64,000 nt of DNA from positions 10,972,001-11,036,000 of the forward strand of contig NC_054877.1 of NCBI RefSeq assembly GCF_018320785.1, read 5' to 3'. A program made the translations under genes and the position numbers. The stretch comes from Cheilinus undulatus (lineage: Eukaryota; Chordata; Actinopteri; Labriformes; Labridae). Of this stretch, positions 1 to 64,000 are shown piece by piece (the first letter of the stretch is position 1; each line of letters starts with the position of its first letter). The notes beneath the pieces are model-generated. The model saw nothing but the letters and a program-made list of their open reading frames with translations. It searched no databases and was not told where the DNA came from.

Positions 1-660
1 GTAATGCTCATTACCTGTTGCTTCGTTTGTGGTACCAATAACATGACAAAGTTAAATATTTGGATTGTCTGGTTTTATGAATATAATTCCCACATTTTAA
101 GAGGTATTAGTTTGTGAAAGGAACATTTCAGCAACCCCACAAACTAGAAATTTATCCGAAGGTGGTGTCCAAACTCCTTTAAACAAAACATGATCATCTC
201 TTTCTACACTGATATGAAGCTATCTGTTATCTAAGGTAATGTCGTCACTTTGTACTCTCTAGAAGAGGGCGGAAAAGTAGTAAAGTTATCTCTAGTTTGA
301 GGTAAAGCAGTCGAAGTTTGCATATTTTGGTATCCAAATTGCTCTTATAATCACTTTCAGTGTCTCGTTTCTATGCAAATTCCCATTTAGATAGAACGGA
401 GCGGAAGTTGTGCCCATATTTCATGCAAAGAATCATGGGGGATAGGAATAAGGTGGATACAATTTGAAGTTATTTAAAAAATAGTCTTTGAATTTTGGAA
501 GGCTTGGATCCACCCTCTCTCAGTGTTTCCCCCATGTGGAGAGCCACTGACATTATCAGTTGCCTTTAATTTTTTGAATTCTAATAACTCATTGGGCTTT
601 ACCCTCCAAAAAAATTTCCACTACATAAATCAGTCTAATCAGTTTCAACAAAATCTTTGA
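1..660. other. Non-coding flank
   Basis: AT-rich sequence with no open frame or splice-bounded exon that I can support. I see no repeat family I recognise here. Confidence 0.5.
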
Positions 661-680
661 GTATTTTTTTTAACTTTTTT

Positions 681-861
681 TTTTTTTTTAAGATTTATTT
701 TTGGGCTTTTTTGTGCCTTTATTAGATAGAGGAGGACAGTGGATAGAGTCAGAAACAGGGTCAAGAGTGGGGGTGAGACATGCGGTAAAGGGCCTCAGGC
801 TGAACCCGGGCTGCCCGCGTACATGATGAGCGCCTCTAACCACTAGGCCACCTGCTCCCCT
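681..861 (-). mobile_element. tRNA-derived SINE, copy 1
   Basis: Read on the minus strand it begins GTGGCCTAGTGGTTAGAG, a pol III A-box-like tRNA head, followed by a B-box-like CCCGGGTTCA. It then runs into a body and a T-rich end. The same element recurs at 4572-4738 (minus) and 61938-62103 (plus). The three copies share the order tRNA-like head, CCCGGGTTCA, body and poly-A-like tail, which is the basis for calling them one SINE family. The family name is not assigned. Confidence 0.75.
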
Positions 862-1582
862 CAAAGAACATTTTCAATGTGAAATAAATCAAAAAAATAA
901 GTACATTTGACTCAAAGGTCAACTTGTTATTTGAGTTGGGAAAACTTAATTCAGTTGCGTCTTACCACTTGGAGTAATTTTTTTATTTTTTCCACTAATT
1001 CTCTTTTTTTTTAGTGCAGCTAAATTTTATAAAAACAGTCGCCTCTCCCTGTTTGAAGAGAACACCAAACACTCCTGAACACTGAAAAACATCCTAAAGT
1101 TGACCTTGGAGCAGTTGTTATGAGCTGCTTTCATTTTATTGTGCTGATAAATCAGAATTGACCTTTTTGTTTTAACAAAAATAAAGATAATGGAGGTTTA
1201 TTCTCTTTACAAAGAGCGATGCTCTGTTGTGAAAGGTACCTTGGAAGTGAATCTTCATTTTCTAAAGCGTCATCCTGTTGTTGAGGTCCACCCTACCAAC
1301 AAAAAGGGGAAACAACAAAAGACATTTGATCTGTCTGGGTCAAAAGAGACAGTTAAGAGTCTCTTAAGGTGTTAAATGAAGTTTCGGAGAACTCTCAGCT
1401 TTGACAGAAGTATAACAAAGGGAGTAATTACAAATCCTTGCCAAACTTGTTGATGGTTAAGTCACATTATCAGTCTTGTTGAATCTACTGTTTACTTTGT
1501 GTCCTTACACCTATAAGGGTTGATATTTCATACTTGAAACTAAACAAAATTTCCTCATTGAAAAAACCAAATGTTGACTAAC
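862..1582. other. Non-coding, AT-rich
   Basis: No supported gene. The open frame at 1190-1375 (61 codons) has no domain I recognise and no splice context, so it is not called. Confidence 0.4.
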
Positions 1583-1670
1583 CTGTCAGGAATGTTACGT
1601 GATCACTATGTACCTTGGCTTTCACAAGGAAACCACATGGTGTAATGACACCGAACAGTCCGGTTCCTGT
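1583..1670 (-). CDS. Candidate orphan coding exon (unrecognised)
   Basis: On the minus strand an 88-nt segment is bounded by a strong acceptor (a long T-rich tract ending TTTTTACAG) and a donor (ACAG|GTTAGT). Only one of its three frames is open, giving about 29 codons that include FGVITPCGFLVKAKV. The other two frames contain stops. I do not recognise the protein, and no partner exon was found nearby. It could be part of a gene extending to the left of the window, a decayed pseudogene exon, or chance. Confidence 0.3.
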
Positions 1671-2206
1671 CTGTAAAAACGAACAAAAAAACCAAACATA
1701 TATTAACGCCATGACTAATCACATTCCAGCATCACGATGAAACATGATGCTCCTTATGCAAATCACTGCACAGACACAGGTATCACATAAAATGAACTAC
1801 AGTGTTTACTCAGTCAGCTGGAATAAAATAATGATCATTCAAAACATTAACTTCATCATTATTCTCTTTTTTTAAAACATATTTTAAGTTTGATTTTAAA
1901 CTGCAATTTATGTCATTGAGTATTTGCCAGTTTATTACACTGTATTATAACAGCTGTTTTCTGCACTTGTCCTAATATAATGTATATTTCTATCTTAATT
2001 TTGTTTATGTTGTGTTGGATTATCTGTTTACCATTTAAAGAACAATTTTAAACTTATTCTGTTACATGTCTATACTAATAAACTTGCTTTCTATTATATA
2101 GTCTATCTAAAAATAGACAAATCAGTGTTAATTCCATTGACTAAAGCAGGGGTTCCCAACTAATCCCATGCCCCCACCCCATGCTGGATATTCCTAGTCA
2201 GCTGTG

Positions 2207-2562
2207 AGTGATATTATTGGAAAGTGGAAGCGTTTAGGAACAACAGCAACTCAGCCACATAGCAGAAGACCACGAAAAATCCCAGAGCAAGGTCACAATG
2301 TGGTGGTGCATGGTGTGTAAGAGTCGCCAACACTCTGCTGACTGAATCGCTAGACAGTTCTAAATTTCCACTGGCATTAATGTGAGCACAAAAACTGTGA
2401 TTGTCGGAGCTTTGTGGTCGAGTGGCTGCATGCAAATTGACACTGGAAAGTGGAACAGTGGAAACACTTTCTGTGGAGTGACGCCAGGAAATTATTGCAA
2501 AAAGCTTTCCAAGAAGAGTGAAGGCTGTTGTAGCAGCAAAAAGGGACCAACTCCATATTACG
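2207..2562 (+). pseudogene. Tc1-like transposon remnant, internally deleted
   Basis: Three blocks of a fish Tc1 transposase gene lie in order: an N-terminal DNA-binding part (about 2215-2400, with GGAAGCGTTTAGGAACAACA), a short middle piece around 2445-2490 (TTCTGTGGAGTGACG), and the C-terminal end (2495-2562, ending at CAACTCCATATTA). The intervening coding sequence and both terminal repeats are missing. It is a dead fossil copy. Confidence 0.7.
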
Positions 2563-2599
2563 TACTTGTATTTGAATTAATACAGTCTGTTGGTGTAAG

Positions 2600-3090
2600 G
2601 ATCGGTCGCTAGAATACTTTTATCCATATAGTTTAGATCTGTATTGTCATTGTTAATTATTTATGAGTGTTATACATTAAAATTTTCTTATTGAATTAGT
2701 TCAATTACAAAAAATGTTCAGACTAAAAGAAAAGACTGAGATGTAATCCCATTTCATGAACTGAAACTGGACTAAAATGTATTTTTTTTTTCAATACATT
2801 TTGACAATAATCTGGACTAAAACTTTAGAGAGTAAAAATGACTAAAATGTGACTAAAATTAGTGAATATTTAATCTAAAGACCAAGACTGAGATCAAATC
2901 TGAAGTAAAAATGAACTGACTTTAAAAAAGCGCAGATATTTGACTGAATTGTATGAAAAATGTGTAAAACAGGATAAATAGATTATACATGATGATACCA
3001 GATTTTTTACAAATAATTCCAATGAATTTTAAGTCTGTTTCATAAGTTTGGCCGTGATGAATTTGATTAGAGAAACCTGTTCTGCGATCA
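2600..3090. other. Non-coding; short GACTAAAA repeats
   Basis: Roughly 2720-2900 contains many degenerate copies of GACTAAAA-type words, which look like a decayed repeat. No gene is seen. Confidence 0.4.
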
Positions 3091-3279
3091 GCAGTGACTT
3101 TCCCGTCAAATGAATCTCAAAGCCTTTTCATGGAAAGATCCACTTGTATACTAGACAGACGGAAAGTCAGGTGTTTTCTTACAGGTTCACGCCCACTTCA
3201 GGATGCTGAATTTCCCCCACCCACATCCTTTCTGCATCAACACCTCTGGGTATCAGCCCTCTCATTCAAAGATTTAAAT

Positions 3280-3366
3280 CTTTCCCGCAGAGATCAGGTA
3301 CACACAGACAAGCAGAAACACCTGAACAAAGAACATTACTGAAGCTCAACATTTTTCTCAGCTCAG
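3280..3366 (+). other. Probable 5' UTR exon of the DOMON gene
   Basis: The sequence ends in CAGCTCAG|GTAAGT, a near-consensus donor, 776 bases upstream of the acceptor TTGTTAG that precedes the ATG exon. The upstream limit is not visible. The transcription start cannot be placed from sequence alone. Confidence 0.45.
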
Positions 3367-4141
3367 GTAAGTCTCTCTGGGGAAGAGCTAACATTTTTAC
3401 CGATACTGTTCCTGTATTTTCTCCTAAATGTTGTAAGAATGAATTAACTCCTAGAATTCCTCCTAGTTAAATTTAATTTGAACCATAAAGTATTCCAGGA
3501 AGTGATGATTGGAAAGTGTACTCATTCAGTTCTATATATTCTTCCTTTTCATTTAAAACTCATTATCTCTATTTAAATGCTTTAAACCACTTACATTTTA
3601 AAGTTCTATGTTTCAGTTTGTATCTTTTCAGATTATTTCTCTTCTAACGTAAATCCTAAAGGTGCATTTCTGTATTAGAAATATATACAATTTCCTTTGA
3701 ATTTAAAGGTTCTTTTTCCTTAATGTTTGACTTTCTTGGTATCATTTAAAGGCATTACTCCACAACTTATGATAATTTGTCTTAATTGAGGCAACATTAT
3801 GTTTATGATTTTATCATTAACTCATTTATTATTCACATCCTTATCCAGTCACTATAAACTTGCTTTCTATTATTGTATCTTTGATTGTATAGATGTAATC
3901 TTTATATCACTGTAGCAGCACTTTATCTAGTCAGTGTGCTTTAGTTATTGTTTATAGAAAAAAATTGGGAATGACTTCTGAAGTTAAAAGGAAATGGTTT
4001 ACATCATTAAAACATTATAGGAGTTATTCAGTTATACAGAGGTCTGTGGTGATGGTAAGCCTTTCAAATAAGACCTTATCTGTCTGGCTATTGATGTTTC
4101 CTCTCTATCTTTGGCTCATTTGATTTGTCATATTGTTAGGG

Positions 4142-4243
4142 ATGGAACGAGGACTGATCCTGTTGGCTGCTGCTGCTTTGATGGTTTATGTGGCTCCCGG
4201 TGTCCAAGGAACTTTCCATCTGTCATTTGCCAATAACACAGAG
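4142..4243 (+). CDS. DOMON gene coding exon 1 (signal peptide)
   Basis: Starts at the ATG three bases after an AG acceptor and encodes 34 residues, including the signal peptide and the first sequon (NNT). The donor is GTTAGC, phase 0. Confidence 0.85.
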
Positions 4244-7200
4244 GTTAGCTTTCTGTCACTTTTATTGTCCTTGTGTAAATATCACCTCTACATATAAACC
4301 TTTAACGGCTATTATCTGTTTAATGACAACATATGAAAGTAGTATCCTACTAGATATGAAATAAGTCAAAAATTGGTTTTCTCTTAAGCACTAAAGGCAT
4401 CTTTTATAACTTTTTATTTATCCTTTCTTAAATTAAAGCATCCAACGGTCTTTGAACAAGTTGACTTTGATCGTTTTAGAATAATAAATACTTTAGAAAA
4501 ATAAACACTTTTAACCCTTTTTGGCCTTTTTTACTACAATTCACCATTTCTGTAGTCCTTATTTGCCTTTTTTTAAGATATATTTTGGCATTTTTATGCT
4601 GTTAAAAAGAGGAGGATAGTGGAAAGAGTCAGAAACAGGGATGAGATCGTGGAGGAGAGACATGAAAAAGCACCCAGACTTGAACCCGGGGCGCCCACAT
4701 ACATGGGGCACGACCTAACCTCTAGGCCATCTGCGCCCTTTTGTGTTTTTCTGAGGAAGAATCCCATTTCACCACTTTTAACCAATATTAACCCCAGTTT
4801 CTTCTACTTAATTCTCTGTCATTCTTAAGTTTGCGCACATCATGCTTAGCTGAAGTCTGACAATACTCTCCCAATCATTTAGTTCAATGTGCCCACACAC
4901 ACTGTTAACATGCTTTGATAAGAAAGGCTATTATTCAGGTTAAGTATAAAATAGGGATATCAGAGCTTAACCTTACAATAGACTTTGATTTTGCTGACCT
5001 CCATGGCCCCCTACTTGGCTGGGCCCCAAAAAGTTCTCCCCTTTAGACCCCCTTATGGGCAGCCTTGAATTAAGAGCATGTCCAGGTAATTCTAACCATT
5101 AAGATATGAATAAACTCTTGTGACCACGTGTGTAAATGACAGAGTTCATGTGTGATTACCAGGTAAACATCACTCGAGATGGTTGTGGGATGAGTAAATT
5201 GTGCGTGGAAACACCGGATAACTGTGACCCATCTACAAGCAAAACCTGTTCCTTTGCCTCCCTAACTGCTACCACTCCAGTGGCTCCAGATGGCACCAAT
5301 GTGAGCTGTGAACTCAGTGGATCCTCCAGTGGATACATGGCACTTGGACTCACTGCAAATGCATCAGAGGTAACTCACATTAGAAATGCAAAACTACAGT
5401 CATATGGATGTAAATATCACACTGTGCAAGTCCAGCAGGAAGCCAAAAATTTGAACAAAAAGGTTACTTCATCACAGCAAACAAAATGCGACTGCCAAGG
5501 GTAAACTTATTTCAGTGTCAGCTAAGTTTACAGCTTGATAATAGACACCTGGTAGATAATATTCCAGGTTTATATCTGCAACAGCCTCCTTTTTGTTTTC
5601 TACTACCAATGATGTTGGCATGACAAGTAGATATGCTTCCGTATTTATCCTGTTAGTTTACCATTAACTCAATAACACCTGAATATGACATGACCATACA
5701 AAATTTAAGGACTTTGAACATGTTTACGCTGAACAGTCCATTAAGTAAGCAGCCAGTGTTTCTGCCATTTATGTAATTCTGATGGCTCTAAAGAATAAAT
5801 TAGAGTGTCCCTTGTGTCTAAAGAAGGCTCAGTTTCAATGCCTATACAGGAAAGAACCTTTGAAACCTTTGGTTTAACTGTGACAGGAAAAACAGCTTTG
5901 TGGTTTAGTTGTACCGTAAGCTCAGTATCCCTTATTTCATACATTACAGTTTCACCTATGAGAAGCAAAAGATGCTAAAAAATAAGTTTTCTAAGAATTT
6001 ATTGTTTTTTAAATTATCATTATTGTAATTACTCATTTATTTATTTAAAGTATTAATGGTTTGAAGTTCTACTTACTACATGAATATGAAATAATTTTCT
6101 GTCAGACCGGCTAGTAAGGCTACTAAGTTAGCATTCTTATTTTACAGAGGCTTAACTAATACATAGCAGTCGTCTTAATTTAAATGTAACATGCTAAAGT
6201 GTTCTTCATTGAATGTACTCTTACCTTCAGCTGATACTTCAGTAGCTGTAGGATGTGAAACTTAAATTAACATGTCAAAACTAATCCATCATGAAGCCTC
6301 AGAAACTCTAAAATTTCAACTGTCAAAAAAGCTAGGGAAGCTAACGGGTTAGCAGTTGTACTTTCCAGCTAGCCAAGATGATGTTTGTTCTTTGAGAGAG
6401 AAAACAGACTGACAAGATGTATTTCCCATTCTTAAGTTACACATTTACTTTTTAGGTGAGGGTTTATCTTGTCAAATACACAAGTCTCATATTTCTCGTA
6501 TAGTGATAAACGTTCAACGGTCTTTAACTATCGGACAGGCTAGCAAAGCTAACGAATTAGCATTGTTAGTTTAGAGGGCTGAACAGATGCCTAGCAGAGG
6601 TCTTAATTTTTCTTTCTCTTTTGTAATAATATACTGTTTCCCTCATCAAACTTCCTCTTACCTGCAGTTGATAGGAAACTTATTCTAGGATGTAAAGCTT
6701 AAATAAACATATCCAACCTAATCTACAGTGAAGCCTCAAAAACTAGTTAACCTTCCAATAAAAGCTAGCAAGGCAGCAAAGCCAATGGCTTAGCTGTTGT
6801 AGTTCACTGCTAGCCAAGCTGATGTTTGAAAAAGGAGACTCAGATAAGATAGGTTTCCCCTTTTTCAGTTACACATTTTAGTGGGTGAGGTTTTACCTTG
6901 TTTTATGCACAAATCACATATTCCTTTTATCATTAGTAAACTTACAAATTCAATATTTCTATGGTCATTGTTTGCCAGCCAAGCTAGCAAAGTTAATGAG
7001 TTAGCATCCTGTTCACGAGGCTAACCTGATCCATGATAGTGGATTTAATTTACAAAAATAGGATAATATGCTTAAATTTCCCTTAACAAATTCCTTTGAT
7101 CATAAACCAACAACAACAAAATCTTTCCAACTGTCAGTAACTGTTGGACTAGCTAGCAAAGCTAATGAGTAAGCATCCTTTTATGAGGCTAACCTAATGC

Positions 7201-10200
7201 ATGGTTCTGGTGTTAATTTGAAAAATATGAAAAATATGATCAAGACTCCCTCATCAAATTCCTTGTACCAAAAGTAAACTAAAAAACAAATTCAGATGCA
7301 GGGTGGTTTTCTTTATTACAAAAAAAAAAAAAGCTATGTTTTTTTGTTGTTGTTGTTGTTTTTTAACACACTCTCTGCATACTGGTAGGATGCTTTTACC
7401 CAAAACATGTATTCTAATTTCTGTGACAAAACTTTTTAAAAAGGCTAGAAAGGGAAAAACACAAAACTAAACTTTCCATCATTTATTGCAGGACACACTA
7501 GCAATGCTACTGAGCTAGCATAAGTAGTTTGTTACTGATAAAACGAATACTTTAAGAGTTAAAGTAGAATGCCTCAGAAAACTCAGAAATACTCAAATCT
7601 GACTAAATAAAAAGTGCCAGTCATGGCAAACAGTAAAATTTCGAATTAGACTGACTTGCCATTTTGAGCTTCGTTCAAAGGCTACTATCTGGATTGAATT
7701 TTTGAAGTTTAGATTTACATACTACAAAATAGTTACTTCTGTATAAATCCAATACCAAATTACTTTGGCCCAGTTAGCTTGGTGTAATCATGCTAGTAGT
7801 AAGATAGTAAGACAGTAAGATAGAAAAATACAGCTACCATTAGGTCAAATAAATAAACTTATTTGCAGTTTGTAAAAATTGTTTAAAAGAGTCTTCACAA
7901 CATTGACAACATTCCTGGAAAAGATGTTAGTATAATCGTTATAATTCATTGCTGCATCCAACGAGCTATTAGGCCATCTGTTGTTAAGGAGACAACCACA
8001 ATGCCAAGAGGCTCACGCCCTAACTGCTAAGATAGGAAGCTCGGTGTCAAAGATAAGATTTTAGATATCTTTAAGGTATTTCTTGGACACTTTGTAGGAT
8101 TTATTTTTTTTGTTTTCATTAAAGTCATTAGGTTATTTTGGGTTTTGGTTAGAGAAATACAGAGAGTTTCCTTGATAATGGTGCTGTCACATGAGGGATG
8201 TTGCTCAGTAAAAGCTTCCCAGAACAACACTAGACCTTGACATGAACAAAAAAGGACAGAAAAAACATGCAAAGAGGAAGCAGACTTAATAAATACACAA
8301 TGGCTCCAAAGGTGAGCATGCAGACCAAACAAGATTGACTGGAAACTTAACACCTGTCTGGACGGTTTCATCACTGTTTCCCTTCCTTTAACAGACACAG
8401 TGCGGCTGGTGTCAGAATGTTTCATTGAAAGGCCTTTTTTTTTTTTTTTTAAGGAAGGCCATCTAATCCTGTCACACTGTTTGTTTCCCCAGGGTACCAC
8501 CATGCTTTTTATCTGTGCTCAAAACAGCTCAAACAACGGGTCGTTTTTCTTCAGGACAATGCAGAGAAACAACACTGATGGTGCTCTCACTCCAACAGAG
8601 AGGGTAAATCCTTAAATTTACAACATCATTTAAGAGAAATTATGCTTCTGTTGTCTTAAGCTGGAGTTAAATAAAATTGCAAAACTTGAAATTTGAAATA
8701 CACTGGTCCATGATTGGCCAGAATGTCCTCTTTTCTTATTCTTGCTAACTTTGCTACATATTCCTTCTTTCTGGCATTTACCACGTCTTACTTTGTGTCA
8801 CATTTCTCTTCAGATTACCCGTGAAATTCGAGGCACAGTGAATGGCAGTGTTATCATGTGTGAGTTTGACATCCCAAACGTGAATGCCAGCATGATGAGA
8901 AACACCGCAGCCACTACCTTCATGGTCCTTGTCGGGAATGGAACCTTTGATGGAAGTAAGTAAAGACATAAAACAACCAGTATTAGCAGAACATAGAAGT
9001 TTACTATTGTTGGATTACTTGGACTTTACTGAGGTTGTGAAGTTGTAACATAATGCAGACAGGACAGTGTGTTTGCTGTGGAAAAAATGACTATAAATTG
9101 GAATAAGTGACTCTTTTTCAATAGACTGGACAAAGTCTGAGTGACTGAGTTGGCTATTTTGCCGCTGAAAGGGGCTTTTGAAGCCAATCCATGGCAGGTG
9201 CTGTATTGAAAATGTCATCTAGATGTTATGATTGGAGATTGCTGCATGGTTCCTCCAAGTAAAGCAGAAACTTACTCCACTACAAGCAATTTATTGATCG
9301 CTGTACTTAACTATATTAGGATTTTAACCGTTTATCCATTTTCTGCTCACACATAGAAATATTAATGCAGAACAGAATTAATTTAATCTATTTTAATGTG
9401 ACTTTTAGCTAATGAAAGGACAAAAAATGCAAAGTGCTCAGTGAATTATCCTGGGATGTCAACGTGTTATAATGCACAGTGTTCCTTTTGAATTAGCAGA
9501 AAAGCCTGACAGTAACACAGCGAAGAAGAGTCCATGTTGTTTAGGATTGATATCCATGTGTTACCACAAATCTCTAAGCTCTAATATAATGATGCATCTT
9601 ATTTCTCCTCATTTTATTCTTCAGCTATGCTTGGCCCCTTCAACACCCTTGTGAACAGCGGCTCTGTGAACATCGCCGACCCTCTTGCTAATGTGGCCAA
9701 CACAACAACAACAACTATGGCACCCGGCAACGCAACGACAGCATCAGGATGTAACATCAACCCGAATGGTAAACAACACACTGTAACAATGTGTTGAATG
9801 TTAGTTTGTTGTTGATATATCATAAGCTCACTGCCACAAAGTGTTTAAAGTGTTTCCTATTTGAATGTTAAAGTGAGAATGCATTTACAATGAAAATGAG
9901 CCCGCAGTAAACTTCATTGGTTTAAATGCTAGATTTGTAGCATAATGGGATGTAAATGTGTCGAACAAAATAAAGGGTCAACTCAGTAATCAGTCATACA
10001 AATGTACATTTAAAACGTTCTGTTATCAGTAAAGGAGGAAAAAACAAACATCTGGCACAGTAGCACTGGTCCTCGTGTTTGTTGTGGCAAACAGTTACCC
10101 CATTTTGATGATGTCTGATGTTATGATTGTTCATTTGGGCTACTTTTTAACCTCTTTTCAACACCTTTCCCTCCGATTCTTGCAAACTTTTTTTTGCAAC

Positions 10201-12053
10201 CTTTGACCCATTTTTGCTGCTTTACACAATTTTTGCCACTTCTAGTTTGCAGCTTGTAACAAATCATTGCTGCTTTTCATTCTTTTTTCTTCAATTTAAC
10301 CAATTCGTGGGGTTTTTTTTTTGCTTCCTTGACCCCTTTTTGCCACTTTCTACTACCTTTAACCCATTTTTGCTATTTTGTTGCCATTTTTATTTGGTTG
10401 TTGCTGCTTTAAACAACTTTTTTCCACTTTACAACCTGTTTTGCTACTTGTTTATGCTGCTTTTGACCAGCTTTTGGCACTTATTGCCCTTTTTTAACCA
10501 TTTTTTCCAACTTTTTTACAACTTGTAACCCTTTTCTGCTGCTTTCAACTTTTGTTGCCATTGTTTATTTATTTATTTATTTATTTTCAACAAATTTTTG
10601 CTGCTTTTCACCCACTTTGCACTTTTTGCTAATTTTTGCCATTTTTTAAAAACAATTTTTAGTCCATTGTTGTTTTTTTAATCATTTCTGTCATATTTGG
10701 ACATTTTTTCCCTTTCCCTCAAATTCTAACCATTTTTCCCCTTCACATCCTGTTTTTCCACTTAGTTTTTGCTGCTTTTGACCAACGTTTGCCACTTGTA
10801 TGTCACTTTTCTGGTCCCTTATATCTCAATTTACCTGTTTTCACCCATTTCTGAGAATTTACTGCTTTTCACTCATTTGGACACTTTTTGGCTACTTTTA
10901 ACCAGTTTTGCCTCTCTTTGCCCCATTTTGCCATTTTTTGCCTCTTGAACCATTTTTTGCCACTGTTTTGCTACTTCTGACCATGTCTGCCAATTTTTTA
11001 ATGTTTTGCCACTTTCAACCCATTTTGCCGCTTTTCACCCATTTTGCCACTTTTTGCTACCTTTAATCCATTTATGCCTCATTTTTTAAAATTATTATTA
11101 TTTAATCATTTCCCATCAAAGGTGTCTCCATTTTATTCTTTACTTATTCTCCTGGCAATGGTGCACATCATGGTTATGAAATCTGACATTAATTTCCCCA
11201 TCCTGTAGTCTAGTGTGCCCATCCAGATTGTTAACATTACCAGAAAAAAGAGAGTTTACATTTTGGACGAGGTTAAATACTACAACTTAAATATTTAAAA
11301 TTCGCATTTTGTTGCTTTGATAAGAGTGGTTTTATTCCAGTTAAAAATAAAATTTAATTATAACACCTTAAGTTTATAATGGATCATGATTTTGTAGACC
11401 TCCATGGGCCACAGTTTGGCTAGGGCCCAGAAAGCTCTCCCCTTTATCCTCCCTTATGTGCGGCTGTGTCCCAGTGTCCCTTTTTCATGACATCGGAAAA
11501 TAACCATTTCTCACCTCTGTGATGACCAAGTGCATCCAAACTATTAATCACTGTGCCAAGGACAGATCATAAAGGACATGTCAGTCAGTCTGCTGCTGTC
11601 AAGAAAACTAGAGTTATTTATCTTTAATTCAATTCTATTTTATTTAGTTTTGTAGGCACACAACACAGTTTTAGCTAGTTATCAGGGTTTTTTTTAGGTA
11701 AAGCCTATTTTTTATTTTAGTTTCAGTTATTCTTGTTGTTTTGATAATCAGGCAAATGCCGAATATTGGCTCCAATGATTGGTTGACCTCAACTTTCTGC
11801 CATTGTGTGTGAAGAGACAAAGTATCAGAGTAGAAAGGAAGAAAAAGGAACATTTAACTTGATTTTAACATAAAAATCTAAAAAGATGACAGCTAAGTAC
11901 CTCCATGAAAATGTCTTTAATATTGTCTGATTTAGGACCATAGAGAAGGTCTTAACGGCTGATGAATTCTGTCGCTAATGATGTATTTGTTTCTTTCCAG
12001 CCATGCTGCTCTTCCTAAGCATCTTTACGCTGCCTGCCATGCTCAGAGCCTGA
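4142..12053 (+). CDS. DOMON-domain, ferric-chelate reductase 1-like, GPI-type surface protein
   Basis: Six coding exons (4142-4243, 5163-5369, 8493-8603, 8814-8955, 9625-9768, 12001-12053) join in frame with GT-AG introns to give 252 residues. Residues 1-23 form a signal peptide (hydrophobic run ending GVQG). Residues 30-190 match the DOMON domain of FRRS1-family proteins: paired cysteines near the N-terminus, the SSGYMALGL strand, and the later GSVIMCEF strand. Twelve N-glycosylation sequons are visible. A Thr/Ala-rich stalk follows, then a C-terminal hydrophobic end (MLLFLSIFTLPAML) with nothing after it, typical of a GPI-attachment signal. FRRS1 itself continues into a cytochrome b561 domain; here the stop comes first. 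DOMON domains bind haem or sugars, but reductase activity is not expected without the b561 part. The family is fairly sure; the precise orthologue is not. Confidence 0.85.
4500..5064 (-). mobile_element. Minisatellite-tailed composite repeat, copy 1
   Basis: Minus-oriented copy lying in intron 1 of the DOMON gene. The head module is at 4980-5064 (plus strand: GCTGACCTCCATGG, then TTGGCTGGGCCCC, then TTATGGGCAGCC). A short degenerate tail (TTTTAACCCTTTTTGGCC) lies at 4505-4800 and is split by the SINE at 4572-4738. Confidence 0.6.
4572..4738 (-). mobile_element. tRNA-derived SINE, copy 2
   Basis: Same family and orientation as 681-861. The minus strand shows the B-box-like CCCGGGTTCAAG and a head GATGGCCTAGAGGTTAGG. 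It is inserted into the tail array of the composite repeat. Confidence 0.75.
5163..5369 (+). CDS. DOMON gene coding exon 2
   Basis: 69 codons, phase 0 at both ends. Carries the cysteine-rich start of the DOMON domain (DGCGMSKLCVETPDNCDP) and the core strand GYMALGL. Confidence 0.88.
6100..7560. repeat. Degenerate long tandem repeat in DOMON gene intron 2
   Basis: Words of the form GGCTAGCAAAGCTAACGAGT followed by TTAGCAT recur at about 6108, 6538, 6980, 7151 and 7497. Other blocks keep pace with them: AAGCCTCARAAACT, CTAGCCAAGMTGATGTTTG, and TTACACATTT...GTGAGG. The first units are about 430-440 bp long; later ones are truncated. Divergence is high, so the array is old. Confidence 0.6.
7570..8490. 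other. Remainder of DOMON gene intron 2
   Basis: No gene is supported. The long minus-strand open frame at 8027-8503 has low-complexity, vertebrate-intron composition and no recognisable domain. Confidence 0.4.
8493..8603 (+). CDS. DOMON gene coding exon 3
   Basis: 37 codons between TTTCCCCAG and AGG|GTAAAT. Encodes TTMLFICAQNSSNNGSF with two sequons, the usual strand after GYMALGL in the family. Confidence 0.85.
8814..8955 (+). CDS. DOMON gene coding exon 4
   Basis: 142 nt ending in phase 1 at GGAA|GTAAGT. Encodes REIRGTVNGSVIMCEFD, the C-terminal DOMON strands, plus three sequons. Confidence 0.85.
9625..9768 (+). CDS. DOMON gene coding exon 5 (stalk)
   Basis: 144 nt, phase 1 to phase 1. 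Encodes the Thr-rich stalk (NTTTTTMAPGNATTASG) that separates the domain from the C-terminal hydrophobic end. Confidence 0.8.
10130..11468 (-). mobile_element. Minisatellite-tailed composite repeat, copy 2
   Basis: Longest tail of the family, about 950 bp (10140-11090). It is built from variants of TTTTTGCCACTTTTAACCCA, the reverse complement of the motif in copies 3 to 6. The head module follows at 11210-11468, with CCCATCCAGATTGTTAACA, TTGATAAGAGTGGTTTTAT, then AGACCTCCATGGGCC, and ends at TTATGTGCGGC. It lies in intron 5 of the DOMON gene. The open frame at 10214-10528 is just this array. Confidence 0.7.
10560..10588 (+). repeat. (TTTA)n microsatellite
   Basis: Six to seven perfect TTTA units embedded in the composite-repeat tail. 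Confidence 0.8.
12001..12053 (+). CDS. DOMON gene terminal exon (GPI signal)
   Basis: Begins right after TTTCTTTCCAG and encodes 16 further residues of hydrophobic tail, then TGA at 12051-12053. No cytosolic tail follows the hydrophobic run, which favours GPI attachment over a membrane span. Confidence 0.75.
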
Positions 12054-12505
12054 AACGTCCTGGAGGAGAACGCAGATACCAGTTGGACACAATGAAGCTG
12101 CTGATGCGCTGGATTTACGCACAGAGCAGAACTGAGTGTCGCCCTGATAAGATATTCATGCTGAAAGTATTTTTACGCTTTGTTTGTACCCACGATCTTA
12201 ATCTCTCTGCACACTTTTTCAGGTTTTGTCAACCATAATATTCTTAGCATAGCACCACAGATTAAGACGATATTCTTGTTTTGTAAGGGTGGAAACAACC
12301 AGAATAATTTGACCTGGCGGCACAAGCTGAAACTGCTGCGGTTCAACTAGTTAGAGCTGTTTACCGGAAAATCTTGGCAGGAAACTGAAACAGACAAATA
12401 GCATTCATTGTTTGTGGGAACTCAACTCAAGCCAGGATTGTTTTTGTTTTAATATTTATGTGAATGTAACTGTGACTTTGAAATACTTGTTGAAGGAGGG
12501 TAAGA

Positions 12506-12511
12506 AATAAA
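12506..12511 (+). terminator. Polyadenylation signal of the DOMON gene
   Basis: AATAAA about 450 bases after the stop codon, with T/GT-rich sequence (TTGTTGTTTGC) some 25 bases later. It fits a 3' UTR of about 480 bases. Confidence 0.6.
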
Positions 12512-13009
12512 GCTAAATCTAATTAAAATGATTTATTGTTGTTTGCTTGTTTGTTTTGTAGGTCACAAGGCAGATTTTTCTACGTGCTCCCCACATTAAT
12601 TATCATGAGTGACATTAAACAGCTCATTAGAAGTTCCACCTTAAAAGCTCATCCTGAAAAGTAACCGACTGACCAATAGAAATGAAAAGTCATGAGAATA
12701 CTGATGAATCAGAGGGGAATGATGGTGATTAAGAGCCAAAGGCTGAAGCAAAACCCTAACTGCCCACTTCACGGCCTATAACCTCTGTGAACAGGCGGCA
12801 GATCATTAAATATGTAATGGCCATCTTTAGCTACTGATGTTTCCATCATAATTTCTCAAAGCTCTCCGTGACTTTTCAAACTATCGCTTTAGTGAGGAGG
12901 ACAGTAAACTTAAACCTAAGGCAGCAAACCCTCACATTTAACCTTTACATACTGTTCATTTTCTCTGCTTCACTGAATGGTCGGGCCAGGACCCCTACAT
13001 CCCAGTATC
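12512..13009. other. Intergenic, nothing recognised
   Basis: No gene or named repeat supported. The open frame at 12868-13122 runs into the terminal repeat of the neighbouring Tc1 element and is not called. Confidence 0.4.
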
Positions 13010-14415
13010 CTTATATGAAATATTCTAAAAATTTAGAATATCATCATGTAAAAGTTCATTTTTTCCCTGTGATTTACTTCAAAAAGTTCAACTTCCATTT
13101 ATTCCAGACTCGTCTCATATAAAGTGAAACATTTCTAGACTTTTTTGTCCTAATCTTGATGATTACAACTCACATAAATAATACATAATCCACTCTTGGA
13201 CTATTAGAATATTGTGAAAAAGTCCAAATTGCAAAGGTTTCCTGAGCCTTCATTCTCTCACTCTGGTTCGGCACACACAACCACAATCATGGGGAAGACT
13301 GCTGACTTGACTTTTGTCCAGAGGACAATCATTGACACTTTCCACAGGGAAGGTAAGCCACAGAGGGTCACTGCTGAAAGAACAGACTGTTCTCAGAGGC
13401 TGTATCAAAGCAGATTCATGAAAGGTGACTGGAGGGGGAAAGTGTGGTCAGAGAAAGGATGAGCTCAGCCTTCAGAGAATTGACAAATAAAGCAGGTTCA
13501 AGAACCTCGGGGAGCCTCAGAAGGACTGGACTGAGGCTGGAGTCAGTGGGTCAAGAACCACCACACACAGACGGGTCCAGGAGCTGGACTAAAAATGCCA
13601 TGTTCCTAGTGTCAACTAGCCAAACCTGTACTACAGACACTATAAGCATCTCACCTGGGCTAAGGAGAAAAATAACCAGGCTGTGGCTCAGGGGTCCAGA
13701 CTCCTGGTTTCAGATGAAAGTAAGCCAAGTTCCCAGAGTCTGGAGGACGACCAGAGAGGTGCTTGGGATCCAGTGTTTTCAGTTTCCACAGTCAGTGATG
13801 GTTTGTGGTGCCGTGTCATCTGCTTCTGTTGGTCCACTGTGCTTTACCAAGTCCAGAGTTAACGCTGTCAGACGTTTAACAGGAGATTTTAGAGCCCTTC
13901 AATGCTTCCATCTGCTGAGACTCTGATTTCCTTTTCCAGCAGGAAAAGCAGGACTTGACGTCTGCCCACAGTGAAGCCAGGACTACCAGAAACTGGTTTT
14001 CTGACCATGGTATTACTGTGCTTGACTGGCCAGCCAACTGGTCTGACCTGAACCCCAAAGAGAATCTCTGGGAGAATGTCAAAAGGAAGATGAGTAACAC
14101 CAGACTCAACAAAACAGACCACTGAAGGCTGCTATCACAGCAACCTGGGCTTCATAACACCCCAGCAGTGACAAGGACTGATTGGCTCCAGATGCAGTAA
14201 TTTGTACGGCGCTCCAACCAATTACTGAGTGCATAAATGAGCATAATGATCCAGGTCAACATTTCTGTATCATAGATCCTTTTTTGACTGTTTTTGTGAT
14301 ATTCTCATATTTTGAGATAGTGGGATTTTGGAAGCTGTAAGCTGTAATCATAAACATTTGAACTTCTTGAATAAAATCACAGGCGGATATTCAAATTTTT
14401 TGAGATGCAGCTGTA
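13010..14415 (+). pseudogene. Degraded full-length Tc1-like transposon
   Basis: Terminal repeats with AAATTTAGAATATCA (about 13029-13044) and its inverse near 14390-14412 bound a plus-strand transposase. It starts at ATGGGGAAGACTGCTGACTT (13289; protein MGKTADLTFVQRTIIDTFHR). The frame is broken by indels into pieces: the N-terminal helix-turn-helix, a middle block with QSVMVCGAVSSASVGPLCF, and a C-terminal block with DWPANWSDLNPKENLWE, which keeps the third catalytic acidic residue (E). Frameshifts and the lost second D region make it inactive. Confidence 0.8.
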
Positions 14416-14604
14416 TTTTGGGCTCCCTGCACATTACTCTTAACTTTGCTGTTGACCTCATTTGTAGCTGTTTCTCAAAGCAAAGGAAGGATATGTTGGA
14501 GGATGTCACTGTGCCGCCTGAGGACTGTTCCAATGTCTAGGATCCTCAAAATTTTTCCAGGGACTGAGTCCTTCAAACAGAGGATTTCCAAGGATGCACA
14601 TACT

Positions 14605-14795
14605 CTATATTGCCAAAAGTATTCACTCAACCATCCAAATAATTGAATTCAGGTGTTCCAATCACTTCCATGGCCACAGGTGTATAAAATCAAGCACCTA
14701 GGCATGCAGACTGTTTCTATGAACATTTGTGAAAGAATGGGTCGCTTTAAGGAGCTTAGTGAATTCCAGTGTGGTACTGTGACAGGATGTTTCCA
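14605..14795 (+). mobile_element. Tc1-like transposon 5' end fragment
   Basis: Starts with ATATTGCCAAAAGTATTCAC and keeps the untranslated leader up to the start of the transposase (GAATGGGTCGCTTTAAGGAG). It then stops. This is a different Tc1 subfamily from the element just upstream, probably the one whose gutted copy lies at 2207-2562. Confidence 0.7.
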
Positions 14796-14905
14796 CCATA
14801 TATGCGTTGTTATCATTATTGTATGGCATCAAAGTAAAGCTGGACAGGTAGAAGTAGCACTATAGAATATGTTTATACTAAATAATAATATATGATTGTA
14901 TGATG

Positions 14906-14911
<6 letters not shown>

Positions 14912-14940
<29 letters not shown>
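14912..14940. repeat. (TA)n microsatellite
   Basis: About 14 TA units followed by a T run. Confidence 0.85.
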
Positions 14941-14944
<4 letters not shown>

Positions 14945-14947
<3 letters not shown>

Positions 14948-15520
14948 TTTTCTATATGATGATGTGATAGCATATTGGACAGCACTGAGTAAAAGTTGTA
15001 CAAGTTGTTATTAGCACCCCTCCTTTTTTGATTTCTGCCGCCGCATATTTGAGCGCGACCCTCCCTGTGACGTAATCACGCACTCGCCAGCCTGTTCCAA
15101 ATGAACAAAGAGTTAGCAGGGAGGACTCTGGCCTCGCCACCAGTTGGAATCACAAAAGCCCATTACAATTATCAGTGTCCATTCAAGATGACAACTCGAA
15201 CAAAAATGCTCTACAGCCGATCCTGACACAAAACTGTTCTAGGTACGAAAACTTTCCAAATTTAATGATTGAAACTTGTTTATGCTTGTGAACATTTCTA
15301 GTGTGATATGGCTGCAAATTTGGCAAGTTCAATGAACACTTACAAGTTACAACACTATTGAACAGCATGTACTCAAACAAGGACACTAGGACTGTGTTTC
15401 ATAACTGGTAGAAGGCATATTTGAATTACATCCAATCAGTCTCATTAATTTCAATCCATTTCTAATTTTAATCAGATATCAGCAATTTTATGTATGAACA
15501 AATGGAAAAAGCAGAGTCCA
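14945..15520. other. Intergenic between Tc1 debris and the hnrnpc 3' end
   Basis: No gene supported. It may include distal hnrnpc 3' UTR if a poly(A) site beyond 15530 is used. Confidence 0.35.
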
Positions 15521-15529
15521 TTTTAATAT

Positions 15530-15545
15530 TTTATTGCAATTTATT
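15530..15545 (-). terminator. hnrnpc polyadenylation signals
   Basis: Two minus-strand AATAAA hexamers (15530-15535 and 15540-15545) lie about 455-465 bases past the hnrnpc stop codon. They give a 3' UTR of roughly 0.5 kb. Confidence 0.6.
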
Positions 15546-15996
15546 CCTTTACAGTTAAACTGAAACCAATAGAGTATAAAAAAACGGACATTAACATACA
15601 GACACACAAGATCAAACAAACACACCGATGAGGAAAACAAACACACCGAGCCTAAAAACGATCTTGAATTCTCCCGATAAGACATGTCCGTCGAGCTGTC
15701 GTCTCTGAGAACATAATACAGTCCTTGGTTGTGTCTTCTCCTGAAGACCAGTAACGACGCATAAAAACACAAACCTACTGCTAGTTCGTCCTCTTACAGC
15801 GATAACTGGACAACTGGCCAAAGTAACGAAGAAAAAATAAAGACAATCTGCTTCAGGGACAATGGAACAACGGAGTGTGTGCACCATGCTTCTGTGTGGA
15901 TGTTTGCTTCTTGTATCTACAACATGAGTGTTAAAACAGGAGTCCAAGTTCCTAAAGGAAGCTGAGTGTACGCTGCATGCGCTTCTGTGGTCCTTT

Positions 15997-22674
<6,678 letters not shown>

Positions 22675-25476
22675 CTATCTCTGACATTTCTGGATCAAAT
22701 GCTGGAGCATCCCTGGGTGTGGAGGCTACAGATGAAGGAAAACAGTGGGAAGTATCTGCATTCATTCCTGCAAAAAGAAAACCATTAATGTACAAAACTA
22801 GACAAAAAAAAGAGAAAGCATTTCAAAGGACCTCTATCAAAACCAATCCTAACTTTGCCATCAGCCATACACATGAAGTCAATAACCACCAGTTCCCTCT
22901 TCCTTATTTCAGACTCAACCCAAAGACAGCTAGTTAAAGAAGTGGCACCAAATCTTACACTTGCTCACTTATAAAATAAAAAAGCTGCAGTCACTAGGCG
23001 CTAGAGGGGAGCATTAGCATCAGACCATGCCATTTCATATATGAAATGTGGCATTATACTGTTGCATGTAAATCACAGTATTGTGAAGAAAGATCTTTAA
23101 CTGAGCTGGAGGTTCGGGATCAGCTCCTTATGATAGGGTTCCAGCATTTTGCTAATCATTAAATTCAAGTAAGAGATGGAGCATACAATATATCACCATG
23201 TGACTCATTTTTAAGTCTAAGAAGCCGCTTCGAAAATGCATTGTTAAAACAATAGATGCAACGCAAGTAGTGATTGTGCACAACTAGGCGTTGCATTTTC
23301 AGTGCAATTACAGATTTTGCATGTTTTCCATACACTTGTGGATCCATTATACTTTGTATTATTCCAACTTTTCTAAAATAACAGTTTTTTTACACAAAAT
23401 AATTTGTTCCTTTGGGTAGGGAAGTGTCAGGCAAATTGCTGAAATACAGAATAATATTTTAACTTAAAGAAAAGTCACAAATCCTTCAAGAAATTTAAGT
23501 CACTTTATGATCCTTCCAAGATGGTAAAATGCTCTGATTCCTAAAGTAGGGATCAAACATTTAAATTTTCTGGCAAGGCTCTTTTGGTTGGCATGAGCTA
23601 CAAAGTTAAGCCACGCATACCTCCTATAAAATGACAGAAACATGACAGGCAAGCATCTGAAACAGTTTCTAAAATATTTGTTTTGTGTCAGTAAGTCTTT
23701 TTCTAAGCAGTGAGGCAGGCCTACTATGTAGAGTTTAGCAAGTTTGAAGTTTGGATGAGATCAATAAAATGATTAATAGTAAAACTGAAGAGGGGCCATC
23801 CAGATTAACATGAAAACAGCAACAATACTCTCAGATATTTCCCTGTCTCATTCAGATGTTATGCACAATTTAACACCAATAGAGGGCAGCATTTACACCA
23901 TAAATCTGATTTTTTTTAGTCTGATGTCAGATTATTTTATCAGAGTATCTACCAGAGAACAGAGTACACCAGACCTTTTATGTTTATTTAGTTTCCCAAG
24001 AATGAAAACTATCCCCTTCCTGTAAATCAGAGCAGCCCTACCTTTAAAATAAAAAACAAGGGAAGGCAACAGTTAAAGAAGCAAGACTTCAGGAAGGATT
24101 GGTATGTTGAATAAAGCATGGGGCTTTGTGGGAATTAGGAGATTGGGAAGTGAGTCCTGACACAGCAAACATGAAAACAGTACTGGCATCAACAGTAGCA
24201 CGCCCCCTCTAGCTGTCAGGGGGGGTCGAACAGTCATCACTCACTCCATAGCGTCTGTGTGCAGGGCTGTCGTCTGTCTGATGTTTGACACTGTGGGCTG
24301 GGATCAGTTTGGGCTGGTGTCTCGACCTTCACCTTCGCCCCTCGCGATTTATACTGAGGCGACAGAAAACACACCTCAGTCAAGCCGAGCAGGGTTATGG
24401 TGTACCAAGTCTTACCTGGTTGGGGTGTGTACAGGGGTTAGTGACGAGGCAAACACACACAGGGTAAACTCATCACAGCTAGCCATGTTGAGAATAAAAC
24501 CTAACCCCTAATGCATTTTCATGTGCAACATGTAATGCTATTAATACATAATATGTAGAGGGAGAGCATAAAGTACTTAATTAGCTTAGCTTCGAAATAA
24601 CTGCATAAACAGGTAAATGAGGCAAGCTCTAGTTTTCCATGTGTGCTTTTTTTGTGTAGGACATGGTCAAAGATGTTCAGAAAAATTGTATACTCAGTGT
24701 GAACAGTGCAAGCGATGCCCCTTTCAAAATAGCACTGACCCCTACCTTTTCATCAGATGATGGCAAACATCAAATATATTGGTTAAATATCTTTTACATT
24801 ACCTTAAAAAAATCGTACTTATCATATAAAGTTACTGAAAGGAAAAATCATGTTCAAACACTTTAATCATGAGACAAACTTAAACACCAACTGTGCTGGC
24901 TAGAATACCAAGAGCATCAGGTTTCGCAGAAAAACAATGAATTTTGCACACTAAAAAGCCTGAACCATCAGTTGAGTGACATTATAAAAGGTAAGAAAAA
25001 AACGATTTTGTTTCTGAAATGGAGCAGGTGTGCCAAAATGAACAGTGTCCTAGGAAAATGTATTATTTGAGTCAATTTCACCACAGTGGAAGGTGAATGA
25101 AAGGTGAAGAAACTAGAAAGATCTTGTAATGATATCACATTATGTCACCAATGCCAACGTGCAGAATTACTAAAAAGAGAACATCTTTGATGACTTTGTC
25201 CTTTTACTGAGTTTTTAATTCGGTATTTATCTGAAAAAAGATATATTCAATGGCTAAGTTGAAGTAAAATTAGGGATGCACAATACTGATTGGATCTATG
25301 CCAATAGCTGACATGCTTTGATGATATTTCCAGACTTGTTCTAGCTGATACACACCTTATTAGAATTACTAATCATCCAATTATTTATTTCATTTGAATC
25401 AAAAACAACACCAAGAATCTGCTGTGCTAGGATTCACTTGTGACTTATCTTGTGACAATTTTTAAAGAAATTCACA

Positions 25477-26072
25477 TAAGGCTGGCCACACACTAGACGA
25501 CAGTGAAATCTTTAACAATTCTTAAAGCATGGGAGACCACTGACGTGGTGACAGTTTCAAACAATTTTTCATCCAATAATTCTCAGAGTGCATTCACAAG
25601 GTGACTCAGCCTGACAGAGAGAATTCACACCTGCCATCTTGGATGATCAAACATGACATCAGAGCAAAAAAGGAAACATGGAGGATGACTGAAAGCCTAA
25701 GTTGGCTGTCCTGGCAGGTGTTCAAAGTTGCAGCACAAAAAAAATAAAAAATAAAAATGCAATAAACACTGAGTGAAATCCTGGCTGAAATGAAGGTGTG
25801 GTTGAGCCAAAAGGTATTTAAAAATTAGATGGTGATGCAACTGTCTGCTACTTTCCATTGATTTAATCAACTGAAGGCAGCCTGATATAGAATCATAAAT
25901 GTGAAAAACTGAATATCTACGATTCTATGTTGGGGAGGTATTGACGTGGTAGGAAAAACTATCATGTGGTCACCACATTTGAGAATAACTTTGACTGTTT
26001 GTGACAAAGTGCCAGAGAGGCAAATCTGATCTAAAGCTGTGCTTAAAGTCATGTAGAGTATGGCCAGCCTTA
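25477..26072. mobile_element. MITE with TAAGGCTGGCCA termini
   Basis: Left end TAAGGCTGGCCACACACTAG; the right end is its imperfect inverse (CTACTCTAC-like, then TGGCCAGCCTTA). About 596 bp with no coding capacity. Flanking TAA/TTA suggests a 3-bp-type insertion, but the duplication is not exact. Confidence 0.6.
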
Positions 26073-26146
26073 AACAAGACTCACATTGGTTCTGCAAAAA
26101 ATTATGCACCTAGAGATATGCTAGGATTGAACTATTTAAGAAAATT

Positions 26147-26151
<5 letters not shown>

Positions 26152-26198
<47 letters not shown>

Positions 26199-26199
26199 T
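26152..26199. repeat. (TA)n microsatellite
   Basis: Nearly pure TA dinucleotides with one CA interruption. Confidence 0.85.
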
Positions 26200-26311
26200 A
26201 TATAACTGATTTAAAATGCAATTATTTTTAAGTTCCTAACCTTATGTATCTTTCAACAAACAAGTAAAAACTATACTATATTTAAACTTACATAATATTA
26301 TTTAATTGAAC

Positions 26312-26639
26312 AAGGGCCGAACAGATCTAGAAAGATATTCAATTGTGATTATTTTGAATCAAATTGCAAATTCAACTAGAATTGTTTCACTGGGGGAAAT
26401 GAAAATGTTTTTAATGTCATTCTCATTTTGATAAAGTAATAAAGACGCAAAAATAAGGAAAGTAGGGGTTTTTGTAAACCATACTTAAAAATGCTGATGG
26501 TGTGATTGCATTTTTACAAGTGTTAAACTGATAATTTCACTCATTTCAGGTTAAAGAAATATTGAACCCTCTGTGAGTTCAAAATTTCAGCAGGCTATAT
26601 TGTGATTTAATATGAGTTTCGATTAATCAGCCAGCCCTT
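26312..26639. mobile_element. hAT-type MITE
   Basis: Starts AAGGGCCGAACAGAT and ends AATCAGCCAGCCCTT. Internally rich in AATTGCAA/TTGTGATT words shared with 30414-31070, so the two are related copies of one family. Confidence 0.55.
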
Positions 26640-27680
26640 GGTCAGACCTAATAGTTAAATCCAAGGATGACTTAAAAATTTGAGGAATGAAGCTTTAAAA
26701 AACTGTAATCTACTGGTAACCACATCACACCGATAATATCAAACATCCCAAGCAATGTGACTATGAGGCTTGTGTGTGCTACCTGAAGGCATGGGTTGAT
26801 TTGATACACAAACAGCCATTATGCTCTTTCAGAATGACAAATGTTTAATCAATAACAATGTGAAATTGTAAGTTTATGTAACAAAACTGAAGCCATTGAC
26901 AGTCCAAAACTCCCAAAATCAGAAAAATATCACTCTTCATCATGGAGGAAAAAAAGTCGTAAAAAATCTATTCCACAAAAAAACAAATTTACAGAGCAGA
27001 ATGAGGCGGAAATCAGTCTTTGGTTAATCAAAAATTACCTAAAATCATTCACAACACACCCGCCTGGATACCGACAGCGCCACCAAGAGGCTTTAGTGAG
27101 AAACACAGGCCCTGCCTTGGCCCCGGTTAAAAAGCCGGATGGCTTGGCTAACATTAGCCAAAAACCACACAAAAAGCTCAAAAATACATCGCACTAGACC
27201 AGTCCTCCTCCTTTCAAAAACCAAAACCTGCAAAAATCTAACACTTGGGGGTATTCTGTAAATCAACTGTGGACCAGGACGATCCTGAGACTACAAAGCC
27301 ACGAGCCTCTGACGCTGTTAGCTAGTGCTAACTAGTTAGCATGGTGGGCTGGCTGAGAAGCGTGCCAAAAACAAATCAGTCCCATCATCAAGGAAAAGTC
27401 TTCACAATAAACGCCACAAAAACAACGCTACACAAACGTGCAAAAAACGGTAAAACTGCAGCTAAAATGCATCCAAAGCGTCGTGTACTCTAAAAAACAC
27501 AACCAACGTTCGTGTTTGTGGGGGATGAGCGTCTTCGAGTTAGCTCAGCTAGCTACCTTAGCTAGCCAGCACATTACGTTCTGTCCACTTGCAAAATAGG
27601 AAAAAGCATCGTTGAAAAAAATCCAAAAAGAAAAGAAAAAGGAAGGAAAAATGAAAAATGTCTGGAAACAAAATACTCAC

Positions 27681-27835
27681 CACGACCTTTACGAGTAAAA
27701 TGTCTTGCTTTCGGTAAAATCGTTCAAATTGTTACTTAGGTCGTCCTTTAGAGAACAAGCGATTCGCCCCCCTGAGCAGCGAGCTAGCTTTCTTCTAGCC
27801 TCCGAGCTAACGTAAGTGGTGATGGCGCAGTACGC
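27681..27835 (-). promoter_or_regulatory. hnrnpc: hnrnpc first (non-coding) exon and promoter area
   Basis: On the minus strand a segment ends GGTCGTG|GTGAGT, a good donor, about 5.1 kb upstream of the ATG exon's acceptor. The surrounding sequence is richer in CG dinucleotides than the introns and lacks a TATA box, as expected for a housekeeping promoter. The transcription start is not fixed. 27300-27600 upstream of the donor contains several GCTAGC/GTTAGC words of unknown meaning. Confidence 0.5.
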
Positions 27836-28436
27836 GGCAGGGGTGCTTGTTTTGTATCCAAGCGCTGCCCTGGGAAGCGGGGTCGCTCCCTACAGAATCA
27901 CACGAAGAAAAAAAAATGACTACGGTGTGTCCTGATATTCAAAACGTATTTACCTGTTGTTTCAAGAAATCACCCTTTCTTGCCTGCTTAGTCTTGATTT
28001 GCCTTTTATTTTCGCAATTATTTTTAACGCCTGTAAAGAAGCAATCGAGACAACCACTGATATTAAGCTTTAATAAGAAACGCTTTCAAACTGGGCTTAA
28101 AATCAAACCTTTAAATTGTGTGATTATACCTTCTATAGAGCAGTAAAACACCGCTTCACTGAAACAGACATTTATTAACTGTTTAAACATTCATTTCACT
28201 AAGATAGTATGATAGTATGTCAGTGAAGGCCTAGGCCATAAACTGCCTCATCTACCCCTCACTCAGCCCTAAATGTATGAACTTCATACATCCCCGACCT
28301 ATGCTCAATGGCAGTAATCCTCAACCTTTTTAGCCCGCAAACCCCCAAATAAAAAGTGCCAGAGACCGGGGAACCCCACTGTACCTGAAGGTGGTTGAAC
28401 ACAGCCATGCACAATTTTGAATAGTCATATACAGAC

Positions 28437-29110
28437 AAGGCGGCCCATAAAGAGGGAAAAATGGGAGAGCTTTCTGGCACCCAGCCAAACTGGGGGCCCA
28501 TGGAGGTCAGCAAAACCATGGTCCATTATAACGTTAGGCTGTGATATCTATATTTCATATTTAACCTTAAAAAAAATCACTCTTATCAAAGAAACAAAAA
28601 TCTTTTTAAATCATTCATGTAGTTAATAGCCTTCCTAAAAATGTAAATCCCCAATGTAGAGAAAAAAAAAATCAAAATGGTTTACAAATTGCTACAATGG
28701 GTTGATTATGGCAAAAATGGTAGAAAAGGTGGGCGAATTGGATTTTAAGTAGCAAAAATGGGTTAGAAGTTACAAAAATTAGATAAAAATGGCAAAAAAG
28801 GCAAAAAAGGGTTAAAAACGGGCATAAATAGAGGTAAAAGGGAATTAAATAGTGGCTAGAATGGCTTTGAAGTGGTAAAAATGCGTGGACATTTGGTGAA
28901 ATGGGATAAAAAAAATGGATATAAACTGGCCAAAAAGGGTTAACTGAGAAAGAAACAATAGGCCGATATTGGAAATTGGTTAAACTAGTGAAAATGGGCA
29001 TATCAAATGTTGAAATGTGGTTAAAATGGGGAAAATTGGGTGTAAAAAGTGGTAAAAAGGGGTTAATAGTAGCAATAATAGGTCAACAGAGGCAACAATT
29101 GGACAAGAAT
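28437..29110 (+). mobile_element. Minisatellite-tailed composite repeat, copy 3
   Basis: The head at 28437-28540 reads AAGGCGGCCCATAAAG, then TTTCTGGCACCCAGCCAAAC, then GGGCCCATGGAGGTCA. A middle module with CACTCTTATCAAAGAAACAA follows. The tail array at 28680-29110 has variants of GGCAAAAATGGGTTAAAAGT. No open frame in the array has coding character. Confidence 0.7.
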
Positions 29111-29992
29111 TGGAAACCTTCACACCATGCATGTAATAAGCCTTTAAGAGCCACAACTTACTTCTAATTTTATATTTTCTTTATTTTTTCATTTTTCTGT
29201 CTTGTTTCCCAGCTGTATCACCAACTGTATCCTGGCTGAAAGACTTATTGAAAAGAAAAGGAAAAAAGAGGAGGAAAATACAACCCAGGGTGAATAAAAT
29301 GACTGTGTAAAACCGATTCTAGTTCTCTATGGAAGTGTTAATTGTAGGGGAATACCATCAGCTTACATGATTTTTCTTTGTTGCTAAATAGTGTTCATTT
29401 TCATTAACAGTATTTTCAAGGCATAAATAAGTAACCATCATAAATATTTTTGTGTCCTCACTGTCTTGATAATAAAAAATAAGAATGGTCAGTGCTGTAA
29501 TACCACATATCACCAACAGGTGGCAGAGTTGCAAAAAAAAAGAATGAATAGTAACAGTTTTTTTTCCCATGAGATATATTTTTCATCAAGAGTTTGTCTT
29601 AAATGACTGATAAGATGAACCGATACCTGTAAGTGATTCATTCACTGATTTCTAAGCTGCAGAACATAGAGATGTATATTTCCCCCGAATTAAACCCAAA
29701 ACTCCAGGTGAAGCTGTAGATGTGGGACAACTTTGTAATAAATAAAAAAAAAATCTCCCTTAAAAAACTTCCTCTGATAAAAAATTAAAGATAGATGAGA
29801 AAAATATGGACTACTGGGCATAATGATCTGTATTAAGTTATTGGTAGTTTTTCAGTTTTCTTGTTGTTGTTCTTTGTTGCTTTTTTTTTTTTTTTAAATA
29901 TTTTTTTGTTCTCTTGTTTTATACTTGTAACACTAAGATTCAATTTAAAAGCAAAACACACCATCTGTAAATTGCAATATTATTGCTATTAT

Positions 29993-29998
29993 TATTGC

Positions 29999-30043
<45 letters not shown>

Positions 30044-30047
30044 GATG
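29993..30047. repeat. (ATT)n microsatellite
   Basis: About 15 ATT units, passing into ATG/ATC triplets. Confidence 0.85.
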
Positions 30048-30413
30048 ATGATCCTTATTATTAGAGTACTGATTTTGATGTTTCACATAATGCACTGCTA
30101 TTTTGGTTAAAACATGAGTTCTTAAATCAAATTAGCCAGCCATTCTTTTGTGAATTAGAGGGCATCAAAAATATTGATAAAAGGCCACTCATTATTCTAG
30201 TTATGGCTGTCTACTGTGTATGGAGTTCTGTGACCCATTGATATTGTTAGCTGCTTCTGTTTGGCTTGATCTATCTCTCGTCCTGTAAGCTCAGTCTCAG
30301 CAGATGGCTGTTCAGCATGACCCTGGCTCTGCAGGTTTCTGCCCCTTAAGATGACTCTTTTATTGCCACCATAACTTCGCTAAATGTTGCCAAATGTTTT
30401 GTTCATTGTGGAT

Positions 30414-31070
30414 TAGGGCTGGGCAATTAATCACAAATTTGACCGAACTGCAATATGGCCTGCTGCAATTATCAAATTGCAGAAGTTGTAATATTTCTTT
30501 AACTTTAAATGTGTCAAAACACCAGTCTAGTTAATAATTTGTTGCCGCGGCAGAGATTTTATGCACATTATGCAGACATTTAAGTGTCAATTTTTTTTTG
30601 TAATTGTTTACAAAAAGCCTCCATTTTGTGTTTTATGCATGATTTTCTTAATCAAAATGAGTGACATAAAAATGCTAATACCCTTAAACAAAGCAAACAA
30701 CATATTTGCAATATGAGCAAAAAATAGTTAGCTCAGTCCATCTAAAACTGATGAAGTCTAGCGTTACTTCATGAAAGTCACACCCCAGCTGTGATCAGCT
30801 GATAGCCAGCCTCCCCTCCTCCACCCCAGCCGCCTCCTTTATAGCTGAAAACTTGTTGAACCCCCCTATTCAGATTTATGCTACCATGGATTAATAGCTT
30901 TGGAAATAATTTCATTGTTTTCAATACACATGGTCTTCTTTATGGAATTATTTATTGCTTGAATTTATTGAAAAACACGTAAGATTAACCCAAGAATAAT
31001 CGCATATTAAATCGCAGTATTTTGGAAAAAAAATTGCAATTAGATTATTTTTGCAAATCGTTCAGCCCTA
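30414..31070. mobile_element. hAT MITE with 8-bp target duplication
   Basis: Ends TAGGGCTGGGCAATTAATC and AAATCGTTCAGCCCTA, flanked by the perfect 8-bp duplication TTGTGGAT (30406-30413 and 31071-31078). 657 bp, no transposase. Related fragments occur at 26312-26639 and about 17690-17770. Confidence 0.8.
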
Positions 31071-31760
31071 TTGTGGATCCATGTTGCAGCTTGGTGCACA
31101 GTCTAGACCTGCTCTTTTTTAAAACTGTCCTGAGTTGGTGATGAATTAGTTGTAGTCTGACAATTATTTATCAATGGTATTCATTATTTTGAATAAGTCA
31201 TGTTTCACATCTTGCTGACACCAGTTTGCAGCTGCTTAGGGCTTAGTTTAGGTTTACCAATATGATGAACCTCCTCAAAGCCCGACTGGTTGAAAGAAGA
31301 CAGAAATAGAGAAAAAGGGAGGAGCAGAAGATGGATTGGTTTGATTTTAGGGAAATCTAGGGGCATGTTGAAGTGGGATACTACTCACAAAACTTTGCCT
31401 TAATCACCACTTCAGTACTACTTTTTTGTGTACTTAATATTCTGTAAAAAGGGTAAGAATGAGGATAGTAACATTTTATTTCTTTTTTTTTTTTTTTTTT
31501 ACATTTAGGGCACCTTTTTTTTTTTTTACAGTGCCTATAAAAAGTATTCACCCTCTTAGATGTTTTCTCCTGTTATTGATTTTATAAATCAATCATGGTC
31601 AAATCAATAATTTGGCATTTTTGACCAAAAAAAAAAAACCCTCCTTAAAGTCAAAGTGAAAACAGATTTCTACAAAGTAATGTCAATTAAATAAAAATCT
31701 GATTTAAAATAAGCGACTGCATAAATATTCATCCCTTTAAGTCAGTATTTAGTAGATGTA

Positions 31761-32309
31761 CAGTGCTTAAAAAATGTATTAGACCACCTGTCATATTTGT
31801 CTCAGAGACCATCCAGCATCATGAAGTGCTTTAATGCAGGCTCTTTCATTTTCAGTGAGCTCTCCACGTTTTACCATTTTGAACAGGAATGAGAAATTTC
31901 AAAGTGAATTCACCTTTTTGTACCCAAATTTGAGCCGGCTCACTGGGCTTCTCTGAGAAGTCAGAAATTAATCAAGCATAACATTCAACCACTAAAACTC
32001 ATTTTTCTGTTCAAGAATGCAAGTAAATAACTATAATTTGACATATTAATCAAGAAATATTAATGTGCTTTACTATTTTTTCAGTTTTGTTTTTTGTAAA
32101 TCAGTACATCTGAAAATTCATGGATAACAATAATAATTATATTTTAGCATTAAAAATATCATTTCAGTAAAAGAGCTTCTACATATTGGTGTATTAACCA
32201 TTGCAGAAACATAAAAAATGATTTTGGTAATTACCAATGCTGTTAATTTAAGGCAGCTGTGGCATAAACCTTACTTTGGGTGGTGGTCTTATACATTTGT
32301 TAAGCACTG
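31761..32309 (-). mobile_element. MITE derived from a Tc1 family, nested
   Basis: Flanked by TA on both sides. Terminal repeats CAGTGCTTAAAAAATGTATT at left and the near-perfect inverse (ATACATTTGTTAAGCACTG) at right. Its interior is the reverse complement of the 5' leader of the Tc1 element at 49966-50480, with the transposase gene deleted. It was inserted into the older Tc1 at 31529-34245. Confidence 0.85.
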
Positions 32310-32484
32310 TACCTTTGGCTGCAATCACAGCACTGCGTCTGTGTTGGTAGGTCTCAATCAGGCTTACACATCTGGACACTGCAATTTTACTCTTTCACTC
32401 TTCTTTGCAAAAACTGCTCAAGCTCTGACATTTTGCACAGGGGTGGGGTGTAAACAGCTCTTTTGAGTCCAGCTACAAATTCTC

Positions 32485-33068
32485 TTCTCCTTAAGATTGG
32501 AAAAAGGGGAAAGCCTTCTGGGACCCAGCCAAACTTTGGGCCCACAGAGGTCAAGAAACTCACGATCCATTGTAGAGTTAATCTGTGGTGACCATATTTT
32601 ACTTTACTTGAATAATAACCACTCTTATCAAAGCAACAAAAATGATTTTATTTATTCCTGCTGTAGTACGATAAAGCATTTTCAAAATGTAAAATCATTC
32701 TCTTAAAACAGAGTTCTCTCTTTTGGTAATGTAAACAATGTGGATGGGCACATTAAACTACACTATTTGGAAAATAATCTTAGATTTCATAGCAGACCCA
32801 CGATGTGCACAAAGGTCAGCATACCATAGAATAAAGTACAAAACTGAGAAATCTGGAAGGGAAAGATAACAAAATAACTGCAAAACAAAGGCAAAAAAAT
32901 TAGGGCACAGTTAGGCAGGAAAATGGGTGGAAAGTGGTTAAAAAGGCACAAAATGGATTATAAATGGCGAAAAGGGTTACAAGTGACAATAAAGGGCAAA
33001 AATGGGTGACTAAAGTAGTCGGAAATTAGTTGAAAATAGCAAATTTGGCTAAAAGTGACAAAAATGTT
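32485..33068 (+). mobile_element. Minisatellite-tailed composite repeat, copy 4 (exact ends)
   Basis: Bounded by the perfect 10-bp direct repeat ACAAATTCTC (32475-32484 and 33069-33078). Removing the insert and one repeat restores the continuity of the Tc1 transposase gene it interrupts. The head has GGGACCCAGCCAAACTTTGG and GGCCCACAGAGGTCA. Middle modules are ACCACTCTTATCAAAGCAAC and CAATGTGGATGGGCACATTA. The tail array is AAAGTGGTTAAAAAGGCACA-like. It has no terminal inverted repeat and no coding capacity. Confidence 0.8.
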
Positions 33069-33404
33069 ACAAATTCTCTGTTGGATCGAGGTCTGAGCTT
33101 TGACTTGGCCACTCCAGAACATACACTTTGTTGTCTTACAAACATTTCTGTGCAGCTTTCACTATCTGCTTTGGGTCATTGTCTTACTGGTAAATAATTC
33201 TTCTCCCTTCTCCGTGATTCTCCTGCAGACTGAATAAGATTGTCCTCCAGGATTTTCCTAGATTTTGCTGCATTCATTTTACCCTCCACCTTTACAAGCC
33301 TTCCAGGGCTGGCTACTGAGAAGCATCCCCACAGCATGAAAACACACCATCCCCACGGTGAAGCACAGCAGGGATGGTGTGTTTTTGTCATATTAAAACT
33401 GTAG

Positions 33405-33725
33405 TAAAGATCAGAGGTGTCAAGTAATGAAGTACAAATACTTTGTTACCTTACTTTACTAGAAATTTTGGGTATCTATACTTTACTGAAGTAATTATTT
33501 TTCAGCCTACTTTTTACTTCTACTCCTTATATTTTCAAACAATTATCTGTACTTTCTGCTCCTTACATTTTAAAAATAGCCTCGTTACTGCTATTTCATT
33601 CCAGCTTGTTTTCATTCCAGCTTGTCATTGTTCAACCCCCCCCAAGAAAAAGAGGTTTCTTCAACAGGTGAAGAACCCAGGCAACAGTTCCCGTATGCAG
33701 GGTCTCTCCCATCTCAGCTCCTGAA
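33405..33725 (+). mobile_element. Repeat fragment nested in Tc1
   Basis: Contains GGTGTCAAGTAATGAAGTAC and further AAGTA/TACTT-rich sequence. It resembles a common fish MITE end and interrupts the Tc1 sequence at 33391 and about 33760. Exact boundaries are unclear. Confidence 0.4.
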
Positions 33726-34459
33726 GCTTTTAACTCTTTTAGAGTAGTCATGGGTGTCTTGGTGGCCTCTCTCAGTAGTCTCCTTCTTGCACAATCTCTC
33801 AGTTTGTGAGGACAGCCTGATCTTGGCAGAAGTGCTTTATTCCTTAAATTTCAACTGAACTCCAGGAGGATGTTCAGTGTCTTGGATTTTTGCATCCATC
33901 CCCTGACTCAGACTTTTCAATAACCTTTTCTCTGAGTTGGATTGGAGTGTTCTTTTGTCTTTATGGTGTAATGTAGCCATGAATACTCATTAACCAGTGA
34001 CTGGGCCTTCCAGACAAATGTGTCTTTAAACTGCTGTCACTTGAGACTCAGGTGACCACCATTTCACTATTTGTGAGACAAATAGCACCAATTGTCTGGA
34101 CCTCTGTTGAATTGGATCAGCCACTTTAAAGAGGGTAAATATTTATGCAGTCACTTATTTTACATTACATCTTTTTATTTAATTAACCGTGACTGATGTA
34201 TAAAATCATTAAAAGGGTAAATCATCCAAGGGGGTGGATCATTTTTCGGTATCTTGTTTGTGCAGATTCTGGGAACAATGAGCGATTCTTCAAAGTAGTT
34301 CCTGACAAACATGTTTCAACTACTTTTCATGGACGATATACTGTAGAAGCACTCACATCAACTTAACGTCAATGTGTGTGCGAGCATGGAAACACACAAC
34401 ATGACCAAGGAGTGCACACAGACAAATACATACAGTAAAGTTACCATGGAAGAGAAAGT

Positions 34460-34640
34460 AGAGCCAGGGCTGCGTGCTAGAGCAGGGGTTAGTGCTGTCA
34501 CCTCACAGTGCTGGAAGGTTCCCGTCCCCATCAGACAGGGCATTTCCTGTGTGGAGTTTGCATGTTTTCACTGTGCGTGCACTGGTTCTCTCCAGGTTCT
34601 CTGGCTTCTTCACACAGTCCAAAGAAATGATCATTAGATT
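34460..34640 (+). mobile_element. SINE of the V-SINE type (conserved core)
   Basis: A tRNA-like start (GGGGTTAGTGCTGTCACCTC) is followed by the strongly conserved core TGTGTGGAGTTTGCATG, then GTTCTCTCCAGGTTCTCTGG and CACACAGTCCAAAGA. I place it with V-SINE-type elements from this core; subfamily not assigned. Confidence 0.6.
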
Positions 34641-34920
34641 ATAAGTTTGCACAACGAATCTCTGAACTTTTATCTTTAATTGATTTAAATGTTAAAGCCC
34701 CTGTAAAGTGAAATCCAAACTTTGTGTCTTACCACACTAGACATGTTGGAATAAGGTAAACCCGTGAAAACACTGAGATCTACATGTGACCGAATTTTGG
34801 ATTTAGACTGTTGGAAAGTTGTTCATCTCTATCTTGGTTTGGTTTTATTTCAGCAGGGCAACAGTTTGAGCCCATGACATCATCAGTCTTTGACCCCACC
34901 CCTTAACAGTACAATGATAT

Positions 34921-35107
34921 TGTCATGCTCTTGGATGGCAGGCAGTGTGAGTGGGAGAAAAAATTGCAACCAGGTGGAGGATTCATACGCAGAGGAGAAC
35001 TTTAATTTTCTGACCATCAAAACAACAACAAATATTTCCAAAAATAATAGTCCCCTGCAGAGGAAAAACAGAAAGAGTAGTCCAACATAGGGGAAAAGGC
35101 TCTCATC
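34921..35107 (-). repeat. LTR 1 of Gmr1-like tandem (truncated)
   Basis: Starts TGTCATGCTCTTGGATGGCA like the other two LTRs. After about 187 bases it jumps at the 7-base word CTCAACA into integrase-coding sequence. The remaining half of the LTR and all of RT and RNase H of copy A are deleted. Confidence 0.85.
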
Positions 35108-35200
35108 ATAGCCTCAGCTCAACAAGGCACCGAACAACATGCTTCACCTGAAGAGAACGCAGAGGATAGACATCAGGATGTCTGGTTGCATAATCACAAA

Positions 35201-35647
35201 TTACAAGAGCATATTTGCATATTTGCATCCTGAGCTACTCGTTGGTAATGGACCAATAATGTCCATGGCTATCCTCTCATAAGGAACACTCATAATGGGT
35301 AGTGGCTGCAAATAACCTCTGTCAGATTTACGGGCTGGAGCAACAACTTGACAAGCATGACATGACTTGCAGTAATCTTGAACATCTTTATACAAACAAG
35401 GCCAATAGAACCTCTGACTAACCCTGTCATATGTCTCAGCTTGTCCTAAGTGGCCAGCCCATGGAATAGTGTGTCCTAAATGAAGGATCAGTTGACGGTA
35501 GACTTTAGGGATAACTAACCTTGGTGTAGCAGTGTCAGAAAGATATAATAAATCGTTCTTTAAAATAAATGGATCTGCAGTGACTCCAGGCAACACTTTT
35601 ACACCTTCCACTGGTACTCCATCTACCTCAAAGACTTTGTCAAACAA
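35201..35647 (-). pseudogene. Copy A integrase N-terminal fragment
   Basis: 148 codons. Shows the zinc-binding HHCC region (LHLGHTIPWAGHLGQ, then CKSCHAC) and the first catalytic Asp in AMDIIGPLP. It then ends at the deletion junction with LTR 1. A 9-base duplication (CATATTTG repeated) near 35215 shifts the end. Integrase joins retroelement DNA to the host; this piece cannot. Confidence 0.85.
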
Positions 35648-35712
35648 GGGTTTTAAAGTTGAATCATTCCTTTGGATATCTCTGAAATTTTCTGGAATCT
35701 GCCACTCTGGGT

Positions 35713-36614
35713 CTATCTCTGAGCTTTTAAGATCAATACCAACAGGAATTTGAACTTTACTGGTCCCTTTGTTCTTTTCACGTCGACGTTGTCGTCTACT
35801 TTTTTTTTTACCTTGGTTCCTCCCTGCACTAGTTCATCATCAAAATTTGGTAGAGGCTCTAGACCTCTGGTCATAGATCTTGTAACCACGATACATGTAC
35901 ATGCATCTGAGGTTTGTTGAACAACACTGTCAAGAATGGGTAAATCTTCTCCCAGGATAACATCATAAGCTAGATTTTCAAGAACTCCAACAGTTAGCAA
36001 AAAGACCTGACTCTCTATCTCTAGGGTTACGTTGGCAGTAGGATACTCCTGGCTGTCACCATGAACACAAGTTACATTTACAACTTTCTCATAACTGGGA
36101 AGAACATTACCAATCAAACCTGCTTTGACTAATGTTTGATTACTGCCAGTGTCTGCTAGCGCTTTAACCTCTTTACCATTAATGGTTACATTGGTTACAT
36201 GTTTATGTTGACACAATGGCTCCTTAGATTTCATTTCATGCCCTGGTCTGGGTACTGAACTCATCTCTACAGCTTTAGGTTTCCGTAAAGGACACACTGA
36301 AGCCTTGTGACCAGATTGTTGACAATAGAAACAAATCAGTTCACCTTTTGGACGAGACATTGTAGGCCTTCTCATAACCCCGGTGTCAGTATTACTGTGG
36401 TCTGTTGGGTTGATCAGCCTGTGTCCCTCATACCTAGGCTTCATTGCAGACGCCCTCCTCTTGATAGAGTCTCGATGAGCTGCCATGTACCGTTCTGCCA
36501 AATCTGCCGCTTCCTCTCCAGTCTGTGGATTGTGCTCCTTTACCCAGGTGCGTACATCAGGCTGAAGAAGCAGCGCAGGTACTGTTCCAAAATGATGACT
36601 TCTCCCACCTGGTC
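35713..36614 (-). pseudogene. Copy A nucleocapsid and protease
   Basis: Follows the in-frame UAG (36615-36617). A SCAN-like capsid segment (WVKEHNPQTGEEAADLAERY) is followed by the zinc knuckle CFYCQQSGHKASVC and the aspartic protease motif ALADTGSNQT. The downstream V-I-L-G flap-side strand appears in YDVILGEDLP. A 2-base insertion near 36566, relative to copy B, shifts the frame just before the SCAN-like part. Confidence 0.85.
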
Positions 36615-36617
36615 CTA

Positions 36618-37520
36618 AGTGCGGCTGTCTGGACGCATCCACCTCCTGTATAACCCCTTCAGACGGTTGTAACTCTCCCGAACAGTCTCCCCGGCTGGAA
36701 CGATGGTGCTGTTGAACCTCTGCCGATACGTCTCTTCTGTAACATTGTATTTTGTCAGTACTGCTGCTTTAATGGCTGCATAAGACTCTGCCTGCTCTTC
36801 ATCCATGCATGCATATGCTTCAAGGGCCCTGCCAGTCAACAGGGTTACTACTCGGGCAGCCCACTCTTCCTGCCTCCACCCCCAGGTTCTTGCAATCCTC
36901 TCAAACCGCACAAAGAAACTCTCTGCATCTTCACCTTCTCTGAAGTCAGGGATTCTAGGTTCTGAAACCCTTGAGATTGAGGCTTGACTGGGTGGATTAC
37001 TGGGAAGCAGGGGTTGTTGTTCATACGGCTGATTAAGTTGATTTTGAATCCCTTGTGGAATGGCTGCAGGCATAAATGTTGAAGTGTTAGTTGGAATGTG
37101 AGAACGAGCAGGTGTTGGTAGAGGGTAATGTTGACTTAACTGTTCTTCTGATACCCACTCTTGTTCAGGTTTTGGTTGCACTTGATCTTTCAACTGTCTT
37201 ATTTGTTCAAACAACATCTCCTCTGTCTGCTTAGAGTGATGCATAAAGTCTCTCAGTTCATTCATGAAGTTGACATCAGTAAATTGAGTTCTTGGAGTAC
37301 TCACGGTAACCACTTTAGGTCGAACCACCGGCTCTTCGTCAACAGGCTCAGAAGCTTCAGTCATCTGGTAACTGTCCGGCTGATCTGGAAAAGACGCTGT
37401 GGCCCCTTTCTGTGAAGCATCAAAATCCATGCTTCTCTCTTCCCGGTCACTTTCATTGCCCTCCAGTTGAGCTGGGTTCTGTCTTGTGACTCGGTCTCGT
37501 CCACGTCCCACACCTTTCAT
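36618..37520 (-). pseudogene. Copy A Gag N-terminal part
   Basis: 301 codons ending at an in-frame UAG. Contains the capsid segment ESFFVRFERIARTWGW and the start of a SCAN-like fold (ESYNRLKGLYRRWMRPD). The UAG lies where the SCAN-like helix should continue, and the same stop is present in copy B. Gmr1-like Gag capsid is the proposed source of the vertebrate SCAN domain (established knowledge). Confidence 0.8.
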
Positions 37521-37585
37521 CTGGTCAACTGTCTTCTTTCTCTTTCCACTTCACAAAGGCGTACCATCCCACCACTGCCACCAAA

Positions 37586-37978
37586 TGTCATGCTCTTGGA
37601 TGGCAGGCAGTGTGAGTGGGAGAAAAAATTGCAACCAGGTGGAGGATTCATACGCAGAGGAGAACTTTAATTTTCTGACCATCAAAACAACAACAAATAT
37701 TTCCAAAAATAATAGTCCCCTGCAGAGGAAAAACAGAAAGAGTAGTCCAATATAGGGGAAAAGGCTCTCCTCATAGCCTCATCTCAACAGTGACACACAC
37801 CTTCCATGCTCTGTTACCTACAGCTCTCATCACAGCCACACTGACTGCAGGTGTGATCAATCTCACACCTGCAGCAGGTGAGAGAAAATGCAGCTCAACT
37901 AAAGAGCAAAGGGAAAACCCTATTTAAAAAGATATTTAAAGCAATACATTTTAATTAAAGAAACACAAAATTTACACA
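37586..37978 (-). repeat. LTR 2 (shared, middle)
   Basis: About 393 bp from TGTCATGCTC to TTTACACA. It serves as the 5' LTR of copy A and the 3' LTR of copy B. The exact right edge is uncertain by about 15 bases because LTR 3 also carries the following CCCCTTGTGCTT. Confidence 0.85.
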
Positions 37979-37993
37979 TCCCCTTGTGCTTAT
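37979..37993 (-). promoter_or_regulatory. Polypurine tract candidate of copy B
   Basis: On the minus strand AAGCACAAGGGGA directly precedes the LTR start TGTGTAAATT, as expected for the plus-strand primer of a retroelement. Confidence 0.5.
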
Positions 37994-38127
37994 TAATTTA
38001 ATTAATAACTAAAGTATTTTAAGGTTCCTCAAAATGAGCACTAATTTATCCAGCTATGTCACTTAAATATTAATTCATGTGCAGGAGGAATGCACACCGT
38101 CCTCCAGCACAGGCAATATCCACTAAT

Positions 38128-38460
38128 CTAGACACAGGGCCTCTCAACATTTCTCACCCCCTCTCCCTGTGGCTGACACATCTCAGGTAGTCTGGACAAA
38201 AAGTCAGCAATAAAGTTTTTCTTACCCGGACAATGCTCAATGGTGAACTGGTATGGCTGGAGGGCAAGACACCATCGCAGGATTCGGGCATTCTTGTGTT
38301 GCATTGTGTGAATCCATTTCAGGGCTCTGTGATCCGTTTGCAGTTGGAATTCTCTTCCAAGGAGATAATAACGTAGGGAATCAATGGCCCACTTAATAGC
38401 TAGTCCCTCCTTCTCAACAGTAGAATATTTCTTCTCCCGGTCAAAGAGTTTTCTACTCAC
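38128..38460 (-). pseudogene. Copy B RNase H
   Basis: 110 codons. SRKLFDREKKYSTVEKEGLA, then the QTDHRALKWI strand and CPGKKNFIADFLSRLP are the standard Ty3/gypsy RNase H signature. A small frameshift at about 38460 separates it from the RT frame (RPIL, then stop). It is the last pol domain before LTR 2. Confidence 0.88.
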
Positions 38461-38461
38461 T

Positions 38462-40651
38462 CTACAGGATGGGTCTCTCTTGGCCTGGCTCTCCCTGAGC
38501 CAGCACAGCTCCTAGTCCAACGTCTGAAGCGTCCACTTGGACAAGAAACTTCTTGTCAAAGTCTGGACTCTGTAACACAGGAGCTTGACAGATGAGAAAC
38601 TTCAAAGTCTTAAAGGCCCTCTCGGACTCCTCTGACCACAGTAATCTTGATTTACTGGATTTCTTTGTGAGGTCAGTTAATGGGGAAGCTACAGTGGCAC
38701 AATGTGGGATGAACCTTCTATACCATCCAATAAGTCCAAGGAATGATCTCAACTGCTTCTTAGTTTCAGGTCTTGGTATCATTTCTACAGCTTTCACTTT
38801 CTCTACCTGGGGTTTTATCTGTCCCTTCCCAATCAGATAACCCAGGTAACTCACCTCCTCTTGAGCCCAAGAACATTTTCTCTCATTTATGGTGAGGCCG
38901 GCATTCTGAATCTTCTCAAGGACATTTTTTAGGTGCTGAAGGCGATCCTCCCAACTTTCACTGTAAATAACAACATCGTCAAGATATGCGGCTGCAAATT
39001 TGCAGCAGTCTTGCAGAACAATGTCCATTAACCTCTGAAAGGTTGCAGGGGCCCCATGTACACCAAATGGTAGGACAGTGTAGTGGAAAAGACCTAACCC
39101 TGGAACTTGAAAGGCAGTGTATTCTTTACAGGCAGGATCCAGGGGAACCTGCCAGTATCCTTTACAAAGATCTAAGATGGTAATGTACTTTGCTTTGCCT
39201 AGTCTTTCCAAAAGTTCATCAATACGGGGCATTGGATAGGAGTCAAAACTTGAGATGCTGTTGAGTTTTCTCATGTCTGAACAGAACCGTAACTGAGGAG
39301 AATTTTTTTTCGGAACCAAAACAATTGGGTTAGACCACTCACTTTTAGATGGCTCTATGACACCCATATCTAGCATTGCTCGTACCTCTTGTTTCAGGGG
39401 TTCCACCAGTCGCTCTGGGATTCTGTAGGGTCTCAAACGTACTGGTTTGTTTTCTTTGAGCACAATTTTATGGCTAATAAGATCAGTTCTGCCAGGTTTG
39501 TCTTGAAATAATGCTGAGAAGGACTGCTTTACCTGACTCAGTTGGATTTGTTGTTCTGGGCTCAGGTGTTCTGGGACCATTTGATGGTTACTTCCTGACC
39601 TGGTTGGAGTTAGCTCAGCTTCATCAGTCTCTTCCATCTCTTCCCCCTTTACTGGGACATCTCTGATCAGCAAGACCTGCTGGCTTAAGGGCTCAGGTTC
39701 TCTCTCTCTGTACAACTTTAGAAGATTTACATGGAGGATCTGCTTTGGCTTCCGCTTATCAGGACAGAGAATTTCATATGTTACAGGTCCAACTTTCCGA
39801 GACACAGCATATGGGCCTTGCCACTTAGCAAGTAGCTTACTTGGTCCTGTAGGTAATAATATCAAGACTTTCTCTCCTGGTTTCAGATCTCTCTCTCTTG
39901 CATGTTTGTCGTACCATACCTTTTGTTTGCCCTGGCTTTCTTCCATGTGTTGCTTGGCCATCTCCCGAAAGTTTTCCAGCTTATTTCTCATTTGCAGGAT
40001 ATAGGACACTGTGCTGTGCGTTGTTGCCTCATCAGCCACCCAGTTCTCCTTGAGCATGTCCAGGGGTCCTCTGACTTGCCTGCCATAGAGTAACTCGAAA
40101 GGAGAAAAACCAGTTGATGCCTGTGGCACTTCTCGGTAGGCAAATAACAAGAAAGGCAACCATTTATCCCAATCTTTACCCGTCTCATTAATGAACTTTC
40201 TCAGCATCTGTTTCAAAGTACCATTAAATCTTTCCACAAGACCATCAGTCTCAGGATGGTAAGGAGTGGTTCTTATACCTTTGACTCCCAGCTGAGCATA
40301 CATGGCTTTCATCAGGTGAGACATGAAGTTGGTGCCCTGGTCAGTCAAGATTTCCTGTGGAATCCCGACTCTGGAGAACAGCTCAACAAGGCACCGAACG
40401 ACATGCTTCACCTGAAGAGAACGCAGAGGATAGACATCAGGATATCTGGTTGCATAATCACAAATTACAAGAGCATATTTGCATCCTGAGCTACTCGCTG
40501 GTAATGGACCAATAATGTCCATGGCTATCCTCTCATAAGGAACACTCATAATGGGTAGTGGCTGCAAATAACCTCTGTCAGATTTACAGGCTGGAGCAAC
40601 AACTTGACAAGCATGACATGACTTGCAGTAATCTTGAACATCTTTATACAA
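38462..40651 (-). pseudogene. Copy B integrase core plus reverse transcriptase (IN before RT)
   Basis: A single 729-codon frame. Zinc-finger cysteines CKSCHAC (9-15) come first. The integrase catalytic D45, D104 and E140 fit the D,D-35-E spacing. A GPY/F-type C-terminal module (KWQGPYAVSRKVGPVTYEI) sits at about 276-294. A linker follows, then RT with D494 in TILDL and YLDD at 556-559, then the thumb. Integrase therefore lies upstream of RT, as in Ty1/copia, while all domains are Ty3/gypsy in sequence. This is the Gmr1 layout. The frame starts just after a nonsense codon in the integrase finger. Confidence 0.93.
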
Positions 40652-40660
40652 ACAAGGCCA

Positions 40661-40903
40661 CTAAAACCTCTGACTAACCCTGTCATATGTCTTAGCTTGT
40701 CCTAAGTGGCCAGCCCATGGAATAGTGTGTCCTAAATGAAGGATCAGTTGACGGTAGACTTTAGGGATAACTAACCTTGGTGTAGCAGTGTCAGAAAGAT
40801 ATAATAAATCATTCTTTAAAATAAATGGATCTGCAGTGACTCCAGGCAACACTTTTACACCTCCCACTGGTACTCCATCTACCTCAAAGACTTTGTCAAA
40901 CAA
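40661..40903 (-). pseudogene. Copy B integrase N-terminal end
   Basis: 80 codons up to DRVSQRF, then TAG where copy A has a Tyr codon. This one-base change cuts integrase within its zinc finger. The His pair LHLGH and GHLGQ is intact. Confidence 0.85.
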
Positions 40904-41051
40904 GGGTTTTAAAGTTGAATCATTCCTTTGGTGATCTCTGAAATTTTCTGGAATCTGCCACTCTGGGTCTATCTCTGAGCTTTTAAGATCAATACCAACA
41001 GGAATTTGAACTTTACTGGTCCCTTTGTTCTTTTCATGTCGACGTTGTCGT

Positions 41052-41867
41052 CTACTTTTTTTTTACCTTGGTTCCTCCCTGCACTAGTTCATCATCAAAA
41101 TTTGGTAGAGGCTCTAGACCTCTGGTCATAGATCTTGTAACCACGATACATGTACATGCATCTGAGGTTTGTTGAACAACACTGTCAAGAATGGGTAAAT
41201 CTTCTCCCAGGATAACATCATAAGCTAGATTTTCAAGAACTCCAACAGTTAGCAAAAAGACCTGACTCTCTATCTCTAGGGTTACGTTGGCAGTAGGATA
41301 CTCCTGGCTGTCACCATGAACACAAGTTACATTTACAACTTTCTCATAACTGGGAAGAACATTACCAATCAAACCTGCTTTGACTAATGTTTGATTACTG
41401 CCAGTGTCTGCCAGCGCTTTAACCTCTTTACCATTAATGGTTACATTGGTTACATGTTTATGTTGACACAATGGCTCCTTAGATTTCATTTCATGCCCTG
41501 GTCTGGGTACTGAACTCATCTCTACAGCTTTAGGTTTCCATAAAGGACACACTGAAGCCTTGTGACCAGATTGTTGACAATAGAAACAAATCAGTTCACC
41601 TTTTGGACGAGACATTGTAGGCCTTCTCATAACCCCGGTGTCAGTATTACTGTGGTCTGTTGGGTTGATCAGCCTGTGTCCCTCATACCTAGGCTTCATT
41701 GCAGACGCCCCCCTCTTGATAGAGTCTCGATGAGCTGCCATGTACCGTTCTGCCAAATCTGCCGCTTCCTCTCCAGTCTGTGGATTGTGCTCCTTTACCC
41801 AGGTGCGTACATCAGGCTGAAGAACGCGCAGGTACTGTTCCAAAATGATGACTTCTCCCACCTGGTC
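41052..41867 (-). pseudogene. Copy B capsid end, zinc knuckle and protease
   Basis: 269 codons that remain in frame with Gag upstream of the shared UAG at 41868-41870. Shows IILEQYLRVLQPDVRTWV (SCAN-like), CFYCQQSGHKASVC and ALADTGSNQT. It is nearly identical to copy A and lacks A's 2-base insertion. Confidence 0.88.
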
Positions 41868-41870
41868 CTA

Positions 41871-42665
41871 AGTGCGGCTGTCTGGACGCATCCACCTCCT
41901 GTATAACCCCTTCAGACGGTTGTAACTCTCCCGAACAGTCTCCCCGGCTGGAACGATGGTGCTGCGGAACCTCTGCCGATACGTCTCTTCTGTAACATTG
42001 TATTTTGTCAGTACTGCTGCTTTAATGGCTGCATAAGACTCTGCCTGCTCTTCATCCATGCATGCATATGCTTCAAGGGCCCTTCAAGGGCAGCCCACTC
42101 TTCCTGCCTCCACCCCCAGGTTCTTGCAATCCTCTCAAACCGCACAAAGAAACTCTCTGCATCTTCACCTTCTCTGAAGTCAGGGATTCTAGGTTCTGAA
42201 ACCCTTGAGATTGAGGCTTGACTGGGTGGATTACTGGGAAGCAGGGGTTGTTGTTCATACGGCTGATTAAGTTGATTTTGAATCCCTTGTGGAATGGCTG
42301 CAGGCATAAATGTTGAAGTGTTAGTTGGAATGTGAGAACGAGCAGGTGTTGGTAGAGGGTAATGTTGACTTAACTGTTCTTCTGATACCCACTCTTGTTC
42401 AGGTTTTGGTTGCACTTGATCTTTCAACTGTCTTATTTGTTCAAACAACATCTCCTCTGTCTGCTTAGAGTGATGCATAAAGTCATCTCAGTTCTTTCAT
42501 GAAGTTGACATCAGTAAATTGAGTTCTTGGAGTACTCACGGTAACCACTTTAGGTCGAACCACCGGCTCTTCGTCAACAGGCTCAGAAGCTTCAGTCATC
42601 TGGTAACTGTCCGGCTGATCTGGAAAAGACGCTGTGGCCCCTTTCTGTGAAGCATCAAAATCCAT
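41871..42665 (-). pseudogene. Copy B Gag N-terminal part, with indels
   Basis: Same Gag as copy A, but two lesions break the frame. A roughly 20-base block around 42085 (CAGTCAACAGGGTTACTACT in A) is missing, and an inserted base lies near 42483. The start MDFDASQKGATASF is intact. Confidence 0.8.
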
Positions 42666-42802
42666 GCTTCTCTCTTCCCGGTCACTTTCATTGCCCTCCA
42701 GTTGAGCTGGGTTCTGTCTTGTGACTCGGCCTCATCCACGTCCCACACCTTTCATCCGGTCAACTGTCTTCTTTCTCTTTCCACTTCACAAAGGCGTACC
42801 AT

Positions 42803-42820
42803 CCCACCACTGCCACCAAA
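42803..42820 (-). promoter_or_regulatory. Primer-binding site candidate of copy B
   Basis: On the minus strand TTTGGTGGCAGTGGTGGG follows LTR 3 directly. Its TGGTGGCAGTGG portion fits complementarity to a tRNA 3' end (ACCA-type). The tRNA is not identified. The same sequence follows LTR 2 for copy A. Confidence 0.5.
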
Positions 42821-43211
42821 TGTCATGCTCTTGGATGGCAGGCAGTGTGAGTGGGAGAAAAAATTGCAACCAGGTGGAGGATTCATACGCAGAGGAGAAC
42901 TTTAATTTTCTGACCATCAAAACAACAACAAATATTTCAAAAAATAATAGTCCCCTGCAGAGGAAAAACAGAAAGAGTAGTCCAACATAGGGGAAAAGGC
43001 TCTCCTCATAGCCTCATCTCAACAGTGACACACACCTCCCATGCTCTGTTACCTACAGCTCTCATCACAGCCACACTGACTGCAGGTGTGATCAATCTCA
43101 CACCTGCAGCAGGTGAGAGAAAATGCAGCTCAACTAAAGAGCAAAGGGAAAACCCTATTTAAAAAGATATTTAAAGCAATACATTTTAATTAAAGAAACA
43201 CAAAATTTACA
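42821..43211 (-). repeat. LTR 3 (5' LTR of copy B)
   Basis: Differs from LTR 2 by only a few substitutions (for example TTCAAAAAATAATAG against TTCCAAAAATAATAG). Such similarity indicates recent insertion or recent exchange between LTRs. Confidence 0.85.
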
Positions 43212-43225
43212 TATCCCCTTGTGCT

Positions 43226-44280
43226 TTATTCAAAATCAAAAGTATCCAATCCAAGGATTTGCTTCAAAAGCCGTTTTACTCCACCTATTGTAAGCAGATG
43301 ACTGATGTCACACAGGGTTTGTCCAATGCTTTCTACAGTCTATGGGCAAAACACACTAAACTGCCCCCAACGAAGAATTTCACTATAGTTCCACCTGCCA
43401 CATATGGGCACAAAGACTTCAGACTTGATTCATCCCTGCCACCTGCAGCAATGGAGTAGCACTTATGTCCATGCTTCATCATAGTTTGTTTCTTTTGAGG
43501 TGTCAAATAAATATTTTAAATGTGTATTGTTCTCTGTGTGTTTTTATCACAGAGCCATCTTGGGTGAAGAAAACACACTAAACTCCATAAGACCATTAGG
43601 ACCAAGAAATACTATGAAACATTACTGTTGCAATGACTTCTATGTTGGGCCCTTTTTTGATCTATATTGAGAACTATATCTCCCAGAACCAGTTTGGATT
43701 ATCTGGTGCTAATATGGTGTTAAAATGCACTAGAATACAGGAAATGGCATCTACTTAATTGAAAATGTTCTAGGGGAAGACCCCCAGATCCCCTAGGGAT
43801 TTATTTATTTATTTCTGAGTGTTCTTCACAGTCCAACGTTGAATCTACACAGTTCTTGTGGATGCTGATCCTAACTACAAACTAACTTGAGTAGTCTGTC
43901 TAGTTAGTCTGTTTTAAGGCTTTTATAATGTGCCATTTGTATAACATATAAACATGTCCAAAGTGCCCTCGAAAACACACCTACCTTAGTGCCCTCTTCA
44001 GTGGCGAGAACACGCTGTATATGCCCTTTTTGTTCTTTTCGCCCCTACCCTTAAAAAAGTCTGTGCATGCCACTGATAAACAATAACCTACAAAGTTGAA
44101 AAAGATTATGTAGAAGAGCGGAAAGGAAGTGAGAGAAGACAAAATTACATGAAAGACCTTCCCTACCCTGACTTCCTTTAACAAACAGGAGAAAGACACA
44201 AGTCAACTACTTCTCTAACCTGATACCAATAACCAGAACAAACACACCATACCTATTTAAAACCATAAATCTACTTATTA
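43226..44280. other. Intergenic, nothing recognised
   Basis: No gene or classified repeat that I can support. The minus frame at 43981-44199 has no recognisable domain. Confidence 0.4.
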
Positions 44281-44439
44281 ACCCTCCCTCCTCTAGCTCT
44301 CTAAGCTTCCTCAAAGATCATCGGTATCTGTTCTACTGTTATTCTGCTGACAGCAACACCCTATTCCCATGGTTATCCTGTCCACTATGGAGTACTTAGA
44401 CACTTTCAACCTTTCTCTATCAACCTTATCAACACTGTC

Positions 44440-44945
44440 TCAATCTGAAAGAGGTGATTAGCACTATTGGCCCCAGCTTCAACACCATTAACTGATTCCT
44501 CACTTCTGGACGTGTTCCCCATTGTTTTAAACAAGCAAGCATCCAGACCCAACCAAAAACAGCCCAACCTAGATCAGCGACCTCCACAGAATTACAGGCC
44601 CATTTTTACACTCCCTTTCGTATCAAAAGTCTTGAAAAAGCCAACTAAGATCTGTTTTAATCAAACACAATATATTCTTTTATAAGTTTCAGTCAAGACT
44701 ATGCAAACGAAACTGCTCTCGTCATGGTAATAAATGATTTATTAATGAGTGCTGATAATGTAGGTTATTATGAGATTGTAACAAACACAAACTGTAGGTC
44801 CCACATCAGCCCAATCCTGTATTCCCTTTTCTGGCTGCCCATAAAACACAGAATTGATTTTAGGATTATTTTATTGACTTTTAAAGCACAACACAGTCCA
44901 GCCTCTTCTTATATCACCGATATTTTTAAAATTTTAAACATTTAT
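44440..44945 (+). pseudogene. Non-LTR retrotransposon (L2/Rex1-type) RT remnants
   Basis: NYRPIFTLPFVSKVLKKPTK at about 44590-44655 is the RT palm-entry motif (NYRPISNLPFLSKVLEK type). ILYSLFWLPIKHRIDFRIIL followed by LLTFKAQH at 44815-44895 is the C-terminal signature of such LINEs. The piece between, which holds the catalytic YxDD, is deleted. Confidence 0.7.
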
Positions 44946-44949
44946 TTAG

Positions 44950-45560
44950 CACTTAATTACCTTTTTTTGGTAATGTTAACAATGTGGATGGGCACATTAG
45001 GAAAATTATGTAAAACCTGGAAGGGAAAATGATAGCAAAATAACTGCAAAAACAAAGGCACAAAGTGGCCAAAATACACTGAGTAACTTTAAAAATGCAC
45101 ATTGAAATTCGTGAATATATTACTTGTAATTCATGAACTATATTTCCAATTATAGTTATTGTTCTTACTGCACACATCTTGTGGGAGACATACACACAAA
45201 ATCAGGAATTATATATATATTGTGTGTCTGAGAAGTAGTTTGAAGCATCTGAGTACATCTCATGACAATTCTAGCAAATTTTACAATGTGCATTTTTAAA
45301 GTTACTTAGTGTAGCTTAATTGGGGCAAAAGGGGATAAAGCCACAATTATGAGCTAAGAGATGGAAAAAAGGGCAGGAAAATGGGTGAAAAGTGGTTTAA
45401 AAGGCACAAAAATGAATTATAACTGGCAAAAATGGGTTAAAAGTGACAATAAAGGGCAAAAATGGGTGACTAAGGTAGTGGAAAGGTGTTGAAAATAGCA
45501 AATTTGGCTAAAAGTGACAGAAAGGGTGTAATGTGGACACAAATGTGGCAAAATAGATGG
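44950..45560 (+). mobile_element. Minisatellite-tailed composite repeat, copy 5
   Basis: Starts mid-element with GGTAATGTTAACAATGTGGA and GGGCACATTA, as in copy 4. The tail is CAGGAAAATGGGTGAAAAGT and GGCAAAAATGGGTTAAAAGT variants (45370-45560). It is split by the MITE at 45077-45311. The head is missing. Confidence 0.7.
45077..45311. mobile_element. MITE with 28-bp terminal inverted repeats
   Basis: 235 bp flanked by TA on both sides. The two ends are 28-bp inverted repeats with one mismatch, beginning CACTGAGTAACTTTAAAAAT at left and, read inverted, CACTAAGTAACTTTAAAAAT at right. TA duplication fits the Tc1/mariner superfamily. No coding capacity. Confidence 0.88.
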
Positions 45561-46629
45561 AAACAGTGATGGAAAAAAATTTTAAAGTGGCATTAGTAAA
45601 TACCCAATTATGGCTTGGCACACTTTTTATCTTCAACAGGAGGCCATGGCCACCCAAATCTGTAGCACCACTGCTACAGATCCAACACACATGCATTGAT
45701 ATCATCAATAAATCACAACTGGGAATGGCCCATTACTTGGGTTTTTCAGGGGCCCAGCCAATTCTCCGTTCCCCAGAATTCCATCTTGGGGTGCATCCTG
45801 TAAAAGAAAGAGGGTTTCCTGAACCAAATCCTGTCTTTGGTATTGGCATTTCCTCGAGTGTAGGTGAACAGCAGAAGCAAAATCTGCATTAAAACAATGT
45901 TTGTTTTGTTTTGTTTTTTTTTCAAATTTCAGTCAGGCAGGTGCAGGCCATTTTAGAGGAGGTTTTTCTCACAATGTAGAGTTTAGTGTCCTGTATAAGC
46001 ATCAAGATTCAGACCTTAGCAGATCTACTGATGTTCAGACACAGTCTTTCAGTTCCTTGCAGAATCAATCAAGTTTTAATCCTGTTCAAAGTGCTGGATT
46101 ATTTCAGGGTGGGGAGGCTGTTGTCATTCACTTTGACAGGACTTGAGAAAGGTGAGGATGTAATGGTGTGTGTTTAGAAACCACTAAGTTGTTTCAGTTT
46201 GTTAATTATGCCAGGTGTGTCCCTTTGGATTATTAAAAGCCAAACATGTTGTGAAATGCAGTCTGTGGCTATTCTAAGAGTGGGCCTAGCAAGTGAACTT
46301 AAAAACAGGTGTACCAGTTGATAGGATTAATGAGAATAAACACCACCACTAACTGTGTCTGAGTGGATGGTGTTATAGAGCTGGACAACAAATGCTTCAT
46401 TAAAATACTGCACAAGTTTATCTTATGTGCTCCAGCTGATACCAGTGGCTCCCATGCCTTCTCTTAGACTACAGGCAAATACAAAAATGTCTTGATAGTT
46501 TTAGGGCACTGGATGTCGGGACCTTAAGACCCTTAGACTACTGTAAAGATCCAAAGGCTTTGGACCAAAACCTTGTGGCTTGGAAGAGCAAAGGATTGAA
46601 AGCCTCTCTTGGCAGGAAAGATATTTTTG

Positions 46630-47600
46630 TTCTACAAAATCGAGGTCTATTACAAAGTTAAGCTGATATCCACATTTTTTACCTGAAAAATAACCAGTTA
46701 TCAAAGCAACAAGTCTCTCTTTATTTTTATTTTCATTATTGTCTGTGCCATAGCATATAGCCAACTTAGAAAGGAGAATCCCTTTTCTTCAAAAAAGAAT
46801 TTAAATGGGAAAAGAAATTGGCTAAAATTGTTTGAGAAAGGCAAAATAGGCAGAAAAGGTGGTGAATAGGGTTTAAAAAGTAGAAATGGATTAAAATTGG
46901 CAAACATTAGATAAAAGTGGCAAAAAGCCAAAAGTAGCCAAAATGGGTTAAAGGGGCAAAAACGGGCATAACAAGTGGTAAAAGGGGTTAACATTGGCAA
47001 TGTTGGCTCAAAAGTGCAAGAAACTGGTGGAAAAGGTGGTGAAATGGGATTAAACAGTGGCAGAAATTGGTTTAAAGGGGCAAACATTTATGTGTTTTAA
47101 GAGGCAAACAAATGAGGTAAAATGAGGAAGAAATGGATTAGGCTTATGAAAATAGGCAAAACAAATAGTGAAATGTGGTTCAAATGGGTGTAAAAAGTGG
47201 TGGGAAAGTATAATAGTGGCAATAATGGGTTAACAGATTGAACACTAGTCAGAAAGTGGCGAGAATTGACTTCAGATGTGGCAAAAATGGGCAGAAAAAG
47301 TGGTGGAATGGGTTTTCAAGTGACAAAAATGGCTCAAAAGTGGAATGAATTGGCATAAAAAGTGGTGTGATGGGATTTAAAAGTGGCAGAAATTGGTTTA
47401 AAGGGGAAAAGTCTGTTAAAAGTGGCAAAAGTGGTCGGGCAGAAGTGATGATAACTGGCTAAAAGGTGGCAAAATTGGTTGGTAAAATAAAGCAAAAACT
47501 GGCACAAAGTGGGCAAAATTATGAAAAAAGGCAAAATTTGGCAGGGAAAATGGTTAAAAAAGTGGCACAAAAAATACTTTAAACATTTGAATCCAACAAT
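46630..47600 (+). mobile_element. Minisatellite-tailed composite repeat, copy 6
   Basis: Middle module (TACAAAGTTAAGCTGATATC, then ACCAGTTATCAAAGCAACAA) precedes an array of about 780 bp of GGCAAAAATGGG/AAAAGTGGCA variants (46810-47600). It is the largest plus-oriented array here. The long minus frames at 46701-47087 and 47334-47612 are the array read in reverse, not genes. Confidence 0.7.
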
Positions 47601-47924
47601 AGTTTGACACACTTTTCAGCTCCAACATCAGGTAACTGGCCCCTCTCTGTTCTGACATTGATAAGAGTTTAATTAATAAGAGTTTAGAGGCGCATATTAT
47701 TTCTTCAAAATCATGATCAAAAACATAATGCACAACAACGTTTTAGGGCCACCCTAAAAGATAAAAAAAAAATAAAGCAGATGGTAAATTTAAGATATCA
47801 TGAAGTAAGAAATGACAAGAAATCCAACTGAAAACAGTGGTTGGATTACCCCAGATTGCAAAATTGTCTCTCCAAAATCCAGATGATCATGATGATGGGA
47901 TGATTCTAGGTTACAGACACCAGT

Positions 47925-48110
47925 TTAGCTCAGTAGGTAGAACCCAGCCCATCTACAGAGGCTATGGTCCTGCATGCACTGGTCACATTGGTGCATGTCT
48001 TTCCCCCACTCTCTCTCCTCATATTTCCTGTCTCTCTTCAGTCTATAGTCTTGAATACATGTTTATGTTTTGCTCCTCTACACTGAAGAGCTGAATGATG
48101 AGCCACAGAG
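47925..48110 (+). mobile_element. tRNA-derived SINE, diverged
   Basis: A-box-like TTTAGCTCAGTAGGTAGAAC, then a body ending TCATATTTCCTGTCTCTCTT. Tail and body resemble the SINE at 61938-62103, but the head is a different tRNA-like sequence. Confidence 0.55.
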
Positions 48111-48114
48111 ATAA

Positions 48115-49300
48115 CATTCTAGTGATACACATGCACACGAAGGTTCAAGTGAGTTTACATGGGTGAAATGAGGACACTATTTTGAAGCCTGCTGTGTCTT
48201 GTTTCTCTGTTATGTTTTCAGCGTTTCTCAGAAGCAGCTAGATAGTCATTGTGTGTGTGCTTTTCTTGCTGATATCTGCCAGAATAATTAATCATGTGTC
48301 TTTGGAGATGTTTCCGCATTCACACGTTTAATAAGTGGCTGCTGTCAGCAAAACTGCCAACCTCTCACTCAGTTATTTTGATTTTCCTTTTTTGCTTTTT
48401 GTTGAGTCTAAGAACACGATGTTGGCTTACAAGTTATGGCAGCTTTCCATATAAGCCACTTGAATTGACTTAATTCATGTATGTGCCAGAAAGGTGTCCT
48501 TCAGTCTGTGTGAAAGTGGCAATACTGCAGATAAACACAGCTGGCAAACCATAAATACAAACTTGTACTGGAAGAGAAAGCAGGGGTGTTGTTTGGTTAC
48601 AGAAAAAAAAGAAATTTAAAAGGGCCAACAGCTACACGGGATAATCCTGCCAATTGTTGGGCTGAATCCCTCTGTCCCACCTGCAAAGAACTGATTATCG
48701 ATTATACTTAAGATTACCTTAGTTTCAATGTTTTATTAATGCTTATGTAACAAAAACAGAGTGTGACTTTGTTGACAGCACCAAGCATTTTGAATAATAA
48801 GAACCGTCAACCCCAACCCTGCCTGTCCACACCCATCCTAAATCTCTCAGGAAGAAAATAAATAAATAAAATAAAAATACACAAATCAATAACTTAAATA
48901 AATAAATGGATTAAAATACAGGATTTGTGGCAAAGTGTTCAACAACTTGTACTGTAAAATCGACCACAGACAAACTGACAAGGGAGGGAGCTGGACCAAA
49001 ACAGCAACTGCAAAGTACTTAGCATGTAACAGCTAACCAGCTTCTTCACTCTAAAGTCACATTTGACTCTGCAGGATTTGGTGTTTTGAGAGACGAGACC
49101 AGGCCGAGACTCTAATAGTCACTGAACAGAATCTGTGAGTGTGTAGGTGTGCTGAGTTGTTCCTCTCATTTGACACCACAAACAATATGATGGGTGATTA
49201 TTTATCACTATGTGTAGGGACTCTCACACTGAAAAATTGGTTAGGCATCTAGCCTTGAATTTTAAATAATGCCTTAGAACAACCTTAGAATAGTAAGAAT
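48115..49300. other. Intergenic, nothing recognised
   Basis: AT-rich, with no supported gene. An AATAAATA-type low-complexity run lies at 48855-48905. Confidence 0.4.
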
Positions 49301-49784
49301 TTAAATGAAATCGCAGACTCTAAACACTGTGTCAAACAGTAAGGGCCCATGTCCATATCCAGCTTTTTTTTTTACACTGGCAGTGCTGATATCCTCCTTT
49401 TTAGAGCGATTCTCGTCAGTGCTTATTGTTGCCACGTCATCAAAAAATATAGAATCTGTAACATTGTTCAAAAATAGCTCTATTTTATATCTTGCTTATT
49501 TCTGTATTTCAATGCAGTATCACGCAGCAGAGACAGGCTGCAGCTGCAGACATTAAAACTCTCCTCAAGAAAAGATGACGGACAAGTTAGACTGGTTTCT
49601 CTTCCAGTATTGCCAGAAGTCCCGCCCCTTCTTGATTTTGATTGATAAGTGAGGGAAAAGTGACACTGATAAGTGCAGCACTGATCAGAAGGTTGAACAG
49701 TTTTCAACTGTGTGCACTTAAAGCCCTGCACCAAAAACAGCTGACAATGGGTTTTTTTTTCTACCCAGAGCGCTCAGAACTAGG

Positions 49785-49965
49785 GGTGGGAATCGCAGGG
49801 TACCTCATGATACCTTGATACGATACACGGTCCACGATACTGATGTTATCACAATACAGCGCTTCTGCGCTAATCGATATATTGCAAGAAAATTATATCA
49901 CAATACATCACAAAATATGTCTAACTAAAGGATACATAAGAGTTGTAAAAAATATATATATTTAT
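49785..49965 (+). mobile_element. MITE end fragment (GGGGTGGGAATCGC type)
   Basis: Begins GGGGTGGGAATCGCAGGG with GATACGATACACGG, a very common fish hAT-like MITE start. It is cut off on the right by the Tc1 element at 49966. Confidence 0.5.
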
Positions 49966-51130
49966 ATACTTAACAAATTTATTAGACCACTTCCCAAAGT
50001 AAGGTTTATGCCACAGCTGCCCTAAGTAAACAGCATTGGTAATTACCAAAATCATTTTTTATGTTTCTGCAATGGTTAATAAACCAATATTTAGAAGCTC
50101 CTTAACCCAAATGAAATTTTTAATGCTAAAATATAATTATTATTGTTATCCATGAATTTTCAAATGTATACTGATTTACAAAAAAACTGAAAAATAGTAA
50201 AGCACATCAATATTTCTTGATTAATATGTCAAATTATAGTTATTTCCTTGCATTCTTGAATAGAAAAATGAGTTTTAGTGGTTGAATGTTATGCTTGATT
50301 CATTTCTGACTTCTCAGAGAAGCCCAGTGAGCTGGCTCAAATTTGGGTATAAAAAGGTGAATTCAGTTTGAAATTCCTAATTCCTATTCAAAATTGTAAA
50401 ACTTGGAGAGCTCAATGAAAATGAAAGAGTCCACATTAAAGCACTTCATGATGCTGGATGGTCTCTGAGACAAATAGGGAAAGAAATAAAGTGTTCTCAC
50501 AGTGTGGTCAAGTATGCTTTGGAGTCAATTGCAGAGACTGGTACTTACAAAATGAGCCAAAGAAGAGGCAGGAAACCAAAGTTAACTGAAGCAGATGTCA
50601 GATACCTCAAGATTTTAAGTACTAGAGACAGAAGGAAGACCACTGCTGATCTTCAGGCAGAGATGAATGCTTCTAGATCAGAGTCTGAGAAAGTCTCCAG
50701 AATGACCATAAGCAGACGACTGACGGAACAAGGCTTAAAGGGAAGAACAGCTGCTAAGAAGCCATTATTGAGGCCTGCAAACATCCAGAAACGCCTCAGA
50801 TTTGCCAGGGATCACAAACACTGGACTGTTGATGACTGGAAGAGGGTACTCTGGAAGGACCAGTCCAAGTTTGAACTCTTCGGTCAGCATCGTTGTGTTT
50901 ATGTCTGCAGAAAAGCTGGAGAACGTTTTGATGCCAGATGCATTGCACCCACAGTGAAACACAGTGGAGATTCCATTATGGTATGGGGTTCCATTTGTGG
51001 ATACAGCGTGGGCAAATTAGTGAAAATGGATGGTATCATGAACAAGAACATCTACCACAACATCTTAGTGCATCATGGAATCCCTTCTGGACTGAATCTG
51101 ATTGGTTGTGGGTTTATATACCAACTAGAC
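49966..51130 (+). pseudogene. Tc1-like transposon, 5' half with transposase
   Basis: The terminal repeat (ACTTAACAAATTTATTAGAC) is followed by a 500-base leader and a transposase frame at 50504. The frame shows the bipartite helix-turn-helix DNA-binding region, the GRKPKLT basic hook, the first DDE aspartate (WKDQSKFELFG, position DQSK in place of the usual DE/DES) and SIMVWGSICG. It goes on to YQLDN, which keeps the second catalytic Asp. After 51130 unrelated sequence begins. Its leader is the source of the MITE at 31761-32309. Confidence 0.85.
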
Positions 51131-51330
51131 AATTTCCACAAGCAGAAATCGCAAGAGGGGCTCGGGGAGCCGTGCCAGTTTCATCGCAGGGTGATTTATG
51201 ACAATAGACCTGACTTGTCAATACAAGGTCATGTCAAAGTCCAGGCTGAAGCAGCATGAAGCTGGACAATGACTAGGTGAAATGGTTGAGAAACACTGTA
51301 CATGACAGGAGACTTCATTCATGTGTTGTA

Positions 51331-52041
51331 GGGTACGTTCACACCAGAGCTGTTTGGTCCACTTTAACCAAACTCTGGTCCATTTTCCCGGATAGTCCGG
51401 TTCGTTTCGAGTGGTGTGAATGCTCACATGAACTCTGGTACAGATCAAACAAGCGGACTCTGGTCCACCTGAAACAGTGGGTCTCGGTCCGCTTCCTTAC
51501 GAACCCTGGTGCGGTTTGTTGGAGGTGTGAATGCAAAGCAGACCAACTTGTGAACCAAAGGCAGGCATAAACTGTAATCATATATGGATTTATATGTGAT
51601 TTAATAAGCTCAAATACAAGTCGGTACCTTGCTTCGTATATGTACCATGGCAACACGTCGTAGTCCGTGCTGATTTATTCGTCTCTTGTAAAGGACGACA
51701 TGCTGGACAGCTCACCACCTTGCCGGCTGCTCATAATGCCGAAATGCAAGAGCAGAAACCACAAGACAGTGTAAATTCTGTGTTTTTCCATTGTTTATGT
51801 GGAAGAAAAGACCGGCGGAAGGAGTTTCATCTTCTTCTATGCCTTCTTTTCTTCTTGGTCGCCGTTTTTTGGCGAGAGCGCCCCTAGCAGGCAGAGGTTG
51901 TAGGTGTTCAGACGGTTTGGTCCGCTTGACCAAAGAGAGCAGTATGAATGCAAACCAAACCAAAGGAAAGTGCAACAATGTTGCCATTTTTGTTCCAAAA
52001 TGGCCCGAGTCCCCGGACTATCAGGTGGGAACACGACCTAA
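51331..52041. mobile_element. MITE with GTTCACACC-type termini
   Basis: Left end TAGGGTACGTTCACACCAGA; the right end is its imperfect inverse (GGTGGGAACACGACCTAAG). Subterminal TTTGGTCC/GGACCAAA words recur inside in both directions. No coding capacity. It lies in the sequence separating the two Tc1 halves. Confidence 0.6.
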
Positions 52042-53460
52042 GTCATGTGTGGCCTGATTAGCTGATGCTGATCACCTGGCACCTGAGCTTCAGCTGTCTT
52101 CTTGATATACCTGGTGGTGATGGCCCTCCCTATGAGCTGAGGTAACATTATGACTACAAATGGATGTGGCGGTGATACAACGAAACAATGAAATCCATCT
52201 AATGAAACAGTGTGTCTGTCTCTCTTACTCATGTGGCCTGGTCATAGTTTAATAGCAGTTCCTGAAACATGAGGCTAAGAAGTTTGTGCAGATTCACACA
52301 TGCATGTAACTTTAACACACACACACAAACACACACACATGCACGCTTTCGTGCAATGACACACACAAATGCACAATCTCTCCCATTCACTTCATATGGG
52401 ATATATGTGTGGCTGTCTTTGGCGACTGATGTCGCCAAAGACTTTATGGGGGTCTGTATGTGGATGAGAAGCAACCCACAGTGTCCCACCATCCTGTTAA
52501 AGCATTGTTTAAATGGGCTGCTTTATTGGAACAGCTCCATGTGTGTGCGTGATCAGAGCTCATTGAGGGCTGTATGTGTGTTAATCAGCGATGACATCAT
52601 CATCAGTGATCACAGTGAGCAGTTACACCTGTGAGAGAAGGCAGCAGTTTGGGGTGATTTTGCTTGTGAACACACTCTTTCTCCTCTCTGTGTGCAAACA
52701 CCATACATGCTATCATCAAACAGATTTAGGTGTGAGCATCTGCAGGCTTGGAACTAGCACTGATGTTATTTTGGTGTTGATTGTGCGAAAAATGAGGCCA
52801 GGGGGTGGTTCTTGGTTCTTGGTTTGACAGTAGTGGGACAAGATTTCCTCTTTTTTGTTATATATTTTTTATGTGTGTGGTGTTAGATTTGTGGCCGTAG
52901 TCAGTAGTTGTTCACAAAATTGTCCGTTGATGTGTCAGCTCTGCTAGCCTCAAGGGTGATGACATCACCCACTCTAGCAGGGCGATTTTTAAGCATTTTC
53001 AGTCAACGCACAGTTTTGAAGACTTGCCCATCAAAACCCGTAAACCCCATCATCATAACAAAGACATTCCTGAAGACAGGACAAAATACCTGCATTTTAA
53101 AGTTTGAATGATTCGTGTAGGGGAAAGTATGGCAAAGCAGTAGGGGTGGTAAAAAAAAAAAACTATTTTTGTGGTTTCTTTGTCCCTCTCCCCATTCATT
53201 TCAAACGGGACTTTTTTTGCAGTTTGTTGCAAATAACTTTGCGAAAAATTGGCGAATCTCTTAGAAAAGACATAGCACAACGATCGGGAAAAAACTACAC
53301 ATGTTTTGATGTATAATTTGCAGGGGTTTTCTCAAACCCCTAGGAGGAGTTGCGCGCCGAAATTTTGTCCGATGAAGAAATTTTGAAGATGAAGAATGAA
53401 AAATAAATGCACAGAAGAACAATAGTGGCTCGTGGCTCGTGCGTTGCCCCTAGCCCCTAA
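52042..53460. other. Unclassified insert between Tc1 halves
   Basis: Contains a CA-rich microsatellite (52315-52345) and no recognisable gene. TTTTGAAGACTTGCCCATCA and similar sequence around 52900-53450 looks like a decayed repeat. Confidence 0.4.
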
Positions 53461-53850
53461 CATGACAGTGACCCCAAGCATACTTCTAAGCTGCGCAGAG
53501 ACTATTTGAGCAAGAAAAAAGGAATCTGGAGTACTGGAACTGATGGACTGGCCAAGTCAAAGACCGGATTTGAATGCTATTGAACAAATTTGGGATTTAG
53601 TGGATTCAAAGATTGATGGCACAAAAGTTTTATCTAAAGCAAGTCTGTGGGAACAGCTAGAAACTATTTGGAACTCAATAACAAAAGAGACTGTGGAAAA
53701 GTACATAAAAACAATGCCAGCAAGAATCCAAGCTGTTATCAAAGGCAAAGGAGGCCACACAAAATATGAAGTTTTTTGGTTATTATGTGTGAAAAAGGAC
53801 TACATAGTTGTTTCAATTTGTTATTTGCCAAATAAATAACAATAACATTT
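53461..53850 (+). pseudogene. Tc1-like transposon, 3' half
   Basis: Transposase resumes with DSDPKHTSKLRRDYLSKKK, then after a frameshift DWPSQRPDLNAIEQIWDLVD (third catalytic Glu in AIEQIW). It ends GKGGHTKYEVFW. Together with 49966-51130 it makes one Tc1 gene of normal length, but the 3' terminal repeat is not found. Whether it is the same copy or a second one of the family is open, because the region around the second Asp is represented in both pieces. Confidence 0.8.
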
Positions 53851-53859
53851 TTAGTTTTA

Positions 53860-55860
53860 AACAAGTTTTTGAAAGATCTCTACTATGTACTACTACTATG
53901 TAATTTTAGGTAAATATGGAATATAACAAAACAGAATCAAACTATTAAAAAATATGTAGCCCTGCATCATCTCACATTTTAATTATCTTTGTGCAATCTG
54001 AAGATGAGGATTTTCCCCATTTGCTGCACTAAATTGAAATGCTGTCAGGATTTTTTTTTTTTTAAGAAAAGGGGAATAAATCAGTGTAGAGCAGAGTGCT
54101 GTGAAAAAGTATGTGCCCCTGTTTTGTTCCTAATCTTTTTGGTTATTTATCACACTTAAATGTGTCAGATCATCAAACCAATTTCAATATTTCACAAAGA
54201 CAGCACAAATTAATAGAAAATTTAGTTTCTAAATGATGATTTTATCTATTAAGGGGAAAAAATCTTAAACTAATGCTATTGCTATGATGTCTGGCTTGCA
54301 GGTTTGTCATGTTGTCTGGACACTCGATTGGAATCTGACAGTTTTTTTTCCACTCACATTTGAATTCATATCCCTTTTAATGTTAACAGCATATTTTGCC
54401 TTAAATGCTTATTTCTTGATTGAAATGTGCTGCCATGACTAATAACCCTTAAGCTAGCAAGCGGTTGCTAACCTTAGCTTACTCATTAGCATGCTAACAG
54501 TACAAAATCAACTATGTCACCAATTTGAAGAGGGCTCTGGCTGCTATCGCTGACAGCTACTCTCAAACACCATCTCTGTGAGAACATAAGTGCGGAATTT
54601 ACTGATACACAGTATTTCCAGTTTTAGGTTCGTTTTTAATTCAACTTTTTTCATACACAAAGTCTGGCTGTTACATTTATGAAATAACCACACTGCAAAC
54701 ATTATAGACTAAGAAACACTTTATAAATGAAACAGAAAAAAATGGTCAGTGTAATCTGGGATTAAATTATGTACAGACCTGTTTTATAAGTAGTTACATG
54801 AATGGCAGCATGCTTTAGCTTTGCTATCTTTAGCTAAAGCTAAGCTACAAAATGAACCCTATTAAATAGGCCGATGCAGCCAAGTTAGATTTAGCATTGT
54901 GGGCTTTAGCAAACATAAATAACATATCATTGTAGATAAAATAGCTGACATAGCTGGTTTGTGAGCTAAGCTTTAGCTACGTTAGCGATGTTAGCTTTAT
55001 AGCTACATAAGGTTTGTTTTCTCTGATAGAATATTTTCATGGAGGACAGGCTTTGTTCCTGTAAAGAGGCTGTTTACTTGCCTATATTTAACAGTTTATA
55101 ATTAGGTTTTGCAGGTCGGTCCTGACCTGTATAACTTTAGCAGGAGGTGGCTTTTTTTGCATTAAGTGTAGTAGCAGTTTTGTGGCAAAAGTTTAAAAGC
55201 CACTTAGCCCATCACTTGATACAATGGCTGAAGCTAAGCAGATGGTGATGGATGAACCCAACACCGTGTCCTCACAACATGCTAGCGTAAGCATTGCCCG
55301 CTTACTGTCCACACTGGATCCGTTAAGAAAGTAACTCTCATACCTAGGAATTTCAGACTCCCCTTGTAAGCAGTATTACATACAGTATAGCATTTTTGTT
55401 TTGAGCATTCTGACAAACTCTGTTAAATGGAAAAAGTGGAAGAAAGTTGAGGAGAGATTCCTGTCCGACAGTCCTGATGCCTTGTCATGTCCCTTTTTCC
55501 TTGCTCCTTGTCCATGTGAGGGAAAAAGAGGACAGTGAGAATAAGACCATGGGACAAAAACAGTGCGGATACTGCGGCAGGAATCCAGGTGATTTTGTTG
55601 CTGATGCTTGCTCGTATCATGTGTAGTCAGGACAATTTGTGAGAAAATGGCTCAACAAGGCTAAGAAGGAAATAAACGTCCAGGGAAATATTTTAGAAAC
55701 GTTTTGAAGGGCTTATTTCTTTGTTTGATTTACCTTATCTCACCTGCCACACCTAAAGCTTTTGGATGAGGACACTGAACCATAAAAAAAACAGTCTCCT
55801 TCCTGGAACTAATCAAATGAACCTCCTCTTAGAGGTCTAACAGTTCATTCTGAAACTGTA
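53860..55860. other. Intergenic upstream of cybrd1
   Basis: 54088-54270 starts GTGCTGTGAAAAAGTATGTG, the end of a common fish DNA transposon. 54440-55000 is rich in GCTAGC, TTAGC and GCTAA words. A 36-codon frame at 55224-55334 (starting MAEAKQMVMDEPNTVSS) is followed at once by GTAACT and might be an exon or transposon scrap. A minus-strand frame at 55423-55620 has a hydrophobic stretch (AVSALFLSHGLILTVLFF) but no recognised family. Confidence 0.35.
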
Positions 55861-55872
55861 CGCCTCTGCCTT

Positions 55873-55886
55873 GGGTCATGTGACCC
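55873..55886. promoter_or_regulatory. Inverted GGGTCA half-sites overlapping an E-box
   Basis: GGGTCATGTGACCC lies 107-120 bases upstream of the cybrd1 ATG. It reads as two inverted GGGTCA nuclear-receptor-like half-sites with a 2-base spacer, or as TCATGTGA, an M-box for MITF/TFE-type factors. The position is promoter-proximal; the function is inferred. Confidence 0.35.
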
Positions 55887-55909
55887 TGATCTGTCCTGCC
55901 TTGCCTCCG

Positions 55910-55917
55910 TTTAAAAA
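55910..55917 (+). promoter_or_regulatory. cybrd1: TATA-like element of cybrd1
   Basis: TTTAAAAA about 75 bases before the ATG. If used, the 5' UTR would be about 45-50 bases. Confidence 0.3.
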
Positions 55918-55992
55918 TCCATTCTGAGGTGAAAAGGTGGAAACTCCTGCTGCAGTTCAGTCATGCCCTTCTGATGCTTTAACACCTGCGTG

Positions 55993-56180
55993 ATGGAGAA
56001 TCAAAAACAATTAACGGTTGCTCTGTTGGCTGCCTTTGCTTTCGGCTTTGCGGCGCGGTGCTTTTGTGCTGAGGTGGGTTCTCCACTACAGAGAGGGTCT
56101 AGCCTGGGATGGAGGACAAGCCAATTTCAACTGGCATCCTGTGTTGCAGCTCTCTGGCTTCATTTTCTTGAATGGAATTG
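55993..56180 (+). CDS. cybrd1: cybrd1 exon 1, with apparent 1-base frameshift
   Basis: ATG frame reads [20 protein letters not shown] and then departs into [11 protein letters not shown]. The conserved [13 protein letters not shown] and FNWHPVL lie in the next frame, which is closed upstream by a TAA at about 56012. The slip is most easily placed in GCGGCGCGGTGC (56032-56043), where one extra base gives the shift. Donor ATTG|GTGAGA. Confidence 0.8.
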
Positions 56181-59100
56181 GTGAGAAGAGTTTGGTTTCT
56201 TCAGAAAAAAACTTTAGATAAATACTTGAAGATAGGCGTAAACTAAAACAAATATTGCTTTTAAGCTTCATGGGGTTAGTCTTCTGTTAGGTGCACAATA
56301 AATAACACAATTTACATGATCTTATTCATCAATCTACTCATATTAAAGAAAAGCTAAGTCCCCCTCTGACTCACTTGGAAAGATTACCATAAAATTTTAA
56401 TTATTTAAATTGAGAACATCCCTACCTAATACGCCTACACCCACTCTTGAAAAAGGGTCTATGTATTAACTTTCTATTATTATGGCAGCATATTAGGGCC
56501 AACCTAGAGGAAATAATAGCCTACATAGAGATAATACAAGATAATATATTCTGAAAGTTGAAAATCCAGCCACTGTTGTCAGAAAAGTTTCTTTAAATTT
56601 CTTATTTTTGATAAATGTATAATGCAAAAACAATTACATTTTTTAGTCTCTGATGTCAGCATTTACGACTTTGAGTTTTTTTTCTTCTAAGTATAGAAAT
56701 TAATAATCTCAAAAAATATATTTTTTTCCCATTAATTTTTTCTCAAAAATTAGCATCCTCTTTTTCGTTAAGATTTTCTTATGTTTTTGGGTGGCCCTAA
56801 TACAGGGGTCAACATTTAATCATAAACTGTCAGCCTCATTTTTTTTTTTACCAGCCATGAATTCTTGAAAAAAACCCAAAAAACTAAGCACTAAAGATAA
56901 ATGATTTTGCAATTTTAAACAAGTCAAAATGAAAAGTTTAAAGGCTCAAAATCTGAGATAAAAAGTCAAAATAATGTTTTAAAGGGCAAATATATAAAAT
57001 ACAAAGTCCTAATCATGTTTTATAGAATGAAATATGAGATAAAATTCAAATCATGGGTTTTAAAGGTCAAAATATGAGTTGAAAGTTTAAATTGTGACTC
57101 TCAAAAAGGTCGACATATGAGATTGAAAGTCAAAATTATGAATTGAAAAGGTCAAAACATGAGATAAAAAGTCAGAATCATAAGTTTAAGTCGTAATTGT
57201 GGGATGCAAAATTGAAAATCTGAAATGAAAACATGAATTGATTTCATTTTCTACATTCTTGACTTTATATCTTATTACTTTTACATGCTACTCTTTCACA
57301 TTTTTCTGACTGCAAGATATTGAAATTGTCAAGTTCACATTTTTATACAAGAGGATATCTACGGACCTCATACTGGTGGGCAAGTTATGATTTAAATATT
57401 ATATGGTCTTGCAGGCCAGGTATAACTAAATCATGGGCCTGATTCGGGCCCCCGGGCCTTGAGTTTGACAAACCTGCCTTAATAAATAGTTGTACATTAT
57501 GTTTGTAATAATGAGTTCAGAAAATAGATAACCTCTAGATGTTTGCTGGTTGGGAACCACTGATCTACGTTATTGTATAAAACAGTGTCTGAAAAGAAAA
57601 TTGTTGGAAAAACTTAGAAAATTGATTGACTTTAATTAAAAAGATGTATGAATATAACTTGAGTTGAATAACTGGATTTGACTGCAAAAAAATTGAGGCA
57701 ATTTTCAAAGTAGGCCCATGAATCTTGTTATGACAAGTGATGAAAGTAATGATGATGATATAATCACAGATGTTGTTGCAATTTTGATTTTGCAATTATT
57801 CTGATTATGAACAGTGCTATTTAAGTTATGAATCACATTCAATCCAATCCACTTTATTTATATAGCACATTTTAAAAACATTCAAGTTTACATTCAGCCA
57901 CTTCTTGGTTTTACTCTGTTTGCTTTTCCTTCTTTAAATTTGGTTTTCTGTATGTAAGATGTAAAGCACTTTCAATCAACTGTGTTGTTTGTAAAGTGCT
58001 TTTTAAATAAAGTAGATTTTGATTTTTTTATTTATGAGAATAAAACATATGGCTGGATGTTTCCATGCATACTAGACTCTCTTCAAGTCACACATTTCAA
58101 CCCACTTTTGGGTCCAAAGATGCTTCCTACAAATTTACCTTTTTAACTTCAACATGTACATACAAATACCCAGAACAAAGATGAGCCTACTTTACAGAAA
58201 AAACCCAAACATTTAGTTGTGTGAAAATGTTTAAATCTGCATGATTGTTATGCTAAGTTTTTGTTGATTAATCCTGGATATCCTTCTCTTGCAGCCATCC
58301 TTTCCTACAGGCTCCCCTGGACTCAGCAGCTCAGCAGAGAATCTGTGAAGTACATCCACGCAGGCCTGAATCTGCTCGCCCTCACCTGTGCTGTGATTTC
58401 ATTCAGAGCTGTTTTTCGTTCTCAAGGTGCCTCCAATTTCCCCGACTTGTTCAGCCTACACAGCTGGCTGGGCCTGACAGCTGTTGCCCTCTTCAGTCTG
58501 CAGGTAAATAGAATAACTTCATGATAATCAATAAATAACTGTTTTAAATGATTTGCAGAGGAAAGACAAGAATTGCTCCTGGTTTTGCTTCTTATTTTGT
58601 CTTGTAAAATATTAATGTCAAACCAAACATCCTTTGGACAGCACATTTCAGTGCAATGTGCTTCACAATCAGTCAGTTCATCTTCATAGAGCGCCGATTA
58701 ATGATAAATGTCATCTCCTTTACAACAACAGTATAAGTCTACACCAAAGTATAATTTTTGGGGATTTTTCATCTTTTGTTCTAAATTTCACCTGAAGTTT
58801 CATTAGTTTTACTGTTGGTTTTGTTAGTTTACTTCTATTCTGCAAAAAGGCTTTGATTCAGTTTTTATTAGTTTTAGTTTTTCATGAATAAGGGACTTGT
58901 GTCAGGGTTGAGACCCAAAAGGGACAGTAAGTTAAAAAGCATACAATTTTTAAAAAGCATTTAAACAGGCTATACTCGTTATTTTTCATTCTATTAACAG
59001 ATTTCATTCTATTAACAGACTGGACAAATGCAGCACTCCAAGCCTGAGTGGTTAGAGTAGGGATCTTTATTGTAGCAGATGGCTGGAGAATGCTTGGCTG

Positions 59101-61599
59101 ATGTGGATTAAGGGTGCACTCACACTAGGCCATCCGTACTGTGCCTGGGCCCGTTTCAGCCTAAAATCCGGTACATTTGGCCAATGTGAGTGCAATTGTT
59201 TTTCGTGCTTCGGCGCCGCATGCTTTGCGGCCCCGGCTTGGAAGGACGAGGTGGGCCTAGGCACGGCACGGATGAGAGTTGCCAGCAGGAGGGGGGGTCA
59301 AGAATCCTGGGGCACAAAGAAGGCAGTTTGGTTCAGGTAAAAAAAAGGCATGGAGCAAAAACTTGAAGCCAAAGTATTGCAAAACAGCAATTTGCAAAAA
59401 AAAACTAGTGTTAATCATGATTAACCACAGCATTTTTTAAATAATTTAAGTATATTTTCATGTTTTTATATTTATTAAAGGTTTTTATTGTCAAGTGTTT
59501 TATTTTTATTCTTTTAATTCTATGTACAGCACATTGAAAGTGCTGATGTGAGTCCTTATCGATACCACTATTAATACTTTCTATAGTTTGGTGGAAAGAC
59601 AAAATAAGGGTAAGTATTTAAACTACAAGTTGTCTTAGCTGAGTAGTACTTGAGTTAAAAAGGCTATGATTCAGTCTGTCACATCTATTGTATATCCCTT
59701 AGATATAAACACATATTCATAACTATTTATTGAAGTTTCTCATCAAAAACTAAATTTTCACATTTTTATTTGACATTTAAACACATAACATAAAGAATAT
59801 AGTCGTCTAATTTACTGAGGTTACCTGAACGCATCATATTTTCCATCTTCAGCTCCTAAAGTTCGCTAATTAACTTCAATTTTGCCAGTTCCACCACAGA
59901 TTTCTACAGTGGGTTAATATTGTTAACAAACAGGACTTGCTCAAGTTTAGGAGCACTGTCAGCATTGATCTGAGCAGCTGAAGAGGAAAACTGTCCTGAA
60001 GCAGCTGAAGAGAGTGGTATGACCATGGCTTGATCCCGTGATGTTGTTAGCATCTTTGCTAACATTAGCAAAGATGTGCTTTACCTGAAGGTGGAACTTG
60101 CAACTCGTGCTTCGGTGTAAACACAGTTCATCACTGCAGCATGTACCCACAATTTGGTTTTTATCTTAACTAACATTCTCCAGCTTTTTGAAAATAAAAT
60201 TGCCATTAAGCATACCTGGGTCTTTCTCCTCACTCATCACTGCTGGCTGTGTCTGACCCTCTCACCTCTTCACCCTCAGGCACATAAACATCCGTGCTGG
60301 AGGACTACAGGAGCAGTTGTGGTCAAACTTAGTCATATGATTAAATTGCATTATTATTTTTTTTTAACATGTTAAGGTTTCAAGATTAATCCCAAGCATT
60401 TAGTGTTAATGTTAGCAGCCCTAAAAAACACAAAAAAGGCCTTAGGTGTGTACCACTGTGACTGATATATGAGCTGGTAATGAGTGGCTGTTGAATTACA
60501 GTGGAGCTTGATAAGCTGATGGGGAGCAGCTGAGCAGGTTTGAGCAGGTGAAAGAAATCAAAAAATAGGAGAGAAGAGAATATTGTTAACAATAGCTTTA
60601 ACCCCTTCAAGGGATGTTAGAAGTCCTCAGCCTCTGGTTGTATTCTTGAAGTCACTGGCTGAAAAGTTAGGGAACCCCTGGTCTAGACTGTTTTCATTGC
60701 TCTACCATTTAGGAAAACACATTATTTCATCAGGGATGCACAATTGTATTACAACAGCCGAAGTATCTGCTTCTTTTTCCTCCACCTGTTCATAACACAT
60801 GCACACCACACTCCCTCTCTCTCACTCATCCACCACTGAACTCTTTCATTGTGTGCTCGTGGAGTAAAGCAGGTGGGCAGTGCCACTTTTAACAGCTTTT
60901 CTCCCTCATTATGTTGAAAACATACATTAAAAGAAAACAGGGATATAATGTCAAGCAAATATACTAACTGGTGTTCTCTCTTCATAAGACTTCTTAACTT
61001 AGGAAATAGGACCAACAAAGCTGGCAAGTATATGTTACTTGGTGAGGAAGATCTGCTCTTGTTGAATTTTGCCTTAAACTATTACAAGAAAAACTCAAAA
61101 ATCAGGCATAAAGCAGAAATTTGCAGACTAAATATTTTTGTTTTTCTCTTCATTGAACAGATGGTTCTTTCAGCCTGCATCTTTTTGTTGCCGATCACCC
61201 CAGACTCCTTGAAGGAAGCATTCATGCCCCTCCACACGTTCCTCGGACGTTTTCTCTTTGGTAGCGCCATCTCGGTGTCACTCATTGGCATTACAGAGAG
61301 ACTCATTTTTGGCCTGTAAGCATCACTATAAAAATCTGCTTTAAATTAAACATGTTTTAAAAAGTGAGAGTGATACCTAACAGTTTTTGTAACCGGTGTT
61401 TGTTATCATTTTATCCTCCTTATTCAGGAAAGAGCCAAATTACATGGATTCTCCTCCTGAGGCGATTTTTGCCAATGTTATGGGAATGCTCCTGGTGGCC
61501 TATGGTGTTGCAGTCCTCTGGATTTCCATTCACAGATCATGGAAACGTCCTGGTGATCCAGTGTGGCGTACCAGTGGGCTTGAGGACAAGATAAAATGA
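55993..61599 (+). CDS. cybrd1: Cytochrome b reductase 1 (duodenal cytochrome b, ascorbate-dependent ferric reductase)
   Basis: Four exons (55993-56180, 58295-58503, 61161-61315, 61428-61599) with GT-AG introns and the CYBRD1 intron phases. About 240 residues once exon 1 is read through its frameshift. Six-helix cytochrome b561 protein that passes electrons from cytosolic ascorbate to Fe(III) or monodehydroascorbate across the membrane. All four haem-ligand histidines are seen: FNWHPVL, YIHAGLN, SLHSWLG, PLHTFLG. The signature [15 protein letters not shown] is closest to CYBRD1 rather than CYB561 or CYB561A3. The C-terminus ([11 protein letters not shown]) is about 45 residues shorter than human. 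Exon 1 needs a one-base shift between the start and RWVLHY. Confidence 0.88.
56185..58290 (+). other. cybrd1: cybrd1 intron 1
   Basis: No gene seen. 56900-57250 holds repeated AAAGTCAAAAT/GTCAAAATATGAG words (a decayed short tandem repeat), and the LINE tail lies at 57840-58028. Confidence 0.5.
57840..58028. mobile_element. LINE 3' tail pieces
   Basis: CACTTTATTTATATAGCACA (inverse orientation) at 57850 and GTAAAGTGCTTTTTAAATAA at 57991 (direct) are the well-known 3' ends of L2/Rex1-type fish LINEs, here head to head. Confidence 0.5.
58295..58503 (+). CDS. cybrd1: cybrd1 exon 2
   Basis: 209 nt from CTCTTGCAG to CAG|GTAAAT. Encodes ILSYRLPW, the second haem His (KYIHAGLN) and the third (LHSWLG). 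Confidence 0.92.
58504..61160 (+). other. cybrd1: cybrd1 intron 2
   Basis: No gene. 59114-59192 is a short inverted-repeat MITE scrap (TGCACTCACACT and inverse), with GC-rich GGGCCTAGGCACGG-type sequence after it. Around 58670 a LINE 3' end is suggested by TCATAGAGCGCC. Confidence 0.4.
61161..61315 (+). CDS. cybrd1: cybrd1 exon 3
   Basis: 155 nt after TTGAACAG. Carries the fourth haem His in FMPLHTFLG and the ITERLIFGL helix end. The donor is GGCCT|GTAAGC. Confidence 0.92.
61428..61599 (+). CDS. cybrd1: cybrd1 terminal coding exon
   Basis: Starts after TTATTCAG. Encodes [17 protein letters not shown], the sixth helix and a short basic tail [10 protein letters not shown]. Stop TGA at 61597-61599. 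An AATAAA-like signal is not obvious in the next 250 bases. Confidence 0.9.
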
Positions 61600-61822
61600 G
61601 ATAGATGAAACTGACGCTGAGTGGGTGTGAGAAGGGGTGGTGGCAAACTAGAGGATTAGGCCATCTGATAATAGATAAAGGATAGCCTATGGAGCAGATG
61701 TTTAGAATTAATGTGCTCATGCTCTAAACTGGTCAGATAATATATAGAAATCTGACTCGCTATAATTTGTTTGAACCTATATATTTCATGATTTCTGCAT
61801 ATGCACTTGTTTTCTTGCATTA

Positions 61823-61843
61823 AGTAGTAGTAGTAGTAGTAGT
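61823..61843. repeat. (AGT)n microsatellite
   Basis: Seven AGT units. Confidence 0.8.
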
Positions 61844-61937
61844 ATCAGTAGTAAAACACATACACAATCAATGCTTTTTTAAGATGTAAACATGGTGCTG
61901 GTAAAATCTTTAATAAAAACTGTTTTTATTTGGGTAC

Positions 61938-62103
61938 AGGTGGCCTACTACTACTGGTTTAAGGTGCGCTTCATGTACGTGGTTGGCCCGGGTTCAAATC
62001 AGGCCTGTGGCACTCTCCCCAGCTCTCTCATCCCTAATTCCAATTCTGTCCACTGTCCTCTGTTATCAATAAAGGCGTTAAAAGCCCCAAAATAAATCTA
62101 AAA
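61938..62103 (+). mobile_element. tRNA-derived SINE, copy 3
   Basis: Head GGTGGCCTACTACTACTGG and B-box-like CCCGGGTTCAAATC, then a body and an AATAAATCTAAAAAAAA tail. Plus-strand copy of the family at 681-861 and 4572-4738. Confidence 0.75.
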
Positions 62104-62435
62104 AAAAACTGTCTTTATTCTAGTCAATAATCGTCTAATTTTTAGGGGTGCATAATTAAAGGTCTGTTTAGAAGCTTACTGCAATAAACAATAAAAATCT
62201 GACATTCTGACCTCTTTATTTATGTGTAAATATTTCAGTTTCCTAATATTCTACCTGCAGTTGATGATATCAGTAAGACAATAAGCAGCATCCTTGCTGT
62301 CTTTAGCTCTGAGTTCACATTTTTTCTATAAATGAGGTACCAAACTCAATATTAATATGTCGTTCATGTAAAAGTGCACATAAACATCGTAAAGAAAAAA
62401 ATTAAAAGCTTCAACACAAGGGGAAATTGCAAATA

Positions 62436-62458
62436 CAGTGCCTATAAAAAGTATTCAT
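62436..62458 (+). mobile_element. Solo Tc1 terminal fragment
   Basis: CAGTGCCTATAAAAAGTATT, the same terminal sequence as the Tc1 at 31529, with nothing else of the element after it. Confidence 0.5.
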
Positions 62459-62559
62459 ATCATGGCCTGTAGACACATCGTTCCACCTCTCCTCATTCTT
62501 TAGCTTTGGCTTCCTGTTTCTGCTCTTTTCACTGTGTTTATTATCATAGTGCAAAAACC

Positions 62560-62760
62560 AAACACCAGCACTCGTCATTAAGTTTTACACTTTTATTTAA
62601 AAAATTAAATGAGAGCAGCAAACAAAACGGACGCGTTTCAGCCCGCGGCTTTCATCAGCGTTTCTACAACACCCGTGGGTGTGTCACTTATAAACAATCA
62701 ACACTAGGTGACAAATCAACACCAGAACAGTCTAATAGGATTTTATCATCATAGTGCATT
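62560..62760 (-). mobile_element. Penelope-like or other hammerhead-bearing retroelement fragment
   Basis: About 200 bases around the ribozyme motif. The hairpin ACACCCGTGGGTGT at 62669-62682 lies just 5' of the ribozyme on the minus strand. No reverse transcriptase or GIY-YIG frame is nearby, so this is only an end piece. Confidence 0.4.
62624..62664 (-). ncRNA. Minimal type I hammerhead ribozyme motif
   Basis: On the minus strand: stem I strand GAAACG; core CTGATGA; stem II AGCC/GGCT with loop GCG; core GAAA; two-base-pair stem III (AC, loop GC, GT); cleavage triplet GTC; then CGTTTT, which pairs back to GAAACG. Every invariant core base is present. One extra A between CTGATGA and stem II may weaken it. 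The tiny stem III is the form known from Penelope-like elements. Predicted cut is after 62630. Confidence 0.7.
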
Positions 62761-62998
62761 AAAGATCAAATAAAACACCCATGATTGGACAAGTTTCACA
62801 TGATATTGAGCAATTTCAACACGTGACCCGTGTGTGTGAGGCTCGCTGATGATGACACGTATCGCAATGATCATGAGAAAATAGGAGTGTGGAAGAGCAT
62901 CGGTGGAAAATGACTAAGGAAAACTGTTAAAACGAAGGCATGAGAATCTTTGGTTTGAACACAAGATAGCACACCTCAATGAATGAGCTTTAGGCTAC

Positions 62999-63138
62999 GT
63001 TCACACTGCAGTCAAAAGTGACCTGAATCTGATTTTTTTGCTCACATGTGACTCATATCTGATTTTTTTCTGACTGCGTGAACAGCATGTCACATGGAAT
63101 CTGACCTTTTGAAATCAGAGATTGACTGCAGTGTGAAC
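62999..63138. mobile_element. Short MITE with 15-bp perfect terminal inverted repeats
   Basis: GTTCACACTGCAGTC at 62999-63013 and its exact inverse at 63124-63138. The interior is rich in ATCTGATTTTTTTC words. 140 bp, non-coding. Confidence 0.7.
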
Positions 63139-64000
63139 AGGCACCACTGGCAGACTTCCTCTGCTCACACTTCCACACATTCCTCTGTCTCGCACACCCA
63201 ACGATAATAATACACGGATTAAAAGGAAATAAAAGTTATTTATAAGACTTGGCGCTGAAGAGCCACAGGTGACTGGAGAACCATGAGTTGGGTATCTCTG
63301 CTCTATACATTAAACAGAAAGTAACGTAATGGTGTGGTGTAGTCCTTCATCCATTTCGCCACTGTTTTAACTGTAATTATTGTTAGGGTTGCTCCAGCCC
63401 CCCAAAGAGGGCCAAACGGCATCCATGAACACAACGCTGTGTCCATATCTGCCAAACCGATGTTATGTCAGATCTTAACGCAAGCTGGTGTAGGGGAGAT
63501 TGGGGACATGTTATTAAACATGTTTTAAGCAAACAAAATTCAAATTGTTTTAAAACTCTATATGACAACAAATGAATTGACTTTTCTCCTGTTTTCACAG
63601 GAACATTTATGTGGCTAGTTTGTCCCATAGCACAACAGATACAACAATAATTGCTTATTTTTGCTCAACAATTTATTTGGAGAATTATTTTGTTTTTTTA
63701 TTAGGATTAGTTTCTCATTGTCTTATAATATGATTGCCTGTTCTGTTCATCATGAGCAATGAAATATATTAAATGTGTCTATTTTGAACTAAAAATCTTA
63801 AAAAATACTGCTGTGTGGTCTGTTTTGATATGACTAAATCAGCATGGGGGCGATTGCAACCGTCCCCATGGTATCAGTCATGACAAAACATCATGTGCTA
63901 GCTAGCCACGCTGACATTGACACATGCTAATGTCACTGAATAGTCAACAAAACAATGACAAAGAAACTAGGTAAGTTTGGATTAATTCATATGAAAAAAA
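63139..64000. other. Intergenic, nothing recognised
   Basis: No gene or named repeat that I can support in the last 860 bases. Confidence 0.4.

Follow-up and report, generated by a model that had tools for sequence, protein, structure and literature searches.

How does a block with a fixed head, a degenerate minisatellite and no terminal inverted repeats come to lie between direct repeats inside a Tc1-type transposase gene? An earlier note on this DNA described it as a non-autonomous retroposon moved by a LINE, with an array as its 3' tail and a 10-bp target duplication. The reading favoured here, at a probability of about 85%, is that the block (copy A) is a damaged member of a family of non-autonomous cut-and-paste transposons of hAT type that carry an internal minisatellite. 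All coordinates refer to the window, that is, the whole stretch of 64,000 nucleotides that was analysed.

The insertion in a Tc1-type pseudogene

The host is a degenerate Tc1-type element with nested inserts (31529 to 34245, minus strand, ends placed by eye), in which the transposase pieces to either side of copy A match Sleeping Beauty. The right-hand piece aligns to residues 127–171 (49 bits); the left-hand piece gave no match when searched alone, and a Pfam search with three short Tc1 pieces returned no family. When the two pieces are joined, stops and the frame change being written as X, they align without a gap to residues 127–196 (59.6 bits). Since the pieces from either side join in one gapless alignment, the block was inserted, and the repeat that flanks it is a real duplication; on this alignment, copy A interrupts one Tc1 gene. 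Deleting the block was said to restore a continuous transposase gene: the continuity is confirmed at the level of the alignment, but the gene has decayed into a pseudogene that contains stops, a change of frame and further nested inserts. One nested element, at 31761–32309, has inverted ends that are about 28 bp long and start with CAGTGCTTAA, with TA adjoining each side, and is probably a Tc1/mariner-type MITE; its positions 31794–32304 match 49969–50476 in reverse at 92.6%. Another dispersed repeat within the Tc1 element, at 33411–33635, is also present in locus L025 at 90%.

Copy A is indeed bounded by a repeat, as had been reported. ACAAATTCTC occurs exactly twice in the whole window, at 32475–32484 and 33069–33078. 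In shuffles of the window its mean count was 0.34, with two or more occurrences in 5 of 100; this test is blind to position, and both occurrences sit on the two borders between element and Tc1. The exact repeat is 12 bp long (TACAAATTCTCT, 32474–32485 and, as the right-hand copy on the plus strand, 33068–33079). With one C/T mismatch it extends to 14 bp (GCTACAAATTCTCT and GTTACAAATTCTCT, 32472–32485 and 33066–33079). The longest open reading frame that starts and ends inside the block comprises 69 amino acids, so that no substantial frame is present, again as reported. The general view of a non-autonomous mobile element, inserted into Tc1 with a duplicated target, was thus right; the kind of element and the length of the duplication were not.

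Architecture of the family

A search of the 1.17-Gb assembly (46 contigs) with the head of copy A gave 40 scored matches among at least 3448 first-look candidates; these 40 are the copy A block and 39 other loci, which were fetched. The head start aligns in 37 of the 39 (L024 and L031 being dropped), and a common 5' end of CAAGG type, CAAGGCYGCCCATAAGGGG, is found in 33, after L021, L034, L037 and L046 had been set aside for want of a recognisable 5' end. A tail match is present in 21 of these 33 loci. Four of them, in which this match stops short (L013 by 54 bp, L036 by 127, L027 by 55 and L030 by 4), were excluded, leaving 17 complete copies that span 684–1776 bp. The remaining 12 loci have no tail match within 1.9–2.0 kb from the 5' end; judged by eye, many of them look truncated, and in most the purine share drops before the sequence ends.

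Members of the family are built in three parts. A head of roughly 380 bp comes first, a purine-rich minisatellite occupies the middle, and the last part is some 220 bp of unique tail sequence, whose end is fixed. The tail was first seen in L035, a locus with a flank-repeat match (see below); in the whole copies that were read (L035, L039, L047 and L029), it comes after the array and ends in GGGCAGGCCTG or nearly so. Because unique sequence lies beyond the array in complete copies, what had been taken for a tail in copy A is the internal array. The long degenerate array itself is real (about 32860–33065), and only its placement at the 3' end fails to hold for complete copies. A common 3' tail had been proposed as a sign of LINE-type mobilisation; the common 3' part proved to be the unique tail, and not the array.

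According to the consensus, complete copies begin CAAGGCTGCCCA and finish TGGGCAGGCCTG, which gives a terminal inverted repeat of 12 bp with 10 matches when anchored at the ends. An initial search for 3' ends with the reverse complement of the 5' end, allowing up to 6 changes, yielded mostly nothing usable. Local inverted alignment of the terminal 120 bp scored 12, which is not above shuffles (mean 8.8, maximum 14), so the inverted repeat rests on the 12 end-anchored bases. The reported lack of terminal inverted repeats is therefore accurate for copy A and inaccurate for the family.

The array is degenerate, purine-rich and variable in length between copies, with extremes of about 90 and about 1180 bp among the complete ones. 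Periodicity is strongest at 10, 20 and 11 bp, and A makes up 45% and G 25% of the strand; these values derive from 16 arrays, namely 15 from complete copies (two arrays of less than 250 bp were left out) and that of copy A. A compact copy of 209 bp in L051, a locus that entered the sample via a separate array match, possesses both ends and no array, and is flanked on both sides by GGCTGATG, a perfect 8-bp duplication. That this arrayless copy keeps both ends and a perfect duplication makes the array look like a passenger, and suggests that it is unnecessary for movement.

Target site duplication

The 17 complete copies duplicate 8 bp, and not 10 bp as inferred earlier from copy A. Their 8-bp flanks agree with an identity of 0.757, whereas mispaired flanks give 0.317, and none of 20,000 permutations reached the former value; the duplication is perfect in three of the 17. 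Among flank lengths of 3–14 other than 8, the largest excess over the control is 0.07, and shifting the end of the family by 1–3 bp lowers the 8-bp identity to 0.18–0.32. If L030 is restored at face value, the identity for the resulting 18 copies is 0.722. Variable duplications of 8–16 bp, named in the earlier note as a mark of LINE-type movement, were not what these complete copies revealed; the signal is confined to 8 bp.

Without a defined 3' end, a search for flank repeats found a match in 13 of 37 copies, compared with about 20% of mispaired controls. Real 8-bp duplications in L019, L035 and L040 are part of this excess; the match in L022 looked array-like and was rejected on reading as unconvincing.

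Target preference and probable membership of the hAT superfamily

The target sites of the family show a sequence preference. In 36 5' flanks (from the 33 loci and copies B to D of the window), position 3 is T in 24 and position 4 is A in 19. The target core of Tol2 has been published as a weak palindrome, (C/G)TTATAA(G/C) (PMC2753552). The 36 flanks match this core at a mean of 3.86 of 8 positions, against 2.64 in neighbouring 8-mers, and none of 20,000 resamplings reached 3.86; the mean for the 17 3' flanks is 4.18 of 8. The likeness to Tol2 thus takes the form of a weak consensus on both sides of the element.

Elements of the hAT superfamily have inverted repeats of 10–25 bp and generate 8-bp duplications (PMC3942097). 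It is the combination of short inverted ends, an 8-bp duplication and Tol2-like targets that leads to the assignment of the family to this superfamily. A hAT transposase supplied in trans would cut at the family ends, and insertion would take place at sites like CTTA(C/T)AAG, yielding the 8-bp duplication.

The junctions of copy A

Copy A itself departs from the family consensus at both ends. Its head (32486–32860, plus strand) corresponds to consensus positions 7 to about 375; blastn aligns positions 10–375 at 32489–32847 with 83% identity. Over positions 7–30, 17 of 24 bases agree without a gap, a score attained by 2 of the 63,976 24-mers of the window. Among 17 registers tried, the one that starts at 32480 is best, with 17 of 30 matches to the consensus 5' end (next best, 14). 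In place of the first six consensus bases, CAAGGC, copy A has TTCTCT (32480–32485, plus strand), which matches none of consensus positions 1–6 and is identical to 33074–33079, in Tc1. The remaining part of the array occupies 32861–33065 (plus strand; border with the head placed by eye), with no tail match beyond it. In copy A, the sequence is missing from the middle of the array through to the 3' end, yet the right-hand duplication is intact.

The duplication made on insertion of copy A was probably 8 bp long, to judge from its position and composition, and has since undergone one change. Its putative left copy, GCTACAAA (32472–32479, plus strand), lies directly 5' of the end predicted by the consensus, and its putative right copy, GTTACAAA (33066–33073, plus strand), differs by one C/T substitution; the first one or two bases of GTTACAAA may belong to the array. 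Scored with a matrix of the family's target sites, GCTACAAA ranks at the 99.9th percentile among the 8-mers of the window and is the top of the 54 listed, while the five 8-mers inside the exact 12-bp repeat fall at the 8th–21st percentile. This matrix is weak: leave-one-out scoring places 8 of the 36 real sites below the 45th percentile, three of them at or below the 25th. Real sites may score low, so the matrix does not disqualify the 8-mers within the 12-bp repeat, and it favours GCTACAAA without proving it.

On the preferred reading, whose application to copy A is less certain than the part that concerns the family, copy A would have entered Tc1 at GCTACAAA by the hAT route. The remainder of the array and the 3' tail would then have been lost, down to the right-hand duplication, and the first 6 bp of the element would have come to read TTCTCT, the sequence 3' of that duplication. 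Such a loss during repair would make an 8-bp duplication mimic one of 12–14 bp, and an internal array mimic a tail. A simple hAT insertion does not account for the exchange of six element bases for exactly six bases of flank. Both changes could stem from a single faulty repair, be it the repair of a post-excision gap with template switches or conversion with an empty Tc1 copy as donor.

The first of these routes can be spelled out tentatively, with a rather small chance of being correct in detail: the junctions may reflect one failed repair of a gap that the transposase had induced by excision. One free end would copy six bases past the far duplication and then switch into the element six bases in; the head and part of the array would be copied before rejoining at the far duplication. 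If this is true, repair leaves a longer duplication than the transposase itself produces, and such scars turn hAT copies into pseudo-retroposons that can be counted genome-wide.

The main rival for copy A, itself a minority prospect, holds that a fragment of a hAT-type element was captured at a staggered double-strand break and that overhangs of 12–14 nt were filled in, no transposase having acted at the site. One such event accounts for both truncations and for the 12–14 bp flanking repeat, and close relatives are present nearby. Copy E (44923–45765, plus strand; tail positions 8–206 of 219) lies about 12.5 kb from copy A, and the arrays of the two are 91% identical over 151 bp; outside copy E and its duplicate (see below), the best array match to copy A by score is 77%. 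Present-day copy E, however, is missing roughly 200 bp from the start of the head. Because it lacks the head start, copy E as it stands is a sister of copy A and not its source or donor. At the right border of copy A, microhomology with copy E is weak, as judged by eye. Moreover, copy A is in register with the consensus almost to its 5' end and lies beside an 8-mer of the 99.9th percentile, neither of which is predicted by random capture.

Other readings

Several superfamilies besides hAT produce 8-bp duplications, among them P, Merlin and Zisupton, and the family could belong to one of these. The genome contains hAT transposase sequence (at least 150 matches above the Pfam cut-off, among 765 candidates), but in the 40 loci examined of the 150 listed, no convincing family 3' end was found within 1 kb downstream, so that no transposase is tied to the family ends in this sample. 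Two 14-mers with 3 mismatches, in L078 and L086, were considered as family 3' ends near hAT sequence and discarded, as blastn did not support them. The short ends of 12 bp and the Tol2-like target preference nevertheless suit hAT, and make another superfamily improbable.

It is similarly hard to credit that copy A arose by aberrant hAT transposition through a cryptic 3' end in its array, with an 8-bp duplication and chance matches alongside. This has the merit of a single transposase event, in which the duplication is one of the 8-mers within the 14-bp repeat; however, no end-like sequence was seen at the array border of copy A, and the six-base TTCTCT match must be a coincidence, calculated at about 1 in 4096.

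A LINE-mobilised retroposon with a fixed head, a variable array tail and target duplications of about 10 bp, as originally proposed, agrees with copy A taken alone, which has no inverted repeats, an array at its 3' border and an exact 12-bp flanking repeat, but is rejected as very improbable, since complete copies have a unique tail past the array, inverted-repeat ends and duplications fixed at 8 bp, the arrayless copy has a perfect one, and no sign of LINE mobilisation was seen.

Relation to known elements

Helitron- and Helentron-type elements are not known to leave a target duplication, and the 8-bp duplications of the family speak against such an identity. There is nonetheless a likeness to the non-autonomous Helentron elements of the Pacific oyster, which carry satellite-like repeats (PMC7492417), and hence also a tandem array within a dispersed non-autonomous element. 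With hAT MITEs and other non-autonomous hAT elements, such as BuT2-related MITEs and mar, the family has in common the short inverted repeats within the range of 10–25 bp and the 8-bp duplications (PMC3942097), as well as a lack of coding capacity (checked for copy A) and a large number of copies; it shares with Tol2, a hAT element of fish, the preference for targets like the weak core given above (PMC2753552). What it adds to the hAT MITEs is a long and variable minisatellite.

Internal tandem arrays are also found in miDNA4, a Tc1/mariner MITE of Xenopus tropicalis, and in Xstir, and internal MITE arrays of variable copy number have been proposed as seeds of satellites (PMC9659126, PMC12628747). 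Like these and the MITEs of Donax trunculus, the family combines a non-autonomous DNA transposon with a variable array: it is non-coding (as checked for copy A), defined by its ends, and its array varies among the 17 complete copies. It is, then, of an already known kind, a non-autonomous DNA transposon with an internal array, although miDNA4 belongs to Tc1/mariner and the present family, with its 8-bp duplication, is of hAT type. The portions of PMC9659126 and PMC12628747 drawn on here name no hAT case among MITEs with internal arrays. In the literature searched, which did not extend to the repeat libraries Dfam and Repbase, the family matched no named element; absence from print is not claimed.

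The family illustrates how minisatellites can be spread across a genome by an element of hAT type, and how a DNA transposon that has an array in its interior can, once truncated, pass for a retroposon with an array tail. Copy A may in addition exemplify repair damage at transposon ends.

Other copies in the window

Besides copy A, the window contains five further copies of the family, B to F, none of which has both ends. Copy B (10053–11468, minus strand) has a head, a long array and a weak tail match at 10107–10053 (E 2.5e-4). Copy C (28436–29120, plus strand; 3' limit by eye) begins with the 5' end CAAGGCGGCCCATAAA, followed by a shortened head and an array, with no tail match. Copy D (4490–5067, minus strand; 3' limit by eye) likewise has no tail match, and comprises the 5' end CAAGGCTGCCCATAAG, the head and a short array with a tRNA-like insert. 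This insert, possibly a SINE, includes the stretch GGTTCAAGTC and was located by eye at 4620–4740; ARAGORN reported no tRNA gene in the window. Copy F (46636–47638, plus strand) has a partial head, a long array and tail positions 8–90. A different A-rich minisatellite, at 56916–57178 and with units near AAAGTCAAAATATGAGAT, has no visible kinship to the family.

Copy E contains an insert at 45077–45311 with near-identical inverted ends, CACTGAGTAACTTTAAAAATGCACATTG, and TA adjoining each side, which looks like a mariner-type MITE. The segment that holds copy E (44093–47021, at least 2.9 kb) has a duplicate of 99.1% identity about 43 kb away, near 11.06 Mb of the same contig. Six family copies in 64 kb, set beside the at least 3448 first-look candidates in 1.17 Gb, perhaps represent a local cluster.
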